Positions 1 through 64,000 of a stretch of 64,000 bases of DNA are shown here, piece after piece. Within the stretch, counting starts at the first letter, position 1. Each line of letters opens with the position of its first letter. This DNA is from an uncultured Pelagibacteraceae bacterium (lineage in GTDB: Bacteria > Pseudomonadota > Alphaproteobacteria > Pelagibacterales > Pelagibacteraceae), in contig CABYTL010000001.1 in assembly GCA_902521805.1 (NCBI GenBank), positions 62,001 through 126,000 of the forward strand, given 5' to 3'. Below the pieces are notes generated by a model. The model was not told the origin of the DNA. It saw only the letters and a list, made by a program, of their open reading frames with translations, and ran no database searches. A program made the position numbers and the translations under genes.

Positions 1-32
1 AAATTATACTAGTGTTTATTTGATGTTAAATG

Positions 33-102
33 CAGTGTGTAAAACTAGATTGAAGTCTTTTGATTAAAAATTAATTGCTCAACTATCTGAGCTACAAGGT
101 CA
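33..102 (-). pseudogene. Degenerate tRNA-Lys-like sequence (tRNA relic)
   Basis: On the minus strand the sequence has a good tRNA 5' half: a TAGCTCAG...GAGC D-arm, then an anticodon-like loop TTTTTAA that would read UUU (Lys). The anticodon stem has mismatches, the D-loop lacks the GG pair, and no 3' acceptor strand complementary to the 5' end follows. A weak T-arm-like TTCAATC is present. It looks like a decayed or truncated tRNA rather than a working gene, and the call is tentative. Confidence 0.3.
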
Positions 103-126
103 TTAGCAATGATTATTAATTATTTC

Positions 127-876
127 TTAATTAATCAACTTTTTTTTTAAAAAGCTTAAATGGTGAAAAACAATCGCAGCACTATTTGATATATTTAAGC
201 TTTCTATATTTGAATTGATGTTTATTCTAACCAAAAAGTCAGCATATTTCGATGTATGTTTGTGCATACCTAGACCTTCTGATCCAAACAATAAAATGTT
301 ATTACCTTTCCATTCCAATTCTGTAAAATTTTTTTTTCCTTTTCCATCAAAACCATAGACCCAAAAATTTTTTTCTTTTAAATTTTTTAAAGTTGAATTT
401 ATATTTGAAACTTCAAAAATATTCATATATTCGATCGAACCACTTGCAGCTTTGTACATAAGTTTACTTTCACTAGGAAAATGTCTTTCTTTGATTATAA
501 TTCCATCTATATTAAACGAAGTAGCGCTACGAATTAAGGATCCAATATTTCTTGGATCGGTCACTCCATCTAAACAAGCTAAAGTGATATCTTTATGATT
601 TTTTATAAAATCTTTAAGTATAGGTTTTTCCAAATGTTTAATTTCAGCAACATAACCTTGATGCAATAAATTTTCTTTTGTACTGTATTTATCTAGCTCT
701 TTTTTAGTCTTAAAATAAACTTTAATATTTTCTAGTAAATTTTTTTTTGGATTTTTTCTATGAATATTTTTTTTACTTTCCTCTGTAAGAAACACTCGAA
801 GAACCTTTCTTTTGGGGTTTTTAAGCGCTTCTATTACAGCATGCTGACCTATAATAAAAAAAGACGAATTATTCAT
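127..876 (-). CDS. rlmB: 23S rRNA (guanosine-2'-O)-methyltransferase RlmB, SpoU/TrmH family
   Basis: This 249-residue protein is a SpoU-family (SPOUT) 2'-O-ribose methyltransferase that uses SAM to modify 23S rRNA in the cytoplasm. An N-terminal L30e-like substrate-binding region spans about residues 6-80. The three SpoU motifs are visible: the N110-x-G-x-x-x-R segment after LDGVTDPR, FGSEGLGM at 197-204, and SLNISNSAA at 226-234. Length is typical of RlmB. It is divergent from the tRNA-Tyr/tRNA-Gly/tuf unit, an order I recall from other alphaproteobacteria. The exact target (RlmB versus another SpoU member such as TrmH) is inferred from overall resemblance. Confidence 0.88.
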   Translation of the reverse strand: MNNSSFFIIGQHAVIEALKNPKRKVLRVFLTEESKKNIHRKNPKKNLLENIKVYFKTKKELDKYSTKENLLHQGYVAEIKHLEKPILKDFIKNHKDITLACLDGVTDPRNIGSLIRSATSFNIDGIIIKERHFPSESKLMYKAASGSIEYMNIFEVSNINSTLKNLKEKNFWVYGFDGKGKKNFTELEWKGNNILLFGSEGLGMHKHTSKYADFLVRININSNIESLNISNSAAIVFHHLSFLKKKLIN

Positions 877-930
877 AAATTTACGTACTTTTTACACATT
901 TTTTTGAATATTTTCTTATTAAATCTCGTA

Positions 931-958
931 TTGCAATTGCATAATAAAAATATATAAA
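931..958 (+). promoter_or_regulatory. Likely sigma-70 promoter of the tRNA-Tyr/tRNA-Gly/tuf unit
   Basis: A -35-like TTGCAA (931-936) is separated by 16 bases from a -10-like TATAAA (953-958) in the only gap upstream of the tRNA/tuf genes. Transcription would start near 965, ahead of a small GGGGA/TCCCC hairpin (990-1003) just before tRNA-Tyr. This is a pattern match only; a start site has not been shown. Confidence 0.45.
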
Positions 959-989
959 ACGCATGTTGTTTGAAGCTTTTATTGAACAA

Positions 990-1003
990 GGGGACACTTC
1001 CCC
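990..1003 (+). other. Short GC-rich hairpin in the tRNA-Tyr leader
   Basis: GGGGA (990-994) and TCCCC (999-1003) form a 5-bp stem with a 4-base loop, six bases before the tRNA-Tyr 5' end. It could help tRNA precursor folding or 5' processing. It stands out because the surrounding DNA is very AT-rich. Confidence 0.4.
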
Positions 1004-1009
1004 AAAAGA

Positions 1010-1095
1010 GGAGGGGTTCCAGAGCGGTCAAATGGGGCGGGCTGTAAACCCGTTGACTTCGGTCTTCGAAAGTTCGAATCTTTCCCCCTCCACCA
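1010..1095 (+). tRNA. tRNA-Tyr (anticodon GTA)
   Basis: The acceptor strand GGAGGGG (1010-1016) pairs fully with CCCCTCC (1085-1091), followed by discriminator A and an encoded CCA. The anticodon loop CTGTAAA gives GTA (Tyr). A long class II variable arm lies between the anticodon stem and the GTTCGAATC T-arm, as expected for bacterial tRNA-Tyr. It is the first gene of the unit leading into tuf. Confidence 0.96.
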
Positions 1096-1141
1096 TTCGA
1101 TGATTCTTTAAATAACACTGGAGTGTAACTCTTGGGGTTGT

Positions 1142-1215
1142 GCGGGTGTAGTTCAATGGTAGAACGCTAGCCTTCCAAGCTGGATGTAAGGGTTCGATTC
1201 CCTTTACCCGCTCCA
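1142..1215 (+). tRNA. tRNA-Gly (anticodon TCC)
   Basis: Acceptor GCGGGTG (1142-1148) pairs with TACCCGC (1205-1211) with one G-T pair, followed by discriminator T and encoded CCA. The anticodon loop CTTCCAA gives TCC (Gly, GGA/GGG codons). The D-arm and T-arm (GGTTCGATTCC) are standard. It lies 46 bases after tRNA-Tyr and 38 bases before tuf, so all three are probably cotranscribed. Confidence 0.96.
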
Positions 1216-1253
1216 AGAATTAAAATTATTAATTAAAGTGAGGAATATAAGTA

Positions 1254-2444
1254 ATGTCTAAAGAGAAATTTGTAAGGAATAAACCGCATTGTAATATTGG
1301 TACAATCGGACATGTTGACCATGGTAAAACGACTTTAACTGCAGCTATAACAAAAGTTTTATCTGAAACTGGTGGAGCAAAGGCTGTAGCATATGATCAA
1401 ATTGATAAAGCACCTGAGGAAAAAGAAAGAGGAATTACAATTTCAACAGCGCACGTAGAGTATGAAACTGAGAAAAGACACTATGCCCATGTTGATTGTC
1501 CAGGCCATGCTGACTATGTAAAAAATATGATTACTGGTGCCGCTCAAATGGATGGAGCAATACTTGTGGTGAATGCTGCTGATGGACCAATGCCTCAAAC
1601 TAGAGAACACATTCTTTTGGCAAGACAGGTAGGAGTTCCAGCTATTTGTGTTTATTTAAATAAAGTTGACCAAGTAGATGATAAAGAAATGATAGATCTT
1701 GTGGAAGAAGAAATCAAAGAGCTTTTAACCTCATATAAATTTCCAGGTGACAAGACCCCAATAGCAAAAGGATCAGCTTTAGCAGCTGTAGAGGGAAGAG
1801 ACGAAGAAATTGGAAAAAATTCAATTTTAGAACTAATGAAAAATGTAGATGAATTTATTCCACAACCAGATCGGCCAAAAGATAAAGATTTCTTGATGCC
1901 TGTTGAAGACGTTTTTTCCATCTCAGGAAGAGGAACTGTTGCAACTGGAAGAGTCGAGTCAGGTGTACTTAAAACTGGTGACGAAATAGAAATTGTTGGT
2001 ATAAGAGAAACTAAAAAATCAGTTTGTACTGGAGTTGAAATGTTTAGAAAACTATTAGATTCTGGTGAGGCTGGAGATAACGTTGGTGTTTTATTAAGAG
2101 GTGTTGAGAGAACAGATATTGAAAGAGGTCAGGTTTTATGTAAACCAGGCTCAGTTACTCCACATACTAAATTTGAAGCACAAGCTTATGTTTTAAAAAA
2201 AGAGGAAGGTGGAAGACACACTCCATTTTTTACTAAGTACAGACCGCAGTTTTATTTCAGAACTACTGATGTGACGGGTGAAGTAGAGTTACCATCTGGC
2301 ACCGAAATGGTTATGCCGGGTGATGATGCTAAATTCACTGTTAAACTAATTACTCCAATTGCAATGTCAGAAAAGTTAAATTTTGCAATTCGTGAGGGTG
2401 GAAGAACTGTTGGAGCTGGAGTAGTAACTAAGATTATAGAGTAA
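1254..2444 (+). CDS. tuf: Translation elongation factor EF-Tu
   Basis: EF-Tu (396 residues, normal length) is the GTPase that delivers aminoacyl-tRNA to the ribosome. The P-loop GHVDHGKT is at residues 19-26, the switch II DCPGH motif is near residue 81, and NKVD is near 136; beta-barrel domains 2 and 3 follow. The ATG is preceded by a GAGGAA ribosome-binding site. The gene is flanked by tRNA-Gly and tRNA-Trp and precedes secE-nusG, the position called tufB in other proteobacteria. The other usual copy, between fusA and rpsJ, is absent from this window, so this may be the only tuf gene. Confidence 0.99.
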
Positions 2445-2453
2445 ACTCTATAT

Positions 2454-2529
2454 AGGAGTGTAGCTCAATTGGTAGAGCGCCGGTCTCCAAAACCGGAGGC
2501 TGAGGGTTCGAGTCCCTCCGCTCCTGCCA
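2454..2529 (+). tRNA. tRNA-Trp (anticodon CCA)
   Basis: Acceptor AGGAGTG (2454-2460) pairs with CGCTCCT (2519-2525, one T-G pair), followed by discriminator G and encoded CCA. The anticodon loop CTCCAAA gives CCA (Trp). D-arm and T-arm are canonical. It sits nine bases after tuf and just before secE, the tuf/tRNA-Trp/secE/nusG order common in proteobacteria. Confidence 0.97.
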
Positions 2530-2543
2530 ATTAGAGGATATAT

Positions 2544-2735
2544 ATGAAAAACCCAATAAAATTTATTCAGGAAGTAAAACAAGAAGCATTTAAAGTTTCT
2601 TGGCCAACCGGCAAAGAAACACTGCAAGGTGCTTTAATGGTTTTAGCTATGGCTGTTGTTATGTCATTATTTTTTTTATTATTAGATCAAGTTTTAAAGT
2701 TTTTTTTAGAGTTATTACTTAAGGTGAGTTTATAA
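2544..2735 (+). CDS. secE: Protein translocase subunit SecE
   Basis: SecE (63 residues) is the small membrane subunit that clamps SecY in the Sec translocon. The sequence shows the short single-span form: an amphipathic N-terminal helix with the conserved KVSWPT segment near residues 17-22, then one hydrophobic helix of about residues 32-58. It follows tRNA-Trp by 14 bases. Its stop codon directly abuts the ATG of nusG, an order conserved across bacteria. Confidence 0.96.
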   Translation: MKNPIKFIQEVKQEAFKVSWPTGKETLQGALMVLAMAVVMSLFFLLLDQVLKFFLELLLKVSL

Positions 2736-3266
2736 ATGAAAAATTGGTATATTGTTCAATCTCACTCAAGTTTTGAGAATAAAGTGGCAAGTTTAATCAA
2801 AGAAGAGGCTGAAAAAGCCAAAATTTCGGAAAAATTTGATGAGATTATCGTTCCAACCCATGATGTTACTGAGGTAAAAAGAGGAAAAAGAATACAGAGA
2901 AAAAAAAAATATTTTCCTGGTTATGTATTAATAAAGAGTGAAATGGATAACAGTATTTATCATATGATAAAGAATATTAAAAGAGTGAGTGGATTTTTAG
3001 GTACAAGAGGAATGCCAGTTCCTGTCTCAGATAAAGAAATTGAAAAGATACTCGGTCAAATAAAAGATGGTGTAGCTCAGCCAAAATCTGGTATAGAATA
3101 TAGCGTTGGAGAAAAAGTACAAGTAGTAGACGGACCTTTTGCATCATTTAGTGGAATGGTTGAAGGAATAGATGAGGAAAAATCTAGGTTAAAAGTTTCA
3201 GTTTCTATTTTTGGTCGTCCAACACCTGTAGAATTAGAATATAATCAAGTGGAGAAATCAAGTTAA
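2736..3266 (+). CDS. nusG: Transcription termination/antitermination factor NusG
   Basis: NusG (176 residues) binds RNA polymerase through its N-terminal NGN domain and contacts Rho or ribosomal protein S10 through its C-terminal KOW domain. The NGN domain begins at [20 protein letters not shown] lies near residue 65, and the KOW segment [17 protein letters not shown] is around residues 125-141. It starts directly after secE, and its stop overlaps the rplK start by one base, so the genes are probably translationally coupled. Confidence 0.98.
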
Positions 3267-3697
3267 TGGCTTCAAAAAAAGAAATTAGTGGATTTATAAA
3301 ATTACAAATTAAAGGAGGTCAAGCTAATCCTGCTCCTCCTGTAGGCCCTGCTTTAGGTCAAAGAGGTGTAAATATAATGGAATTCTGTAAAGCTTTTAAT
3401 GACAAAACTAAATCTTTAGCAGGCAAGCCAGTTCCAGTTGAAATAACAGTCTACAAAGATAAAAAATTTGATTTCAAAATAAAATCACCTCCAGCTTCGT
3501 TTTTTATTAGAGAAGCAGCTAAATTAAAGAGTGGATCTCAAGAACCCGGTAGAAATATTGTTGCATCAATAACAAAAAAACAAGTTGAAGAAATCGCAAA
3601 CCAAAAAATGAAAGATTTAAATGCATTAGATTTAGAACAAGCTGTAAAAATTATTTCTGGATCAGCTCGATCTATGGGAATAGAGGTTAAAGAATAA
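3266..3697 (+). CDS. rplK: 50S ribosomal protein L11
   Basis: L11 (143 residues, normal length) binds the GTPase-associated region of 23S rRNA and contacts elongation factors. The proline-rich hinge [18 protein letters not shown] (about residues 20-37) is diagnostic, and the C-terminal RNA-binding domain ends in the usual SARSMGIEV. It overlaps nusG and rplA by one base each. Confidence 0.98.
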
Positions 3698-4386
3698 TGG
3701 CTTCAAAAAGATATAAAAAATTACCAGAAAAAACTTCTGAATTGCCTCCAGAAACTATAGAAAAGTTGTTGTCTAAAATTAAAAGTAATTGTACCACAAA
3801 ATTTGATGAGTCATTAGACTTAAGTTTTCAAATTAATAATAAGCAAAAAAAAGGTGAAATAAATATAAGAACAGTTGTAAATTTACCAGGCGGTAGTGGA
3901 AAAAAAGTAAAAGTTGCAGTTGTTTGCGAAGATGCTAAATCAACAGAGGCTAAAAATGCAGGTGCGGATATAGTAGGTGGTGATGATCTTATAGAAAAAA
4001 TAAAAGCTGGTGAATTAAATTTTGAAAAACTAATTTGTACACCAGCTATGATGATTAAACTTTCTAAACTTGGAAAAGTTCTTGGTCCCAAAGGATTAAT
4101 GCCAAATCCCAAGCTTGGTTCAGTTACTGAAGATTTAAAAAATGCTATAAGCAATTCTAAATCTGGTCAAGTGGAGATAAGAAATGATAAAGACGGAAAT
4201 ATAGGTGTTAGTATTGGAAAGAAGTCATTCAATGACGATCAGTTAACTAAAAATTTTAATGCAATATTAGATACTTTAGAAAAAGAAAAATCTAATAATA
4301 CTTTCAAAGGAGATATGATAAAAAAAACATTTATTACCTCAACTATGGGAGTTTCTTATAAAATTAAGCTTGGAAAAAATATTTAA
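3697..4386 (+). CDS. rplA: 50S ribosomal protein L1
   Basis: L1 (229 residues) forms the L1 stalk that moves E-site tRNA. The GPKGLMPNPKLGSVT signature is visible near residues 131-145, and SSTMG-like ITSTMGVSYK ends the protein. In other bacteria L1 represses its own rplKA mRNA; no obvious L1 site can be confirmed here, since nusG abuts rplK. It overlaps rplK by one base. Confidence 0.98.
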   Translation: MASKRYKKLPEKTSELPPETIEKLLSKIKSNCTTKFDESLDLSFQINNKQKKGEINIRTVVNLPGGSGKKVKVAVVCEDAKSTEAKNAGADIVGGDDLIEKIKAGELNFEKLICTPAMMIKLSKLGKVLGPKGLMPNPKLGSVTEDLKNAISNSKSGQVEIRNDKDGNIGVSIGKKSFNDDQLTKNFNAILDTLEKEKSNNTFKGDMIKKTFITSTMGVSYKIKLGKNI

Positions 4387-4390
4387 AATT

Positions 4391-4912
4391 ATGATGAATA
4401 AAGAACAAAAAAAAAATTATATAACTGAGATAACTAACCAATTTGAAAAAAGTAAAGCAGTTATGGTTACTCATTATCAAGGCTTAACAATGCCACAATT
4501 AGATGAACTAAGATCTAAGATGAGAGAGCATGGAATTGTTTTCAAGATTACCAAAAACAGAATAACAAAACTAGCTTTAGAAAAAACTAGGTGTAAGGAA
4601 TTATCTAATTTATTCACAGGACCTACCGCCGTGGCGTTTGGTGAAGACGCAATTATGTCAGCTAGAATTTTATCAAAATTTGCAAAAGATAATACGAATC
4701 TAAAACTTATTGGTGGAATTATGGATAATGAAGTTTTAGATCAAGCTGGCGTACAAAATGTGGCGAATTTACCTACATTGGACGAAGCAAGAGCAAATTT
4801 AGTAAGTATTTTAAATGCTTCGGCTTCAAAATTAGTGAGTATTTTCCTTGCACGATCGGAAAAAATGAGTAATTTACCCCCAGAAAATTCAGAAAAACAA
4901 CCTAAAGAGTAG
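4391..4912 (+). CDS. rplJ: 50S ribosomal protein L10
   Basis: L10 anchors L7/L12 dimers to the ribosomal stalk. The protein shows the typical N-terminal VTHYQGLTMPQLDELRSKMR segment and a C-terminal helix for L7/L12 binding. I choose the ATG at 4391, four bases after the rplA stop and preceded by ATT as at many starts here; ATG 4394 is equally possible. An upstream ATG at 4370 would overlap rplA and add residues unlike the family. The tight rplA-rplJ spacing leaves no room for the separate L10 leader known in E. coli. Confidence 0.95.
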   Translation: MMNKEQKKNYITEITNQFEKSKAVMVTHYQGLTMPQLDELRSKMREHGIVFKITKNRITKLALEKTRCKELSNLFTGPTAVAFGEDAIMSARILSKFAKDNTNLKLIGGIMDNEVLDQAGVQNVANLPTLDEARANLVSILNASASKLVSIFLARSEKMSNLPPENSEKQPKE

Positions 4913-4915
4913 ATT

Positions 4916-5281
4916 ATGCCTGACCTAAACAAAATTATAGAAGATTTATCAAAATTAACTGTAGCTGAAGCAGCAGACCTTTCAAAACAATTAGAGGAAA
5001 AATGGGGTGTTACTCCAATGGTAGCAGCAGCACCAGCAGCAGCAGGAGGTGGAGATGTAGCAGCAGACAAAGACGATTTTACAATTATGCTTGTAGCTGC
5101 AGGAGAAAAGAAAATTAATGTTATTAAGGAAGTAAGAGCAGCAACTTCACTGGGATTAAAAGAAGCAAAAGATTTAGTTGAAGGTGCACCTAAAGAAGTA
5201 AAAACGGGTGTTCCAAAAAAAGAAGCAGATGAAATTAAAGCTAAATTAGAAGCAGCTGGCGCAAAAGTAGAATTAAAATAA
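4916..5281 (+). CDS. rplL: 50S ribosomal protein L7/L12
   Basis: L7/L12 (121 residues) is the multicopy acidic stalk protein that recruits translation GTPases. It has the N-terminal dimerisation helices, an alanine-rich flexible hinge (about residues 37-50, encoded by a GCA-rich run), and the compact C-terminal domain with [20 protein letters not shown]. It follows rplJ by three bases. The next gene, rpoB, is separated by a 55-base gap containing a strong hairpin. Confidence 0.98.
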
Positions 5282-5301
5282 ATTATTAGAAAGAATTCAC
5301 G

Positions 5302-5326
5302 AACTGATTAATTTGATTAATCAGTT
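5302..5326 (+). promoter_or_regulatory. Perfect 11-bp inverted repeat between rplL and rpoB
   Basis: AACTGATTAAT (5302-5312) is followed by a 3-base loop and its exact reverse complement (5316-5326), ending ten bases before the rpoB ATG. It has no following U-tract, so it is not a standard terminator. In E. coli this intergenic region holds a partial attenuator and an RNase III site that set ribosomal protein against RNA polymerase output. A comparable processing or attenuation role is inferred here from position. Confidence 0.6.
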
Positions 5327-5336
5327 ACAAATATAG

Positions 5337-8300
5337 ATGCAAATATCTTTTACTGAAAAAAAGAATATTAGAAAAAATTTTGGTAAGCTGAAAGAAAGCT
5401 TATCAATTCCTAATCTTATAGAAGTTCAAAAAAATTCTTATGATGAATTAACATTTTTTAATTCTGAAGCTGAAATTACTAAAGGATTCGATAGAGTATT
5501 CAAAAGTATTTTTCCAATAGAAGATTTAAATGATAAAGCAACTTTGGAATATGTATCTTATAGACTAGAAAAACCTAAATTTGACGTTGAGGAGTGTATA
5601 GCTAGAGGACTTACATATTCTTCAGCACTAAAATGTACTTTAAGACTAGTTGTATACGAAATTGATCAAGAAAATAATACTAAAGATATTTTATCAGCAA
5701 AGGAGCAAGAAGTTTATATGGGTGAAGTACCAATGATGACAAACAGCGGTACTTTTATAACGAATGGTGTGCAAAGAGTAGTTGTAAATCAAATGCATAG
5801 AAGTCCTGGAGTATTTTTTGACCATGATAAAGGTAAAACACACGCTAGTGGTAAATTGTTATTCAGCTGTAGAGTAATTCCAAATAGAGGCTCATGGTTA
5901 GATTTTGAATATGATGTGAAAGATTTTTTATATTTTAAAATCGACAGAAAAAAAAAGATCCTTTCTTCAACATTGCTGTTGGCTTTAGGATATACAAAAT
6001 CTGAAATAGTTGATGAATTTTATGATAAAGAACAATTCATATTTGACTCAAAAACTGGAAAGTGGAAAACCAAATTTAATCCAGAAAATTATAAAGCTAA
6101 AAATTTTTCTGAGGAAGTTTTGGACGCGAAGACAGGTAAGATAGTAATTAAACTTGGAGAAAAAGTTAATTTTCTAAATGCAAAAAAATTATCGAATGAT
6201 GGATTAAAAGATGTTTTGATATCGAAAGAAGCATTATATGGAAAATTTTTACACAAAGAAATCAAAATAAGTGATGATGAAGAGGGTGTTTTTAAGATTG
6301 GTACCGAACTAAATGAAACTATTATTGAAAAGATTTTGGAAGCTAACGTAAATACATTGGAAATTTCAATTACAAATTCAATAAACAAAGGTCCTTACTT
6401 ACTAACTACTATTTTAAATGATAAAAATAACTCTAAGGATGAGGCAATTACTGAAATTTATAAAATGTTAAGACCTGGTGAGCCACCAACAATAGAAATT
6501 GCTACACAAATATTTAATAATCTATTTTTTAGCTCTGATAGATACGATCTCTCTGACGTTGGTCGTGTTAAAATGAATTCAAGATTAAATCTAGAATGTT
6601 CTGACAAAATCACAATTTTAAGAAATGATGATATAATTGCTATTATTCATAAAATGTTAGATTTGAGAGATGGTAAAGATGAAGTCGATGATATTGACCA
6701 TCTGGGAAATAGAAGGGTTAGATCAGTAGGAGAGTTAGTTGAAAACCAAGCAAGAATAGGTGTTTATAGAATGGAACGGGCAATCAAAGAAAAAATGTCA
6801 ACACTTGATGTAGAGTCAGCAATGCCACAAGATTTAATTAATGCAAAACCATTAACTGTCTCTTTAAAAGATTTTTTTGCAAGTTCGCAATTATCTCAAT
6901 TTATGGATCAAACAAATCCATTGTCGGAAATAACTCATAAAAGAAGAGTTTCAGCTTTAGGACCAGGTGGGTTAACAAGAGAAAGAGCTGGATTTGAAGT
7001 ACGTGATGTTCACCCTACTCATTACGGAAGGATATGTCCAATAGAGACACCTGAGGGTCCAAATATTGGACTAATAAATAGTTTATCAACATATGCAAAA
7101 ATTAATAAATATGGATTTATTGAAAGTCCTTACAAAAGAGTCAAAAATGGAGTTGTTCAGGATACTGTGGAATATTTGTCTGCTATGGAGGAAACTAAAT
7201 TTACAATTGCTCAAGCAAATACAAAGATAGATAAAAATGGTAAAATTGTTGAAGAATTAGTATCTTGTAGAGAGAATTTAAATTTTTTATTATCTAAACC
7301 TGAAACTATTGACTATATAGACGTTTCTCCCAAACAGTTAGTTTCTGTAGCAGCTTCTTTAATTCCATTCTTAGAAAATGATGATGCTAACAGAGCTTTA
7401 ATGGGATCAAATATGATGAGACAAGCAGTTCCTTTACTTAAACCCGAGTCACCATTAGTAGGTACAGGGATTGAAAGTGATGTTGCATTAGACTCTGGTG
7501 TAACAATTGTAGCTAAAAGAGATGGCATAGTAGACAAAATTGACGGTAAAAGAATAGTTGTCAAAGTAACTGAAGAAACAGATTTTACAAAATCAAGCGT
7601 TGATATTTATAATTTACAAAAATTTAAAAGATCAAACCAAAATACGTGTATTAATCAGAGACCTCTAGTTAGAGTAGGAGATAAAGTTAAATTAGGTGAT
7701 ATAATTGCAGATGGCCCATCAACTAGGCTGGGTGAGTTAGCGTTAGGTAAAAATGTAACTGTAGCATTTATGCCTTGGCAAGGTTACAATTTTGAGGACT
7801 CAATCTTGATTTCTGAAAGATGTGTAACTGATGATGTCTTCACTTCTGTTCATATTGTCGAGTATGAGATCATGGCAAGAGACACTAAATTAGGAGAGGA
7901 AGAAATTACAAGGGATATTCCTAATGTAAATGAGGATGCATTAAAAAATTTAGACGAATCTGGCATTGTATATATTGGAGCTGAAGTAAACGCTGGTGAT
8001 ATTTTAGTTGGTAAAGTAACACCGAAAGGAGACTCTGCATCTGGACCAGAGGAAAAATTATTAAGATCAATTTTTGGTGAAAAAGCTATAGATGTTACAG
8101 ATACATCTCTAAGAATGTCTAGAGGTAGTAGCGGAACAGTTGTTGACGTAAAAGTGTTTAATAGACATGGTATCGAAAAAGATGAAAGATCAATCACTAT
8201 TGAAAGAGCAGAAATCGATCAGGTACAACAGGATAAAATTGTTGAGGAAGAAATTTTAGAAAGAAGTATAAAACAAAGAGCTGCACAATTTCTATCTGGG

Positions 8301-9422
8301 ACATCTTTAATTAAAAAAATTAAAGATCTTGATACAGGAACAAAATTAAGTTTTGAAAATATTAATAAGCTTTCTATTAACGATATGTTTAAAATTATTG
8401 TCGGAAATGAAAAAAGTGAAGCTACATTAGCTCAACTAAAAGACCAGTATAATAGAGCTAAACAAGATATTACTGAAAGATTTGAGGATAAAGTTTTAAA
8501 AATAAGAAGTGGTGATGATCTATTACCTAGTGTTATGAAAATGGTAAAAGTTTTTGTAGCAATTAAAAGAAGACTAAGACCAGGTGATAAAATGTCAGGA
8601 AGACACGGCAACAAAGGTGTTGTTAGTAAAATCGTACCCGTTGAAGATATGCCTTATAGAGAAGATGGCAGACCAGTGGATATAGTTTTAAATCCTTTAG
8701 GTGTGCCTAGCCGTATGAACGTAGGTCAGATTTTAGAAACTCACTTGGGTTGGGCTTGTAAAGAATTTGGAGAAGAAGTTAAAAAACTAGTAAATCAAAA
8801 TAATAAAAAAATTGAAAAAACAGAAAAAATTTCAAAATTTTTGAAATCTGTTTATGGCGAAGAGATATTTGAAGAAAAAGTGGATAAACTAAGTAAAACA
8901 GAATTTAGAGACTTGTGTGAAAACTTACAAAACGGTATTGCAATTTCCACGCCTGTTTTTGATGGAGCAAAAGAGAGAGATGTAACTGAGATGCTTGAAT
9001 TAGCAAATCTTCCTGGATCAGGACAAACATATTTGTGGGATGGAAGAACAGGAGAAAAATTTGATAGACCTGTTACTGTTGGAATTATTTACATGTTAAA
9101 ACTTCACCACTTAGTAGAAGATAAAATACATGCAAGATCTACAGGACCTTATAGTTTAGTAACTCAGCAGCCATTAGGAGGTAAAGCTCAACTTGGAGGT
9201 CAGAGATTTGGTGAAATGGAGGTATGGGCCTTGGAAGCATATGGTGCTTCGTATACCTTGCAGGAAATTCTGACTGTAAAATCAGATGATGTAGCTGGTA
9301 GAGTAAAAGTCTATGAAACAATTGTTAAGGGTGAAGAAAACTTTGAGTCGGGTATACCAGAATCATTTAATGTTTTAGTAAAAGAAATTAAATCATTAGC
9401 TTTAAATGTAGAGCTCAATTAA
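5337..9422 (+). CDS. rpoB: DNA-directed RNA polymerase subunit beta
   Basis: RpoB (1361 residues) forms one pincer of RNA polymerase and much of the active-site cleft. The rifampicin-pocket region (about residues 515-565) reads like the sensitive E. coli sequence, including [21 protein letters not shown] and the following [25 protein letters not shown] and the C-terminal [18 protein letters not shown] are also clear. The protein is somewhat longer than E. coli RpoB (1342). It lies between rplL and rpoC; rpoC starts two bases after its stop. Confidence 0.99.
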
Positions 9423-9424
9423 TT

Positions 9425-12400
9425 ATGAAAAAAGAATTAACAGACCTATTCAAAAATACCGAAATTTCAGAGGCTCAAAATTTTAATAGTATTAAAATTT
9501 CTCTTGCTAGTCCCGAAAAGATTAAATCTTGGACTTATGGAGAAATAAAAAAGCCTGAAACGATAAATTATAGAACGTTTAGACCTGAGAAAGATGGATT
9601 ATTTTGTGCAAGAATTTTTGGTCCAATAAAAGATTATGAATGTTTGTGTGGAAAATATAAAAGAATGAAATTCAGAGGCATTATATGTGAAAAATGTGGT
9701 GTTGAAGTTACTAAATCAAATGTGAGAAGAGAGAGAATGGGCCATATCAATCTATCTACACCAGTTGCCCATATTTGGTTTTTAAAATCTTTACCAAGTA
9801 GAATTGCTTTAGCAGTTGATATGAAACTTAAAGAAATAGAAAGAGTTTTGTATTTTGAAAATTTTATAGTCATAGAGCCAGGATTGACATCACTAAAAAA
9901 AAATCAACTTTTAAATGAGGAAGAATTAGCAAAATATCAGGATGAATTTGGTGAAGAAGCATTTACAGCAGGGATTGGTGCAGAAGCTGTTCTAGAAATG
10001 TTAAAAAGTTTAGATTTGGAATCTGAGAGAAAAGAATTAGTTAATTATATTAAAGAGACAAAATCAAAAGTAAATGAAGAAAGAGCAATCAAGAGATTAA
10101 AATTAATAGAGTCTTTCATAGAAACTGGACAGAAACCAGAGTGGATGATAATGACAGTTGTTCCAGTTATCCCACCCGAACTAAGACCATTAGTGCCATT
10201 AGATGGTGGTAGATTTGCTACGTCTGATTTGAACGATTTATATAGAAGAGTAATCAATAGAAACAATCGTTTAAAAAGATTAATGGACCTAAAGGCACCA
10301 GATATCATTGTAAGAAATGAAAAAAGAATGCTGCAAGAGTCAGTTGATGCACTTTTTGATAATGGAAGACGTGGAAGAGTTATAACTGGCACTGGTAAAC
10401 GACCACTAAAATCTTTAGCTGAAATGCTCAAAGGTAAGCAAGGTAGATTTAGACAAAATTTACTTGGTAAACGTGTTGATTATTCAGGTAGATCGGTAAT
10501 TGTTGTAGGTCCAGATTTAAAACTTCATGAGTGTGGCCTTCCAAAAAAAATGGCTTTAGAACTATTTAAACCTTTTTTATATGCAAGGCTTAATAAATTA
10601 GGTTTAGCCTCTACAATTAAACAAGCTAAAAAGCTAGTTGAAAAAGAAACTAATGCTGTTTGGGATGCTCTTGAGCTAATAGTTAGAGAACATCCAGTTT
10701 TATTAAATAGAGCACCGACATTGCATAGATTAGGAGTCCAAGCTTTTGAACCTAAATTAATTGAAGGTGATGCTATTGAGTTGCATCCATTGACATGTGC
10801 AGCATTCAATGCTGATTTTGATGGAGATCAAATGGCTGTTCATGTTCCATTAAGCTTAGAGGCACAACTAGAAGCCAGAATTTTAATGCTTTCAACAAAT
10901 AATATTTTGTCTCCATCAAACGGTAAACCAATAATAGTTCCGAGCCAGGATATGATTTTAGGAATTTATTATTTATCTCAAGAGCCATTAACAGATAAAT
11001 CTGCGGGTTATTTTACTGACGCTGACCAAATTGAATTTGCTTTATCCTCTGGACAAATAAAGGTTCATAGCACGATAATTTCAAGATTTGAGACGGTAGA
11101 TGAAAAAGGAAATAAAAAATTTGAAAAATACACTTCTACTGCTGGAAGATTTTTATTAGCTAATTTATTACCAAAAAACAAAGATATTAAGTTTTCTTTA
11201 GTTGATAGATTATTACCTAAAAAAGTTGTTTCTGAAGTAATTGATATCGTATTTAGATTCTGTGGACAAAAAACTACAGTTATTTTCTGTGACAAATTAA
11301 AAGATTTAGGGTTCAAGCATGCATTCAAAGCTGGTATTTCATTTGGTAAAGATGATCTTGTTATTCCAGAAAGTAAAACTCAACTCATAAATGATACAAA
11401 AAAATTAATCGCTGACTATGAAACTCAATATGCAGAAGGATTAATTACAAGAGGCGAAAAATACAATAAAGTAGTAGATGCTTGGTCAAAATGCACTGAT
11501 AAAGTAGCAGGTGAAATGATGAAGGGTATATCTGCTACAGAGAAAACATCCGAGGGTTTAAAAATAAATTCAGTATTTATGATGGCGGATAGTGGAGCCA
11601 GAGGTTCAGCTGCTCAAATGAAACAATTAGCTGGTATGAGAGGATTAATTGCAAAACCATCTGGAGAAATTATTGAAAGTCCAATTACATCAAATTTTAA
11701 AGAGGGTTTAACTGCTTTGGAATATTTCAATTCTACTCACGGAGCTAGAAAAGGATTGGCTGATACAGCACTTAAAACTGCTAGTTCTGGATATTTAACA
11801 AGAAGACTTTGTGATGTTGCGCAAGATTTAACAATTACAAAAGTTTCGTGTGATAATCCTGGTTTTATTGAATTATCAGAAATATTAGAAGGTGGTAACG
11901 TTGTTGTAAGTTTATCTGAAAGATCGTTAGGTAGAGTTACTGCTGCAGAAGTAAAGAACCCTATAACCGGTGAAGTTGTTATCAAAAAATCTTCTATGAT
12001 TGATGAAGCAGGATGTGATTTAATAGATGCAGCAGGAGTAAAATCAATTAAAGTTTATTCAGTAATGACATGTAGCTCAAAAGAAGGCGTTTGCGCTACT
12101 TGTTATGGTAGAGATTTGTCCAGAGGAAAAATGGTTCATGTTGGAGAAGCAATTGGTATGATTTCTGCGCAATCTATTGGTGAACCAGGAACTCAATTAA
12201 CAATGAGAACTTTCCACGTTGGTGGTACAGCATCAGTTAAACAAGAGTCACAAATTGTAACAAAGAATGATGGAATTTTAAAAATTTTAAACTCAAATAT
12301 ATTAGAGGACTCTAAGAAAAATTTAATTGTAATGGGTAGAAATACTCAACTTTCGATAGAAGATGAAAATGGTGTTCAAGTTGCCATTTATAAAGTTGCT

Positions 12401-13588
12401 TATGGTTCAAGATTATTTTTTAATAATGGAGATAAAGTTAAAGCAAATACTAAAATTTGTGAATGGGATCCTTATACAACTCCAGTAATTGCAGAAAAAA
12501 GTGGTGAAGCTAGTTTTGTTGATTTAATAGATGGTGTGTCAATTCAAGAAACAACAGATGATGCAACAGGTATTTCATCAAAATCAGTTATTGATTGGAG
12601 AGCTCAATCAAAAAGTACAGATTTAAAACCAAGAATTACTTTAAGAGACGCAAAAGGAAATGTTATAAAAAAAGCTGATGACAACGAAGCTAGATATTAC
12701 CTAGTTCCGGACTCAATTTTATCAGTAAAAGATGGACAGAAAGTTTTTGCTGGAGATGTTATCGCAAGACTTCCAAAAGAAACTACTAAAACAAAAGATA
12801 TCACAGGAGGATTACCTAGAGTTGCTGAATTATTTGAAGCGAGAAAGGCTAAAGATAGTGCAATTATAGCAGAAAATGATGGACAAGTTATTTTTGGAAA
12901 AGAAGTAAGAGGAAAACAAAGAGTCTCAATTGTGCCTGAGGATGGCAATGAACCATCTAACTATTTAATTCCAAAAGGAAAACATATTAACTTTAACCAA
13001 GGGGAAAGAATTAAAAAGGGTGAATATTTATTGGATGGTCAACCTTTACCACACGATATTTTAAGAATAATGGGGATAAAAGATTTAACAGAATATTTTG
13101 TTAACCAGGTTCAAGAAGTATATAGATTACAAGGAGTCATAATAAATGACAAACATATTGAAACTATATTAAGACAAATGTTAAAGAAAGTTGAAGTTAA
13201 AAATTCAGGAGACTCAACCTATTTACCTGGAGAGATAGTAGATATGATTAAATTTGAAAATAATAACGAAAAATTAAAATCAGAGGGAAAAAATCCAGCT
13301 TTAGCAGAAAGAGTATTAATGGGTATCACTAAGGCATCATTGCAAACAGAGTCGTTCATATCTGCTGCATCGTTTCAAGAGACTACAAGAGTATTAACTG
13401 ATGCTGCAATTAAAGGTAAAGTTGATCCATTAAATGGTCTTAAAGAAAACGTTATCGTTGGACGATTGGTTCCCGCAGGAACTGGGAATATTAAGAATAA
13501 ATGGAATAAAAAAGCCCTTGAGGATGACAACAAATTCTTGTCCGATCAAGAAAAGATTGAACCGTCAGAAAACCCTGCAAATCAATAA
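9425..13588 (+). CDS. rpoC: DNA-directed RNA polymerase subunit beta'
   Basis: RpoC (1387 residues) carries the catalytic magnesium site, NADFDGD at about residues 462-468. The N-terminal zinc ribbon has cysteines near 73, 75, 88 and 91. The second zinc site uses cysteines near 809, 883, 890 and 893. Bridge-helix and trigger-loop regions ([38 protein letters not shown]) are intact. It is the last gene before a 169-base gap, the largest inside the superoperon, that separates the rpoBC block from the rpsL block. Confidence 0.99.
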
Positions 13589-13757
13589 GAATTCGACCAT
13601 TCAAAAATAGTTTTAGTTTGACAAAATCAGATTAATAAGTAATTTGGCCATGTTTTTGGTTGGAATGTAGTGTTAATCATAGACACTAAACGCTGCCATA
13701 ATAACCTGCCAGTTATTTCTTTCAAAAACAACTAATTATTTAATTTATAAAAAAACT
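13589..13757 (+). promoter_or_regulatory. rpoC-rpsL intergenic region: weak promoter and two hairpins
   Basis: This is the longest gap in the superoperon. It contains a consensus -35 TTGACA at 13618-13623 with only a poor -10 candidate (TAATTT, 13640-13645, 16-base spacing). Two inverted repeats follow: TAGTGT (13668-13673)/ACACTA (13683-13688), and AATAAC (13700-13705)/GTTATT (13712-13717) followed by TCTTTC. It could hold a promoter and structured leader for rpsL-rpsG-fusA, and perhaps partial termination of rpoBC transcripts. Role inferred. Confidence 0.4.
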
Positions 13758-14129
13758 ATGCCAACTATTAATCAGTTGATAAAAAATAAAAGAGTAAAAC
13801 AAACTAAAAGGAACAAGGTTCCAGCATTACAGAAACAACCTTTAAAAAGAGGTGTTTGTGTTAAAGTTTATACTACTACTCCCAAAAAACCAAATTCAGC
13901 TTTAAGAAAAGTTGCAAGAGTTAGACTTTCAAATGGCTTTGAAGTAACGGCCTATATACCGGGTGAAGGACATAATCTTCAAGAGCACTCTGTAGTACTA
14001 ATTAGAGGCGGGAGAGTTAAAGATCTACCAGGAGTTCGGTACCACATACTTAGAGGAAACCTAGATACTCAGGGAGTTGCAAACAGAAAAAAAAGGCGAT
14101 CTTTATATGGAACTAAAAAAGGTAAATAA
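13758..14129 (+). CDS. rpsL: 30S ribosomal protein S12
   Basis: S12 (123 residues, normal) lies at the decoding centre. [13 protein letters not shown] with lysine 43 and [12 protein letters not shown] with lysine 88 match the streptomycin-sensitive form; aspartate 89, the residue methylthiolated in E. coli, is present. It starts the str-type block rpsL-rpsG-fusA, after the 169-base gap following rpoC. Confidence 0.98.
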
Positions 14130-14132
14130 TTA

Positions 14133-14603
14133 ATGTCCAGAAAAAAAACACAACCTAAAAAAAATATTATTCCAGATCCTAAGTTTAATTCAACTATAAT
14201 TCCAAAACTTATAAATAATATAATGTATGATGGTAAAAGAGGTGTTGCAGCAAAAATTGTTTACGATGCAATAGATAAAATTAAAACAAAAACTAAAGAA
14301 GAACCAATCAATATATTCAATGAAGCAATTAATAACATAAAACCTACTGTTGAAGTAAGATCTAGAAGGGTTGGTGGTGCAACTTACCAAGTTCCTGTCG
14401 AGGTCAAAAGCAAAAGAGCACAAGCATTAGCAATTAGATGGTTAATTGACTCAGCAAGAAAAAGAAAAGACAAACATATGTCTGATAAAATTTTTAGTGA
14501 ACTTTATGATGCTTATGAAAAGAAAGGTGCTGCAGTTAAAAAAAGAGAGGATGTTCATAAAATGGCAGAGTCAAATAAAGCATTTGCTCATTTTAGGTGG
14601 TAA
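14133..14603 (+). CDS. rpsG: 30S ribosomal protein S7
   Basis: S7 (156 residues) nucleates assembly of the 30S head. [19 protein letters not shown] (about residues 71-89) and the C-terminal [13 protein letters not shown] are diagnostic. It starts three bases after rpsL, too close for the long intercistronic S7-binding site used for autoregulation in E. coli; any feedback must work differently. fusA begins seven bases downstream. Confidence 0.98.
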
Positions 14604-14610
14604 AAAAATT

Positions 14611-16689
14611 ATGTCTAGATCACACACATTAGATAAATATAGAAACATTGGTATTATGGCTCATATAGACGCCGGTAAAACCACGACCACAGAAAGAATT
14701 TTATATTATACAGGAAAAAGTCACAAAATAGGTGAAGTTCATGATGGTGCAGCTACCATGGATTGGATGGAACAAGAACAAGAGAGGGGAATAACAATTA
14801 CTTCAGCAGCAACTACCTGTTTTTGGCAAGATCACAGAATAAATATTATAGATACACCTGGTCACGTGGATTTCACGATTGAAGTGGAAAGATCTTTAAA
14901 AGTTTTAGATGGAGCAGTGGCAGTTTTTGATGGAGTTGCAGGTGTAGAGCCACAATCAGAAACTGTTTGGAGACAGGCAGACAAATATAAAGTACCTAGA
15001 ATTTGTTTTGTTAATAAACTAGACAGAACAGGTGCTGACTTTTTTAGATGTATAGACATGATCAAAGATAGATTAGGGGCTAAACCATTGGTAATTCAAA
15101 TCCCTATAGGCATAGAGTCATCTTTGCAAGGTGTGGTTGACTTAGTCAAGATGAAAGCTCAAGTTTGGAAAAATGAAGCTTTAGGAGCTGAGTGGGAATA
15201 CAAAGATATTCCTGATGATTTAAAAGAAATAACACAAAAATATAGAACAGAATTAGTTGAGTTAGCTGTTGAGCAAGATGAGAAATTAATGGAGGCATAT
15301 TTAAATGGGGATGAAATTAAGGAAGAGGATTTGATTAAATGCATAAGAAAAGGCACATTAAATTTTAGTTTTGTTCCCGTTTTAACTGGGTCTGCTTTTA
15401 AGAATAAAGGCGTCCAACCTTTACTTGATGCAGTAATAAATTATTTACCAAGTCCTATAGATATTGGTTCTATTAAAGGGACAAAACCTGGTTCAGATGA
15501 TGAAATAGATATGAAATTTGAAGACAGTGCAGGTTTTTCAGCGTTAGCTTTTAAGGTTGCAAATGATCCATTTGTTGGATCTTTGACATTTATTCGAATT
15601 TACTCTGGTACAATAAAAACAGGAACTGGTATTTATAATTCCTCAAAAGAAAAAGAGGAAAGAGTTGGAAGAATGCTCTTAATGCATGCTAATTCAAGAG
15701 AGGATATTAAAGAGGCTAATGCTGGAGATATCGTAGCTTTAGCGGGATTAAAATACACAATAACTGGTCACACCCTTTGTGATGAGGAAAAACCTGTATT
15801 ATTGGAACCGATGGAGTTTCCTGACCCAGTAATTGAAATAGCTGTGGAGCCAAAAACAAAAGCTGACCAAGAAAAAATGGGTGAAGCACTTGGCAGATTA
15901 GCCAAAGAGGACCCATCTTTTAGAGTCACATCAGACGAAGAGTCAGGACAAACAATTATTAAAGGAATGGGTGAACTTCATTTAGATATTATTGTTGATA
16001 GAATGAAAAGAGAATTTAAAGTTGAAGCAAATGTTGGTGCTCCTCAAGTAGCATATAGGGAAACATTAGAAAACGCGTCAGAAGTTGAGTATATTCATAA
16101 AAAGCAAAGTGGAGGAGCAGGTCAATTTGCTAAAGTTAAATTATTAGTTGAACCACAAGAACCAGGGGCCGGTAGATCAGTAGAAAGTAAGATAAAGGGT
16201 GGTGCAATTCCAAAAGAATTTATACCAGGTGTTGAAAAGGGGATTGAGACGGTTTCAGACACAGGAATATTAGCTGGATTTCCAATGATAGATTACAAAG
16301 TTACTATTTTAGATGGATTACATCATGATGTTGATTCAAGTGTTCTTGCTTTTGAATTAGCGAGTAGAGCCTGTTTTAAAGAAGCGTGCACAAAGGGTAA
16401 CTTAAAATTGCTTGAGCCTGTGATGAGGGTTGAGGTAGTGACACCTGAGGATTATATGGGTGACGTTATAGGTGATCTGAATAGTCGAAGAGGACAAATT
16501 AGCACTCAAGAGCAAAGAGGAAATGCAACAGTTATCACTGCCATGGTTCCTTTGGCTAATATGTTCGGATACATTAACAGTTTAAGATCAATGTCTCAAG
16601 GAAGAGCACAATACTCAATGTTTTTTGATCATTATTCAAAAGTACCTCAAAATGTTCAGGATGAAGTAACTAAAAAAATTGCAGGTTAA
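14611..16689 (+). CDS. fusA: Translation elongation factor G
   Basis: EF-G (692 residues) is the translocation GTPase. The P-loop [13 protein letters not shown] is near residues 17-29, DTPGHVDF near 81, and NKLDRTGAD near 136; domains II-V follow at normal length. The correct start is ATG 14611 ([14 protein letters not shown]). A longer reading frame from 14446 overlaps rpsG and is not family-like. rpsJ follows after two bases, without the tuf copy usually found here. Confidence 0.98.
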
Positions 16690-16691
16690 TT

Positions 16692-17000
16692 ATGGAAAAA
16701 CAAAATATTAGAATTAAACTAAGAGCTTATGACAATAAGATTTTAGATGCTTCAACTGAAGAAATAGTTAATACAGTTAAAAGAACAGGAGCTACAATCA
16801 AAGGCCCAATACCTTTACCAACAAAAATCGAAAGATATACTGTTTTACGTTCCCCACATATTGATAAAAAAAGTAGAGAACAATTCGAGTCTCGAACTCA
16901 TAAAAGACTAATTGATATTGTTGAACCAACACCACAAACTGTAGAAGCCTTAATGAAACTAGATTTAGCCTCAGGTGTAGATGTGGAGATAAAAATTTAA
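16692..17000 (+). CDS. rpsJ: 30S ribosomal protein S10
   Basis: S10 (102 residues) is a 30S head protein and, as NusE, a partner of NusG in transcription-translation coupling. The motifs [14 protein letters not shown] at the start and [19 protein letters not shown] mid-protein are typical. It begins the S10 cluster, two bases after fusA, so no S10-operon leader (the L4-responsive leader of E. coli) is present. Confidence 0.98.
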
Positions 17001-17002
17001 AT

Positions 17003-17713
17003 ATGAGCGAGATAGCCCTTATAGGAAAAAAAATAGGTATGACTAGAGAATTTTATAAGACTGGCTTATCAGTGCCTGTAACTGTTCTAAAGATGGAGAA
17101 AGCTAGGGTCATACAAATTATTGAGGAAGATAAAAGAGGATATAAAGCTATCCAATTAGGATATGGAAAAATTAAAAGCTCAAAGCTTACTAAAGCTATG
17201 AAAGGATTTTTTGCTAAAAAAAACACAGAAGCTAAAAAAAAACTAAAAGAATTTAGAGTTGAAAATATCGAGAATTTTAAAGAGGGAAATGAATTTGGTC
17301 TTGAAATTTTTAAAGATATAAAATTTGTTGATACAAAATCAAAAACTATAGGAAAAGGTTTTGCTGGAGCTATGAAAAGACATAATTTCGGAGGACTTAG
17401 AGCATCACACGGTGTTTCTGTTTCCCATAGATCTCATGGTTCAACAGGTCAACGACAAGATCCAGGAAAAGTATTTAAAGGTAAAAAAATGGCAGGTCAT
17501 ATGGGTGATAAAATTAGAACTATGCAGAATATTGAGATAGTAAAAACTGATGTTGAAAATGAGTTACTTTATTTAAAGGGCTCTATACCAGGATCAAAAA
17601 ATACTGAAGTTTTAGTTAAAAAATCTGTAAAAAATATAAATAAACTAACAATAGATGAAAAAATAAAAGCAGCAGAACAGGCAAAAAAAACTCCAGATAA
17701 GAAGAAAAAGTAA
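17003..17713 (+). CDS. rplC: 50S ribosomal protein L3
   Basis: L3 (236 residues) contacts the peptidyl-transferase centre. The central loop with VSHRSHGSTGQRQDPGKVF carries the glutamine that PrmB methylates in other bacteria (in GQRQDPG). The protein is longer than E. coli L3 (209) because of a lysine-rich C-terminal tail (about residues 215-236). It is two bases after rpsJ and overlaps rplD by one base. Confidence 0.97.
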   Translation: MSEIALIGKKIGMTREFYKTGLSVPVTVLKMEKARVIQIIEEDKRGYKAIQLGYGKIKSSKLTKAMKGFFAKKNTEAKKKLKEFRVENIENFKEGNEFGLEIFKDIKFVDTKSKTIGKGFAGAMKRHNFGGLRASHGVSVSHRSHGSTGQRQDPGKVFKGKKMAGHMGDKIRTMQNIEIVKTDVENELLYLKGSIPGSKNTEVLVKKSVKNINKLTIDEKIKAAEQAKKTPDKKKK

Positions 17714-18336
17714 TGAAATTAGATAAATTAAATTTAGACGGAAAAAAAAGTTCAATAGAAGTTTTGGATAAAATATTTTCTGCAAAAATAAATAAGAAAT
17801 TAGTATATAGCGTATTATATAAATCTAATGCTAATTATAAAGGAAGGCATGCTAAGACCAAGCAGCAAAACGAAATATCAGGCCCTACAGCAAAAATATA
17901 TGCGCAAAAAGGTACTGGAGGAGCTCGACATGCAAGTAAAAAAGCTCCAATATTTGTAGGAGGTGGTATTGCTCACGGTCCAAAAGGTGAGTTAGCTTAT
18001 AAAAAAAGAAAACTTAATAAAAGTGAAAAAAAATTAAGTGTAGCATCGTTAATAACTGAGAAAAATAATAATCAAAATTTGATTATTTTCAGTGATTTCA
18101 ATAATGAAATAAAAAAAACGAAGGAAATGTATTCAATAATAAAAAAGTTTGAAATAAATAATTCTTTAATAATACTTGATAAAAACTCAAAAAGTAAAAT
18201 AGAAAAATCAGTTAGAAATATCCCTAATGTTAAAGTGACAGATGTAAACCACTTTAGCTCTTTTGATATAATTAAATTCAAGAAAGTTGTTTTTACTGAA
18301 AGTTCTATAAAAGAATTAGAAAAGAGATATCAATAA
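17713..18336 (+). CDS. rplD: 50S ribosomal protein L4
   Basis: L4 (207 residues) lines the peptide exit tunnel. The tunnel loop KIYAQKGTGGARHASKKAPIF-like segment (about residues 56-76) is present. In E. coli L4 represses the S10 operon through a leader upstream of rpsJ; no leader exists here, so that regulation is unlikely. It overlaps rplC and rplW by one base each. Confidence 0.97.
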   Translation: MKLDKLNLDGKKSSIEVLDKIFSAKINKKLVYSVLYKSNANYKGRHAKTKQQNEISGPTAKIYAQKGTGGARHASKKAPIFVGGGIAHGPKGELAYKKRKLNKSEKKLSVASLITEKNNNQNLIIFSDFNNEIKKTKEMYSIIKKFEINNSLIILDKNSKSKIEKSVRNIPNVKVTDVNHFSSFDIIKFKKVVFTESSIKELEKRYQ

Positions 18337-18629
18337 TGGATAAACTTCACTTATACGATAAAATTTTATCTCCGGTTGTTACTGAAAAAACAACTAATTT
18401 ATCTGAACAAAATAAAGTAATTTTTAAAGTTCCAGCTAATGCAAACAAAAAAAATTTAAAGATTAATATTGAAAAAATTTTCAAAGTTAATGTCACGAAA
18501 ATAAATATTATAAATAAAAAAAATAGAATTAAATTAACGAGAGGAAAAAAGATTAAAGTATCAGGATTTAAAAAAGCAATAATAACACTAAAAAAAGGTC
18601 AGAGTATAGATCTTACAACTGGAGTTTAA
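18336..18629 (+). CDS. rplW: 50S ribosomal protein L23
   Basis: L23 (97 residues) sits at the tunnel exit and docks trigger factor and SRP. The start DKLHLYDKILSPVVTEKTT and the long basic loop NKKNRIKLTRGKKIKVSG are typical. It overlaps rplD by one base and ends four bases before rplB. Confidence 0.96.
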   Translation: MDKLHLYDKILSPVVTEKTTNLSEQNKVIFKVPANANKKNLKINIEKIFKVNVTKINIINKKNRIKLTRGKKIKVSGFKKAIITLKKGQSIDLTTGV

Positions 18630-18633
18630 ATTA

Positions 18634-19467
18634 ATGGCATTAAAAACTTTTAAACCTTATACAAAATCAAATAGAGGCACTATCTTAGTTGACAGAACAG
18701 GTTTATGGAAAGGTAAGCCGTTTAAATCTTTGGTTTCACCTAAAAATTCAATGAAAGGGAGAAATAATAATGGTCGAATAACTTCAATTAATAGAGCTGG
18801 CGGTCATAAAAAGATGTATCGAAATATTGATTTTTACAGAAAAAAATTTGATAGCCCTGCAACTGTTGAAAGAATTGAATATGATCCAAATAGATCTTGT
18901 TACATAATGCTAGTTAAATTTGATGACAATTCTCACGCCTACTATTTAGCTCCTCAAAAAATTAAAATTGGTGATGTAATTGAAAGTGGATTAAAAAAAG
19001 AGATTAAAATTGGTAATTGTATGCCTCTTCAAGATATTCCAGTTGGAATAGATATTCATAATGTTGAAATTCAGCCTGGTGCAGGAGGTAAAATAGCAAG
19101 GTCTGCAGGCACGTCTGTTACAATAAGTGGATTAGATGGTAATTACAGTTTGATTAAACTTACTTCAGGAGAGGTAAGAAAAATAGATTCAAGAGCATTG
19201 GCTACAATAGGAGTTTTAAGCAATCCAGATCAAAAAAACATTAAAATAGGAAAAGCAGGGAGATCAAGATGGTTAGGTAGAAGACCTCATACCAGGGGAG
19301 TTGTTAAAAATCCCGTCGATCACCCACATGGAGGAGGAGAAGGTAAATCTGCCGGTGGAAGACATCCCGTGTCTCCAACTGGTCAATCTGCAAAAGGTCT
19401 AAAAACTAGAGATAATAAAAGAACAGATAAATTTATTGTTAGAAGAAGAAAGAAGAGAAAGGATTAA
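18634..19467 (+). CDS. rplB: 50S ribosomal protein L2
   Basis: L2 (277 residues) is needed for subunit joining and peptidyl transfer. The strongly conserved C-terminal segment with NPVDHPHGGGEGKS (about residues 226-239), including the key histidine, is intact, as are GRNNNGRITS and GGHKKMYR near the N-terminus. Start and length are typical. Confidence 0.98.
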   Translation: MALKTFKPYTKSNRGTILVDRTGLWKGKPFKSLVSPKNSMKGRNNNGRITSINRAGGHKKMYRNIDFYRKKFDSPATVERIEYDPNRSCYIMLVKFDDNSHAYYLAPQKIKIGDVIESGLKKEIKIGNCMPLQDIPVGIDIHNVEIQPGAGGKIARSAGTSVTISGLDGNYSLIKLTSGEVRKIDSRALATIGVLSNPDQKNIKIGKAGRSRWLGRRPHTRGVVKNPVDHPHGGGEGKSAGGRHPVSPTGQSAKGLKTRDNKRTDKFIVRRRKKRKD

Positions 19468-19470
19468 TTA

Positions 19471-19770
19471 ATGGCTAGAGCTATATGGAAAGGACCGTTT
19501 GTAGAGGAAAGTCTTATGAAAAAAGTTGATAGATACAAATCTGATCCAAAAAAAATTCCTATAAAAACTTGGTCAAGAAAATCAACAATTATCCCAGATT
19601 TTGTAGGAGTAAGTTTTTTAATCTATAATGGTAAAAAATTTATTCCAATTACAGTTTCTGAAGATATGGTTGGACACAAGATGGGGGAGTTTGCACCGAC
19701 TAGAACTTTTTTTGGACATACTCCAGCTGATAAAAAAGCAAAGCCAGCTGAAGCAGCAGAAAAGAAATAA
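19471..19770 (+). CDS. rpsS: 30S ribosomal protein S19
   Basis: S19 (99 residues) lies in the 30S head near the decoding site. [13 protein letters not shown] at the start, [14 protein letters not shown] and the [15 protein letters not shown] segment are diagnostic. A short alanine/lysine tail follows. It is three bases after rplB and three before rplV. Confidence 0.97.
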
Positions 19771-19773
19771 ATT

Positions 19774-20172
19774 ATGAGTAAAAAGAAAAAAATAAATCAA
19801 AATAAAGAAAAACTTGTAAGATCGATTAATAATAACATACGATCTAGCGTAAGAAAATTAAATCCAATTTTGAAAGGAATTGTTGGTAAAAAAGTTGACA
19901 TAGCCATGAGAGATTTACTATTCTCTGAAAAAAGAATTACAAAAGACATAAGCAAAACAATAAGTTCAGCTATCGCAAATGCTGAAAATAATTTTCAGTA
20001 CAATATTGATAATCTTATTATAAAAGAGGCATACTGTGGAAAAAAAATTATAATGAAAAGGTTTAGGCCAAGAGCAAAAGGTAGGGCAGCACCAATTTTA
20101 AAACCCTATTCATCAGTTACAATAATTTTATCAGAGGCAAAAAAAATGGAGTCTTATGGGACAAAAGGTTAA
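19774..20172 (+). CDS. rplV: 50S ribosomal protein L22
   Basis: L22 (132 residues) forms the tunnel constriction with L4. The tunnel hairpin [19 protein letters not shown] (about residues 89-107) and the [11 protein letters not shown] helix are visible. The N-terminus is lysine/asparagine-rich and about 20 residues longer than E. coli L22. The 3' end overlaps the start of rpsC by 17 bases. Confidence 0.96.
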
Positions 20173-20836
20173 TCCAGTAGGTTTTAGATTAGGCGTAAAT
20201 AGAGGGTGGGACTCTGTTTGGTATGCTAAGAAAAAAGATTTTGGAAATTATCTAATCGAAGATTACAAAATTAGGGAGTATATAAAAAAGAATGTTATAA
20301 ACTCAGGAGTGTCTAAGGTGATGATTGAAAGAACAGCTAACAAATGTTATGTGACTATATATACTTCAAGACCTGGCTTTGTTATAGGAAAAAAAGGAAG
20401 TGATATTGATAAGATTAAAAATAACTTAGCTAAGTTTACAAAAAATGATGTCACATTAAATATTAAAGAAGTAAAAAAACCTGAGACTAATGCTTATTTA
20501 GTTGCTGAAAATATTGCACAACAGTTAGTAAAAAGAATTTCTTACAGAAGAGCGATGAAAAGAGCTATGCAATCATGTTTAAGATTAGGAGCTAAAGGCA
20601 TAAAAGTCTCTTGTAGTGGTAGATTGGGTGGTAATGAAATAGCTAGAACAGAATGGTTGAGGGATGGAAGTATCCCATCTCACACTCTTAGAGCTGATAT
20701 AGATTATGCAGAAGCAGAGGCATTAACTACTTATGGTATTATTGGAATAAAAGTCTGGATATATAAGGGAGAAGTTTTTGCAAGAGAATTTAGTCAGGAA
20801 ACAAATAAAATAGCTTCAAAAGAGGATAAAATATAA
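20156..20836 (+). CDS. rpsC: 30S ribosomal protein S3
   Basis: S3 (226 residues) lines the mRNA entry channel. It starts [13 protein letters not shown], has a KH domain with [13 protein letters not shown] (about residues 76-88), and the C-terminal [15 protein letters not shown]. The start lies inside the rplV gene (17-base overlap), the only start giving the conserved N-terminus. Confidence 0.98.
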
Positions 20837-20837
20837 A

Positions 20838-21248
20838 ATGTTACAACCAGTTAGAACTAAGTGGAGAAAAGCTCATAAAGGTAGAATCCATGGTAATGCT
20901 TCAAGAGCAAACTTTATAAATTATGGTGCATTTGCTTTAAAAGCAATGTCTCCTGATAGAGTTACAGGCAAACAAATTGAAGCAGCTAGAGTTGCATTAA
21001 CCAGACATATGAAAAGACAGGGTAGAGTTTGGACTAGAGTTTTTCCAAACATACCAGTATCCAAAAAACCTATTGAGGTTCGTATGGGTAAAGGTAAAGG
21101 GTCTCCTGAATTTTATGCATGTAGAGTGAAACCAGGTAGAATACTATTTGAAGTTGATGGAGTTTCAGAACAAATAGCAAAAGAGGCTCTGTATAAAGCT
21201 TCAGCAAAATTACCAGTTAAAACAAAAACAATAAAAAGATTTACATAA
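20838..21248 (+). CDS. rplP: 50S ribosomal protein L16
   Basis: L16 (136 residues) positions A-site tRNA. Motifs include [17 protein letters not shown]-like [11 protein letters not shown], and the [20 protein letters not shown] segment (about residues 76-95). It starts one base after rpsC and overlaps rpmC by one base. Confidence 0.97.
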
Positions 21249-21439
21249 TGAAAAAAAAAGAAATTAAAAAATTGTCAAAAGATGAAATGTTAAAAAATAT
21301 AGATAAATTAAAAAAAGACTTATTTAACTTTAGATTTCAAAAAATAAGTTCTCAGGTAACAAATCCTTCTAAAATTGAAGAAACGAGAAAAACTATTGCA
21401 AGGTTAAAAACTAAATTGAGAGAAAAAATTAATGCCTAA
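21248..21439 (+). CDS. rpmC: 50S ribosomal protein L29
   Basis: L29 (63 residues) is a two-helix protein at the tunnel exit beside L23. [21 protein letters not shown] and the [13 protein letters not shown] helix fit the family. It overlaps rpsQ by eight bases. Confidence 0.95.
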
Positions 21440-21665
21440 AAAAATTCTTACTGGTATCGTTGTTAGTGACAAACCTAATAAAACTATTACTGTGGTGGTC
21501 GAAAGAAAATTTTCACATCCAGTTCTTAAAAAAGTTATTAAGGTAAGAAAAAAATATAATGCTCATGATGAGAATAATAGATATAAAAATGGTGATAAGG
21601 TTTCTATAATTGAAAGTAAACCATTTTCTAAAAATAAAAAATTTCAGGTGATGGAGAATAACTAA
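21432..21665 (+). CDS. rpsQ: 30S ribosomal protein S17
   Basis: S17 (77 residues) is an early-assembly OB-fold protein. [20 protein letters not shown] and the [12 protein letters not shown] segment are typical. The start overlaps rpmC by eight bases; this ATG gives the conserved N-terminus. Confidence 0.96.
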
Positions 21666-21667
21666 TA

Positions 21668-22036
21668 ATGATACAAGTCCAAACAGAATTACAAGTAGCA
21701 GATAATACTGGCGCAAAAAAAATAGAATGCATCAAAGTTTTAGGTGGATCAAAAAGACGTTATGCAAGTATTGGTGATACAATTGTAATTGCTGTAAAAG
21801 AGGCTATCCCAAAAGGAAAGGTGAAGAAAGGTTCTGTACATAAAGCAGTTGTAGTTAGAGTAAAAAAAGGAATTCATCGTGAGGATGGATCAAAAGTAAA
21901 ATTTGATAACAACGCTGCTGTTTTGGTTGATGATAAAGGAGAACCAGTTGGAACAAGAATATTTGGTCCTGTAACTAGAGAGTTAAGAAATAGAGGTCAG
22001 ATGAAAATAATCTCATTAGCTCCAGAGGTATTGTAA
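21668..22036 (+). CDS. rplN: 50S ribosomal protein L14
   Basis: L14 (122 residues, standard length) lies at the subunit interface. [19 protein letters not shown] and the C-terminal [19 protein letters not shown] are strongly conserved. It begins the spc-type block, two bases after rpsQ, and overlaps rplX by one base. Confidence 0.98.
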
Positions 22037-22284
22037 TGATTAAAAAAGGACTTAAAGTTAAAATTTTAACGGGTAAAGATAAAAAGAAAGAGGGAGAAGT
22101 AATTGAGATTGATAGACCCAATAATAGAGCAAAAGTCAAAGAAATTAATATGGTTAAAAAACATGTTAAAACAACTAAAGAAAAAAAGGGTGGTATCTTC
22201 CCAAGAGAAAGTTTCATTCACATTTCAAATTTAAGATTAATTGATGAAAAAAAAATTAACAAAAAAATACAGGCTAAAAAATAA
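22036..22284 (+). CDS. rplX: 50S ribosomal protein L24
   Basis: L24 (82 residues) is an assembly initiator with a KOW fold. [19 protein letters not shown] forms the KOW motif, followed by NMVKKHVK and a lysine-rich tail. It is shorter than the roughly 104-residue E. coli form. One-base overlaps with rplN and rplE suggest translational coupling. Confidence 0.96.
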
Positions 22285-22838
22285 TGACTCCTAGACTAAA
22301 AGAACTTTTCTTTAAAGAAATTCAGCCATCACTCAAAAGTCAGTTTGGATTTAAAAATTTATATATGAGCCCAAAAATTGAGAAAATCGTGTTAAATATG
22401 GGACTTGGTTTGGATGGAAATGACTCTAAAATTTTAAAATCTTGTGAGGAAGATATGGCTAAGATTACAGGTCAGAAACCAGTAGTTACTAAATTTAAAA
22501 AGTCTGTTGCAAATTTTAAGACAAGAAAAGGATCAAATGCTGGTTTAAAAGTAACATTAAGGAAAAATAAAATGTATGAATTCCTTGACAGATTAGTGAA
22601 TATTGCATTGCCTAGAATAAAAGATTTTAGGGGATTATCAGATAAAGGATTTGATAAATTTGGCAATTATACTTTTGGTGTCAAAGAGCATATAATTTTT
22701 CCTGAAGTAAGCTTTGACCGAGCTGATAAGGTTAGAGGTTTAGATATAGTAATTGTTATATCATCTAAGAGTAAAGACTACAGTTATGCGCTTTTAGAAA
22801 AATTGAATTTTCCATTTATTAAAAAAGGAGATAATTAG
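22284..22838 (+). CDS. rplE: 50S ribosomal protein L5
   Basis: L5 (184 residues) binds 5S rRNA in the central protuberance. KIEKIVLNMGLG near residue 31, the GQKPVVTKFKKSVANFK segment and GNYTFGVKEHIIFPE are diagnostic. rpsN follows after two bases. Confidence 0.97.
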   Translation: MTPRLKELFFKEIQPSLKSQFGFKNLYMSPKIEKIVLNMGLGLDGNDSKILKSCEEDMAKITGQKPVVTKFKKSVANFKTRKGSNAGLKVTLRKNKMYEFLDRLVNIALPRIKDFRGLSDKGFDKFGNYTFGVKEHIIFPEVSFDRADKVRGLDIVIVISSKSKDYSYALLEKLNFPFIKKGDN

Positions 22839-22840
22839 AG

Positions 22841-23146
22841 ATGGCAAAACTAAGCTCAGTTAATAAAAATAATAGACGAATGAAACTTTCAGATAAATTT
22901 TATAAAAAAAGAGATAAATTGAAAAAAATAATTATGAACAAAAAACTTTCTTTAGAAGAGAGATTTAAAGCTCAACAAAAATTATCAAAATTACCTCGTA
23001 ATTCTGCTAAAAATAGAGTTATGAATAGATGCCAAATAACTGGAAGACCACACGGTGTTTACAGAAAATTAAAAATATCAAGAATTGCTCTAAGACAACT
23101 TGGTTTACAAGGAAAAATACCAGGTTTAGTTAAATCTAGCTGGTAG
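22841..23146 (+). CDS. rpsN: 30S ribosomal protein S14
   Basis: S14 (101 residues) is a 30S head protein. It is the long, zinc-independent form: RNSAKNRVMNRCQITGRPHG has one cysteine rather than the CxxC pairs of zinc forms. The C-terminus KIPGLVKSSW is typical. A GAAAGGA ribosome-binding site for rpsH lies just after its stop. Confidence 0.97.
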   Translation: MAKLSSVNKNNRRMKLSDKFYKKRDKLKKIIMNKKLSLEERFKAQQKLSKLPRNSAKNRVMNRCQITGRPHGVYRKLKISRIALRQLGLQGKIPGLVKSSW

Positions 23147-23157
23147 AAAGGAAAAAT

Positions 23158-23553
23158 ATGAGTTTAAGTGATCCGATTGGTGATATGATAGCAAGAGTTA
23201 AGAATGCTCAAGCTAGAAATCATAAAAAAGTAGAATTGCCATCTTCAAACTTTAAAACTAAAATTGCTGATATTCTTAAGAATGAAGGATTTATAAGAAA
23301 TTTTTCAATTATTGGTGATGAAAAAAAACCCATCTTATCATTAGAGTTAAAATATAACTCTGGAAACCCAGTTATAAGTAATTTTGAAAGAGTTTCAAAA
23401 CCAGGTAGAAGAATTTTTTCGAGTGCCGACAGTCTTCCAAAAATCAATAATGGACTTGGTATAGCTATAGTATCTACACCAAAAGGTGTGATGACTGATA
23501 TGGATGCAAGAAAACAAAAAATTGGTGGAGAAATAATCTGTAAGGTATTTTAA
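23158..23553 (+). CDS. rpsH: 30S ribosomal protein S8
   Basis: S8 (131 residues) is a central-domain assembly protein and, in E. coli, the repressor of the spc operon. DPIGDMIARVKNAQ at the start and GLGIAIVSTPKGVMTD near the C-terminus are diagnostic. A clear AAAGGA ribosome-binding site precedes it. Confidence 0.97.
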   Translation: MSLSDPIGDMIARVKNAQARNHKKVELPSSNFKTKIADILKNEGFIRNFSIIGDEKKPILSLELKYNSGNPVISNFERVSKPGRRIFSSADSLPKINNGLGIAIVSTPKGVMTDMDARKQKIGGEIICKVF

Positions 23554-23555
23554 TT

Positions 23556-24095
23556 ATGTCTAAAATAGGAAAAATAAATATTTCAATTCCTGAAAAAGTT
23601 AAAGTAGCACTTGCAGGTAATATTCTTAATATTGAAGGACCTCTTGGCAAAAAATCATTAGATATTGATTTAAATACATTTAAATTAGAAATTAAAGAAG
23701 GAAAGGAAATATCAATTGAACCAAAAAAAATCGATCAAAACACTAAGCGATTATGGGGAATGAACAGAAGTTTAATTAATAATGCTGTTATTGGTTCAAG
23801 CGAAGGATATCAAAAGATTTTAGAGTTGGTAGGAGTAGGTTACAGAGCATCTTTAAAAGGCAAACAATTAAACTTACAATTAGGTTACAGTCATGATATA
23901 AATTTTGATATACCTGAAGGTATTAAAATTGAAGTTGAAAAACAAACTACACTTAAAATTTCAGGTGCTGATAAACAATTAGTTGGTGATGTAGTATCCA
24001 AAATTAAAACTTTACGAAAAATTGAACCTTATAAAGGAAAAGGTATTAGAGAAAAAGGCCAGTATATACTTAAGAAAGAGGGTAAGAAAAAATAA
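23556..24095 (+). CDS. rplF: 50S ribosomal protein L6
   Basis: L6 (179 residues) lies near the sarcin-ricin loop. Two L6 repeats are present; [20 protein letters not shown] and the C-terminal [15 protein letters not shown] are characteristic. It overlaps rplR by one base. Confidence 0.97.
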
Positions 24096-24451
24096 TGAAA
24101 TTAACTGCAAGTATTAGAAAACGTTTTAGAGTGAGCAATAAAGTTAAAAAAGTTGCTCCTAAAGATAGATATAGATTGTGCATATTTAGATCTGCAAAAA
24201 ATATTTCTGCTCAAATTATTGATGACAGTAAAAACATTACATTATTATCAGCCTCATCAGTAGAGAAAGATATTAAATCTATAACTAAAACAAATAAAAC
24301 TGAACTTTCTAAAATAGTAGCAGAAAAAATTGCAAAGAAAGCGAATGAAAAAAAAATAAATAAAGTATTTTTAGATCGTGGAATTTATAAGTATCATGGT
24401 CGTGTAAAAGCATTTGCAGAAACACTACGTAAACATGGAATGGATTTTTAA
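24095..24451 (+). CDS. rplR: 50S ribosomal protein L18
   Basis: L18 (118 residues) binds 5S rRNA. The basic N-terminus with [15 protein letters not shown] and the C-terminal [19 protein letters not shown] are typical. One-base overlap with rplF; rpsE starts two bases after the stop. Confidence 0.97.
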
Positions 24452-24453
24452 AT

Positions 24454-24966
24454 ATGCAAAATAAAGACAAAAAAAATGATGATATTTTAGAAAAACTGGT
24501 TCATATAAACAGAATTACAAAAGTTGTAAAAGGTGGACGTAGATTTGGTTTTTCGGCGTTAGTTGTAGTAGGTAATCAAGCTGGTAAAATAGGAATAGCA
24601 CATGCAAAAGCTAAACAAGTTCCAGATGCAATCAAAAAAGCGAATGAAATCGCAAGAAGAAAACTCATTCATATTCCTTTAAGAGAGGGAAGAACTATTC
24701 ATCACGATGTTAAAGCAAAAGATGGATCTGGAAGGATTATATTAAGAGCAGCATCAAAAGGAACGGGAATTATTGCTGGAGGTCCGGTTAGAGCTGTATG
24801 TGAAGTTTTAGGTGTAAAAGATATTGTAGCTAAATCAATGGGTACATCTAATGCTCATAACGTAATTAGAGCAACTATAAAAGCTTTGAAAAGACAAAAT
24901 TCCCCAAAACAGATTTCAGCAATAAGAAATAAAAAAATATCAGAAATAATTGAAAAACGAGCCTAA
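24454..24966 (+). CDS. rpsE: 30S ribosomal protein S5
   Basis: S5 (170 residues) contributes to mRNA unwinding and decoding accuracy. The double-stranded RNA-binding loop VVKGGRRFGFSALVVVGN (about residues 23-40) and GTGIIAGGPVRAVCEVLGV are diagnostic. It overlaps rplO by one base: the usual next gene, rpmD (L30), is not there. Confidence 0.98.
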   Translation: MQNKDKKNDDILEKLVHINRITKVVKGGRRFGFSALVVVGNQAGKIGIAHAKAKQVPDAIKKANEIARRKLIHIPLREGRTIHHDVKAKDGSGRIILRAASKGTGIIAGGPVRAVCEVLGVKDIVAKSMGTSNAHNVIRATIKALKRQNSPKQISAIRNKKISEIIEKRA

Positions 24967-25421
24967 TGACTACATTATTAAATAATAGAAACAAAATTAA
25001 CAAACCAAAAATTAGAGTTGGAAGAGGAATTGGGTCTGGTAAAGGTAAAACTTGCGGAAGGGGCGTTAAAGGTCAGAAATCAAGATCTGGAGTGGCAATT
25101 AAAAGTTTCGAGGGTGGTCAAATGCCTTTGTATAGGCGATTACCTAAAAGAGGTTTCAATTCAATATCTAGTGAAATAGTTGCAATTTTGAACCTGGAAA
25201 AAATACAATTATATATTGATAAGAAAAAGATAGGTACTAAAGATATTTTAAACACTGACTTATTAAAAAAACTTAAAATAATTAATAAAAATTCAACAAA
25301 GCTTAAAATTTTAGGTACAGGAGAAATTAAGGATAAAGTTAACATTGAAGCAAATCTTGCCTCAAAATCAGCTATTGAAAAACTTGAAAAAATCGGTGGA
25401 TCAATTCAATTGAAAAAATAG
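24966..25421 (+). CDS. rplO: 50S ribosomal protein L15
   Basis: L15 (151 residues) is a late-assembly protein. The glycine/arginine-rich extension RVGRGIGSGKGKTCGRGVKG (about residues 17-36) and FEGGQMPLYRRLPKRGF are diagnostic. It directly follows rpsE with a one-base overlap and is followed by secY after 11 bases. Confidence 0.97.
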   Translation: MTTLLNNRNKINKPKIRVGRGIGSGKGKTCGRGVKGQKSRSGVAIKSFEGGQMPLYRRLPKRGFNSISSEIVAILNLEKIQLYIDKKKIGTKDILNTDLLKKLKIINKNSTKLKILGTGEIKDKVNIEANLASKSAIEKLEKIGGSIQLKK

Positions 25422-25432
25422 GTCATTCTCAT

Positions 25433-26713
25433 ATGAGCGCTTCATCTTCATCTAATGATTTAAGAAATAGAATATTATTTACTATTGCGATTTTAGCTGT
25501 TTATAGATTTGGTACTTTCGTTCCTTTACCAGGCATTGATCCAGAACAACTAAAAACTTTAATGGATAGTAACCAAAAAGGATTACTAGGAATGTTTAAC
25601 GTTTTTGCTGGGGGAGCAGTTAGTAGAATGGCAATTTTTGCTCTAGGAATAATGCCATATATATCTTCAGCGATTATTGTGCAATTATTAACTGGAGTTT
25701 CTGATTACTTTAAAAATTTAAAATCTCAAGGAGAAACAGGTAGAGCTAAAATTACACAAATAACTAGATATGGAACAGTATTGTTGGCTACTATTCAAGG
25801 TTATGGACTAGCTGTAGGTTTAGAGTCATCAGCTAATTTAGTTATTAATCCAGGTTTATTTTTTAAAATTTCAACAGTAACTACAATTGTTGCTGGTACA
25901 ATTTTTCTTATGTGGCTAGGTGAACAGATTACCCAAAGAGGTATTGGAAATGGAATATCATTAATCATATTTGCGGGAATTGTTGCGGAAATTCCGAGAG
26001 CATTAGTCACAACTTTTGAACTCGGCAGAACAGGTGCTGTCTCAACAATAATGATTTTAGCGATATTTATTTTATTAATATTAACAGTTTTATTTGTTGT
26101 GTTTATGGAAAGAGCTTTAAGGAAAATTTTAATTAATTATCCAAAAAGACAGATGGGAAATAAAATGTATGGAGGTGAGTCTTCACATTTACCATTGAAA
26201 ATAAATCAAGCAGGTGTAATACCAGCTATTTTTGCATCAGCATTATTACTATTACCAGTAACATTTTCAAATTTTAATTTCTCGGAAAATGAAACTTTTT
26301 TAAGTTTAAGTTCTTTCTTTACTCAAGGCCAACCTCTTTACATGTTGCTTTATGCTTCAGGGATTATATTTTTTACATTTTTTTACACTTCAATAACATT
26401 TAACCCAACAGAGACAGCTGATAACCTTAGAAAATATGGTGGATTTATACCTGGTATAAGACCAGGTGAAAGTACAGCTTTATACATAGAAACCATCCTT
26501 ACGAGATTAACAACTATAGGTGCATTGTATTTAACATTAGTCTGTTTAATGCCAGAATTTTTAATTGCAAATTACCCTATACCATTTTATTTAGGTGGTG
26601 CCTCAATCTTGATTGTTGTTGTTGTAGCGATTGATACTGTAACCCAGATTCAAACAAGATTAATGAGTGCTCAATATGAGCAGTTAATAAAAAAAACAAA
26701 ATTTGGAAGATAG
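25433..26713 (+). CDS. secY: Preprotein translocase subunit SecY
   Basis: SecY (426 residues) is the ten-helix pore of the Sec translocon. RILFTIAILAVYRFGTFVPL marks the first helix, with the plug region after it; GNGISLIIFAGIVAEIPR and the cytoplasmic loop NPTETADNLRKYGGFIPGIRPG-like segment are conserved. Length is near the norm (about 440). It sits between rplO and adk, as in most bacteria. Confidence 0.98.
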   Translation: MSASSSSNDLRNRILFTIAILAVYRFGTFVPLPGIDPEQLKTLMDSNQKGLLGMFNVFAGGAVSRMAIFALGIMPYISSAIIVQLLTGVSDYFKNLKSQGETGRAKITQITRYGTVLLATIQGYGLAVGLESSANLVINPGLFFKISTVTTIVAGTIFLMWLGEQITQRGIGNGISLIIFAGIVAEIPRALVTTFELGRTGAVSTIMILAIFILLILTVLFVVFMERALRKILINYPKRQMGNKMYGGESSHLPLKINQAGVIPAIFASALLLLPVTFSNFNFSENETFLSLSSFFTQGQPLYMLLYASGIIFFTFFYTSITFNPTETADNLRKYGGFIPGIRPGESTALYIETILTRLTTIGALYLTLVCLMPEFLIANYPIPFYLGGASILIVVVVAIDTVTQIQTRLMSAQYEQLIKKTKFGR

Positions 26714-26718
26714 TTTTC

Positions 26719-27282
26719 GTGAATATTATTCTATTTGGACCTCCTGGTGCAGGTAAAGGTACGCAAGCTAAATATTTGGTAAATAAGTTAAATGGTTATC
26801 AAATATCCACAGGTGATATGTTGAGAGATGAAATTAAAAAAGATACTGATATTGGAAAAAAAATAATTAATAATATGAATGATGGTAAATTTGTAAGCGA
26901 CGAAATAGTGAATGATTTGATTAAAAAACTTATATTTGATTCAGATAAAAAAGATAAATTAATTTTTGATGGCTACCCAAGATCTTTAAGCCAAGCTAAA
27001 AATTTAGATTTATTTTTAAAAAAATCTAATCAAAAAATAGATTATATCTTTTTTCTAAATGTTGATAAAAAAAATATTATTGAAAGAATTCAAAAAAGGA
27101 AAATTTTAGAAAAAAGATCAGATGATGAGTTAGGTATAATTTTAAAAAGATATGATACTTATATGGATACAACTAAACCAGTTTTAGAATACTATTCTAA
27201 AAATTCTAATTTTAAAGAGATAGACGGAAATCTTCAAATCGATCAAATTACAAGGAAAATAGAGACTTTTATAAATGTTTAA
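26719..27282 (+). CDS. adk: Adenylate kinase
   Basis: Adenylate kinase (187 residues) interconverts ATP + AMP and 2 ADP. The P-loop GPPGAGKGTQ is at residues 7-16, the AMP-binding STGDMLRDE near 31, and DGYPRSLSQA near 84. It is the short form: the LID region (RKILEKRSDDE) is a brief loop with no zinc cysteines, as in many alphaproteobacteria. The start is GTG 26719, needed for the conserved NIILFGPPG beginning. Its 3' end carries the left arm of a 14-base inverted repeat. Confidence 0.96.
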   Translation: MNIILFGPPGAGKGTQAKYLVNKLNGYQISTGDMLRDEIKKDTDIGKKIINNMNDGKFVSDEIVNDLIKKLIFDSDKKDKLIFDGYPRSLSQAKNLDLFLKKSNQKIDYIFFLNVDKKNIIERIQKRKILEKRSDDELGIILKRYDTYMDTTKPVLEYYSKNSNFKEIDGNLQIDQITRKIETFINV

Positions 27283-27320
27283 GACATTGACTTTGAAAGA
27301 TAATCTTTTATAAAAGTCTC
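27262..27320 (+). repeat. Perfect 14-base inverted repeat across the adk end and rpsM upstream gap
   Basis: GAGACTTTTATAAA (27262-27275) is matched by its exact reverse complement TTTATAAAAGTCTC (27307-27320), with a 31-base loop containing the adk stop codon. No U-tract follows the right arm, so it does not look like a simple terminator. The right arm includes the predicted -10 box of the rpsM promoter. It could act as a DNA operator or as a stem in the readthrough mRNA. Confidence 0.7.
27287..27314 (+). promoter_or_regulatory. Likely sigma-70 promoter of rpsM-rpsK-rpoA-rplQ
   Basis: TTGACT (27287-27292) and TATAAA (27309-27314) are separated by 16 bases, one of the best promoter matches in the window. 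It lies in the 55-base adk-rpsM gap, with the -10 inside the right arm of the inverted repeat. It would let the alpha block be transcribed separately from the S10/spc block. Confidence 0.55.
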
Positions 27321-27337
27321 AAATTATCACAAAATTT

Positions 27338-27721
27338 ATGGCTCGTATCGCAGGTATTAATATTCCACAAAACAAGCTTGTTCACATAGGCTTGACATAT
27401 ATTTATGGTATTGGTGACAAGTTTTCTCAAAAAATTTGTACTTCACTAGAAATACCAAGAAAAAAAAGAGTTAATGAATTAACTGATGAGGAGATTTTAA
27501 AGATAAGAGAATTTATTGATCAAAATTTTAAAGTAGAAGGTGATTTAAGAAGGGACTATTCCTTGAGCATAAAAAGACTTATTGACCTTGCCTGTTATAG
27601 AGGGTCAAGGCATAGAAAAAAATTACCAGTTAGGGGACAAAGAACAAGATGTAATGCTAGAACTCGTAAAGGTAAAGCAATTGCGATTGCTGGAAAAAAA
27701 TTAACACCACTTAAAAAATAA
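27338..27721 (+). CDS. rpsM: 30S ribosomal protein S13
   Basis: S13 (127 residues) bridges the subunits from the 30S head. [21 protein letters not shown]-like start and the C-terminal [17 protein letters not shown] are diagnostic. It is the first gene after secY-adk; rpmJ, often here in other bacteria, is absent as expected for alphaproteobacteria. Confidence 0.98.
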
Positions 27722-27723
27722 TA

Positions 27724-28173
27724 ATGCCAAAAACTGATAAAGTAGAAAATAAAGATCAAAAAATTGAAAAAGCTTTAAAAAAATCAAATAAAAGCACTTA
27801 TTCAAAAAAAAAAAGAACTAAAAGAAATATTCCAAATGGAATCGCTTATGTACAATCTACTTTTAATAACACTATAATCTCTATAGCGGATACGAATGGC
27901 AATGTTATATCTTGGGCTTCAGCTGGTCAAAAAGGTTTTAAAGGCTCTAGGAAATCAACACCATATGCGGCTCAAATAGCTGCAGATGCTGCTGCTTCAA
28001 AAGCATTAGATTATGGTATGAAAACGTTATCTGTTGAAGTAAAGGGGCCAGGATCTGGAAGAGAGACAGCTCTTAGAGCATTACAAGCAAGAGGATTCAA
28101 AATTTTAACTATTAAAGATACAACGCCTATGCCTCACAATGGTACGCGACCACCAAAAAAAAGGAGAGTTTAA
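27724..28173 (+). CDS. rpsK: 30S ribosomal protein S11
   Basis: S11 (149 residues) is a platform protein at the mRNA exit. [20 protein letters not shown] and [18 protein letters not shown] are diagnostic, ending TRPPKKRRV. The N-terminus has about 20 extra lysine-rich residues relative to the usual roughly 129. Alternative later starts were not chosen because the ATG at 27724 follows rpsM by two bases, matching the spacing seen throughout. Confidence 0.96.
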
Positions 28174-29201
28174 TGGAAACTGAAAATGTGAATGTCAAAA
28201 ACTGGAAATCATTGATTAAACCTACAAAATTAGATGTAAAGATCAGCGATGACCTAACTCATGCTAAAATAATAGCTGAACCACTTGAAAAGGGCTATGG
28301 TTTGACATTAGGAAATTCATTAAGAAGAATTTTATTATCTTCAATAAGGGGAACTGCTGTTACGTCAATTCAAATTGACGGAGTTTTACATGAATTCACA
28401 TCTATAAAAGGTGTAAGGGAAGACGTTACCGACATAGTATTAAATGTCAAATCATTAGCTTTGAAATGTTCAGCTGAAGGTACTAAAAAATTAGTTTTAG
28501 ACGCAAAAGGTCCTGGAGAGATTAAAGCTTCAGACATCACAGCTGTTACTGATGTAGAAATTTTAAATCCAGAATTAGTAATTTGTAATTTAGATGAAAA
28601 TACTAATTTTCACATGGAGATGAATGTTAATACTGGCAAGGGCTATGTGCCTGCAGAATTAAATAAACCAGAAGAACCACCTTTAGGTTTAATTGCTATA
28701 GACTCTTTGTATAGTCCAGTTAAAAAAGTCTCATATTCTGTGAGTACCGCTAGAGAAGGTAAGGCACTAGATTATGATAAGCTTACTATGGATGTAGAAA
28801 CTAATGGATCTATTTCTGCTGAAGATGCCGTCGCTTATTCGGCTAGAATTTTTCAAGATCAATTAAAGATGTTTATAAATTTTGATGAACCAGTAGAGGC
28901 ACCAGTTAAAGAGGTTTCTACAGAACCAGAATTTAACAAAAATCTTTTAAGAAAAGTAGATGAATTGGAATTATCTGTAAGATCAATGAATTGTCTTAAA
29001 AACGATAATATTATTTATATAGGTGATCTTGTTCAAAAATCAGAAGGTGAAATGCTAAGAACTCCAAATTTTGGAAGAAAATCTCTTAATGAAATTAAAG
29101 AGGTCCTTACTGGTATGTCTTTATATTTAGGGATGGAAATACCTAACTGGCCACCAGATAATATTGCTGAAATGTCTAAAAAATTAGAGGAAACCATCTA
29201 A
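28173..29201 (+). CDS. rpoA: DNA-directed RNA polymerase subunit alpha
   Basis: RpoA (342 residues) dimerises to nucleate RNA polymerase assembly. The N-terminal domain (to about residue 235) has [20 protein letters not shown]. After a linker, the C-terminal domain (about 260-325) has [20 protein letters not shown] and [16 protein letters not shown], the helices that contact UP elements and activators. One-base overlaps with rpsK and rplQ. Confidence 0.99.
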
Positions 29202-29647
29202 TGAGACATGGAATGGTTAATAAGAAGTTAAATAGAACTTCTGAACATAGAAAATCCCTGCTTAAGAATATGCTTAATTCTTTAATAAAATATGAGCAGA
29301 TTAAAACCACTCTTCCAAAAGCCAAATTTTTAAAACCACAAGCAGATAAGATAATTACCCTAGGTAAAAAGGAAACATTACAAACAACTAAAATTTTAGT
29401 CTCAAAACTTCAAGATATAAAATCTGCTAATAAAGTAAAAAAAACACTTTCAAAAAGATATGAAAAAAGAAACGGCGGATACACGCGAATTATTAAAGCT
29501 GGTTTTAGATATGGGGATAACGCCCCAATGGCTATAATTGAATTTGTAGATAGGGATGTGGAAGCCAGAAGAGTAGATAAAAAGAAAAAAGAAAAAATAA
29601 ACCCGGAAGATAAAAAAACTGAAGATAAAACTATTGCCAAAGCATAG
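29201..29647 (+). CDS. rplQ: 50S ribosomal protein L17
   Basis: L17 (148 residues) borders the tunnel exit. [20 protein letters not shown] is diagnostic, and RYEKRNGGYTRIIKAGFRYGD follows. A charged lysine/glutamate tail of about 30 residues extends the C-terminus beyond E. coli L17. It is the last ribosomal gene; the pseudouridine synthase starts 18 bases on. Confidence 0.97.
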   Translation: MRHGMVNKKLNRTSEHRKSLLKNMLNSLIKYEQIKTTLPKAKFLKPQADKIITLGKKETLQTTKILVSKLQDIKSANKVKKTLSKRYEKRNGGYTRIIKAGFRYGDNAPMAIIEFVDRDVEARRVDKKKKEKINPEDKKTEDKTIAKA

Positions 29648-29665
29648 TATAAGATTTCATCCTAA

Positions 29666-30583
29666 ATGAAAAAATCTTACATTGTTGACGAATTTAATAA
29701 TGATATGCGCATTGACAGATGGTTGAGAGTTGTTTTAGGAAAAATTCCACAAGGATTAATTGAAAAAAACTTAAGATTTGGAAAAATAAAAGTTGGTAAA
29801 AAAAAAGTAAAAAGCTCTTTTAAAGTAAAAACAGGAAATACGATACATTTATATGATTTAGATATCAAAAAACAAATAGAGAGTAAATCTTCAAAATATA
29901 ATCCAACAAATCAAATTATCAAAGAAAACGAAAATTTAATTATTGATAATAATGAAAATTTTATAGTCATTAATAAAAGTTCGGGGATTTCAGTTCAAGG
30001 TGGAACAAAATCAAAAAAAAATTTAATTGATATTTTTACTAAAAGTAAAATTTTTGAAAATTCAAAACCTTATTCAGTTCATAGATTAGATAAAGATACA
30101 TCAGGTGTATTTATAGTAGCGAAAAATAGAAAAACTGCGCAGTTATTAACCTCTTTATTCAGACTCAGGAAAGTTCATAAAAGTTACTTGGCTATATGTA
30201 ATGGTGAAATTGAAAAAGAAAAAGGCGAATGGAACAATGAATTAATAAGATATGATAATGGTAGAAAAATAATTGAGAAAGCAAAAACTATTTTTAGAGT
30301 ATTAGATAAAAATTCAAATTCTTCATTAATTGAATTGAGACCAATAACTGGTAGAAAACATCAATTAAGAAAACAGCTATTTAATATTGGACACTCAATT
30401 TATGGTGATAAAAAATATAAATCTGATTTTTTAGATAAAAGAATTAATAAAGATCTTATGCTTCATGCTTATCAAATAAAATTTATGATTAATGAAAAAA
30501 AATATACTTTTAGAGCCTTACCTCCTAATTATTTTAAAAAGTTTTTAAAAATAAAAAGACTTAATTTCGAAGATTTGAAATAA
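29666..30583 (+). CDS. rluC: RluA-family rRNA pseudouridine synthase, probably RluC
   Basis: This 305-residue protein isomerises uridines in 23S rRNA. An S4-like RNA-binding domain fills about residues 12-70, and the RluA catalytic domain follows with HRLDKDTSG at 139-147 (catalytic aspartate 142) and the late [14 protein letters not shown] motif near 230. Length and the S4 domain favour RluC (sites 955/2504/2580) over RluA, but RluD cannot be excluded from sequence alone. It follows rplQ by 18 bases. Its 3' end overlaps the convergent lipB by 23 bases, leaving no room for a terminator. Confidence 0.85.
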
Positions 30584-31181
30584 AATTTTCAATTAAATTT
30601 TTATCTAATTCTTCATAATTTTGATCTTTTATTTTTTTAAGGTTAGTAACGCCCTTATCTTTTATCCCACAAGGTATAATTGCATTATATTTATCTAAAT
30701 TGTTACTAATATTTATCGAAAAACCATGATATGCTATCCATTTACTTACTCTTACACCTATGGCTGCTACTTTTTTTATTTTCGACTTATCATTAAACCA
30801 AATTCCAATATTTTTTTTATCTGCAAAAGTATTTATATTATAGAATTTAAGTGTATCTATTATTGTTTTTTCTATTAATGAAATGAATTTTCTTATGTCT
30901 TTGTTTCTTTTTTTTAAGTCAATGACAAAATAACATATTAATTGTCCTGGCCCATGATAGGTAATTTTTCCACCCCTATTACTTTTTAATATACTTATTG
31001 TTTTGTCTATAATCTCATTTTCCTTGTAGTTAGTACCTGCCGTATAAAGATCACGATGTTCTAATATCCAAATTAATTCGTCAGATTTCTTTTGATTAAT
31101 ATCCAATAATCTTCTCTCCATTAGATCTAGAGCATCTGTATATTTTACAGGTTTTTGGGACTTTTTAATTTCTATATTCAT
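30561..31181 (-). CDS. lipB: Octanoyl-[acyl-carrier-protein]:protein N-octanoyltransferase LipB
   Basis: LipB (206 residues) moves octanoyl groups from ACP to lipoyl domains, the first step of lipoate synthesis. [13 protein letters not shown] (69-81) is the family signature. The catalytic pair is lysine 137 (KVAAIG) and cysteine 161 (IPCGI). Length is typical. The gene is convergent with the pseudouridine synthase gene (23-base overlap) and divergent from mgtE. Confidence 0.96.
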
Positions 31182-31241
31182 TTAAAAATTGTATTCTTTT
31201 TATTTTGTATTAAAAGATCCGTCAGAATAATAGGTAAATTT

Positions 31242-32615
31242 ATGACTTTAATTAAAAAAATCAAAGATAAAAAAGTCAATTTTGAATTTAATAAAGAATA
31301 TATAAAAGTTGTCACTGATAAAATTGCTAGTAATGACACATCTTTTATATCGAATTCTTTTAAGGAAATGCATCCTGCTGATGCTGCGGATATTATCGAG
31401 CATCTTAGTCAAAATGATAGAGAAAATTTAATAAAACTTAATAACTTTAAAATTGATCCAGAGGTATTTATTGAACTTAATGAGTCTGTACAAACTGAAA
31501 TAATAAAGTACTTATCTTCAGAGGCAATAGTTAGAATTCTTAAAAATTTAGAATCTGATGATGCTATTGCTATCTTAGAAAATGTAGCTGAGAAAGATAA
31601 AAATTCAATATTAAGCTTACTTCCTCCAAAAGATCGATTTGCACTTTTAGAAGGTCTTAGTTATCCAGAAGACAGTGCTGCAAGGATCATGCAAAGAGAG
31701 TTTACAGCAATACCTAGCAATTGGTCAGTAGGCCAAACCATAGATTACTTAAGAGAAAATAAAGATTTACCAGAGGAATTTTTAGAAATTTACATTGTAG
31801 ATGAAAATTTTAAACCTATTGGGGCTGTTCCGTCATCAAAAGTACTAAGAACCTCCAGAGATACTAAAATGTCATCCATTATGGATGATTCTATTTTTTT
31901 AGTTCCAGTGGATATGGACAGAGAAGAAGTCGGTAATTCATTTGAAAATTATGGATTAAATTCTGCGTGTGTTATAGACAAAAATAATAAATTAGTTGGA
32001 ATGATAACATCAGATGATGTTCTGACTGTATTAAAAGAAGAAGCTGAAGAAGATGCATTGAGATTAGCTGGGGTAGGAGATGAAGAAATTACTGACGGAG
32101 TTTTAGTCAAGACAAAAAGAAGATTTAATTGGTTATTACTAAATTTATTTACAGCATTCCTTGCAACTTGGTGCATAAGTTTATTTGGAGCAACTATACA
32201 ACAAATGGTAGTTCTTGCATTTTTGATGCCAATCGTTGCATCAATGGGCGGTAATGCGGGTATGCAAACTTTAGCCGTGACTGTAAGAACTCTAGCAACA
32301 AATGATCTGACTAAGAATAATTTTAATCAGAATATTTTAAAAGAATTTAATATTGGCATTTTAAATGGTATAATATTTGCAATAATAAGTTCTATAATTG
32401 TTCAAATTTGGTTTCAAGATTCACAGTTATCTTTAATAATTTCAATTTCAATGGTCATAACGATGATAGTTGCAGGCTTATTTGGAATCGTAGTTCCGGT
32501 AACTTTAAAAAAAATGAAAATTGACCCAGCAATAGCCTCTAGTGTTTTCGTAACAACGATAACAGACGTGATAGGTTTTGTTTCTTTCTTAGGAGTTGGT
32601 GCTTATTTTTTATAA
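31242..32615 (+). CDS. mgtE: Magnesium transporter MgtE
   Basis: MgtE (457 residues) is a dimeric magnesium channel gated by cytosolic magnesium. It has an N-terminal helical domain (MHPADAADIIEHL), two CBS domains (about residues 140-260) and five C-terminal helices. MPIVASMGGNAGMQTLAV and SSVFVTTITDVIGF are pore signatures. I choose ATG 31242 (MTLIKKIKDKK); an in-frame ATG at 31155 would overlap the lipB start and add unrelated residues. The 3' end overlaps panC by six bases. Confidence 0.95.
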   Translation: MTLIKKIKDKKVNFEFNKEYIKVVTDKIASNDTSFISNSFKEMHPADAADIIEHLSQNDRENLIKLNNFKIDPEVFIELNESVQTEIIKYLSSEAIVRILKNLESDDAIAILENVAEKDKNSILSLLPPKDRFALLEGLSYPEDSAARIMQREFTAIPSNWSVGQTIDYLRENKDLPEEFLEIYIVDENFKPIGAVPSSKVLRTSRDTKMSSIMDDSIFLVPVDMDREEVGNSFENYGLNSACVIDKNNKLVGMITSDDVLTVLKEEAEEDALRLAGVGDEEITDGVLVKTKRRFNWLLLNLFTAFLATWCISLFGATIQQMVVLAFLMPIVASMGGNAGMQTLAVTVRTLATNDLTKNNFNQNILKEFNIGILNGIIFAIISSIIVQIWFQDSQLSLIISISMVITMIVAGLFGIVVPVTLKKMKIDPAIASSVFVTTITDVIGFVSFLGVGAYFL

Positions 32616-33422
32616 ATTATCAATTAATCTTACTTCATCAATATAAAAAGCAATAAAAATTTTTGAATTTTTTTTTGTGTCTGACTTTTTTAAATCTTTT
32701 AGATTTCTAAATTCTAAATATTCAATTTTAATTCCATAGTTTTGCATTAATTCTTCAGATTTCTTTTTAAGATATCTATTTATATTAATAGACTGAGATA
32801 ATGTCTTTTTTAGTTTTTTTAAATCTTTTATCAACATGGATGTTTTAAATAATGAATCTGTAGTCAACTTAATATTTCTCGAAGAAAGTGCAACTGATTG
32901 ATTATTTCTTATTGTTTTACATTTTATTGTTTGTGTAGAATATTTTTTCTCTAGAAATTTCTTAACTAAATAGTATTGCTGATAATCCTTTTGACCCATG
33001 TAAATTTTTTTTGGGTTAATCATGTTAACAAGTCTATCCATTACATCTAATACACCTTCAAAATGGCCTTTTCTGAATTTTGCACATAAAATTATATCCT
33101 TTTTTTTCAACTTAATTTTTCTTTTTCTTTTAAATTTGTAAATATCATTAATTTTTGGGATAAAAACAAAGTCAACCTTTAACTTTCTTAATATATTTAA
33201 ATCTTTTTTAATATTATTCGGATAACTTTTGAAATCATCTTTATTATTGAATTGTGTAGGATTTACAAAAATACTTACTATTGTTTTTTTACACTCTTTC
33301 AATGATCTTAATATTAAAAACTCATGGCCTTTATGAATACTGCCCATTGTGGGTACGTGTCCTAAACCTTCAATTTTTTTTAATTCTTTTTTGAGTTTTG
33401 TGCTATTTAATAGAATTTTCAT
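32610..33422 (-). CDS. panC: Pantothenate synthetase
   Basis: PanC (270 residues) joins pantoate and beta-alanine with ATP to form pantothenate for coenzyme A. VPTMGSIHKGHEFLI carries the HxGH-type nucleotide motif (KGH in place of EGH). FVNPTQFNNKDDF, the RKGHFEGVLDVMDRL segment, GQKDYQQY and ALSSRN follow in the usual order. The protein is very lysine-rich and slightly short (family about 280). It is convergent with mgtE and divergent from galU, only 34 bases away. Confidence 0.93.
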   Translation of the reverse strand: MKILLNSTKLKKELKKIEGLGHVPTMGSIHKGHEFLILRSLKECKKTIVSIFVNPTQFNNKDDFKSYPNNIKKDLNILRKLKVDFVFIPKINDIYKFKRKRKIKLKKKDIILCAKFRKGHFEGVLDVMDRLVNMINPKKIYMGQKDYQQYYLVKKFLEKKYSTQTIKCKTIRNNQSVALSSRNIKLTTDSLFKTSMLIKDLKKLKKTLSQSININRYLKKKSEELMQNYGIKIEYLEFRNLKDLKKSDTKKNSKIFIAFYIDEVRLIDNL

Positions 33423-33456
33423 TTGTATTAGTTATTTTAATAAGTAAAACATTTAC

Positions 33457-34272
33457 ATGATTAAACAAGCAATTATTCCTCTTGCAGGCTTAGGAACCAG
33501 ATTGTTACCATTGACGAGTGTTTTTGCAAAAGAATTGTTACCAATTAATGGTAAACCTGGGATAGAGTATATTTTAGAAGAATGTATAGACTCAGGTATA
33601 AAAGAAATAATTTTTATAATATCTCAGAAAAAAAAAATAATTAAGAAATATTTTTATAACGATCAATTTTACAAAAAGATCATTAAGAAAAAAAAGGACA
33701 ATAGAATTATAAGTGAATATAAGAAAATATTGAGATATAAAAAAATGATAAAATTTGTATATCAAAACAAACCTTTGGGGACTGGTGATGCTGTTTTAAA
33801 GACAAAAAAATATATTAAGAATAAATATTTTCTAATGTTATTACCTGACGATTTGATAATAAAAAAAAACTGCTCTAAATCAATGATTAAAATTCATAAA
33901 AAATTTAATTCATCTGTCATGGCTAGTATGACTGTAAAAAAAGAGTCCGTATCGCGTTGGGGTATATTTAAATTTAAAAAACACTTAGATAAACAAAATT
34001 CATTAATTGATGATGTAATTGAAAAACCTTCAATTAAAAAAGCTCCGTCGAATAAAGCAGTAATAGGAAGATATATATTACCTAAAAAAATTTTTACAGT
34101 ATTATCAAAACAAAAACCTGGTAAAGGTGGAGAAATTCATATTACAGATGCTATACAATCTTTGATAAATAATAACGAAAATTTTATTGCCCATAGATTT
34201 TCAGGTAAATACTTAGATTGTGGTACAATGAACGGTTACATTAAATCAACTTTAAAGATTTCAAAATTATGA
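33457..34272 (+). CDS. galU: UTP--glucose-1-phosphate uridylyltransferase
   Basis: GalU (271 residues) makes UDP-glucose from glucose 1-phosphate and UTP. The nucleotide-binding start AIIPLAGLGTRLLP, the lysine in AKELLPI, and GTGDAVLKTK fit the GalU family. IGRYILPKKIF and GEIHITDAIQSL are also typical. The last four bases (ATGA) overlap the next gene, which oxidises UDP-glucose, so the two form a two-step route to UDP-glucuronate. Confidence 0.93.
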   Translation: MIKQAIIPLAGLGTRLLPLTSVFAKELLPINGKPGIEYILEECIDSGIKEIIFIISQKKKIIKKYFYNDQFYKKIIKKKKDNRIISEYKKILRYKKMIKFVYQNKPLGTGDAVLKTKKYIKNKYFLMLLPDDLIIKKNCSKSMIKIHKKFNSSVMASMTVKKESVSRWGIFKFKKHLDKQNSLIDDVIEKPSIKKAPSNKAVIGRYILPKKIFTVLSKQKPGKGGEIHITDAIQSLINNNENFIAHRFSGKYLDCGTMNGYIKSTLKISKL

Positions 34273-35567
34273 AACTTTGCATGATAGGCACTGGTTATGT
34301 AGGACTTGTAAGTGGTGTTTGTTTCTCAGATTTGGGAAATACTGTATATTGTGTTGATAAAAATAAAGATAAAATTGACTCACTAAATAAAGGTAAAATA
34401 CCTATATATGAACCTGGTTTAGAAGAGATTCTAAAAAGAAATTTCAAGTCGAAGAGGTTATTTTTTACAACTGATTTAAAAAAAGCTGTTTACAAGTCAG
34501 ACATTATATTTATTTGTGTTGGAACACCTACAAGAAAAAATAGCAATTCCGCGGATCTAAAATATGTATTTGCTGTTGCCAATCAATTAAAAAAAATTAT
34601 ATCAAAGTATAAAATAATAATAACTAAATCCACTGTACCAGTAACTACAGGTGACAAAATTGAAAAAATTTTAATTAAACTTAAAAAACGAAAACTAGTA
34701 GATATTGTTTCAAATCCTGAATTTTTAAGAGAAGGTGAGGCTATAAGAGATTTTATTTATCCAGATAGGGTTGTTGTAGGTACTGACAGCAAAAAGGCAA
34801 ATCATGTTTTGAAATCATTATATTTACCAATTATTAAAAAAACTAGCAGATATTTTAGTACATCTAGAAGAGGTGCTGAAATGATCAAATATGCTTCTAA
34901 CGCTTTTTTGGCAACAAAAATTTCATATATAAATGAATTGGCAAATCTATGTGAAAAAACAAATGTGGATATTAAAGATGTTTCATTTGGAATGGGATCA
35001 GATGATAGAATTGGAGAAAGATTTTTAAGAGCAGGACCAGCTTATGGAGGATCTTGTTTTCCAAAAGATACAAGAGCTTTAATTGATACAGCAAATAAAT
35101 TTAAAATAGATCTATCAATTGTTAAAAATGTGGTAAAATCTAATGAAAAAAGAAAAATATTATTAACTCATAAAGTAGAAAAAATCTTAAATAAGAAATT
35201 AAAAAATAAATTGATTACTTTTTTGGGTGTTACATTCAAGCCTAATACAGATGATATGAGAGAAGCTTCTAGTGTACCTATGATAAATTATTTGAGTAAA
35301 AAAAAGTGTAAAATAAAATATTTTGATCCATCAGGTGAAAAAAAAGAACTTAAAAAAATTAAGAATGTTAAGTATTGTAAAAATATTTCAACAGCATGCC
35401 TAAAAAGCGATCTAATAATAATACATACTGAATGGAATGTTTTTAAATTATTGAATTTTAAAAAACTAGTAAAAAAGAAAAATTTTTCAATTTATGACAT
35501 GAGAAATATATATTCTCCTATCAAAATGAAACGAATGAAAATTAATTATTTTGGTGTTGGTCGCTAA
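34269..35567 (+). CDS. ugd: UDP-glucose 6-dehydrogenase
   Basis: This 432-residue NAD-dependent enzyme oxidises UDP-glucose to UDP-glucuronate. The Rossmann motif GTGYVG is at residues 7-12, and the catalytic cysteine is in YGGSCFPKDT near residue 262. The GVTFKPNTDDMREASS segment opens the UDP-binding C-terminal domain. It overlaps galU by four bases. No glycosyltransferase or epimerase is adjacent, so the acceptor for glucuronate is elsewhere. It ends two bases before the convergent RidA-family gene. Confidence 0.95.
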   Translation: MKLCMIGTGYVGLVSGVCFSDLGNTVYCVDKNKDKIDSLNKGKIPIYEPGLEEILKRNFKSKRLFFTTDLKKAVYKSDIIFICVGTPTRKNSNSADLKYVFAVANQLKKIISKYKIIITKSTVPVTTGDKIEKILIKLKKRKLVDIVSNPEFLREGEAIRDFIYPDRVVVGTDSKKANHVLKSLYLPIIKKTSRYFSTSRRGAEMIKYASNAFLATKISYINELANLCEKTNVDIKDVSFGMGSDDRIGERFLRAGPAYGGSCFPKDTRALIDTANKFKIDLSIVKNVVKSNEKRKILLTHKVEKILNKKLKNKLITFLGVTFKPNTDDMREASSVPMINYLSKKKCKIKYFDPSGEKKELKKIKNVKYCKNISTACLKSDLIIIHTEWNVFKLLNFKKLVKKKNFSIYDMRNIYSPIKMKRMKINYFGVGR

Positions 35568-35569
35568 TC

Positions 35570-36031
35570 TTATTTTAACTCAAAAATAGCATCTATCTCA
35601 ACTGCCACGCCAAGAGGTAAACTATTAGTGCTTACAGCAGCTCTGGTATGCATTCCAATTTCACCAAAAACTGAAACCATTAAATCAGAAGCTCCGTTAA
35701 TTACTTTTGGTTGTTCAGTGAATGAATCAGTAGAATTTACAAAGCCTGTTAATTTTATACACGATTTTATTTTTGATAAATCTCCTTTGCATGCTTTTTT
35801 TGCCTGAGCAATAATACTAAGACCACATCTTTTTGCAGCTTGATAAGCTTGGTCGACATCTAAATCTTTTCCAACTTTACCTTTAATTAATTCACTATTC
35901 TCATTAATTGAAATTTGTCCTGATATATAAAGTAATTTACCTATTATTTTGGTAGCTACATAATTACCAACCGGCGCTTTAGCTTCTGGTAATATTATAT
36001 TTAGTTCTTTGATTTTTTTTTCAGAACTCAT
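35570..36031 (-). CDS. RidA/YjgF/YER057c/UK114 family protein
   Basis: A 153-residue Rid-superfamily protein, longer than canonical RidA (about 128). The fold signatures LLYISGQISIN and MHTRAAVSTNSLPLGVAVEIDAIF are present; the arginine in the TRAAV segment matches the position that RidA uses on reactive enamine/imine intermediates. Whether this subgroup has that deaminase activity is uncertain. It is the last gene of the minus-strand run after topA and the small lipoprotein gene, 11 bases after the latter. Confidence 0.85.
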   Translation of the reverse strand: MSSEKKIKELNIILPEAKAPVGNYVATKIIGKLLYISGQISINENSELIKGKVGKDLDVDQAYQAAKRCGLSIIAQAKKACKGDLSKIKSCIKLTGFVNSTDSFTEQPKVINGASDLMVSVFGEIGMHTRAAVSTNSLPLGVAVEIDAIFELK

Positions 36032-36042
36032 TTTAAGATAAT

Positions 36043-36177
36043 TTAATCTTTTTTACAAAAAACGTCTGCTAGAGTATCTTTTTCACCTGTACATGCTTTT
36101 CTTTTTGGCATCTTATCTTTCAAGCCTGCACAACTAGTTAAAACTAAAATTAGCAATATAGCTGAAATTTTTTTCAT
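36043..36177 (-). CDS. Small predicted lipoprotein (44 residues)
   Basis: A short minus-strand frame encodes a 44-residue protein starting MKKISAILLILVLTSCAG: a basic N-terminus, a hydrophobic stretch and a lipobox LTSC with the lipidated cysteine at residue 16. The mature part is about 29 residues, charged, with two more cysteines (residues 29 and 41). Its ATG overlaps the topA stop codon (TAATG), a strong sign of coupled translation, and RidA follows 11 bases later. No family was recognised. It fills an otherwise empty stretch, which supports its being real. Confidence 0.7.
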   Translation of the reverse strand: MKKISAILLILVLTSCAGLKDKMPKRKACTGEKDTLADVFCKKD

Positions 36178-38750
36178 TATTTTTTCCTATTTTTATTTTT
36201 TTTATTTTTATCGTATTCTCTTCTTTTCTCAATTAAAATCAATGCTTCCTCCATAGAGAGTTCTGTTGGGTCTTTTTCTTCTGGAATCGTTGCATTTAAA
36301 GATTTGTATTTAATATAAGGTCCGTATTGTCCTTTCATAACTCTTACTGATTTTTTATCTTCTGGATGTTCTCCTAAATCTTTTATAATTGACGAAGACA
36401 TTCTTCCCGGTTTAGCTTCTGCTATAAGAATTATAGCTCTGTTCAAACCTATACTAAAAATTTCCTCTACATTTTCTAATCTTGCAGATTTATTTTCACA
36501 TTTTAAATATGGTCCAAATCTTCCAGTATTTAGGGTGATTTCTTTTTGATTTTCTGGATTAATTCCTAGAGATTTAGGAAGTGAACATAAAAATTTTGCT
36601 TTATCAATGTCAATTCTGTTTAACTCTATACCCTTAGGAATAGATACATTTTTAATTAACTCATTTACATCTGTTTTAGTTTTCTTTTTTTTCTTAGGCT
36701 TTATTTCTTCAGTATTATCATTTAATAATTTTTCATATTGAAGATATGGTCCAAATCTTCCATTTTTTAAAAAAATATCGTTTCCATTTTCATGTTTGCC
36801 AATAAATTTTGGTTCTGCTAATTGAGATTGAGCTGCTGCTTTTGCTTTAGATAATGGTCTTGTAAATTTACATTCAGGATAATTTGAACAACCAATAAAA
36901 GCTCCTCCTCTAAAACTATTTTTTAAACTAAGAGATCCTGTTTCACATAATTGGCATTTTCTAACAGCTTTACCATCTGCGTCTTTATCAAAAATTAAAG
37001 TACCCAAACTATCATTTAACAAATCTAAAACTTCTCTCGTTCTTTTTTCTTTAACTTCAGAAACATTAATATTAAAATCTTTCCAAAACATTTCCAAAAC
37101 TTTTATCCAACTTTCTTTACCTGATGTAATTTCATCCAGTTGATCTTCTAATCCAGCTGTAAAATTATAATCAACATATTTAGAAAATAATTTCTCTAAA
37201 AACGCTGAAATAAGCTTACCTCTATCCGTAGGAAAAAATCTTTTATTAACTATTTCAGCATATCCTCTATTAGCTATTGTTGAAATTATACTCGCATATG
37301 TTGATGGTCTTCCTATGCCAAGTTCTTCTAATTTTTTGACTAGACTAGCTTCTGAGTATCTTGGAGGTGGTTGTGTAAAATGCTGTTCATCAACAAGTGA
37401 CTCAATGTTAATTGGCCCTTTTGACATTTCTGGAAGTATTTCCTCATCATCATCTTTATTTGGATTTGGAAATACTTTCAAATATCCATCAAATTTTAAA
37501 ACAGAACCACTTGTTTTACAGATTGTTTGATTATCTTCTGAAGAAATTGTAATTGTGTTTCTATCAAATTTTGCAGTTTCCATTTGAGAAGATAAGGCTC
37601 GACTCCAAATTAAATTGTATAGTTTTTGTTGGTCTGGACTTAAATATTTTTTAACTGAATCAGGTGATCTAATAATATCTGTAGGGCGAATAGCTTCATG
37701 AGCTTCTTGTGCATTTTTAGCTTTTTTGCCAGAATAATTTAAAGGATTTTCAGGTAAGTACTCTTTACCATATTTATTCTTTATGAAATTTCTAAAATCT
37801 AAAATTGCATCTGCAGATAAGTTTGTACCGTCTGTTCTCATGTAGGTAATTAAACCTATTGTTTCACCATCAATTTCAATACCTTGATATAATTTTTGTG
37901 CAATTTGCATTGTTCTTGAAGCACCAAAACCTAGTCTGCTTGAAGCAACTTGTTGAAGCGTAGAAGTTGTGAAAGGACCAGATGGATTCCTACTTACTAC
38001 TTTAGATGAAATATCAGTAATTTGAAATTTTTTATTTTTAATTTCTGAAATTGCAGTTTCTACATCATTTTTATTTTTAAAAGAAAATTTTTCTATTTTT
38101 ATTCCATTAAGTTGAGAGATGCTCGATGATATCTTATCATTTTTATCATTTTGAAAATTAACAGTTAATGTCCAAAACTCATCAGGCTCAAAAGACTCAA
38201 TTGCATGTTCACGTTCAGTAATTAATTTTAAAGCAACAGATTGAACTCTTCCGGCAGATTTAGAACCAGGTAGTTTTGTCCATAATATTGGTGAGATATT
38301 AAATCCAACCAAATAATCTAGTGCTCTTCTAGCCATATAAGCATCAACCAACAAAGGTTCAATTTGTCTTGGATTTTGAATTCCATGAGTTACCGCTTTT
38401 TTTGTTATTTCATTAAAAACAACTCTTTCAATTTCCTTGTCTTTTAAAAGTTTTTTTTCATTTAAATATTCTTTTACATGCCAAGCAATCGCTTCTCCTT
38501 CACGATCTGGGTCAGTAGCTAAAATAATCTTAGAGGATTCTTTTGCAGCATCTGTAATTTCTTTTAGATATTTTTTTGAAAAACTATCAACTTCCCATTC
38601 CATCTTAAAATTTTGATCTGGATCTACTGAACCATTTTTAGATGGTAAATCTCTTATATGACCATAGCTAGCTAAAACAGTATAGTTATCACCTAAATAT
38701 TTATTTATTGTTTTAGCTTTAGCAGGACTTTCAACAATGACCAGATTCAT
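36177..38750 (-). CDS. topA: DNA topoisomerase I
   Basis: TopA (857 residues) relaxes negative supercoils. The Toprim domain opens with NLVIVESPAKAKTI and has DPDREGEAIAWH; the catalytic tyrosine is in LITYMRTDGTN near residue 303. Downstream are one four-cysteine zinc ribbon (about 597-625) and C-terminal topoisomerase repeats marked by GRFGPYL-type motifs (three or more). The lysine-rich tail is typical. It is 37 bases after plsY; dprA, common between them in other alphaproteobacteria, is missing. Confidence 0.97.
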   Translation of the reverse strand: MNLVIVESPAKAKTINKYLGDNYTVLASYGHIRDLPSKNGSVDPDQNFKMEWEVDSFSKKYLKEITDAAKESSKIILATDPDREGEAIAWHVKEYLNEKKLLKDKEIERVVFNEITKKAVTHGIQNPRQIEPLLVDAYMARRALDYLVGFNISPILWTKLPGSKSAGRVQSVALKLITEREHAIESFEPDEFWTLTVNFQNDKNDKISSSISQLNGIKIEKFSFKNKNDVETAISEIKNKKFQITDISSKVVSRNPSGPFTTSTLQQVASSRLGFGASRTMQIAQKLYQGIEIDGETIGLITYMRTDGTNLSADAILDFRNFIKNKYGKEYLPENPLNYSGKKAKNAQEAHEAIRPTDIIRSPDSVKKYLSPDQQKLYNLIWSRALSSQMETAKFDRNTITISSEDNQTICKTSGSVLKFDGYLKVFPNPNKDDDEEILPEMSKGPINIESLVDEQHFTQPPPRYSEASLVKKLEELGIGRPSTYASIISTIANRGYAEIVNKRFFPTDRGKLISAFLEKLFSKYVDYNFTAGLEDQLDEITSGKESWIKVLEMFWKDFNINVSEVKEKRTREVLDLLNDSLGTLIFDKDADGKAVRKCQLCETGSLSLKNSFRGGAFIGCSNYPECKFTRPLSKAKAAAQSQLAEPKFIGKHENGNDIFLKNGRFGPYLQYEKLLNDNTEEIKPKKKKKTKTDVNELIKNVSIPKGIELNRIDIDKAKFLCSLPKSLGINPENQKEITLNTGRFGPYLKCENKSARLENVEEIFSIGLNRAIILIAEAKPGRMSSSIIKDLGEHPEDKKSVRVMKGQYGPYIKYKSLNATIPEEKDPTELSMEEALILIEKRREYDKNKKNKNRKK

Positions 38751-38787
38751 AATTTAACAAACTACTTAAAAGGGTCTGATAGTCAAA

Positions 38788-39366
38788 TTAATAAATTTTG
38801 GACTTACTTTCTTCTTTATTTTTCAGTCTTTTGATATTTTCTCTATGTGTGAAAAAAATCAAAACAAACATAATTATAAAAAAAATAACACTACCTATGT
38901 TACCTTTTATTAAAAGGTAGATAGGCACTGATAATGAAGCAATTATCGATGAAAGTGAAGAGTACTTAGAGATTAAAAATGTAATTATCCAGCATGATAT
39001 GAAAACAACGCCTAATAAAATGTTTATTGAAAATAATATTCCAACATAAGTAGCAACTCCTTTACCACCCTTAAACTTAAGCCAAATTGGAAATACATGT
39101 CCTAAAAAAGCACATAATGAAGCAATGTATATTAGTTCAGGAAAATTAACCTTAACATAAATCACAGGTATTATAGCTTTAATTATATCTAGCGCTAAGG
39201 TTAAATATCCAATTAGTTTATTTCCAGTTCTTAAGACATTTGTAGCACCAATATTACCCGAACCTATATCTCTAATATCTTTTTTTAAAAAAATTTTTGT
39301 TAAGATTAAACCAAATGGAACAGATCCCATTAGGTATGCTGCTATACCTACAATTAAGTATTCCAT
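38788..39366 (-). CDS. plsY: Acyl-phosphate:glycerol-3-phosphate acyltransferase PlsY
   Basis: PlsY (192 residues) is the membrane enzyme that acylates glycerol 3-phosphate to begin phospholipid synthesis. Its three cytosolic motifs are visible: GSVPFGLIL, DIGSGNIGATNVLR and FKGGKGVATYVG. Five or so hydrophobic segments span the protein. It starts two bases after the pyrC stop and precedes topA. Confidence 0.95.
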   Translation of the reverse strand: MEYLIVGIAAYLMGSVPFGLILTKIFLKKDIRDIGSGNIGATNVLRTGNKLIGYLTLALDIIKAIIPVIYVKVNFPELIYIASLCAFLGHVFPIWLKFKGGKGVATYVGILFSINILLGVVFISCWIITFLISKYSSLSSIIASLSVPIYLLIKGNIGSVIFFIIMFVLIFFTHRENIKRLKNKEESKSKIY

Positions 39367-39368
39367 TA

Positions 39369-40655
39369 CTATATTTTAAATAATTCTTTACCTTTTACAA
39401 AGGTATTAGTTACTTTGCCCTGAAGTTTTTTGTCCTCTATAGAGGTGTTTTTAGATTTTGAAACTAATTTTTCTTTTTTTACAATCCACGGTTTATCTAA
39501 ATCAACAATACACAAGTCAGCATCATTTCCAATTGAAAGATTGCCCTTATTGATTTTAAGTATTTTCGCTGGATTAGATGTTAGTGCTTTTATTATAGTT
39601 TCTAATTTAAGAGATCCATTATGATAAAGTTCTAAACTTAAAGAAAGAACAGTTTCTATTCCCGAAGCTCCTGTAGCAGCTTGAGAGAAGGTTAATCTTT
39701 TGGATTCTTCATCTTCTGGTTTATGATCTGAAACGATAACATCGATTAATTCATCTTTTAATCCTTGAACTAAAGCTTCACGGTCTTCCTCTCTTCTTAA
39801 AGGAGGAGATAATTTTAAAAAAGTTCTAAAATCACCTATATCATTTTCATTTAATGAAAGATTATTTATAGAAACTCCAGAGGTAAATTTAACCACTTCT
39901 TTTCTTTGTTTAATGACATCAATAGATTTTTGAGAGGATAATTGAGATATATGATATCTACACTTAACTTTTTCTAATAAAGTTAAATCTCTTTCAATTA
40001 AAATTCTTTCAGCTATTTCCGGTATTCCAGATAAACCCAATTTTGAGGCTATAATTCCTGAATTTATCATCCCATTTTTTGCTAGTTCATAATCTTCAGC
40101 GTGTTGCATTATTAAACATCCCAGGTCTTTCGCAGAATTCATTATTCTGGACATTAATCTTGGGTTTTGTATTGTTTTAACACCATCCGTAAATGCAATT
40201 ATTCCTTTTTTTTGCAATAAACCAAATTCTGTCATGTTAGTGCCCTCAATATTTTTTGTAAGAGAAGCACAAGGAAAAATATTAATTTTAGATTTATCTC
40301 TTCCTCGTCTTTTTAAAAAATCTACAATTGAAACATTATCTATAATTGGGTCTGTATTAGGCATTGTAACCACAGAGGTGACACCACCTGATAAAGCAGC
40401 ATTACTAAGTGTTCTGAAATTTTCTTTGTATTCGTAACCTGGTTCACCAACAAAAACTCGCATATCAACAAGTCCTGGAAATATATATTTACCTTTTAAA
40501 TCAATAGGTTTTTCTCTTGTAGGAAGATTATTTGTATTAACTTTTTTTCCAACAGCTTCAATTTTACCATCCTCCCCAATTATCAAACCGCCAACTTCAC
40601 TAATAGAGTTATAGGGATCAATTATATTAGCGTTTATAAAATATTGTTTTTTCAT
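39369..40655 (-). CDS. pyrC: Dihydroorotase-like protein, probably non-catalytic (PyrC'/PyrX type)
   Basis: This 428-residue amidohydrolase-fold protein aligns along its length with type I dihydroorotase, but the metal-binding HxH motif is replaced: the usual DLHVHLREPG reads DMRVFVGEPG (residues 64-73), so both histidines and the substrate arginine are lost. The late SDHAPH motif is altered to SDHKPE. Such proteins occur next to pyrB in other alphaproteobacteria and in Pseudomonas, where the inactive subunit supports aspartate carbamoyltransferase assembly. The same role is inferred here; an active dihydroorotase should exist elsewhere. It abuts pyrB directly. Confidence 0.88.
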   Translation of the reverse strand: MKKQYFINANIIDPYNSISEVGGLIIGEDGKIEAVGKKVNTNNLPTREKPIDLKGKYIFPGLVDMRVFVGEPGYEYKENFRTLSNAALSGGVTSVVTMPNTDPIIDNVSIVDFLKRRGRDKSKINIFPCASLTKNIEGTNMTEFGLLQKKGIIAFTDGVKTIQNPRLMSRIMNSAKDLGCLIMQHAEDYELAKNGMINSGIIASKLGLSGIPEIAERILIERDLTLLEKVKCRYHISQLSSQKSIDVIKQRKEVVKFTSGVSINNLSLNENDIGDFRTFLKLSPPLRREEDREALVQGLKDELIDVIVSDHKPEDEESKRLTFSQAATGASGIETVLSLSLELYHNGSLKLETIIKALTSNPAKILKINKGNLSIGNDADLCIVDLDKPWIVKKEKLVSKSKNTSIEDKKLQGKVTNTFVKGKELFKI

Positions 40656-41606
40656 TTATATACAAAACATTTTTAAACAAGCCATTCTTACTGCTACTCC
40701 AAGTTCGACTTGTTCTTTAATCACACTTTTATTAATGTCATCTGCTAATATTGTGTCAATTTCAATACCTCTGTTCATTGGACCTGGATGCATAATTAAA
40801 GCATCAGATTTAGCATGTTCTAATTTATCAGGAGTTAAACCGTAATATTCATAATATTCTCTGTTTGATGAAAGATAAGAGCTAGTCATTCTCTCATTTT
40901 GTAATCTTAACATCATAACGATGTCACAATCTTTTAAACCCTTGTTCATATCGGTAAAAGTATTTACACCAAATTTTTCTATTTCTTTTGGCATTAAGTT
41001 TGTTGGTGCTACAATATTTACTTCAGCACCAAGCATATTAAGTAAATATATATTTGATCTTGCAACTCTTGAATGAAGAATATCGCCACAAATTGCTATT
41101 TTAAGACCTTCAATTTTTTTTTTTCTATTTATAATAGTTAAAGCATCTAATAGTGCTTGAGTAGGGTGTTCTCTTCTGCCATCACCTGCATTTAGAACTG
41201 AACAATTAACTTTTTGAGATAACAAGTTACAAGCACCTGAGTCTTGGTGCCTTACAACAATAATATCAGGATGCATGGCATTTAAAGTCATTGCCGTATC
41301 TATTAACGTTTCACCTTTCTTGATAGCTGAATTAGCCATATTCATTGACATTACATCTGCTCCTAACCTTTTTCCTGCTAATTCAAATGAACTTTGAGTC
41401 CTGGTTGAGGGTTCAAAAAATAAATTTATTTGAGTTTTACCTCTAAGAGTATCAATTTTTTTATTTTTACTTTGATTAAGTTTTATAAAAGATTGGGCTT
41501 CATGTAATATTAAATTAATATCATTAATCGATAAATCTTGGATACCTAACAAATGTTTTTGGGAAATTTTAATAGCTTTATCAGTTTTAATTGCCATTAA
41601 AACCAA
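40656..41606 (-). CDS. pyrB: Aspartate carbamoyltransferase catalytic subunit
   Basis: PyrB (316 residues) condenses carbamoyl phosphate with aspartate, the committed step of pyrimidine synthesis. The carbamoyl-phosphate loop [13 protein letters not shown] starts near residue 63, with [10 protein letters not shown] and [10 protein letters not shown] further on. The start may instead be the ATG at 41597 (MAIKTDK), three codons in. No regulatory pyrI gene is adjacent; the neighbouring inactive PyrC is the likely partner. Confidence 0.95.
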
Positions 41607-41639
41607 CTCTATAACTATAAACCTCTATAATAGCAAGTA

Positions 41640-42095
41640 TTAATTATTTAAAAAATCTATTGCCCCTTGCAATATAAACGCAGCAGCATTTTCATCTATT
41701 TTTTTTTCTCTTTTACTAACATTAATATCAAGTTCACTTGATAAATTAAAAGCCCCTACAGTTGATAATCTTTCATCCCACAGACAAATAGGTACATCAA
41801 TACTTTTTTCTATATTGTCGGAGGTATCTTTTACAGACTGAGTCGAGCTACCTGATGATCCATCCATATTCAGGGGATTTCCTATAATAATCCCTTTTAT
41901 ATTATTTTCTTGAATTATAATCTTAAGTTCATTTATGAGCGCTTTAGCGCTAGTTCTATATATAGTTTTAAATGGTGTAGCTATTAATTGTTTTTCATCA
42001 CATATCGAAACACCAATTCTTTTAGAGCCAAGATCCAAACCTATTAATCTAGACTTATCTAACTGTTTTTTTTTGAATTCCTCTAAGGTGATCAT
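41640..42095 (-). CDS. ruvX: YqgF/RuvX family RNase H-fold nuclease (pre-16S rRNA processing)
   Basis: A 151-residue RNase H-fold protein of the YqgF family. RLIGLDLGSKRIGVSICD holds the first acidic residue, GNPLNMDGS and WDERLSTVGA carry further conserved positions, and KKIDENAAAFILQGAIDF the C-terminal aspartate helix. In E. coli YqgF matures the 16S rRNA 5' end; it was earlier proposed as a Holliday-junction resolvase. It leads the minus-strand run to pyrB and is divergent from gatCAB. Confidence 0.92.
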   Translation of the reverse strand: MITLEEFKKKQLDKSRLIGLDLGSKRIGVSICDEKQLIATPFKTIYRTSAKALINELKIIIQENNIKGIIIGNPLNMDGSSGSSTQSVKDTSDNIEKSIDVPICLWDERLSTVGAFNLSSELDINVSKREKKIDENAAAFILQGAIDFLNN

Positions 42096-42099
42096 ATTG

Positions 42100-42105
42100 T
42101 ATAAT
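42100..42105 (+). promoter_or_regulatory. Possible -10 box for gatCAB
   Basis: A perfect TATAAT lies 40 bases upstream of the gatC start, in the short divergent gap with ruvX. No well-spaced -35 is visible (nearest is TTGAAT at 42073, 21 bases away), so this is a weak call. Confidence 0.3.
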
Positions 42106-42145
42106 TTAAACTTAAGTGGTAGTTTGCGACATATTTAAATATCAT

Positions 42146-42433
42146 ATGAGCATAGATCTTAAAACAATAAAGCATATATCTAAACTATCTAGAATATCAG
42201 TTGATGAACAAAAAGCAGAGAAATTAGCTGGTGATTTGAACTCAATTTTCAAATTCATCGAAAAACTTAATGAATTAAAAACAGAAAACGTTGTGCCTCT
42301 GACATCAGTTGCTGAAACTACTCTTAAATTAAGATCCGATGAGATTAAAAGTGAAGATATTCGTAAACAAATATTAAAAAATTCACCTCAAGATAATGAA
42401 GATTATTTTGTTGTGCCAAAAGTTATTGAATAA
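42146..42433 (+). CDS. gatC: Aspartyl/glutamyl-tRNA(Asn/Gln) amidotransferase subunit C
   Basis: GatC (95 residues) stabilises the GatAB complex that converts Glu-tRNA(Gln) and often Asp-tRNA(Asn) to the amidated forms. The helical [20 protein letters not shown] and [20 protein letters not shown] segments match the family. I start at ATG 42146 ([10 protein letters not shown]); an upstream ATG at 42116 adds residues unlike GatC. gatA begins on the last base of the stop codon. Confidence 0.95.
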
Positions 42434-43890
42434 TGTCAGATATTACAAAACAATCACTTTCAGAATTAGTTAAAAACATAAAAGATAAAAAATTATCCTC
42501 AGAAGAAGTTACAAAAGCTTTTATTAATAGGTCTGAAAAATCCAAAGAGTTGAATGCATACATTACTGAAGATTATTCATCTGCATTAGATAAAGCTAAA
42601 AAATTTGATCAAAAACCAAATCTTGAGTTAAAGTTGCCAGGTATACCTATGGCAGTTAAAGATTTGTTTTGCACAGACAGTATTCGCACAACTGCTGGAA
42701 GTAAAATTTTGAATAATTTTGTTCCTACTTATGAGTCTACTGTTACACAAAATATTTGGAACGAAGGAGCCATACTTCTTGGAAAACTAAATTGTGATGA
42801 ATTTGCAATGGGATCATCGAATGAAACTAGTTTCTTTGGTAATGTTCAAAATCCAATTGATAAAAATTTGGTTCCTGGAGGATCTTCAGGAGGCTCAGCA
42901 TCAGCAGTTGCTGGTCAATTAACTCCAATAACTATTGGAACAGATACAGGTGGTTCTATTAGACAACCAGCTTCTTTTACAGGAATAGTAGGTCTTAAAC
43001 CAACTTATGGAAGTTGTTCACGTTACGGTATAGTTGCATTTGCATCATCTTTAGATCAAGCGGGTCCTATGGCACAGAATGTAAAAGATTGTGCATTACT
43101 TCAAGAAGTAATTAGTACTTATGATCCTAAAGACTCTACTTCAATTGATTTTAAAAGAAATGAATACAGTAAAGAATTAACAAATAATATTAAGGGTAAA
43201 AAAATTGGAATACCAAAAGAATATAGAGTTGAAGGAATGCCAAAAGAAATTGAAGAACTTTGGCAAAAAGGTATTCAGTATGCAAAGGACTGTGGAGCAG
43301 AAATAGTAGACATATCCCTTCCTCACACAAGTTACGCATTGCCAACTTATTATATTGTAGCACCGGCAGAAGCCTCATCTAATTTAGCTAGATATGATGG
43401 TGTAAAATATGGATTTAGAGCTAAAGGAGAGAACCTTACAGACATGTATGAAAAAACTAGGTCAGAGGGTTTTGGTGCAGAAGTTCAAAGACGAATAATG
43501 ATTGGAACTTACGTTTTATCATCTGGTTATTATGATGCTTATTACCTTAAAGCTCAAAAAATTAGAAAATTGATTAAAAATGATTTTGATGAAGCATATA
43601 AAAAGGTTGATGCAATTTTAACTCCTTCAACACCAAGCTCAGCATTTAAAATCGGAGAGAAGAAAGATGATCCAGTCTCAATGTATTTAAATGATATTTT
43701 TACTGTGCCAGTTAATTTAGCTGGTTTACCTGGAATTTCTATTCCAGCAGGTCATGATGCCAAAGGATATCCATTAGGTTTACAAATAATTGGTAAAGCT
43801 TTTGATGAACAAAATATATTAAATATTGCATATGCAATGGAAGAAAAGATTAATTTTAAAAATAAGATAACTGATTGGTGGATTAAATGA
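42433..43890 (+). CDS. gatA: Aspartyl/glutamyl-tRNA amidotransferase subunit A
   Basis: GatA (485 residues) is the amidase subunit that frees ammonia from glutamine. The Ser-cisSer-Lys site is clear: lysine in PMAVKDLFC (near residue 76) and the glycine/serine-rich [13 protein letters not shown] (near 152). The last four bases overlap gatB (ATGA). The operon implies that glutaminyl-tRNA is made indirectly. Confidence 0.97.
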
Positions 43891-45362
43891 GTAAAAATAA
43901 ATCAGAATATCTGATTAACAGAAAAGATAATCAATATGAAGTTGTAATTGGATTAGAAGTACATGCACAAGTCACTTCAGAGTCAAAATTATTTTCAACA
44001 TCGTCAACTAAATTTGGTGCTGAGCCAAATACCCAAGTAAGCTTAGTTGACGCAGCATTTCCAGGAATGCTACCTGTAATAAATGAGTTTTGTGTAAAAC
44101 AAGCAATTAAAACTGGCATTGGTCTTAATGCAAAAATCAATAATCGTTCGGTATTTGATAGAAAAAATTATTTTTATGCAGATTTACCTCAAGGGTATCA
44201 AATTTCTCAATTTAAAGATCCAATAGTAGGTGAGGGTAAAGTTATTTTAGACATGCCGGAAGGTCAGAAAGAGGTTGGCATCGAAAGATTACATTTAGAA
44301 CAAGATGCAGGAAAAAGCATCCACGATCTTGACGCACAAAATACTTTTGTAGACTTAAATAGATCTGGAGTAGCTTTAATGGAAATCGTGAGCAAACCTG
44401 ATCTGAGATCCCCTGATGAAGTAAGTGCCTATATTAAAAAATTAAGATCAATCATGAGATATTTAGGAACATGTGATGGAAATATGCAAGAAGGATCATT
44501 AAGAGCTGATGTTAATGTTTCAGTTAGAGCAAAGGGATCAAAAGAATTTGGAACAAGATGTGAAATTAAAAATGTAAACTCTATCAAATTTATGCAAATG
44601 GCCATTGAATATGAAGCTAATAGACAAGTTGATTTAATAGAACAAGGCAAATCAATTGATCAAGAAACAAGATTATTTGACACAAAAAAAAATGAAACAA
44701 GATCTATGAGATCAAAGGAAGATGCTCATGATTATAGGTATTTTCCAGATCCAGACTTATTACCATTAGAAGTTTCCGATGAATTCATAAATCAACTTAA
44801 AACGGAAATTCCTGAATTACCAGATGACAAAAAAAAGAGATTTATAGAAGAGTTTAAGCTATCACCATATGAAGCAAATATTTTAGTCTCAGATATTGAT
44901 ACAGGAAAATATTTCGAAGAAGTTGTGGCTAAGATGGGAAAAAATAAAGATATAAAATTAGCAGTCAACTGGATTACAGGTGAGTTGTTTGCTGTTTTAA
45001 ATAATAAAAATTTGGAAATCTCTCAAAGTCCAATAAGTGCAAAGAATTTGGCAATACTTGTGAACTTAATTAAAAATGGAACAATCTCAGGAAAAATAGC
45101 CAAAACAGTATTTGAATTAATGATGGATGGAGATCAGGATCCTCAGAAAATTGTTGAAGAAAAAGGGTTGAAACAACAAAGTGATCCTAAAGCACTAGAG
45201 GTTCTAATAGATAAAATTATTAATGACAACAGAGACAAAGCCATTGAATATAAACAAGGTAAGGAAAAACTATTTGGATTCTTTGTAGGTCAAGCAATGA
45301 AAGTTTCTGGTGGTAAAGCTAATCCTCAATTAATAAACGAGATATTAAAAAAAAAGCTTTAA
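43887..45362 (+). CDS. gatB: Aspartyl/glutamyl-tRNA amidotransferase subunit B
   Basis: GatB (491 residues) binds the misacylated tRNA and phosphorylates the amino-acid side chain. [18 protein letters not shown] opens the kinase-like domain, with [19 protein letters not shown] and [13 protein letters not shown] following. The C-terminal YqeY-like helical domain (about 345-491) ends with [16 protein letters not shown]. It follows gatA with a four-base overlap. Confidence 0.97.
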
Positions 45363-45366
45363 CACA

Positions 45367-46017
45367 ATGGGTGCAAACCTTGACATCACAGAGAAATTAC
45401 AAAACTATATTAATGATTTTGGTTTAGAGCTAAATCCAGTTCAAGAAGAAATAATTAATTACAATAAATCATTAGGAGACGTTAAAAGAATGCAAGTTGA
45501 TCCTACTCAGTGTCACTTTCTTCATTTATTGATAAAGGTTTCAAATATTAAAAATGTACTTGAAATAGGAACTTTCACAGGACTTAGTGCACTTTCAATT
45601 TCACTTGCTTTACCAGATGATGGAAAATTAATTGCATTAGATAAAAATGATGAAACTAATAAAATAGCACTAAGCTTTTTTGAAAAAGCAAAACAATCTC
45701 ATAAAATTAAAACCATAATTAAACCTGCACTTAAGAGCCTAGAGGAATTAAAAGATAAAAAATTTGATATGGTTTTTATTGATGCAGATAAAATGAATTA
45801 TAAAGAATATTATGAAAAATCTTTAAGAATGCTTAATCAAGGAGGATTAATTATAATAGATAATGTTTTATGGCACGGTGAAGTAGTTGATGAAAAAAAT
45901 AACGATGAATTTACAGTCTATATTAGAGAATTTAATAAATTTGTATCAGAAGATAAAAGAGTAGAACAAATCATTATCCCACTTGGTGATGGAATGACTA
46001 TTTGTAGAGTTTTATAA
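45367..46017 (+). CDS. Class I SAM-dependent O-methyltransferase (caffeoyl-CoA OMT-like family)
   Basis: A 216-residue methyltransferase of the O-methyltransferase family 3 type. The SAM-binding motif VLEIGTFTGLSALSISLAL lies near residues 63-81, and the metal-binding FDMVFIDADKMNYKEYY near 134-150 with DNVLWHGEV near 168. Bacterial members methylate catechol-type substrates or tRNA (TrmR); the substrate cannot be read from sequence. It starts four bases after gatB and overlaps trhO by one base, so it is probably in the gatCAB transcript. Confidence 0.85.
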   Translation: MGANLDITEKLQNYINDFGLELNPVQEEIINYNKSLGDVKRMQVDPTQCHFLHLLIKVSNIKNVLEIGTFTGLSALSISLALPDDGKLIALDKNDETNKIALSFFEKAKQSHKIKTIIKPALKSLEELKDKKFDMVFIDADKMNYKEYYEKSLRMLNQGGLIIIDNVLWHGEVVDEKNNDEFTVYIREFNKFVSEDKRVEQIIIPLGDGMTICRVL

Positions 46018-46925
46018 TGTTTAAAGTTTTTGGCTTTTATAAATTTATTAAGATTAAATCTTTAAAAAAAAATAAAGCTCTTCTACAAAAATTTCTTACA
46101 TCAAATAATATAAGAGGAACTATAATCATTACTAAAGAAGGATTAAACGGGACTATTTCTGCTCATATCAAAGATATAGATAAAACAATTAAAAAACTTA
46201 AATTTTTATTTTCATTTAAATATTTTGATAATAACAACGAGTCTAAATCTAAATTTCAACCATTTCATAAACCCAAAGTAAAAATTAAAAAGGAAGTTGT
46301 CCCAATGAATTTGATATTAGATTCTAGAGAAAGAAATACTAAATCTCATTTAGATCCAAAAGAATGGAATAAACTAATTAAAGATAAAGACACACATATT
46401 ATTGATACTAGAAAACCGTTTGAATACGAAGTTGGAACATTTAAAAAATCAGTAAATCCAAATGTTAATAATTTTAAAGATTTTCCTAAATATTTAAATA
46501 AACTAAAAAAAAACCAACCTGTTGCAATGTTTTGTACTGGAGGAATACGTTGTGAAAAAACTTCAGCATATCTAAAAAAGAAAGGTTTCAAAAATATCTA
46601 TCAACTAAATGGTGGGATCTTAAACTATCTCAAAAAAATTAAGAAAAAAGAAAGCTTGTGGAAGGGTGAGTGTTTTGTTTTTGATAACAGAATTAGCCTC
46701 AAACACGGTTTAAAAATAGGGTCATATTCTGTGTGTAGTGGGTGTAGAAAGCCAATTTCACCAAAAGACAAAAGATCTAAAAAATTTGAAGAAGGGGTTT
46801 CTTGTCCAAACTGCTATAACAACTTAACCGAGTCACAAAAATCACGTTTTAGAATGAGACAAAGTCAGGTATACAAAGCAAAACAATCTGGAAAAAAATA
46901 TATTTTTCAAAAAGAATTTAAATAA
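46017..46925 (+). CDS. trhO: tRNA uridine(34) 5-hydroxylase TrhO (rhodanese family, YceA)
   Basis: This 302-residue protein has an N-terminal ferredoxin-like domain (about 1-90), a rhodanese domain with HIIDTRKPFEYEVGTF and the active-site loop FCTGGIRCEK (cysteines 173 and 178), and a C-terminal cysteine-rich segment (CSGCRKPIS and CPNCY). That layout defines TrhO/YceA, which hydroxylates uridine 34 of several tRNAs using oxygen. It overlaps the methyltransferase gene by one base. Confidence 0.92.
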   Translation: MFKVFGFYKFIKIKSLKKNKALLQKFLTSNNIRGTIIITKEGLNGTISAHIKDIDKTIKKLKFLFSFKYFDNNNESKSKFQPFHKPKVKIKKEVVPMNLILDSRERNTKSHLDPKEWNKLIKDKDTHIIDTRKPFEYEVGTFKKSVNPNVNNFKDFPKYLNKLKKNQPVAMFCTGGIRCEKTSAYLKKKGFKNIYQLNGGILNYLKKIKKKESLWKGECFVFDNRISLKHGLKIGSYSVCSGCRKPISPKDKRSKKFEEGVSCPNCYNNLTESQKSRFRMRQSQVYKAKQSGKKYIFQKEFK

Positions 46926-46933
46926 GGATATTT

Positions 46934-48304
46934 TTGTCTACTTCATACAAGCTTACTAAAGATCCAATATGGTTTTTACTTCGTAAAGTCACAATACCTG
47001 CAAGTGTAGGATCTCTTTTTCAAACATTTTATAATCTAGTTGATACTTGGTTTGCAGGAAAAATCTCAGCCGAAGCAATAGGTGCGATAGCTAAGTCATT
47101 TCCAATTTACTTTACTATAATTGCTGTTGGAGTTGGAATAGGCGCTGCTACTAATGCAATGATTGGTAATTCAATCGGTGAAAAAAAAGAGAAAGTTGCA
47201 TCTATGTATATTGCACAATCTTTAATTTTTGCTTTAGTAATTTCAGTATTAGTAACAATTTTTGGTTTAAATGCATCAGATTATCTTCTAGGTATTATGG
47301 GATCAGACGCTGATGGAATAATATTAACTAGAGAATATTTGGATATCATATTCTATGGAACTTTCATTGTTCTGATCCAGATTTCTTTGAATGGAACCTT
47401 AAATGCTCAAGGTGACACTAAAAGTTATAGAAATGTTTTAATATTTAGTTTTTTCTTAAATATTTTTTTAAACCCTCTCTTTATATGGGGATATGGAATA
47501 ATTCCTGCTTTTGGTATAGCTGGACTTGCTATAGCAACAGTAATTTCGCAACTGATCGGAACAATTTATTTAGCCTATAAAGTTAATAATTGTAAAATTA
47601 GAGAATATTTAAAATTAGTATGTTTTATTCCTAAGTTTGAATATTTAAATCCTTTAACAAGACAGTCGGTCCCTGTTATGTTTAGCATGTTGTTTATTGG
47701 AGTTGGAATTTTCAATATTTTATATTTTATTGGTCAGTTTGGTGATTTAGCTACTGCAGGTTATGGAGCAGCCTTAAGAGTAGAACAAGTTTTTTTACTT
47801 CCAGTAATTGGATTGAATACAGCTGTTCTATCTATAGGAGGTCAAAACTTTGGTGCAAAAGCTTATAATAGGATAAGAGAACTATATACTAAAGCTTTGT
47901 TTTTTGGATCCTCTTTTATGGCTGTTGCTGGAATAATATTATTTTTTGGTGCAGAGTTTTTTGTATCTTTATTTACAGACAATCAAGAAGCTATAAAACA
48001 CGGTGCTATCTATTTAAAAGTAGCAGCATTAATAGGGCCTATATACCCAGCATTTTTTATTACTACAGCTGTATTTCAAGCAGTTAAAAAACCTCTTTAT
48101 AGTCTTTATTTAAGTATAATGAGATTAACAGCGTTTCCTTTTTTAAGCTTGTGGTATGTAATTAATATTAGAGGAGGAGACTATGAAGATATTTTTTACA
48201 CAATAATGGTCACCAATTGGTTAATGGGAATTGCACTATTAATATTTATTGGTTATTTTTTAAATAATGTATTTAAGCAAAATAAAGCTCTTTTTAGCTA
48301 TTAG
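46934..48304 (+). CDS. MATE family efflux transporter
   Basis: A 456-residue membrane protein of the MATE family, with about 12 transmembrane helices in two pseudo-symmetric halves. KVTIPASVGSLFQTFYNLVDTWFAG is the typical first helix region, shown here only in part, and GQNFGAKAYNRIRELY lies in the second half. It starts with TTG at 46934, preceded by an AAGGATA ribosome-binding site; the next in-frame methionine is about 75 residues in, too late. Members export cationic drugs or metabolites in exchange for sodium or protons; the substrate is unknown. Confidence 0.9.
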   Translation: MSTSYKLTKDPIWFLLRKVTIPASVGSLFQTFYNLVDTWFAGKISAEAIGAIAKSFPIYFTIIAVGVGIGAATNAMIGNSIGEKKEKVASMYIAQSLIFALVISVLVTIFGLNASDYLLGIMGSDADGIILTREYLDIIFYGTFIVLIQISLNGTLNAQGDTKSYRNVLIFSFFLNIFLNPLFIWGYGIIPAFGIAGLAIATVISQLIGTIYLAYKVNNCKIREYLKLVCFIPKFEYLNPLTRQSVPVMFSMLFIGVGIFNILYFIGQFGDLATAGYGAALRVEQVFLLPVIGLNTAVLSIGGQNFGAKAYNRIRELYTKALFFGSSFMAVAGIILFFGAEFFVSLFTDNQEAIKHGAIYLKVAALIGPIYPAFFITTAVFQAVKKPLYSLYLSIMRLTAFPFLSLWYVINIRGGDYEDIFYTIMVTNWLMGIALLIFIGYFLNNVFKQNKALFSY

Positions 48305-48746
48305 CATCTGTCTAATATTTTTTTTTCTAGCGTATAGTGATGTTAAATCCTATGAAATTAAGATTATTGATGGTGATACTATTCATCTAAATGGAGAAAA
48401 AATAAGATTTAAAGGAATAGATACTCCAGAACTTAAACAAACTTGTACTAAAAATAATGAAATCATCCTATGTGGGATTGAAGCTAGAAAACTATTAATC
48501 AAAAAAATTGGCAAAAATGAAGTACAATGTACAAATGAAGGTAAAGATCAGTATAAAAGAACTTTAGCTGAATGTTTTGTAAAAGATCTTAGTTTATCGA
48601 GTTTTTTAGTTAGAGAAGGCTACGCTTTTGCTTATCGAAAATATTCTAAAAAATTTGTAAATGATGAAGATTATGCAAGAAAAAATAATCTTGGTATGTG
48701 GTCGATGAGGTTTGAATATCCATGGGATTGGAGGAAGAAAAATTAA
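48267..48746 (+). CDS. Secreted thermonuclease-like (SNase) family protein
   Basis: A 159-residue protein with an N-terminal hydrophobic signal or anchor (about residues 7-23) and one staphylococcal-nuclease domain. IIDGDTIHLNGEKIRFKGID carries the calcium-site aspartate and first arginine, TPELKQT the glutamate, and QYKRTLAEC the second arginine, so it is probably active on extracytoplasmic nucleic acids. Cysteine pairs suggest a disulfide. The start overlaps the MATE gene by 38 bases; it is kept because it supplies the signal peptide. Convergent with the ABC permease gene (4-base overlap). Confidence 0.88.
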   Translation: MYLSKIKLFLAISICLIFFFLAYSDVKSYEIKIIDGDTIHLNGEKIRFKGIDTPELKQTCTKNNEIILCGIEARKLLIKKIGKNEVQCTNEGKDQYKRTLAECFVKDLSLSSFLVREGYAFAYRKYSKKFVNDEDYARKNNLGMWSMRFEYPWDWRKKN

Positions 48747-49474
48747 TCTTTTTTAAGTTTTTTTTCTAATTTTCTTACAAAATAAGAGACAATTAATATT
48801 AATATTAAATACTCTAGTATTAAGAAAGTATATATTTCTAATGGTCTATAGGTTGTAACTACTAATTCATTTGCTTTTCTAGTTAAGTCTCCAATTCCAA
48901 TTATTGAAACTAAAGAGGACATCTTTAAAACATAGACAAATTGATTACCAATAGCGGGTAAGATATTTTTAATTGCTTGGGGCAGAATAACCAATCTTAA
49001 CTTTTTAAAAAAATTTAAACCAAGTGAACTTCCAGCTTCCCACTGAGCTTTTTTTATTGAATTTATACCTGCTCTAAAAATTTCAGCTTGAAATGCGCTT
49101 TCACTTAATGATAAAGCAATAATTCCAGATACAAATGGACTAAAGCTTATGCCTGTCATAATTGGTAGGCCATAATAAATCCACAAGATTAAAACTAGAA
49201 GAGGAATTGCTCTTAAAATTTCTACATATCCAATATTAAGATAAGTTAAATATTTACTTTTTGCTAAAGATGGAACAGCTACAATAAAACCAATAATCAT
49301 TGAAATTAATATTGAGATAACTGAAATATAAACTGTGGTTGTTAGACCAGATAATAAAAATTTAAGATTAGTTAAACCTTCAATATTATTTGGTGATAAA
49401 ATTAGCCAATTTAAATCGTTTTTTCCACAAGATGTTAGTGGCAGAATCAGAAATAGAAAAAATAAATTTCTCAC
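48743..49474 (-). CDS. Amino-acid-type ABC transporter permease (HisM/GlnP family)
   Basis: A 243-residue inner-membrane permease of the polar amino acid family. TTVYISVISILISMIIGF begins the transporter domain, YVEILRAIPLLVLILW marks the family signature, and the EAA loop is EAGSSLGLNFFKKLRLVILPQA (shown in part: GSSLGLNFFKKLRLVILPQ). The N-terminus is odd: FFLFLILPLTSCGK looks like a lipoprotein signal with a lipobox before the first expected helix. It follows the solute-binding gene by 40 bases; no ATPase gene is in the window. Confidence 0.9.
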   Translation of the reverse strand: MRNLFFLFLILPLTSCGKNDLNWLILSPNNIEGLTNLKFLLSGLTTTVYISVISILISMIIGFIVAVPSLAKSKYLTYLNIGYVEILRAIPLLVLILWIYYGLPIMTGISFSPFVSGIIALSLSESAFQAEIFRAGINSIKKAQWEAGSSLGLNFFKKLRLVILPQAIKNILPAIGNQFVYVLKMSSLVSIIGIGDLTRKANELVVTTYRPLEIYTFLILEYLILILIVSYFVRKLEKKLKKD

Positions 49475-49514
49475 TCTCTGATTTATAAAGAATTAAAAAT
49501 TAATTACTAACTGA

Positions 49515-50282
49515 TTATAAGCTCTTTAGATTATATTTTGCTAATAACTTAGTGAAGAAACCTGATGATTTTTTCTTTTTTATCCATTCATTAATATAAC
49601 TGTTCCATTTGACATCACCTTTTGGAACCATCATAGCTAAAAAAGCTGGATTTTTTTCTCCATCAGGAACTATAGCTAGTTGAGGATATTTGATCACTAA
49701 TTTATTTGCTTCTGTTGAACTCGTAATATTACCATCTGCTCTACCAGCTAAAACTTCTTGAAAGTCTCTAGCAGGAGCTTCAACTGAATTTAATTTAGAT
49801 TTAGGAAAAAATTCTTTTGCCTTTTCTTCTTGAGATGTACCAAGTGTAGTTGCTATTGTTACACTTGAATTGTTAAGTGATTCCCAAGTTGAAAATTTTT
49901 TTAAATTCTTTTTTAGAACTAGTGGAACAGTTCCATATTTATAATAAGTATCAGTAAATCCTGCTACTTCTGCTCTTTTCGGGGTCTTTGTTACACTTGT
50001 TGAAATATCGTATCTTGCTGAAGTAATACCTGAAACAATAGTTTTCCATTCTGCAGGGACAAATTCAATTTTAACTCCCATGTCTTTAGCAAGTTCTTTC
50101 ATTACATCAATATCAAATCCTTTATACTTATTAGTCGCCGGATCTTTTATTGTCATTGGATCCCAGTCTCCAGTTGTGCCAACTTTTAAAATTCCTGCTG
50201 ACATTATTTTGTCTAGATTTGACTCTGCGTTTAAAGAAAAGGGTAAAAGAGCAAATAATGCTATTAATAATATTTTTTTCAT
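49515..50282 (-). CDS. Periplasmic solute-binding protein, cyclohexadienyl-dehydratase-like (SBP family 3)
   Basis: A 255-residue secreted protein with a signal peptide ending near LPFSLNA. The type II binding-protein fold is clear: [37 protein letters not shown], and the arginine in [10 protein letters not shown] that binds amino-acid carboxylates. Overall it resembles the PheC/cyclohexadienyl dehydratase branch. From memory, a Pelagibacter protein of this branch has been studied as a non-catalytic relative of that enzyme. With a permease gene downstream it is more likely a transport receptor. It lies 34 bases after soxG in the same direction. Confidence 0.88.
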
Positions 50283-50316
50283 TATTATGAGTAACTGATT
50301 TAATAATAAATTGTGA

Positions 50317-50880
50317 CTATAATCTTGACGCAGCGTCGTTCATCCACGAAAATAAATGTTGCGAAAAAGAACGTCTTACTAAAAGATTTAATGCATTTTT
50401 GCCCTGATTATGAACAATTACATCAATTTTTGCAAGAATCGTTTGGGTAACAGCACCTTTTTTATCTTGAAATTTATTAAAGTTAAAAGGTGATCCGGCT
50501 TGAAATAATTCATAAATTTTATTTCCTTTAAGATTAATCATTACGAATTGATCCGTTACATCCACTATTGCACCAAGATTTAATTTTGAAATATTTTTAT
50601 TTAATAGATTTTCAGTTTCATAAGTGTTTGTATCTTGAGCATTAGGTTCATTTGAAAAAATCATCCACTCATCTGGACTTAACCAAAGGGCTGTTAATTT
50701 ATCACTTTGAGTTGAGGTATTTGCTTCAGTTGGTAAAATAATATTTAATGATTTACCAATTGCAGAAATAAATTCTCTTTTTCTTCCTCTTATAACCAAT
50801 TTCATTATTGGCTTAATTTCTTTCATCTGAAGATCTTGTAATAATGTTTGTTCAGGTAGAGCTTGATTATAATTAAGCAT
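50317..50880 (-). CDS. soxG: Sarcosine oxidase gamma subunit
   Basis: SoxG (187 residues) is the small gamma subunit of heterotetrameric sarcosine oxidase and has a truncated T-protein-like fold. [29 protein letters not shown] and the C-terminal [19 protein letters not shown] fit the family. It overlaps soxA by eight bases, the usual last gene of soxBDAG. Confidence 0.92.
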
Positions 50881-53878
50881 TTAATCTTTTATTCTCCTTA
50901 TCTAAGAAAACTGGATCAGCAACAGTTACATTTATATTCTTTTTTTCCATCGGGATTATCAATTTTTGTCCCATCATATTTTTTCCACCCTTTACGACAC
51001 CTAAAGCTATAGATTTTTTAAGGTTGGGACTGTAATAGCTTGATGTAACATGACCTAACATTTCTATAGGTGATTTATTTATATCAGCAACTATTTGTGC
51101 TCCTTCTTCTAATATTTCATTAGGATTATCAGTTAATAATCCAACTAGCTGTTTTCTATCTTCTCTAATAGTGTCCGATCTATATAATGATCTTTTCCCA
51201 ATAAAATCATACTTCTTTTTACTTACAATCCAATCCATTTGTAAATCAATTGGTGTCATAGTTGCATCTGTATCTTGACCAACAATTATAAACCCTTTTT
51301 CAGCTCGAAGTAAGTGCATTGTCTCAGTTCCATATGGTGTAATATTAAAATCTTTTCCTGCTTCCATACATTTTTCCCAAACTGATTTACCATAATTAGC
51401 CTGGACATTAATTTCATAACTATGTTCTCCTGTGAAACTAATCCTCATAACTCTGCAATTAATTTTACCAATTTTTGCATTCTTAAAAGACATATGTGGA
51501 AAGCTTTCGTCTGAAAAATCTAAATCTGGAATAACCCCACTTACAATTTTTTTACTATTTGGACCACAAACACTCACTGTTGCAAAATGATCTGTTACCG
51601 AAGTTAAATAAACATCTAATTCAGGCCATTCTGTTTGTAGGTAATCTTCCAATTTCCCCATTACATTAGCTGCCCCACCTGTAGTTGTTGTCATAATATA
51701 ATGATTTTCACCTAATCGAGTAGTAACACCATCATCGTAGACCATACCATCCTCATTAAGCATTAGACCATATCGACATTTACCAACTGCAAGTTTTGAC
51801 CAAGCATTTGTATAAACACGATTTAAAAATTCAGAAGCATCAGTTCCTTGAATATCAATTTTACCAAGAGTAGATGCATCTAAAATTCCAGCACTTTCCC
51901 TTGCTGCTTTACTTTCTCTTTGAACAGCCTCGTGCATATTTTCATTTTCCTTTGGATAATACCAAGCTCTTTTCCACTGACCTACATTTTCAAACTCTGC
52001 TTTATGTGTAACATGCCAATCGTGGATTGGAGTTTTTCTAAATATATCAAAATATTCTCCAACATTTCTTCCAACTATAGTTCCAAATGTTAAAGGAGTG
52101 TAGGGTGGTCTAAAAGTTGTAGTACCTAGTTCGCCCATTTTAGCTCCAGCAGTTTCAGAAATAATTCCAAGAGCATGCATATTTCCTAGCTTACCTTGAT
52201 CTGTTCCCATCCCTGTGGTTGTGTATCTTTTAACATGTTCGATTGATCTAAAACCTTCTCTTAAAGCTAATTTAATATCTTTTGCCGTTGCATCATTTTG
52301 ATAATCTACAAAAGATTTTGTTTTACCAAAAATTTTATCTGATGGTAATAGCCAAACGTTTCTTTTTGATTTATTAGTTGAAGATGAAATCTCTAAGTTA
52401 TCATATTCAGTATTTTTTATATTTAAATAATCAATTAAAGATTTTGGAGTATTTACTAAAATTTCATCTAAAGTAAAATCACCATTACATGCCCCAATAC
52501 TTAATTGATCTGATGGATAAATATTTGGTATAAACACTTGATCATCTTCTCTAAATTTTAATTTTCCACCAGATTGTGTAAACAAATGAACTGCTGGTGT
52601 CCATCCACCAGATACTCCTAAACAATCACAAGATAAAATTATTTTAGAACCCACAACTTTTTGTCCATCTTTAGAAAGTTGCATTATAGAAATCTTATTT
52701 ATTCTCTTATAACCAGAAGTATCTGTTACCGTATAACCTTTAAAAATTTTGATATTATTTTTTTCTACTTCATAAATAAGCTTAGAATTCACTTCTTCTC
52801 TATTATCAATTATAGCCTCAATATTAATTCCTTTTTGAATAAGACTAATAGCTGTCTCATAAGCACTGTCGTTATTAGTAAAAAGGATATTTTTTTCACC
52901 ACAAGCCACTCCAAAATAATCAGCAAATCTTTTAATTGCCGAGGAAAGTAAAATTCCTGGACGATCATTGTTATCAAATATCAAAGGCCTTTCTATTGAT
53001 CCCGTAGCGGTAATTACTTTTTTTGCTCTTATTTTAAGTAGTTTGTGTCTTGTTTTATTTTTTCTTTGATTAATAGGTAAATGATCTGTCAGATTTTCAC
53101 GGGCTAACAAAAAATTATAACCATGATAAGCAGCAACACTTGTCCTTGTTTTAATCTCTAAATTTTTTAACTTCTTTATTTCATTGATTTCTTTTTCCAA
53201 CCAAGAACCTGAATTCTGGTTATTAATTTTAAAATGGTCTGAATTTTGATATATAGTTGAACCTCCAAGATTTGGTTTTTCTTCTACTAAAAGCGTTTTT
53301 AAACCATTTTTAGCAGCTATTTTAGCAGCCATGATTCCTGAAATACCAGCTCCAATTATCAAAACATCACAATGAATATATTTATGCTCGTAAATATCTG
53401 GATCTGGTTTAGTTGGTGATTTACCTAAACCTGCAGATCTTCTTATGAAATATTCATATTTCTCCCAAAAACTTGCAGGCCACATAAAAGTTTTATAATA
53501 AAATCCTGCAGGCAGTAGGGGTGATAAAAGATTGTTAATTCCACCAATATCAAAGTTTACACTTGGCCAGCAATTTTGACTTGAAGCTTCCAAACCTTCA
53601 TATATTTCAATTTCAGTTGCTCTTACATTGGGCTCAGTTCTAGAAGATTTATTATGAAGTTGAACAATTGCATTTGGTTCTTCTGAACCAGCAGTCATAA
53701 TGCCTCTTGGTCTGTGATACTTAAAACTTCTACCAACCAAATGAATATCGTTAGCCAAAAGAGCAGAGGCCAATGTATCTCCCTTGAAACCATAATAAGT
53801 TGTCCCATTAAATTTGAATGAAATTCTATATGTTTCATCAATTACTTTCCCTGTTTTTACTCTTAAATTTTTCTTCAT
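50873..53878 (-). CDS. soxA: Sarcosine oxidase alpha subunit
   Basis: SoxA (1001 residues) is the large subunit of the sarcosine-oxidising complex, which yields glycine, hydrogen peroxide and 5,10-methylene-tetrahydrofolate. The order is: a 2Fe-2S-like N-terminal domain (YYGFKGDTLASALLAND), an NAD-binding region (LIIGAGISGIMAAKIAAKNG, about 174-193), and a C-terminal aminomethyltransferase domain (about 610-1000) with folate-binding features such as MTTTTGGAAN and LRAEKGFIIVGQDTD. Length is normal. It is between soxD (three bases) and soxG (8-base overlap). Confidence 0.96.
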   Translation of the reverse strand: MKKNLRVKTGKVIDETYRISFKFNGTTYYGFKGDTLASALLANDIHLVGRSFKYHRPRGIMTAGSEEPNAIVQLHNKSSRTEPNVRATEIEIYEGLEASSQNCWPSVNFDIGGINNLLSPLLPAGFYYKTFMWPASFWEKYEYFIRRSAGLGKSPTKPDPDIYEHKYIHCDVLIIGAGISGIMAAKIAAKNGLKTLLVEEKPNLGGSTIYQNSDHFKINNQNSGSWLEKEINEIKKLKNLEIKTRTSVAAYHGYNFLLARENLTDHLPINQRKNKTRHKLLKIRAKKVITATGSIERPLIFDNNDRPGILLSSAIKRFADYFGVACGEKNILFTNNDSAYETAISLIQKGINIEAIIDNREEVNSKLIYEVEKNNIKIFKGYTVTDTSGYKRINKISIMQLSKDGQKVVGSKIILSCDCLGVSGGWTPAVHLFTQSGGKLKFREDDQVFIPNIYPSDQLSIGACNGDFTLDEILVNTPKSLIDYLNIKNTEYDNLEISSSTNKSKRNVWLLPSDKIFGKTKSFVDYQNDATAKDIKLALREGFRSIEHVKRYTTTGMGTDQGKLGNMHALGIISETAGAKMGELGTTTFRPPYTPLTFGTIVGRNVGEYFDIFRKTPIHDWHVTHKAEFENVGQWKRAWYYPKENENMHEAVQRESKAARESAGILDASTLGKIDIQGTDASEFLNRVYTNAWSKLAVGKCRYGLMLNEDGMVYDDGVTTRLGENHYIMTTTTGGAANVMGKLEDYLQTEWPELDVYLTSVTDHFATVSVCGPNSKKIVSGVIPDLDFSDESFPHMSFKNAKIGKINCRVMRISFTGEHSYEINVQANYGKSVWEKCMEAGKDFNITPYGTETMHLLRAEKGFIIVGQDTDATMTPIDLQMDWIVSKKKYDFIGKRSLYRSDTIREDRKQLVGLLTDNPNEILEEGAQIVADINKSPIEMLGHVTSSYYSPNLKKSIALGVVKGGKNMMGQKLIIPMEKKNINVTVADPVFLDKENKRLNA

Positions 53879-53881
53879 TAA

Positions 53882-54157
53882 TTATTGTACAGGTGGTTTC
53901 TCACCCATTTTATAAACTGCTTTAATTTCATCATTTGAAGTATCTCGAACCACATTAAACCATTTTCTACATCCATGTGCATGGTTCCATCTTTCAAATT
54001 GAATACCTTTTATATTTTTTCTCATAAATAGATATTCAGCCCATTGATCATCACTTAATTCAGTAGGTTGTTTAGGTCTTATAATATGTGCTTCACCGCC
54101 AGCTTTAAATTCGCTTTGCTCACGTTCTCCACAAAATGGGCAATTAATTATAAACAT
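53882..54157 (-). CDS. soxD: Sarcosine oxidase delta subunit
   Basis: SoxD (91 residues) is the zinc-binding small subunit. NCPFCGEREQSEFKAGGEA provides the CxxC pair, and HAHGCRKWFNVVRDT the histidine and third cysteine; the length and spacing are typical. Its ATG overlaps the soxB stop codon (TAATG), indicating coupled translation. Confidence 0.95.
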   Translation of the reverse strand: MFIINCPFCGEREQSEFKAGGEAHIIRPKQPTELSDDQWAEYLFMRKNIKGIQFERWNHAHGCRKWFNVVRDTSNDEIKAVYKMGEKPPVQ

Positions 54158-55410
54158 TAATGGGCCACAGCTGCTGCACCATGTTCATCTACAAGGTCAC
54201 CACTTACAAATCTATTGATATTAAATGCAGCGTTAAGTTTATGTGGTTCATCATTTGCTATTGTATGAGCAAATAAATCTCCAGATCCTGGTGTTGCTTT
54301 AAATCCACCAGTTCCCCAGCCACAATTAAAATACAAACCTTTAATAGATGTCTTGCTTATTATTGGACTCGCATCAGGACAAATATCCACTATTCCTCCC
54401 CATTGTCTTAACATTCTCATTCGACTAAATATTGGGTACAATTCAAGTATTGCATTAAGAGTACCTTCAACGATATCATGACTTCCCTTTTGAGAGTAAG
54501 AAACATAATCATCTGTTCCTGCTCCGATTACTAATTCACCTTTATCGGATTGACTTACATATGCATGTACTGCGTTAGACATTACAACTGTGTCGATAAT
54601 CGGTTTTACAGGTTCAGATACTAGGGCTTGCAAAGGTTTACTTTCTAAAGGCAATCTTAAACCAGCCATGTTAGCTATGACACTTGAATGACCAGCTGCG
54701 ACAACACCAATTTTGTTTGTTTTGATAAATCCTTTTGTAGTTTCGATACCCTCAACTCTGTCACCATTTCTTATTATGCCTTTAACTTCACAATTTTGAA
54801 TTATATCAACACCCATTTTATCAGCACCTCTAGCATAACCCCAGGCAACTGCATCATGTCTAGCTGTACCAGCTCTTCTTTGTAAAGTACCTCCTAAAAC
54901 AGGATATCTGATGTCAGGAGATGTATTGATTATTGGACAAAATTTTTTAACCTCTTGAGTAGATAAATAGACTGCATCAATACCATTTAATCTATTTGCG
55001 TGAGTTCTTCTCTTTAAATCTCTAACATCTTGAAGATTATGTGCAAGGTTCATTACTCCTCTTTGACTGAACATAACATTATAATTCAATTCTTGTGATA
55101 ATCTTTCCCAAATTTTTAAAGCATGATCATAAAGACCAGCACTTGCATCCCATAAATAATTAGATCTAATTATTGTAGTATTTCTTCCTGTGTTTCCACC
55201 TCCAATCCAACCCTTTTCTACGACTGCAATATTTTTCATATTATGTTTTTTTGCTAAGTAATAAGCAGTAGCCAATCCGTGTCCACCACCACCAATAATA
55301 ACTGCTTCATATTCTTTTTTAGGCTCAGAATCTCTCCAAGCTCTCTGCCAGTTTTCATGATTAGAAAGAGCATTTTTGATTAAAGAAAATATAGAATACT
55401 TATTTTTCAT
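54157..55410 (-). CDS. soxB: Sarcosine oxidase beta subunit
   Basis: SoxB (417 residues) is the flavin subunit that oxidises sarcosine (N-methylglycine). The dinucleotide motif [20 protein letters not shown] is at about residues 38-57, and a histidine in [14 protein letters not shown] matches the position that covalently binds FMN in characterised enzymes. GGWGTGGF-like [15 protein letters not shown] closes the FAD site. It is the first gene of the operon, divergent from tRNA-Ser. Confidence 0.96.
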
Positions 55411-55425
55411 AATTATCGAATAATT
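55411..55425 (-). promoter_or_regulatory. Small dyad at the soxB start codon
   Basis: AATTAT (55411-55416) and ATAATT (55420-55425) form a 6-bp inverted repeat with CGA between, immediately upstream of the soxB ATG. It could be an operator or a weak hairpin at the ribosome entry site. In such AT-rich DNA short dyads arise by chance, so confidence is low. Confidence 0.25.
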
Positions 55426-55427
55426 AC

Positions 55428-55455
55428 TTTATAAATATCGAATTTTCAATACAAT
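55428..55455 (-). promoter_or_regulatory. Possible promoter of the soxBDAG operon
   Basis: On the minus strand TTGTAT (55455-55450) precedes TATAAA (55433-55428) by 16 bases, 18 bases upstream of the soxB start. The -10 is good and the -35 weak. It is the only reasonable candidate in the 68-base gap between soxB and tRNA-Ser. Confidence 0.4.
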
Positions 55456-55478
55456 CACTTAATACACTATGTCATAAG

Positions 55479-55569
55479 GAAGAGTGGGTGAGAGGCTTAA
55501 ACCAGTCGTTTGCTAAATGACCGTGCGAGGAAACTTGTACCGAGGGTTCGAATCCCTCCTCTTCCGCCA
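55479..55569 (+). tRNA. tRNA-Ser (anticodon GCT)
   Basis: Acceptor GGAAGAG (55479-55485) pairs perfectly with CTCTTCC (55559-55565), followed by discriminator G and encoded CCA. The anticodon loop TTGCTAA gives GCT (Ser, AGC/AGU codons). A long class II variable arm and the GGTTCGAATCC T-arm confirm serine. It stands alone, divergent from soxB and just upstream of the DUF4956/CotH/VTC cassette. Confidence 0.96.
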
Positions 55570-55584
55570 CATTCAAATATAGGC

Positions 55585-55614
55585 TTGCCTTTAAATAATC
55601 CTTCATTTTATGAT
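55585..55614 (+). promoter_or_regulatory. Likely promoter of the DUF4956-CotH-VTC cassette
   Basis: TTGCCT (55585-55590) and TATGAT (55609-55614) are 18 bases apart, placing a start near 55621. A 7-bp inverted repeat, TTATGAT (55608-55614)/ATCATAA (55626-55632), overlaps the -10 and the predicted start, as an operator might. Pattern-based inference. Confidence 0.45.
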
Positions 55615-55653
55615 GTTTAAATCGTATCATAATTGAGTATAAATATTGATACT

Positions 55654-56292
55654 ATGGAAATTAGCACAGAAACGATTCTTAGCATTACAATTAGTCTGAT
55701 AATTTTAATAATTTCAAGTATAAGTTTCAGAATATTATTAGAATATATTGGCCAAAAATGGGTAGTCACTTATGCTCATACTTTTACTATTGTTGCATTA
55801 CCAGTTATAACATTCGTAATTACCAGCGTTATTTCTGGAAATATCGCACTGTCACTTGGAATGGTTGGAGCACTATCTATAGTTAGGTTTAGAAATCCTG
55901 TTAGATCTCCCTTAGAATTATGTGTTTACTTTGCATCTATTACAATGGGAATTTCGGCATCAGTAAATATTAAATGGCTTATATTTTTTGTTTTTTCAAT
56001 TTTGATAATAATTTTGACATTAAGTTTAGCATCAAAAATTAGTCTATCTTTTTTTAAAAAACCTTTTTTTTTTACATCATTTACTGAAGGTAATTCTTTA
56101 AGTACACTTGAGATTACTACAAATAAAACAATTAAAATATTAGATGATGATATAGATATGAAATCTAAAGTAATGAATGAAAATGAAATTACTTATTTAT
56201 TAGCATCAAACAATTTTATTAAACTTAAGAAATTAATTAATCAATTAGAGCAAGAAGAAAAAAACTTTAAATATCAATTAAGATCAAACTAA
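55654..56292 (+). CDS. DUF4956 family membrane protein
   Basis: About 212 residues from ATG 55654 (a TTG at 55633 would add seven). Hydrophobic helices lie at about residues 6-27, 42-75 (possibly two) and 100-120, followed by a cytosolic C-terminal domain of about 90 residues. The conserved core SLGMVGALSIVRFRNPVRSP is characteristic of DUF4956. Function is unknown; the family is found beside CotH and VTC-domain genes in many bacteria. It is first in a four-gene run, one base before the CotH-like gene, and may be the membrane anchor or channel of the system. Confidence 0.8.
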   Translation: MEISTETILSITISLIILIISSISFRILLEYIGQKWVVTYAHTFTIVALPVITFVITSVISGNIALSLGMVGALSIVRFRNPVRSPLELCVYFASITMGISASVNIKWLIFFVFSILIIILTLSLASKISLSFFKKPFFFTSFTEGNSLSTLEITTNKTIKILDDDIDMKSKVMNENEITYLLASNNFIKLKKLINQLEQEEKNFKYQLRSN

Positions 56293-56293
56293 A

Positions 56294-58522
56294 ATGTTTC
56301 TAAGAATTTTAGTTACAATAATAATAATTTTTTCTACATTATCTAAAAGTGTTTTAGCTAATTGTGATTTTAATCATTTTGATTTTTTAGAAGAATTAAA
56401 TGATCCTTCTTATTTGAAATCAATAAATATTAAAGTTAATAAAAAAAAAAGTTTCTACAAAAACTTTTATCAAATTATGGTTTCAAAATCAGAGAATATT
56501 CCACCAAATTTAAAAAAAAACTTTCGATCCAAAGTAATTGTAAACTATAAATTTGGTAAATGTAAATATAAAGCAAATGTTAGACAGCTCGGTGACTGGA
56601 AAGATCATGTCAAGATTGCTAATGGTCAACCTTATCGATCATTAAAAGTTAATTTAAAAGAAGGAAATATTCTCAATGCAGTGAAGTTTAAATTATTTAT
56701 TCCTGAAACAAGAAATCATTATAATGAAATACTAGGAACCATAATATTAAATAAATTAGGTTTTTTGGCACCAGAAACATTTGAAGTAGATTTAATTTTA
56801 AATAATTCAAATTATAAAACTATATTTCAAGAAGATACAACAAAGGAATTTTTAGAAAGGAATAAAAAAAGAGAAGGACCTATTTTTGAGGGAGATGAAA
56901 GTCTCATATGGTCCTATAAAAATAAAGATAATTTCGAACTAGAAAATGTCTCATTATCGCGTTTAACTAATTATAAATGGTTTTTGAAAGGAGAAAACTC
57001 AGAAGAAATTGTTTTAAGATCCTTTAATAAATTACAAAAATCATATTTAAACTATGCAAATAATTTCCCTAAAAGTTCACTTCTAATGCTTCCAAACAAT
57101 AAAGATGATCAATTTTTTCAAGATTATTATTTTATATTAACAGCAATGAACGCATCTCATGCATTAAGACCACACAATAGGAAATTTTACTATAATTCAT
57201 TCACAGATAAATTTGAACCAATTTATTATGATGGAGATTTAAAATTGGATTCACCTTTATGGTTCCGATTTGGTTCTATTGAAGATGATTTAAAATTTTT
57301 CGATAATAAATTTTCTTTTTCAAAGATGGATTTATTAAAAGATAATCGTTTTAAAAAAGAAATTTTAGATGATTTTAAAAAAAAGGTTATAGATTTTGAT
57401 AAAGCGTTAGAATTATTTTATACAAAAAGTATTCAACATATAATTAAAAATACTGATGAACTTCATGGATTAATTAATGATATTCGTACAACTGAATTAA
57501 AGTTTAAAAATAACGATCAATTTAAAAAAAAACTAATAGATAATTATATTTCTAGAATAGAAAATCACGAAGTTATACAAAAAAATATAATTTCCTTAAT
57601 AAAAGATAAAAAAATTTATGAAGCATATTTGGAACCAAATAAAAAAATTATTTTAACACCCAATGATTTATCACTCATATTGCAAGGGAATATTTTTGAA
57701 AACAAAAGATATGTTATATTAAATTCTTTTAATAATTTTAATGAAAAAACATTTTATACTGAAGATTTTCAACTTGATAATTTAAGTAAGGGTAAAATCA
57801 TTTATTCAAAAGGAATTTCATTTGATATTGATAGGATAAAAAAAATAATTGATATAAAACAAAATAACCCGTCAGATTGGATTTTTTTTAAAAATATTAA
57901 TTTTTCGAATTGGTTAATTAATTTCAATGGAAAATTAAATATTCCAAATGATGTAAAATTATCTCAAAGATTAAATTCTAATGGACTAACTGGTTGTCTG
58001 AATTTTTTAAACTCTTTTTTTGAAAATACTTCAATTAAATTTTATAATGGCCGATGTGAAGATAGCGTAAATATAATTAAGTCTAATGGTTCTATAAAAT
58101 CTATAAATATATACAATTCTTTTTCAGATGGTCTTGATATTGATTTTTCTAACATAACTATTGATGAACTTTTTGTTAAAAAATCTGGCAATGATTGTCT
58201 AGATGTAAGTGGCGGTAATTACAAAATTGTTTCAGCAAATCTTTCAGGATGTAATGATAAAGCATTATCTATTGGTGAAGTTTCTGAATTAAACGGTAAT
58301 AAAATTGAAGTTAATAATAGCAACATAGGTATTTCAGTCAAAGATTATTCAAAATCATTGATTAAAAACTTTAAAGCAACAACTGTTAATGTATGTGTTG
58401 AAGCTCTTCAAAAAAAACAAGAATTTGGAGGTGCTATAGCAAATTTTGAAGTTTTAAAATGTGACGGGTTTTCAAATAATGATAAAAATTCTTTGATTAA
58501 TAAAAATTATAATGAGCTTTAG
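56294..58522 (+). CDS. Secreted CotH-kinase-like protein with C-terminal beta-helix
   Basis: A 742-residue exported protein. A signal peptide (about residues 1-22, ending SVLA) leads to a CotH-like region (about 60-420). Clues are RQLGDWKDHV, YRSLKVNLKEGN, the IPETRNHYNEILGTIILNKLG helix region (seen in part), IFQEDTTKEFLERN, and FEPIYYDGDLKLD near residues 307-319, resembling the CotH metal-binding segment. The last 200 residues show repeating short strands with NDCLDVSGG and NDKALSIGE, typical of a right-handed beta-helix. CotH proteins are atypical secreted kinases. Activity here is unproven. It overlaps the VTC gene by 11 bases and is very AT-rich. Confidence 0.72.
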   Translation: MFLRILVTIIIIFSTLSKSVLANCDFNHFDFLEELNDPSYLKSINIKVNKKKSFYKNFYQIMVSKSENIPPNLKKNFRSKVIVNYKFGKCKYKANVRQLGDWKDHVKIANGQPYRSLKVNLKEGNILNAVKFKLFIPETRNHYNEILGTIILNKLGFLAPETFEVDLILNNSNYKTIFQEDTTKEFLERNKKREGPIFEGDESLIWSYKNKDNFELENVSLSRLTNYKWFLKGENSEEIVLRSFNKLQKSYLNYANNFPKSSLLMLPNNKDDQFFQDYYFILTAMNASHALRPHNRKFYYNSFTDKFEPIYYDGDLKLDSPLWFRFGSIEDDLKFFDNKFSFSKMDLLKDNRFKKEILDDFKKKVIDFDKALELFYTKSIQHIIKNTDELHGLINDIRTTELKFKNNDQFKKKLIDNYISRIENHEVIQKNIISLIKDKKIYEAYLEPNKKIILTPNDLSLILQGNIFENKRYVILNSFNNFNEKTFYTEDFQLDNLSKGKIIYSKGISFDIDRIKKIIDIKQNNPSDWIFFKNINFSNWLINFNGKLNIPNDVKLSQRLNSNGLTGCLNFLNSFFENTSIKFYNGRCEDSVNIIKSNGSIKSINIYNSFSDGLDIDFSNITIDELFVKKSGNDCLDVSGGNYKIVSANLSGCNDKALSIGEVSELNGNKIEVNNSNIGISVKDYSKSLIKNFKATTVNVCVEALQKKQEFGGAIANFEVLKCDGFSNNDKNSLINKNYNEL

Positions 58523-59147
58523 AAAAGAAAAAAAATATAAATTAACTTACAGTGATCAAAAAATTTTAAAAAAAAATTTGTTTGATAAAGGTATGAAATT
58601 TTTACATCCTAAGAGAGAAGTTAATAGTGTATATTTTGATACAAATAATTTTGATTTTTATCAAAATTCTGAGGAAGGAGTTCTTCCAAGGAAAAAAATA
58701 CGTGTAAGATGGTATAATAAAGATCAATTAAAAATACTTAAAGAGATAAAAATTTCCTCTATTGAAGGACGTTATAAAATTAATGAGCCGTTTTTAGACA
58801 TTGATATACTTTTTGAAAATAATTATCAAATTATTGATAATCAGTTTGGAATTTTAAAACCTCAAACAATGATTACTTATAACCGCGAATATTTTACTCT
58901 AGATAATTTACGTTTAACTTTTGATTTTGACATATATTACAAAAACTTATCTTCATTAAACAGTTCTAATTTTCATGATAATGAATGTGTTTTAGAAATA
59001 AAAGCTAATCAAGAGACAAATGATGATTATATTGAAAAAATTATAGGTTTTCCAACATCAAGATTCTCTAAATATTCTAGATCTATTTTATTTACTAAAG
59101 ATTTATCTTATATACCACAATATTTGAATACTAGATTATATGAATGA
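58512..59147 (+). CDS. VTC-domain (polyphosphate polymerase-like) protein
   Basis: A 211-residue protein forming one VTC domain of the tunnel-shaped triphosphate fold, with no signal peptide or membrane helix. Basic and acidic tunnel residues appear in order: R4-KEKKY at the start, VNSVYFDTNN, KKIRVRWYNK, LKEIKISSIEGRYK, MITYNREYF, LTFDFDIYY and CVLEIKAN. In yeast Vtc4 this domain makes polyphosphate from ATP; bacterial relatives are annotated as polyphosphate polymerase domain proteins. Conservation of the charged strands suggests activity, but the product is unknown. It overlaps its neighbours by 11 and 8 bases. Confidence 0.8.
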   Translation: MSFRKEKKYKLTYSDQKILKKNLFDKGMKFLHPKREVNSVYFDTNNFDFYQNSEEGVLPRKKIRVRWYNKDQLKILKEIKISSIEGRYKINEPFLDIDILFENNYQIIDNQFGILKPQTMITYNREYFTLDNLRLTFDFDIYYKNLSSLNSSNFHDNECVLEIKANQETNDDYIEKIIGFPTSRFSKYSRSILFTKDLSYIPQYLNTRLYE

Positions 59148-61539
59148 AATTATTCAATTATTAGCAAAAGCTATTTATTTTGCTCAAATAGATTCATATT
59201 ATATATTACCTTTAATTGGCTCAATTCAAATTTTTTTTACAGGCATATTTTTTAAAAAAAAAACATTAATTTATCTAAGTATATTTCTACTCGCCATTTT
59301 TAGTTTTTTATTTCCTTTAGTAAAATTAATTCCCAGTCTTGGATCTGATGCATTTTCAGAATTTCAAAAATTAAATTTTGATGAAGTTTATTTTTATATT
59401 AAAACTTTAAATTTTTTCGCTGGATGGTCCGTCAAAAATTTTATTTTATGGCTTTTATTGATTTTTAGTTATGTTTTCTTTATATTAATAATTTTTAATT
59501 TATCAAAAAAATTATCTTTTATAAATTTTTTAAACATAAATTACGTTATTATTTTTTGTTTAATTGTAATTCCATCATTTTTAAATTTTTATAAAGTATC
59601 TTTGCTTTATAGTTCATCAATCTTAGAGAAAAATAATCAATTACAAAATATTGATTATGAACTTAAGGATATAAAAATTGAGATTTCAGAGCCAACTGAT
59701 TTGTCTGTTATATTCTATATAGGAGAAGCAACATCTCGACTACATTGGAGTTTATATAATTACTTCAGACCAACAAATTTAAGTCTTGAAAAATTTTATA
59801 ATGAAAATCCTTTTATTATTTATGACAATATATATTCAACTCATACCCATACCTCTCCATCATTGTTAGATGCGCTGACAATTAAGAAGAGTAACGAAAA
59901 TAATAAAGCTATAAAAATATCCTCAGATTATTCAAGATATACCATAACAGATATTTTGAATAATATTTATATTAATACTGCTTTATATAGTACTCAGGCT
60001 AAATCTGGATCGTGGAATTTCGCATCTTCATTAATATTTCAAAATGCAAATAAACTTCTTTATAGTTCAAAATATAATCTTGGAAATGCAAATTATATTA
60101 ATAAAGAAAAACCCTTTGATCATGAATTTTTAGAGATATTTTTACGTGATATCTCTAATGATATTAGCAAAGATAATAAAAAAAATAATTTTTATGTTTT
60201 TCACAGTTATGCTGGCCATGGAGATTATGAGAAAAATATTCCAAAAGCTTATCATAAAAATTTAGACCAATTTTACGTTAAACAAAGTGATAAAGCTATT
60301 TTTGGTAGAAATTTTAAAAATAATCAAAAACAATTTCTGGAGAACTATGACTCAGCAATGAAATATATAACTGATAATATTTTATTAACTTTAAATAATA
60401 TTTCAAAACTTAATAAACCAATAATTTTTATCTATACTTCTGATCATGGGGAAAGTCCTTTAACTGGTAGAGCTCACGATTCTTCTAGATATATATGGGA
60501 AATGTCATCTGTTCCGTTTATAATATATTTTAATGAACAGGCAAAATTAAAGTACCCAGATTTATATAATAGAATTAATCAAAGATCTTTAAAAAAAAAT
60601 AGAGATCTATTAAGTAATTTTCCCAGTCTTATATTTGAAATATTTAATATAAAAATTTTTGATAAAAATCTTGATCTAGACAAATCCTCTAAATGTAAAT
60701 TTGGAGGTGAAAATTGCTTAGAAGATTATCATATTGTAAGAAATCAACTCAATACACTTGGAGTTGTTAACCTTAAATATCCAATTAAAGAACAGAACGA
60801 TTATATAGATAATACGGACAGGGCTACAACTTTTTCTAATATGAAAAATTATTTATCAAACAAAAGTAGTAATTTAGAAATTTGTAGTCACAGAACAAAC
60901 AGTATAGCAAGATTTATTCGATTTAATGCAATATTGAATTGTATGGAGATAGATATTATTATTGAAGATGATCATTTTGATGTTCGTCACTCATCAGAAA
61001 AATCGACATATCTAAAACTCAAAGATTTAATTAAAATCCAAAAAGAAAAACAAAATTATTTGTGGCTTGATATTAAAAAAATTGAAAATTTAGATCAGTG
61101 TAATAAATTAATGATAAATTTAGATAAAAATTTCAATCAATTTGATAATGCCTTTTTTTTAATTGAATTTCCTTCTGAGGTAATTCATAATATAAATGAA
61201 TTTAATAGTTGTATAACTTCTATTAAAAAAAAAAATTATAAAACATCATATTATATTCCTAATAATATTAAAACAAAATGTTTAGAAGAGTTAGAGTCTA
61301 GTATTTCTAATAATGGTGGATGTAGTTACGTAGATAAGATAACTAAAAAAATATATGAAAGTAAACTTTTTACAGATTTGTCGTTTGACTATAATAACTA
61401 CGATTTTATAAAAAATAGTAAATATATTGATAAGTTTTTACTTAACACTTGGTATGTACCTGATAATGAAATTGCGTTAATAAACGACCAAAATTTCCGT
61501 TTAATAATTCCGTATAATGATAATGTTAATTATAACTAA
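59140..61539 (+). CDS. Membrane sulfatase/phosphoethanolamine-transferase-like protein fused to a GDPD-like domain
   Basis: A 799-residue protein. Four hydrophobic helices occupy about residues 18-170. The periplasmic alkaline-phosphatase-superfamily domain (about 185-520) resembles EptA-type transferases: FYIGEATSRLHWSLYNYF near 192, THTHTSPSL near 234 (likely nucleophile threonine), YTSDHGESP near 433 and GRAHDSSRYIWEM after it. The C-terminal part (about 575-799) has CSHRTNS, a MEIDIIIEDD and an RHSS histidine, then YLWLDIKK, the layout of GDPD/menorin-like barrels. I infer a phospho-headgroup transferase joined to a phosphodiesterase-like domain. Cysteines suggest periplasmic disulfides. 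Confidence 0.68.
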   Translation: MNEIIQLLAKAIYFAQIDSYYILPLIGSIQIFFTGIFFKKKTLIYLSIFLLAIFSFLFPLVKLIPSLGSDAFSEFQKLNFDEVYFYIKTLNFFAGWSVKNFILWLLLIFSYVFFILIIFNLSKKLSFINFLNINYVIIFCLIVIPSFLNFYKVSLLYSSSILEKNNQLQNIDYELKDIKIEISEPTDLSVIFYIGEATSRLHWSLYNYFRPTNLSLEKFYNENPFIIYDNIYSTHTHTSPSLLDALTIKKSNENNKAIKISSDYSRYTITDILNNIYINTALYSTQAKSGSWNFASSLIFQNANKLLYSSKYNLGNANYINKEKPFDHEFLEIFLRDISNDISKDNKKNNFYVFHSYAGHGDYEKNIPKAYHKNLDQFYVKQSDKAIFGRNFKNNQKQFLENYDSAMKYITDNILLTLNNISKLNKPIIFIYTSDHGESPLTGRAHDSSRYIWEMSSVPFIIYFNEQAKLKYPDLYNRINQRSLKKNRDLLSNFPSLIFEIFNIKIFDKNLDLDKSSKCKFGGENCLEDYHIVRNQLNTLGVVNLKYPIKEQNDYIDNTDRATTFSNMKNYLSNKSSNLEICSHRTNSIARFIRFNAILNCMEIDIIIEDDHFDVRHSSEKSTYLKLKDLIKIQKEKQNYLWLDIKKIENLDQCNKLMINLDKNFNQFDNAFFLIEFPSEVIHNINEFNSCITSIKKKNYKTSYYIPNNIKTKCLEELESSISNNGGCSYVDKITKKIYESKLFTDLSFDYNNYDFIKNSKYIDKFLLNTWYVPDNEIALINDQNFRLIIPYNDNVNYN

Positions 61540-61545
61540 AAGATT

Positions 61546-63768
61546 TTAAAATAGTGGCTTATCTTTAAAAAAATCTAACATTTTAATTGGTCTTTGTTCT
61601 AATATATATCTGTAAACATTATAATTTTCTAAAACCCTTTGGACATAATTTCTAGTTTCTTTAAATTTGATTAGCTCTATCCAATCAACATAGTCAATTT
61701 GATTTTTTTGTGGATTTTTATTAATTTTTTTCCAATATTTAACTCTTTTGGGACCTGCGTTGTAAGCCGCTATAGCAAAAGGATAAGCACCCTCATAATT
61801 AAGAATTAATCCTGCAATATAATGAGATCCTAAATTAATATTATATTCAGGATCAGTCGTTAATCTTGATCTAGAGTAAGGTAAATTTGCTTGTTTAGCT
61901 ACTAATTTTGCTGTGTAGGGCATTAATTGCATCAAACCTTTTGCACCTGCATGGCTATTTGCACTTAAATCAAATTCACTCTCCTGTCTAATTATAGAAA
62001 GTATGAATGCAGTTTCAGGGATTTTTCTACCATTTACATATTTAGGAGCACTTATGATTGGATAATTATATTTGTTATGAAATCTTTTTTCATAAGAAGC
62101 TATTTTAGAAATTTGGATTGCAAAATCGAAACGTTCAATATTTGTTGAAAGTTCAGCTGCGAGTAATTCACTTCCACTTCCAATATTATCATTAGCGATA
62201 TGTCTTAAAAGAAATTTCGCATATTTATTTTCATTCAGTTCATCTAATAAATAAATCAATTTTACAATCTCTTTTTTGAAAAAATATTCTCGATATTCTT
62301 TATTAATATCTATATCTTTTGATAATTCAAATTCTTGGCTGGGATCTAATTCTAAAAAAGCTAATTGTCCATAATAAGTAGTCAGATACATTGAAGCAAT
62401 TTTAAACCATTCTTTAGATGATTCATTATTTCCTAGTTTTTTATATGTTCTTCCAAGCCAATAAGCTCCTCTTGCTACACTTATAGGATATCCGACATTT
62501 TCATGAAATTTTTCAAAATGATCTTTTGCTAACAAAGGATCATTTAAAAAACTTAAAGCTATCCATCCACTCATCCACTCTGCTGCAGCAAATTCAGGAC
62601 CTTCTGTCATTGCGTGATTACTTGTTATTTTATAAGCTAACTCATATTTTTTTTTGTATATTAGAGATCTTGAAATAATTTCTCTTTCCACCCACCATTT
62701 ATCTGGCCTTATAAGATAATCTTTTGTATTATTTATTTTTGTTAATATCTCAATAGAGCTGTCTACTCTACCTCTTTTCCTTCTCCATTTTAATCTATCG
62801 TAATTAAGTCCTGCATCATCTTTAAATTTTTTAGGGACTTTTGATATTGCATTATCTACGCCATAAGATTTACTCATTAATAATTGTCTAGCAGTATACA
62901 AAAGCTCGTAATCTTTTGGTAAATATCTTAACAATCTTTTTAAATCCCAATACTTATTATTCCATGCAAGATAATCGGCTCTCTTAACATAATCGTCAGC
63001 ATTTAAATATTTTTTAAATTTTTTTCGATAAAATCTTAATTGAGATTTTGATAATTCTGCAGTTATCCAACCTTCTTTAATATATCTAGTTCCTTTTTCG
63101 TTATTTCCAATTAATATATAACTTTCACCAAGAATCATTTTACCAAATCCACTTAATGGTTCCGATAAACCAAACCATCTAATAATTTTTTTTGGAGATA
63201 TTTTCTCATTGGAAAGTTTATGTTCTGCTAAATATTTTAATCTATTTATTCTTGGATAATTCTCATTATTATCTATAAAAACTTTATATTCATAATATGA
63301 TGCATTATTTCCTTTTGTTAAGAGATGTCTCCATTGAATAAAATTATAAATAGATTTATCATTAGCTTTTTTGGCCACTTTTAGAGCTGAGGGCCAATTT
63401 TTTTTTTTCATCTCTAAAATGGCTTTTTTTGCAAGAGAAACATCTTTTTTACTATAAAATTTTGAAGAGATATTTTTCTTTTTTATATTTAACCCAGCAA
63501 TTATTGGTTTTTTTTTTGGCAATAAAAGAATTATCTTTTTGTCCTTATTTTTATTTTCACTAATTTTTATATCTCCTTTGTCTTGAAAGTCTTTTTTTGG
63601 TTTAGATAGAGGTTTTAATAGGTTGACTGAAATTTTTTTTTTAATTTCTTTTTCAGTTAAAACTGGTTTTTTTAAAGGGAGTAATTTTTTTTCATCAGCT
63701 GATAAATAAGCTAAATTACAGGTAGTACAATAAATACAACCGATAAAAAACAATATTTTTTTACTCAT
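61546..63768 (-). CDS. slt: Soluble lytic murein transglycosylase
   Basis: A 740-residue periplasmic enzyme that cleaves peptidoglycan between MurNAc and GlcNAc. A signal sequence (about residues 1-25) is followed by a lysine/proline-rich stretch with three KKP-type repeats (about 30-95), then a long helical superhelix of Slt70 type, and the C-terminal SLT domain (about 585-710). The catalytic glutamate is in SIIRQESEFD near residue 595; GAKGLMQLMPYTAK and AIAAYNAGPKRVKYW are the other signatures. It is convergent with the AP-superfamily gene (six bases) and divergent from dapA. Confidence 0.93.
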   Translation of the reverse strand: MSKKILFFIGCIYCTTCNLAYLSADEKKLLPLKKPVLTEKEIKKKISVNLLKPLSKPKKDFQDKGDIKISENKNKDKKIILLLPKKKPIIAGLNIKKKNISSKFYSKKDVSLAKKAILEMKKKNWPSALKVAKKANDKSIYNFIQWRHLLTKGNNASYYEYKVFIDNNENYPRINRLKYLAEHKLSNEKISPKKIIRWFGLSEPLSGFGKMILGESYILIGNNEKGTRYIKEGWITAELSKSQLRFYRKKFKKYLNADDYVKRADYLAWNNKYWDLKRLLRYLPKDYELLYTARQLLMSKSYGVDNAISKVPKKFKDDAGLNYDRLKWRRKRGRVDSSIEILTKINNTKDYLIRPDKWWVEREIISRSLIYKKKYELAYKITSNHAMTEGPEFAAAEWMSGWIALSFLNDPLLAKDHFEKFHENVGYPISVARGAYWLGRTYKKLGNNESSKEWFKIASMYLTTYYGQLAFLELDPSQEFELSKDIDINKEYREYFFKKEIVKLIYLLDELNENKYAKFLLRHIANDNIGSGSELLAAELSTNIERFDFAIQISKIASYEKRFHNKYNYPIISAPKYVNGRKIPETAFILSIIRQESEFDLSANSHAGAKGLMQLMPYTAKLVAKQANLPYSRSRLTTDPEYNINLGSHYIAGLILNYEGAYPFAIAAYNAGPKRVKYWKKINKNPQKNQIDYVDWIELIKFKETRNYVQRVLENYNVYRYILEQRPIKMLDFFKDKPLF

Positions 63769-63810
63769 AATCTTTACTATATGAATCTATAAATTATGTT
63801 ATAAGTATTT

Positions 63811-64000
63811 ATGTTTAAAGGTTCAAATGTAGCTTTAGTTACCCCGTTTAAAAATGATAAACTTGATGAGGAGAATTACATCAAGTTAATTCATTTTCAC
63901 ATCGAAAATGGCACTAATGGACTAGTTCCAGCTGGAACAACTGGGGAATCTCCTACCTTAAGTCATAATGAACACGAAAAAGTGATAGAACTTTGCGTTT
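63811..64000 (+). CDS. dapA: 4-hydroxy-tetrahydrodipicolinate synthase, 5' part (runs off the window)
   Basis: The first 63 codons of a gene cut by the window edge. [19 protein letters not shown] and [18 protein letters not shown] match DapA, including the threonine pair of the active-site proton relay in GTTGESPTL. DapA condenses pyruvate with aspartate semialdehyde in lysine and diaminopimelate synthesis, fitting the neighbouring cell-wall enzyme. The 42-base gap to slt must contain both divergent promoters. The rest of the gene, including the Schiff-base lysine, lies outside. Confidence 0.93.

What the first reader, a model, noticed from the sequence alone, without database searches (positions are those of the whole stretch)
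55585..61539. Four-gene envelope cassette: DUF4956, CotH-like, VTC and AP-superfamily/GDPD fusion
Four overlapping genes combine a membrane protein of unknown function, a secreted kinase-like protein, a polyphosphate-polymerase-like domain and a periplasmic phospho-headgroup transferase-like protein fused to a phosphodiesterase-like domain. The first three families are known to co-occur in bacteria, without a settled role that I know of; the fourth partner is, as far as I recall, not a standard member. All parts handle phosphate, so synthesis and attachment of a phosphate-rich envelope polymer is a reasonable hypothesis. It is striking in a streamlined genome.
Basis: partly seen in the sequence, partly recalled or inferred. 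Interest (0 to 1): 0.82.

Follow-up and report, generated by a model that had tools for sequence, protein, structure and literature searches.

The report
Marine bacterium's polyphosphate-linked surface gene module
A streamlined ocean bacterium carries a small gene set that may make polyphosphate inside the cell and use it to modify sugars on the outside, where cells have no ATP; the same set recurs in many bacteria, sometimes with exported enzymes that break down pyrophosphate.

Summary
The genes are real. Three of the four (DUF4956, CotH-like, VTC) form a conserved module; the fourth is not a regular member. Of 61 genus genomes, 16 have VTC and 15 of those 16 have DUF4956. In 13 of 16 the three genes lie together; in 3 contig ends cut them. 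The fourth gene is in 2 of 61, beside the module only here. Its GDPD part was not confirmed.

New here: the CotH protein carries a polysaccharide-lyase/epimerase-type beta-helix with near-invariant acidic and basic residues. Family I pyrophosphatase occurs in 4 of the 61 genomes, every time inside the module, with an export signal by hydropathy, once fused to CotH. A calcineurin-like phosphoesterase is found with the module in 19 of 80 loci from several phyla.

Best explanation (inferred): cytosolic VTC makes polyphosphate, DUF4956 passes it outward, CotH uses it to phosphorylate a surface glycan held by the beta-helix, and exported phosphohydrolases clear the by-products. The three-gene set was already known from Gram-positive Pel loci; this is a variant. 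The mechanism is untested.

The parts
55478..55569 (+). tRNA-Ser (GCT), 63 bases before the first gene: left boundary of the module, not part of it
   Evidence: ARAGORN
55633..56292 (+). DUF4956 membrane protein (gene 1): five helices (residues 12-133) and a C-terminal ferredoxin/ACT-like domain (142-219); R85 and R87 invariant, K91 near-invariant in the family. Probable start ATG 55654
   Evidence: PF16316 E=1e-8, 35.5 bits over cut-off 30.6; AlphaFold2 model pLDDT 82; C-terminal fold; conserved columns in 66 sequences; hydropathy
56294..58522 (+). CotH-like exported protein (gene 2): N-terminal export stretch, CotH kinase-like domain, long poorly modelled stretch, right-handed beta-helix
   Evidence: family profile to 5jd9 E=3.6e-16; fold Z 20.7 to 5jd9; relatives hit PF08757 (best E=6.9e-60, L110) and PF13229 (E=3.9e-9, L050); hydropathy
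56405..57496 (+). CotH kinase-like domain (about residues 38-401)
   Evidence: aligned range to 5jd9/5jda
57959..58519 (+). beta-helix domain (about residues 556-742), with near-invariant D590 N593 D612 D615 D617 D634 D637 K656 D684 K708
   Evidence: pLDDT over 90 for most of 590-700; Z 15-21 to a phage tail protein, tailspikes, pectate lyases, polygalacturonases and alginate epimerases; column counts
58512..59147 (+). VTC polyphosphate-polymerase-like protein (gene 3), no export or membrane stretch; K8 R64 R66 K80 R125 R134 E162 K164 S186 K187 match yeast Vtc4 K200 R264 R266 K281 R361 R373 E426 K428 S457 K458
   Evidence: PF09359 E=7.5e-22; profile to Vtc4 3g3q E=2.9e-13; residue mapping through the profile; hydropathy
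59140..61539 (+). Sulfatase/phosphoethanolamine-transferase-like membrane protein with a C-terminal domain (60820-61536) of GDPD-like motif pattern (gene 4); linked to the module only in this genome
   Evidence: PF00884 E=4.3e-23; EptC 5zzu E=2.1e-6; C-terminus no profile hit; distribution
61546..63768 (-). soluble lytic transglycosylase (SLT), convergent neighbour: right boundary
   Evidence: PF01464 E=5.4e-25

Best explanation
The module is a transmembrane phosphate relay. Inside the cell the VTC protein makes polyphosphate from ATP (inferred from conserved catalytic residues). DUF4956, a five-helix membrane protein with conserved Arg/Arg/Lys on its presumed cytosolic side, receives the chain from VTC and passes it outward (inferred by analogy with the yeast VTC complex, whose channel is lined with basic residues). 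Outside, where there is no ATP, the exported CotH-like domain uses the polyphosphate as phosphoryl donor to phosphorylate a surface glycan that the fused beta-helix binds or cuts. Exported phosphohydrolases, where present (pyrophosphatase, calcineurin-like phosphoesterase; perhaps the sulfatase-family protein here), remove PPi, trim phosphate or recover Pi. Shown: families, folds, adjacency, compartments as predicted from hydropathy, residue conservation. Inferred: polymerase activity, export through DUF4956, polyphosphate as donor, glycan as substrate.
For: In the genus DUF4956 occurs in 15 of the 16 VTC genomes and in none of the other 45. VTC: 11 of 13 Vtc4 positions checked are identical in the family profile, the other two are S to T and K to R. 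Hydropathy: no membrane stretch in 84 of 84 VTC proteins, one in 94 of 94 DUF4956, an N-terminal hydrophobic stretch in 68 of 81 CotH and 10 of 11 pyrophosphatases (window not included); the window proteins agree. In Anaerolineae, DUF4956 carries an N-terminal PF06439 domain behind a signal-peptide-like stretch, which puts its N-terminus outside and, with five helices, its C-terminus and the Arg/Lys loop inside. Family I pyrophosphatase is in 4 of 61 genus genomes, each time in the module, once fused to CotH-beta-helix; also within one gene of it in L061, L065, L071, L120, L135. H+-PPase, a housekeeping route for PPi, is in 43 of 61, among them 3 of these 4. Calcineurin-like phosphoesterase in 19 of 80 loci, 17 within 1.5 kb of a core gene. 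G012 (100% complete) has VTC but no Ppk hit. Beta-helix of polysaccharide-active type. An epimerase-like cluster lies within six genes in 11 of 108 loci (named by eye). Published: yeast VTC couples cytosolic synthesis to translocation (PMC9911596, abstract and passages); S. intermedius deletions of the DUF4956 and CotH genes change Pel level and aggregation (PMC12345266, section 20).
Against: No activity of any of the proteins is shown. The S. intermedius VTC-gene deletion aggregated and still made Pel, with no change singled out, which argues against an essential role of polyphosphate there. The kinase site departs from classical CotH: the second Asp of the W-D-x-D motif is Asp in only 2 of 13 SAR11-set proteins, and the first is Asp in 31 of 40 diverse ones, so the domain could be a pseudokinase. 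The pyrophosphatase is present in only 4 of the 16 module genomes of the genus, and the window genome has neither it nor a match to the phosphoesterase of L065. In 5 of 30 module genomes searched whole, all Bacteroidota, a lipoprotein-type pyrophosphatase stands away from the module (for one the contig is only 4.4 kb). A channel in DUF4956 is analogy only.
Confidence: 0.35

Rival explanations
1. The polyphosphate is itself the product: VTC and DUF4956 make and export an anionic polyphosphate chain that CotH joins to an envelope polysaccharide. Exported phosphatases control chain length.
For: Same parts; the polymer would suit a carbohydrate-active beta-helix partner and the Pel linkage in Gram-positives (PMC7112168, passages).
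Against: A family I pyrophosphatase fits removal of a PPi by-product better than maintenance of a long chain; a streamlined phosphate-limited ocean bacterium would lose phosphate (general knowledge).
Confidence: 0.22
2. A regulatory or sensory system: DUF4956 (MgtC-like with an ACT-like domain) and VTC sense or adjust cytosolic phosphate/ATP, and the CotH-beta-helix protein processes an exopolysaccharide as a (pseudo)kinase-regulated lyase or epimerase. No polyphosphate crosses the membrane.
For: MgtC resemblance is published for SIR_1592 (PMC12345266, passages); weak MgtC hit E=0.029 for L110 and the MgtC C-terminal domain 2lqj among fold matches (E=0.13); the beta-helix is better conserved than the kinase metal site; deletion phenotypes are on Pel amount.
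Against: Does not explain the pyrophosphatase and phosphoesterase partners.
Confidence: 0.25
3. Phosphate storage and recovery: polyphosphate is placed in the periplasm as a reserve, and the exported pyrophosphatase/phosphoesterase/AP-family enzymes release Pi for uptake.
For: PiT phosphate permease (PF01384 E=4e-105) beside DUF4956-VTC in L046, a similar protein in L047; pyrophosphatase and phosphoesterase partners.
Against: No role for the CotH protein, which is present in 60 of 80 DUF4956 loci.
Confidence: 0.12
4. The four genes are one functional cassette in which the sulfatase-family protein transfers phosphoethanolamine or phosphoglycerol to the module's product.
For: 8-base overlap with VTC in this genome; in some other genomes the place after VTC holds a phosphohydrolase (pyrophosphatase in L065, L120, L135; phosphoesterase in L081, L118).
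Against: Only 2 of 61 genus genomes have the gene, on another contig in the other one; 9 of 9 other genomes with a match in the class sample lack DUF4956.
Confidence: 0.06

Closest known systems
CotH / poly-phosphate polymerase / DUF4956 accessory genes of Gram-positive Pel clusters (PMC7112168; S. intermedius SIR_1592-1594, PMC12345266)
   Same: Same three families side by side; exported CotH; DUF4956 with membrane part and intracellular ACT-like domain.
   Different: No Pel genes recognised by eye around the window module; CotH is fused to a beta-helix (SIR_1594 is described with an FN3 domain); pyrophosphatase and calcineurin-like phosphoesterase partners are not described in the passages I read.
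Clostridium perfringens NELoc-2 VTC-'tubulin'-resolvase-VTC-'tubulin'-CotH cluster (PMC2879425, passages)
   Same: VTC genes with a ~225 aa membrane-predicted neighbour and CotH.
   Different: Duplicated; the partner is annotated tubulin/FtsZ there (I take it, without a test, to be DUF4956); other gene content.
Yeast VTC complex (Vtc1/Vtc3/Vtc4)
   Same: Homologous catalytic domain, 11 of 13 checked positions identical; a membrane partner is expected.
   Different: No SPX domain, no membrane domain on the VTC protein; DUF4956 instead; prokaryotic cell membrane instead of vacuole.
Bacillus CotH kinase (5jd9/5jda)
   Same: Fold and sequence-profile match over the domain.
   Different: Exported, fused to a beta-helix, second metal-motif Asp usually replaced.
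EptA/CptA/EptC phosphoethanolamine transferases (gene 4)
   Same: Membrane segment plus AP-superfamily domain; partial CptA match.
   Different: Far below the CptA model cut-off (60 vs 404 bits); extra C-terminal domain.

Membership tests
DUF4956 (PF16316) | Pfam match over gathering score | tested here: met
   35.5 vs 30.6 bits
VTC polymerase domain (PF09359) | Pfam match over gathering score | tested here: met
   78.5 vs 23 bits
VTC polymerase domain (PF09359) | Vtc4 catalytic residues (R264, R266, E426 named in PMC9911596; the others recalled) | tested here: met
   R264, R266 and E426 all kept; 11 of 13 positions checked identical, S375 is T and K455 is R
VTC polymerase domain (PF09359) | polyphosphate synthesis from ATP | not testable with these tools
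   needs an assay
Eukaryotic VTC complex | SPX domain and membrane domain on the VTC protein | tested here: not met
   211 aa protein with only VTC matched; no membrane stretch in the window protein or in 84 of 84 relatives
CotH kinase (PF08757) | profile membership | tested here: met
   through the family only: window protein alone no Pfam hit, 1 of 13 in A1 hits PF08757; L049, L050, L052, L082, L105, L110 hit it; family profile to CotH 5jd9 E=3.6e-16
CotH kinase (PF08757) | kinase fold | tested here: met
   Z 20.7, rmsd 4.2, 303 aligned with 5jd9; Foldseek E=6.1e-11 to 5jda
CotH kinase (PF08757) | metal motif W-D-x-D (its role is recalled) | tested here: inconclusive
   window keeps D313 and D315; second Asp in 2 of 13 of A1; first Asp in 31 of 40 of A9
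Gram-positive Pel accessory cluster | CotH, polyP polymerase and DUF4956 contiguous | tested here: met
Gram-positive Pel accessory cluster | contiguous with pelDEADAFG | tested here: inconclusive
   neighbours read are sarcosine-oxidase-like proteins (by eye) and SLT; no Pel profile was run
Family I inorganic pyrophosphatase (partner genes in relatives) | PF00719 match and GDGDxxD signature (signature recalled) | tested here: met
   the G012 copy matches 126 of 153 profile positions
GDPD (gene 4 C-terminus) | profile or fold match | tested here: inconclusive
   no Pfam or PDB-sequence match; conserved H, E-x-D, H, K, W pattern in 3 sequences resembles GDPD as recalled; no structure predicted
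Phosphoethanolamine transferase CptA (gene 4) | NCBIfam model cut-off | tested here: not met
   60.1 vs 404 bits

The most novel reading that the evidence does not exclude
Polyphosphate serves as an energy and phosphate currency outside the bacterial cytoplasm: VTC-DUF4956 exports it and a secreted CotH kinase fused to a glycan-active beta-helix uses it, instead of ATP, to phosphorylate surface polysaccharide. In some lineages a dedicated exported pyrophosphatase pulls the reaction forward. This would answer how kinases can work where no ATP exists.
Probability: 0.3. Interest if true: 0.9.

Novelty: new variant of a known kind. Interest (0 to 1): 0.64.

Why it matters
DUF4956 is widespread (at least 578 matched places in the genome collection; of the best 80, 48 have VTC and CotH beside it), yet the set has no settled function that I found. 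The pyrophosphatase and phosphoesterase partners and the conserved beta-helix site narrow it to a testable idea: phosphate chemistry on a surface glycan, paid for by exported polyphosphate. If true, it would define another way to power reactions outside the cytoplasm. It would also bear on why some streamlined, phosphate-limited ocean bacteria spend genes and phosphate on their surface.

Tried and rejected
Defence system: no PADLOC match for any of the four proteins. Plasmid or phage origin: the CotH protein has no match in the plasmid or phage records; DUF4956 of L135 has none in plasmids. Promoters, terminators, repeats: promoter-like sites 75 against 56 in shuffles (sd 7.2), terminators 0, only AT-rich repeats; not used. 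A pattern scan with the full CotH alignment failed for lack of conserved stretches, so DUF4956 was used; the 80 loci kept are the best matches, not a random sample. DUF4956 fold search: the aligned rows cover the C-terminal ferredoxin/ACT-like domain; no credible match for the membrane part appeared, which excludes nothing. Family II pyrophosphatases were not searched. Ppk against VTC: Ppk in 3 of 16 VTC genomes and 12 of 45 others, so no clear replacement of one by the other. The calcineurin-like phosphoesterase of L065 has no match in the 61 genus genomes (no positive control in that set). Its HMM was built from neighbours within six genes of the module, so its placement is partly selected; the re-search of all held ORFs (up to 13 genes away) found none further than two genes. 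PF00149 was confirmed by Pfam for 2 of these proteins only (L065, L135). My first ORF table dropped some overlapping genes; re-counted all frames. In one search I labelled L057 'alpha' although it is from the window's genus; one search corrects it. The single-protein CotH search found 6 of 61 relatives (37 of the genus, 24 of the order), because the family diverges fast.
Full report
WHAT IS THERE. The window lies in a 1.02 Mb, 83% complete genome. Its genus belongs to Pelagibacteraceae: a same-genus genome, G020, has a 13,480-base DUF4956 contig (L056), the length of the AG-365-E14 contig that holds L062. Four + strand genes sit between a tRNA-Ser (55478-55569) and a convergent lytic transglycosylase. 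DUF4956 and VTC pass their Pfam cut-offs. The second protein has no Pfam hit on its own, but a profile of 13 sequences (window included) finds CotH 5jd9 at E=2.5e-7, one of 40 sequences at 3.6e-16, and the predicted fold matches 5jd9 (Z 20.7, rmsd 4.2, 303 residues). Its C-terminal part is a confidently modelled beta-helix. Gene 4 is a sulfatase-family, phosphoethanolamine-transferase-like protein with an extra C-terminal domain of unproven GDPD type.

THE THREE-GENE MODULE IS REAL, THE FOURTH GENE IS NOT A REGULAR PART OF IT. Of 61 genus genomes (window's included), VTC is in 16 and DUF4956 in 15, all among those 16. The exception, G034, has VTC near the start of a short contig, just after a beta-helix fragment. 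In 13 of the 16 the three genes lie together, in two of them (G012, G066) with a pyrophosphatase gene between CotH and VTC; in G020, G034 and G082 contig ends cut them. In a class sample DUF4956 is in 10 of 386 genomes, two of them of the window's genus. Gene 4 is in 2 of 61: here, and in G019 on contig C8 (56-57% identical), while G019's module is on C17; the 19.5 kb around the C8 copy hold no module gene. In the class sample 10 of 386 match gene 4; the nine apart from the window's genome are not among the DUF4956 genomes, and only two of them are strong matches (G302, G142).

PARTNERS. Family I inorganic pyrophosphatase (PF00719) occurs in 4 of 61 genus genomes, every time inside the module: between CotH and VTC (G012, G066), before DUF4956 (G061), or fused to the C-terminus of CotH-beta-helix (G067, 981 aa). 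All have an N-terminal hydrophobic stretch. Twelve of the 16 module genomes lack it. The membrane H+-PPase is present in 43 of 61, including G012, G061 and G067 but not the 77% complete G066; family II pyrophosphatases were not searched. One scan of the species-genome collection gave at least 578 DUF4956 relatives; the best 80 loci were kept. In these, VTC is found in 64, CotH in 60, both in 48, the beta-helix in 48, the pyrophosphatase in 7 (5 within 1.5 kb of a core gene) and a calcineurin-like phosphoesterase in 19 (17 within 1.5 kb); short contigs make these lower bounds. PF00149 was confirmed for two of the phosphoesterases. By gene order over the held loci, 9 of 11 pyrophosphatases lie at zero or one gene from the core, one at four and one at nine; 18 of 18 phosphoesterases lie within two genes (see the selection caveat under Tried and rejected). 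A Pelagibacteraceae genome (L065) and Pareuzebyella sediminis (L135) have all five. Against this: when I searched 30 of the 80 genomes whole, pyrophosphatases were found in 18, and in G477, G480, G483, G487 and G495 (hosts Saprospiraceae, Lewinella and Chitinophagales) a lipoprotein-type copy stood without module genes in the stretches read. The link is therefore tight in SAR11, present in some Flavobacteriia, and not seen in these other Bacteroidota.

HISTORY. A tree of 94 concatenated rows places the SAR11 modules in several separate branches (at least 6 changes of the label). The window type is nested with a module of another alphaproteobacterial family (L055, highest identity 49%). The pyrophosphatase label needs 8 changes and the phosphoesterase label 15. 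Modules and partners have thus been exchanged, gained or lost repeatedly. The quick method and long branches make the exact places uncertain.

RESIDUES AND TOPOLOGY. Of 13 Vtc4 positions mapped, 11 are identical in the family profile (K200, R264, R266, K281, K294, R361, R373, E426, K428, S457, K458) and two differ conservatively (S375 to T, K455 to R); the window protein follows this. R264, R266 and E426 are named in PMC9911596; the choice of the others is recalled. DUF4956 has invariant R85 and R87 and near-invariant K91 in 66 sequences, modelled at and after the end of helix 3. In Anaerolineae DUF4956 starts with a signal-peptide-like stretch and a PF06439 domain (L110, L125); this puts the N-terminus outside and, with five helices, the Arg/Lys loop and ACT-like domain inside, in line with the intracellular ACT domain reported for SIR_1592 (which is described with four membrane segments). 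In the CotH-like proteins G100, R140 and E180 are invariant in 40 of 40, the first metal-motif Asp is kept in 31 of 40, and the second is mostly replaced. The beta-helix line of Asp and Lys (D590, D612, D615, D617, D634, D637, K656, D684, K708) is kept in 36-37 of 40. The nearest folds include pectate lyases and alginate epimerases (Z 15-18), so a carbohydrate substrate is likely; a shared fold does not prove it.

MECHANISM. Inside: ATP to polyphosphate by VTC. Membrane: DUF4956, placed like the membrane part of the yeast VTC complex. Outside: CotH on a beta-helix scaffold, in some genomes with phosphohydrolases. The combination makes sense if polyphosphate is the phosphoryl donor outside; PPi would be the end product of using short chains, and an exported pyrophosphatase is otherwise hard to explain. 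This is inference. The published S. intermedius mutants show that the DUF4956 and CotH genes affect Pel amount and aggregation; no such effect was singled out for the VTC gene.

PRIOR WORK. The co-occurrence is in print (PMC7112168, passages; PMC12345266, passages and section 20; PMC2879425, passages). The S. intermedius paper links the set to phosphate metabolism and says that its analyses failed to find this arrangement outside the Pel locus. Searches of the held library for the set with pyrophosphatase or calcineurin-like phosphoesterase, and for CotH/VTC with SAR11, listed no paper whose title or abstract start describes either (listings only).

VERDICT. Ordinary parts; the three-gene set is a known but unsolved module. 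The new elements are the beta-helix site, the pyrophosphatase and phosphoesterase partners, the natural CotH-pyrophosphatase fusion, and the patchy presence in streamlined SAR11.

Noticed in passing
L046:9621-12772, L047:7523-10512: DUF4956-VTC pairs without CotH beside a PiT-type phosphate permease (PF01384 confirmed for L046; L047 by similar sequence) in alphaproteobacteria.
   Followed up: partly
L110:9275-10621, L112, L125, L127: Anaerolineae DUF4956 proteins with an exported N-terminal domain; PF06439 (3-keto-disaccharide hydrolase-like) confirmed for L110 and L125.
   Followed up: partly
L051:2562-5545, L053:268-3191: DUF4956 beside an exported ~353 aa protein (no Pfam match for the L051 copy) and a metallophosphoesterase (PF00149 for L051) with an N-terminal hydrophobic stretch.
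   Followed up: no
L052:4489-6479: A DUF4956 gene split by two transposase-like genes.
   Followed up: no
L093:9216-20362: Kordiimonadaceae locus with two module copies in opposite orientation.
   Followed up: no
L148:2470-3087, L149:1885-2523, L151:6889-7482, L152:6360-6965: Lipoprotein-type pyrophosphatases away from the module, each followed by a similar-sized ~410-435 aa protein.
   Followed up: no
G067:C15:13873-14404: The Ppk match in G067 is in two pieces with an internal TAG.
   Followed up: no
L147 (Vibrio pelagius plasmid), 8001-8519: A gene annotated 'ParB-like protein' whose C-terminal part matches pyrophosphatase.
   Followed up: no
L010:6218-11271, L011:8318-14070: In G009 and G012 the module sits between ilvC and leuA-mreBCD, a core-gene site different from the tRNA-Ser site here (Pfam run on L010 only).
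   Followed up: partly
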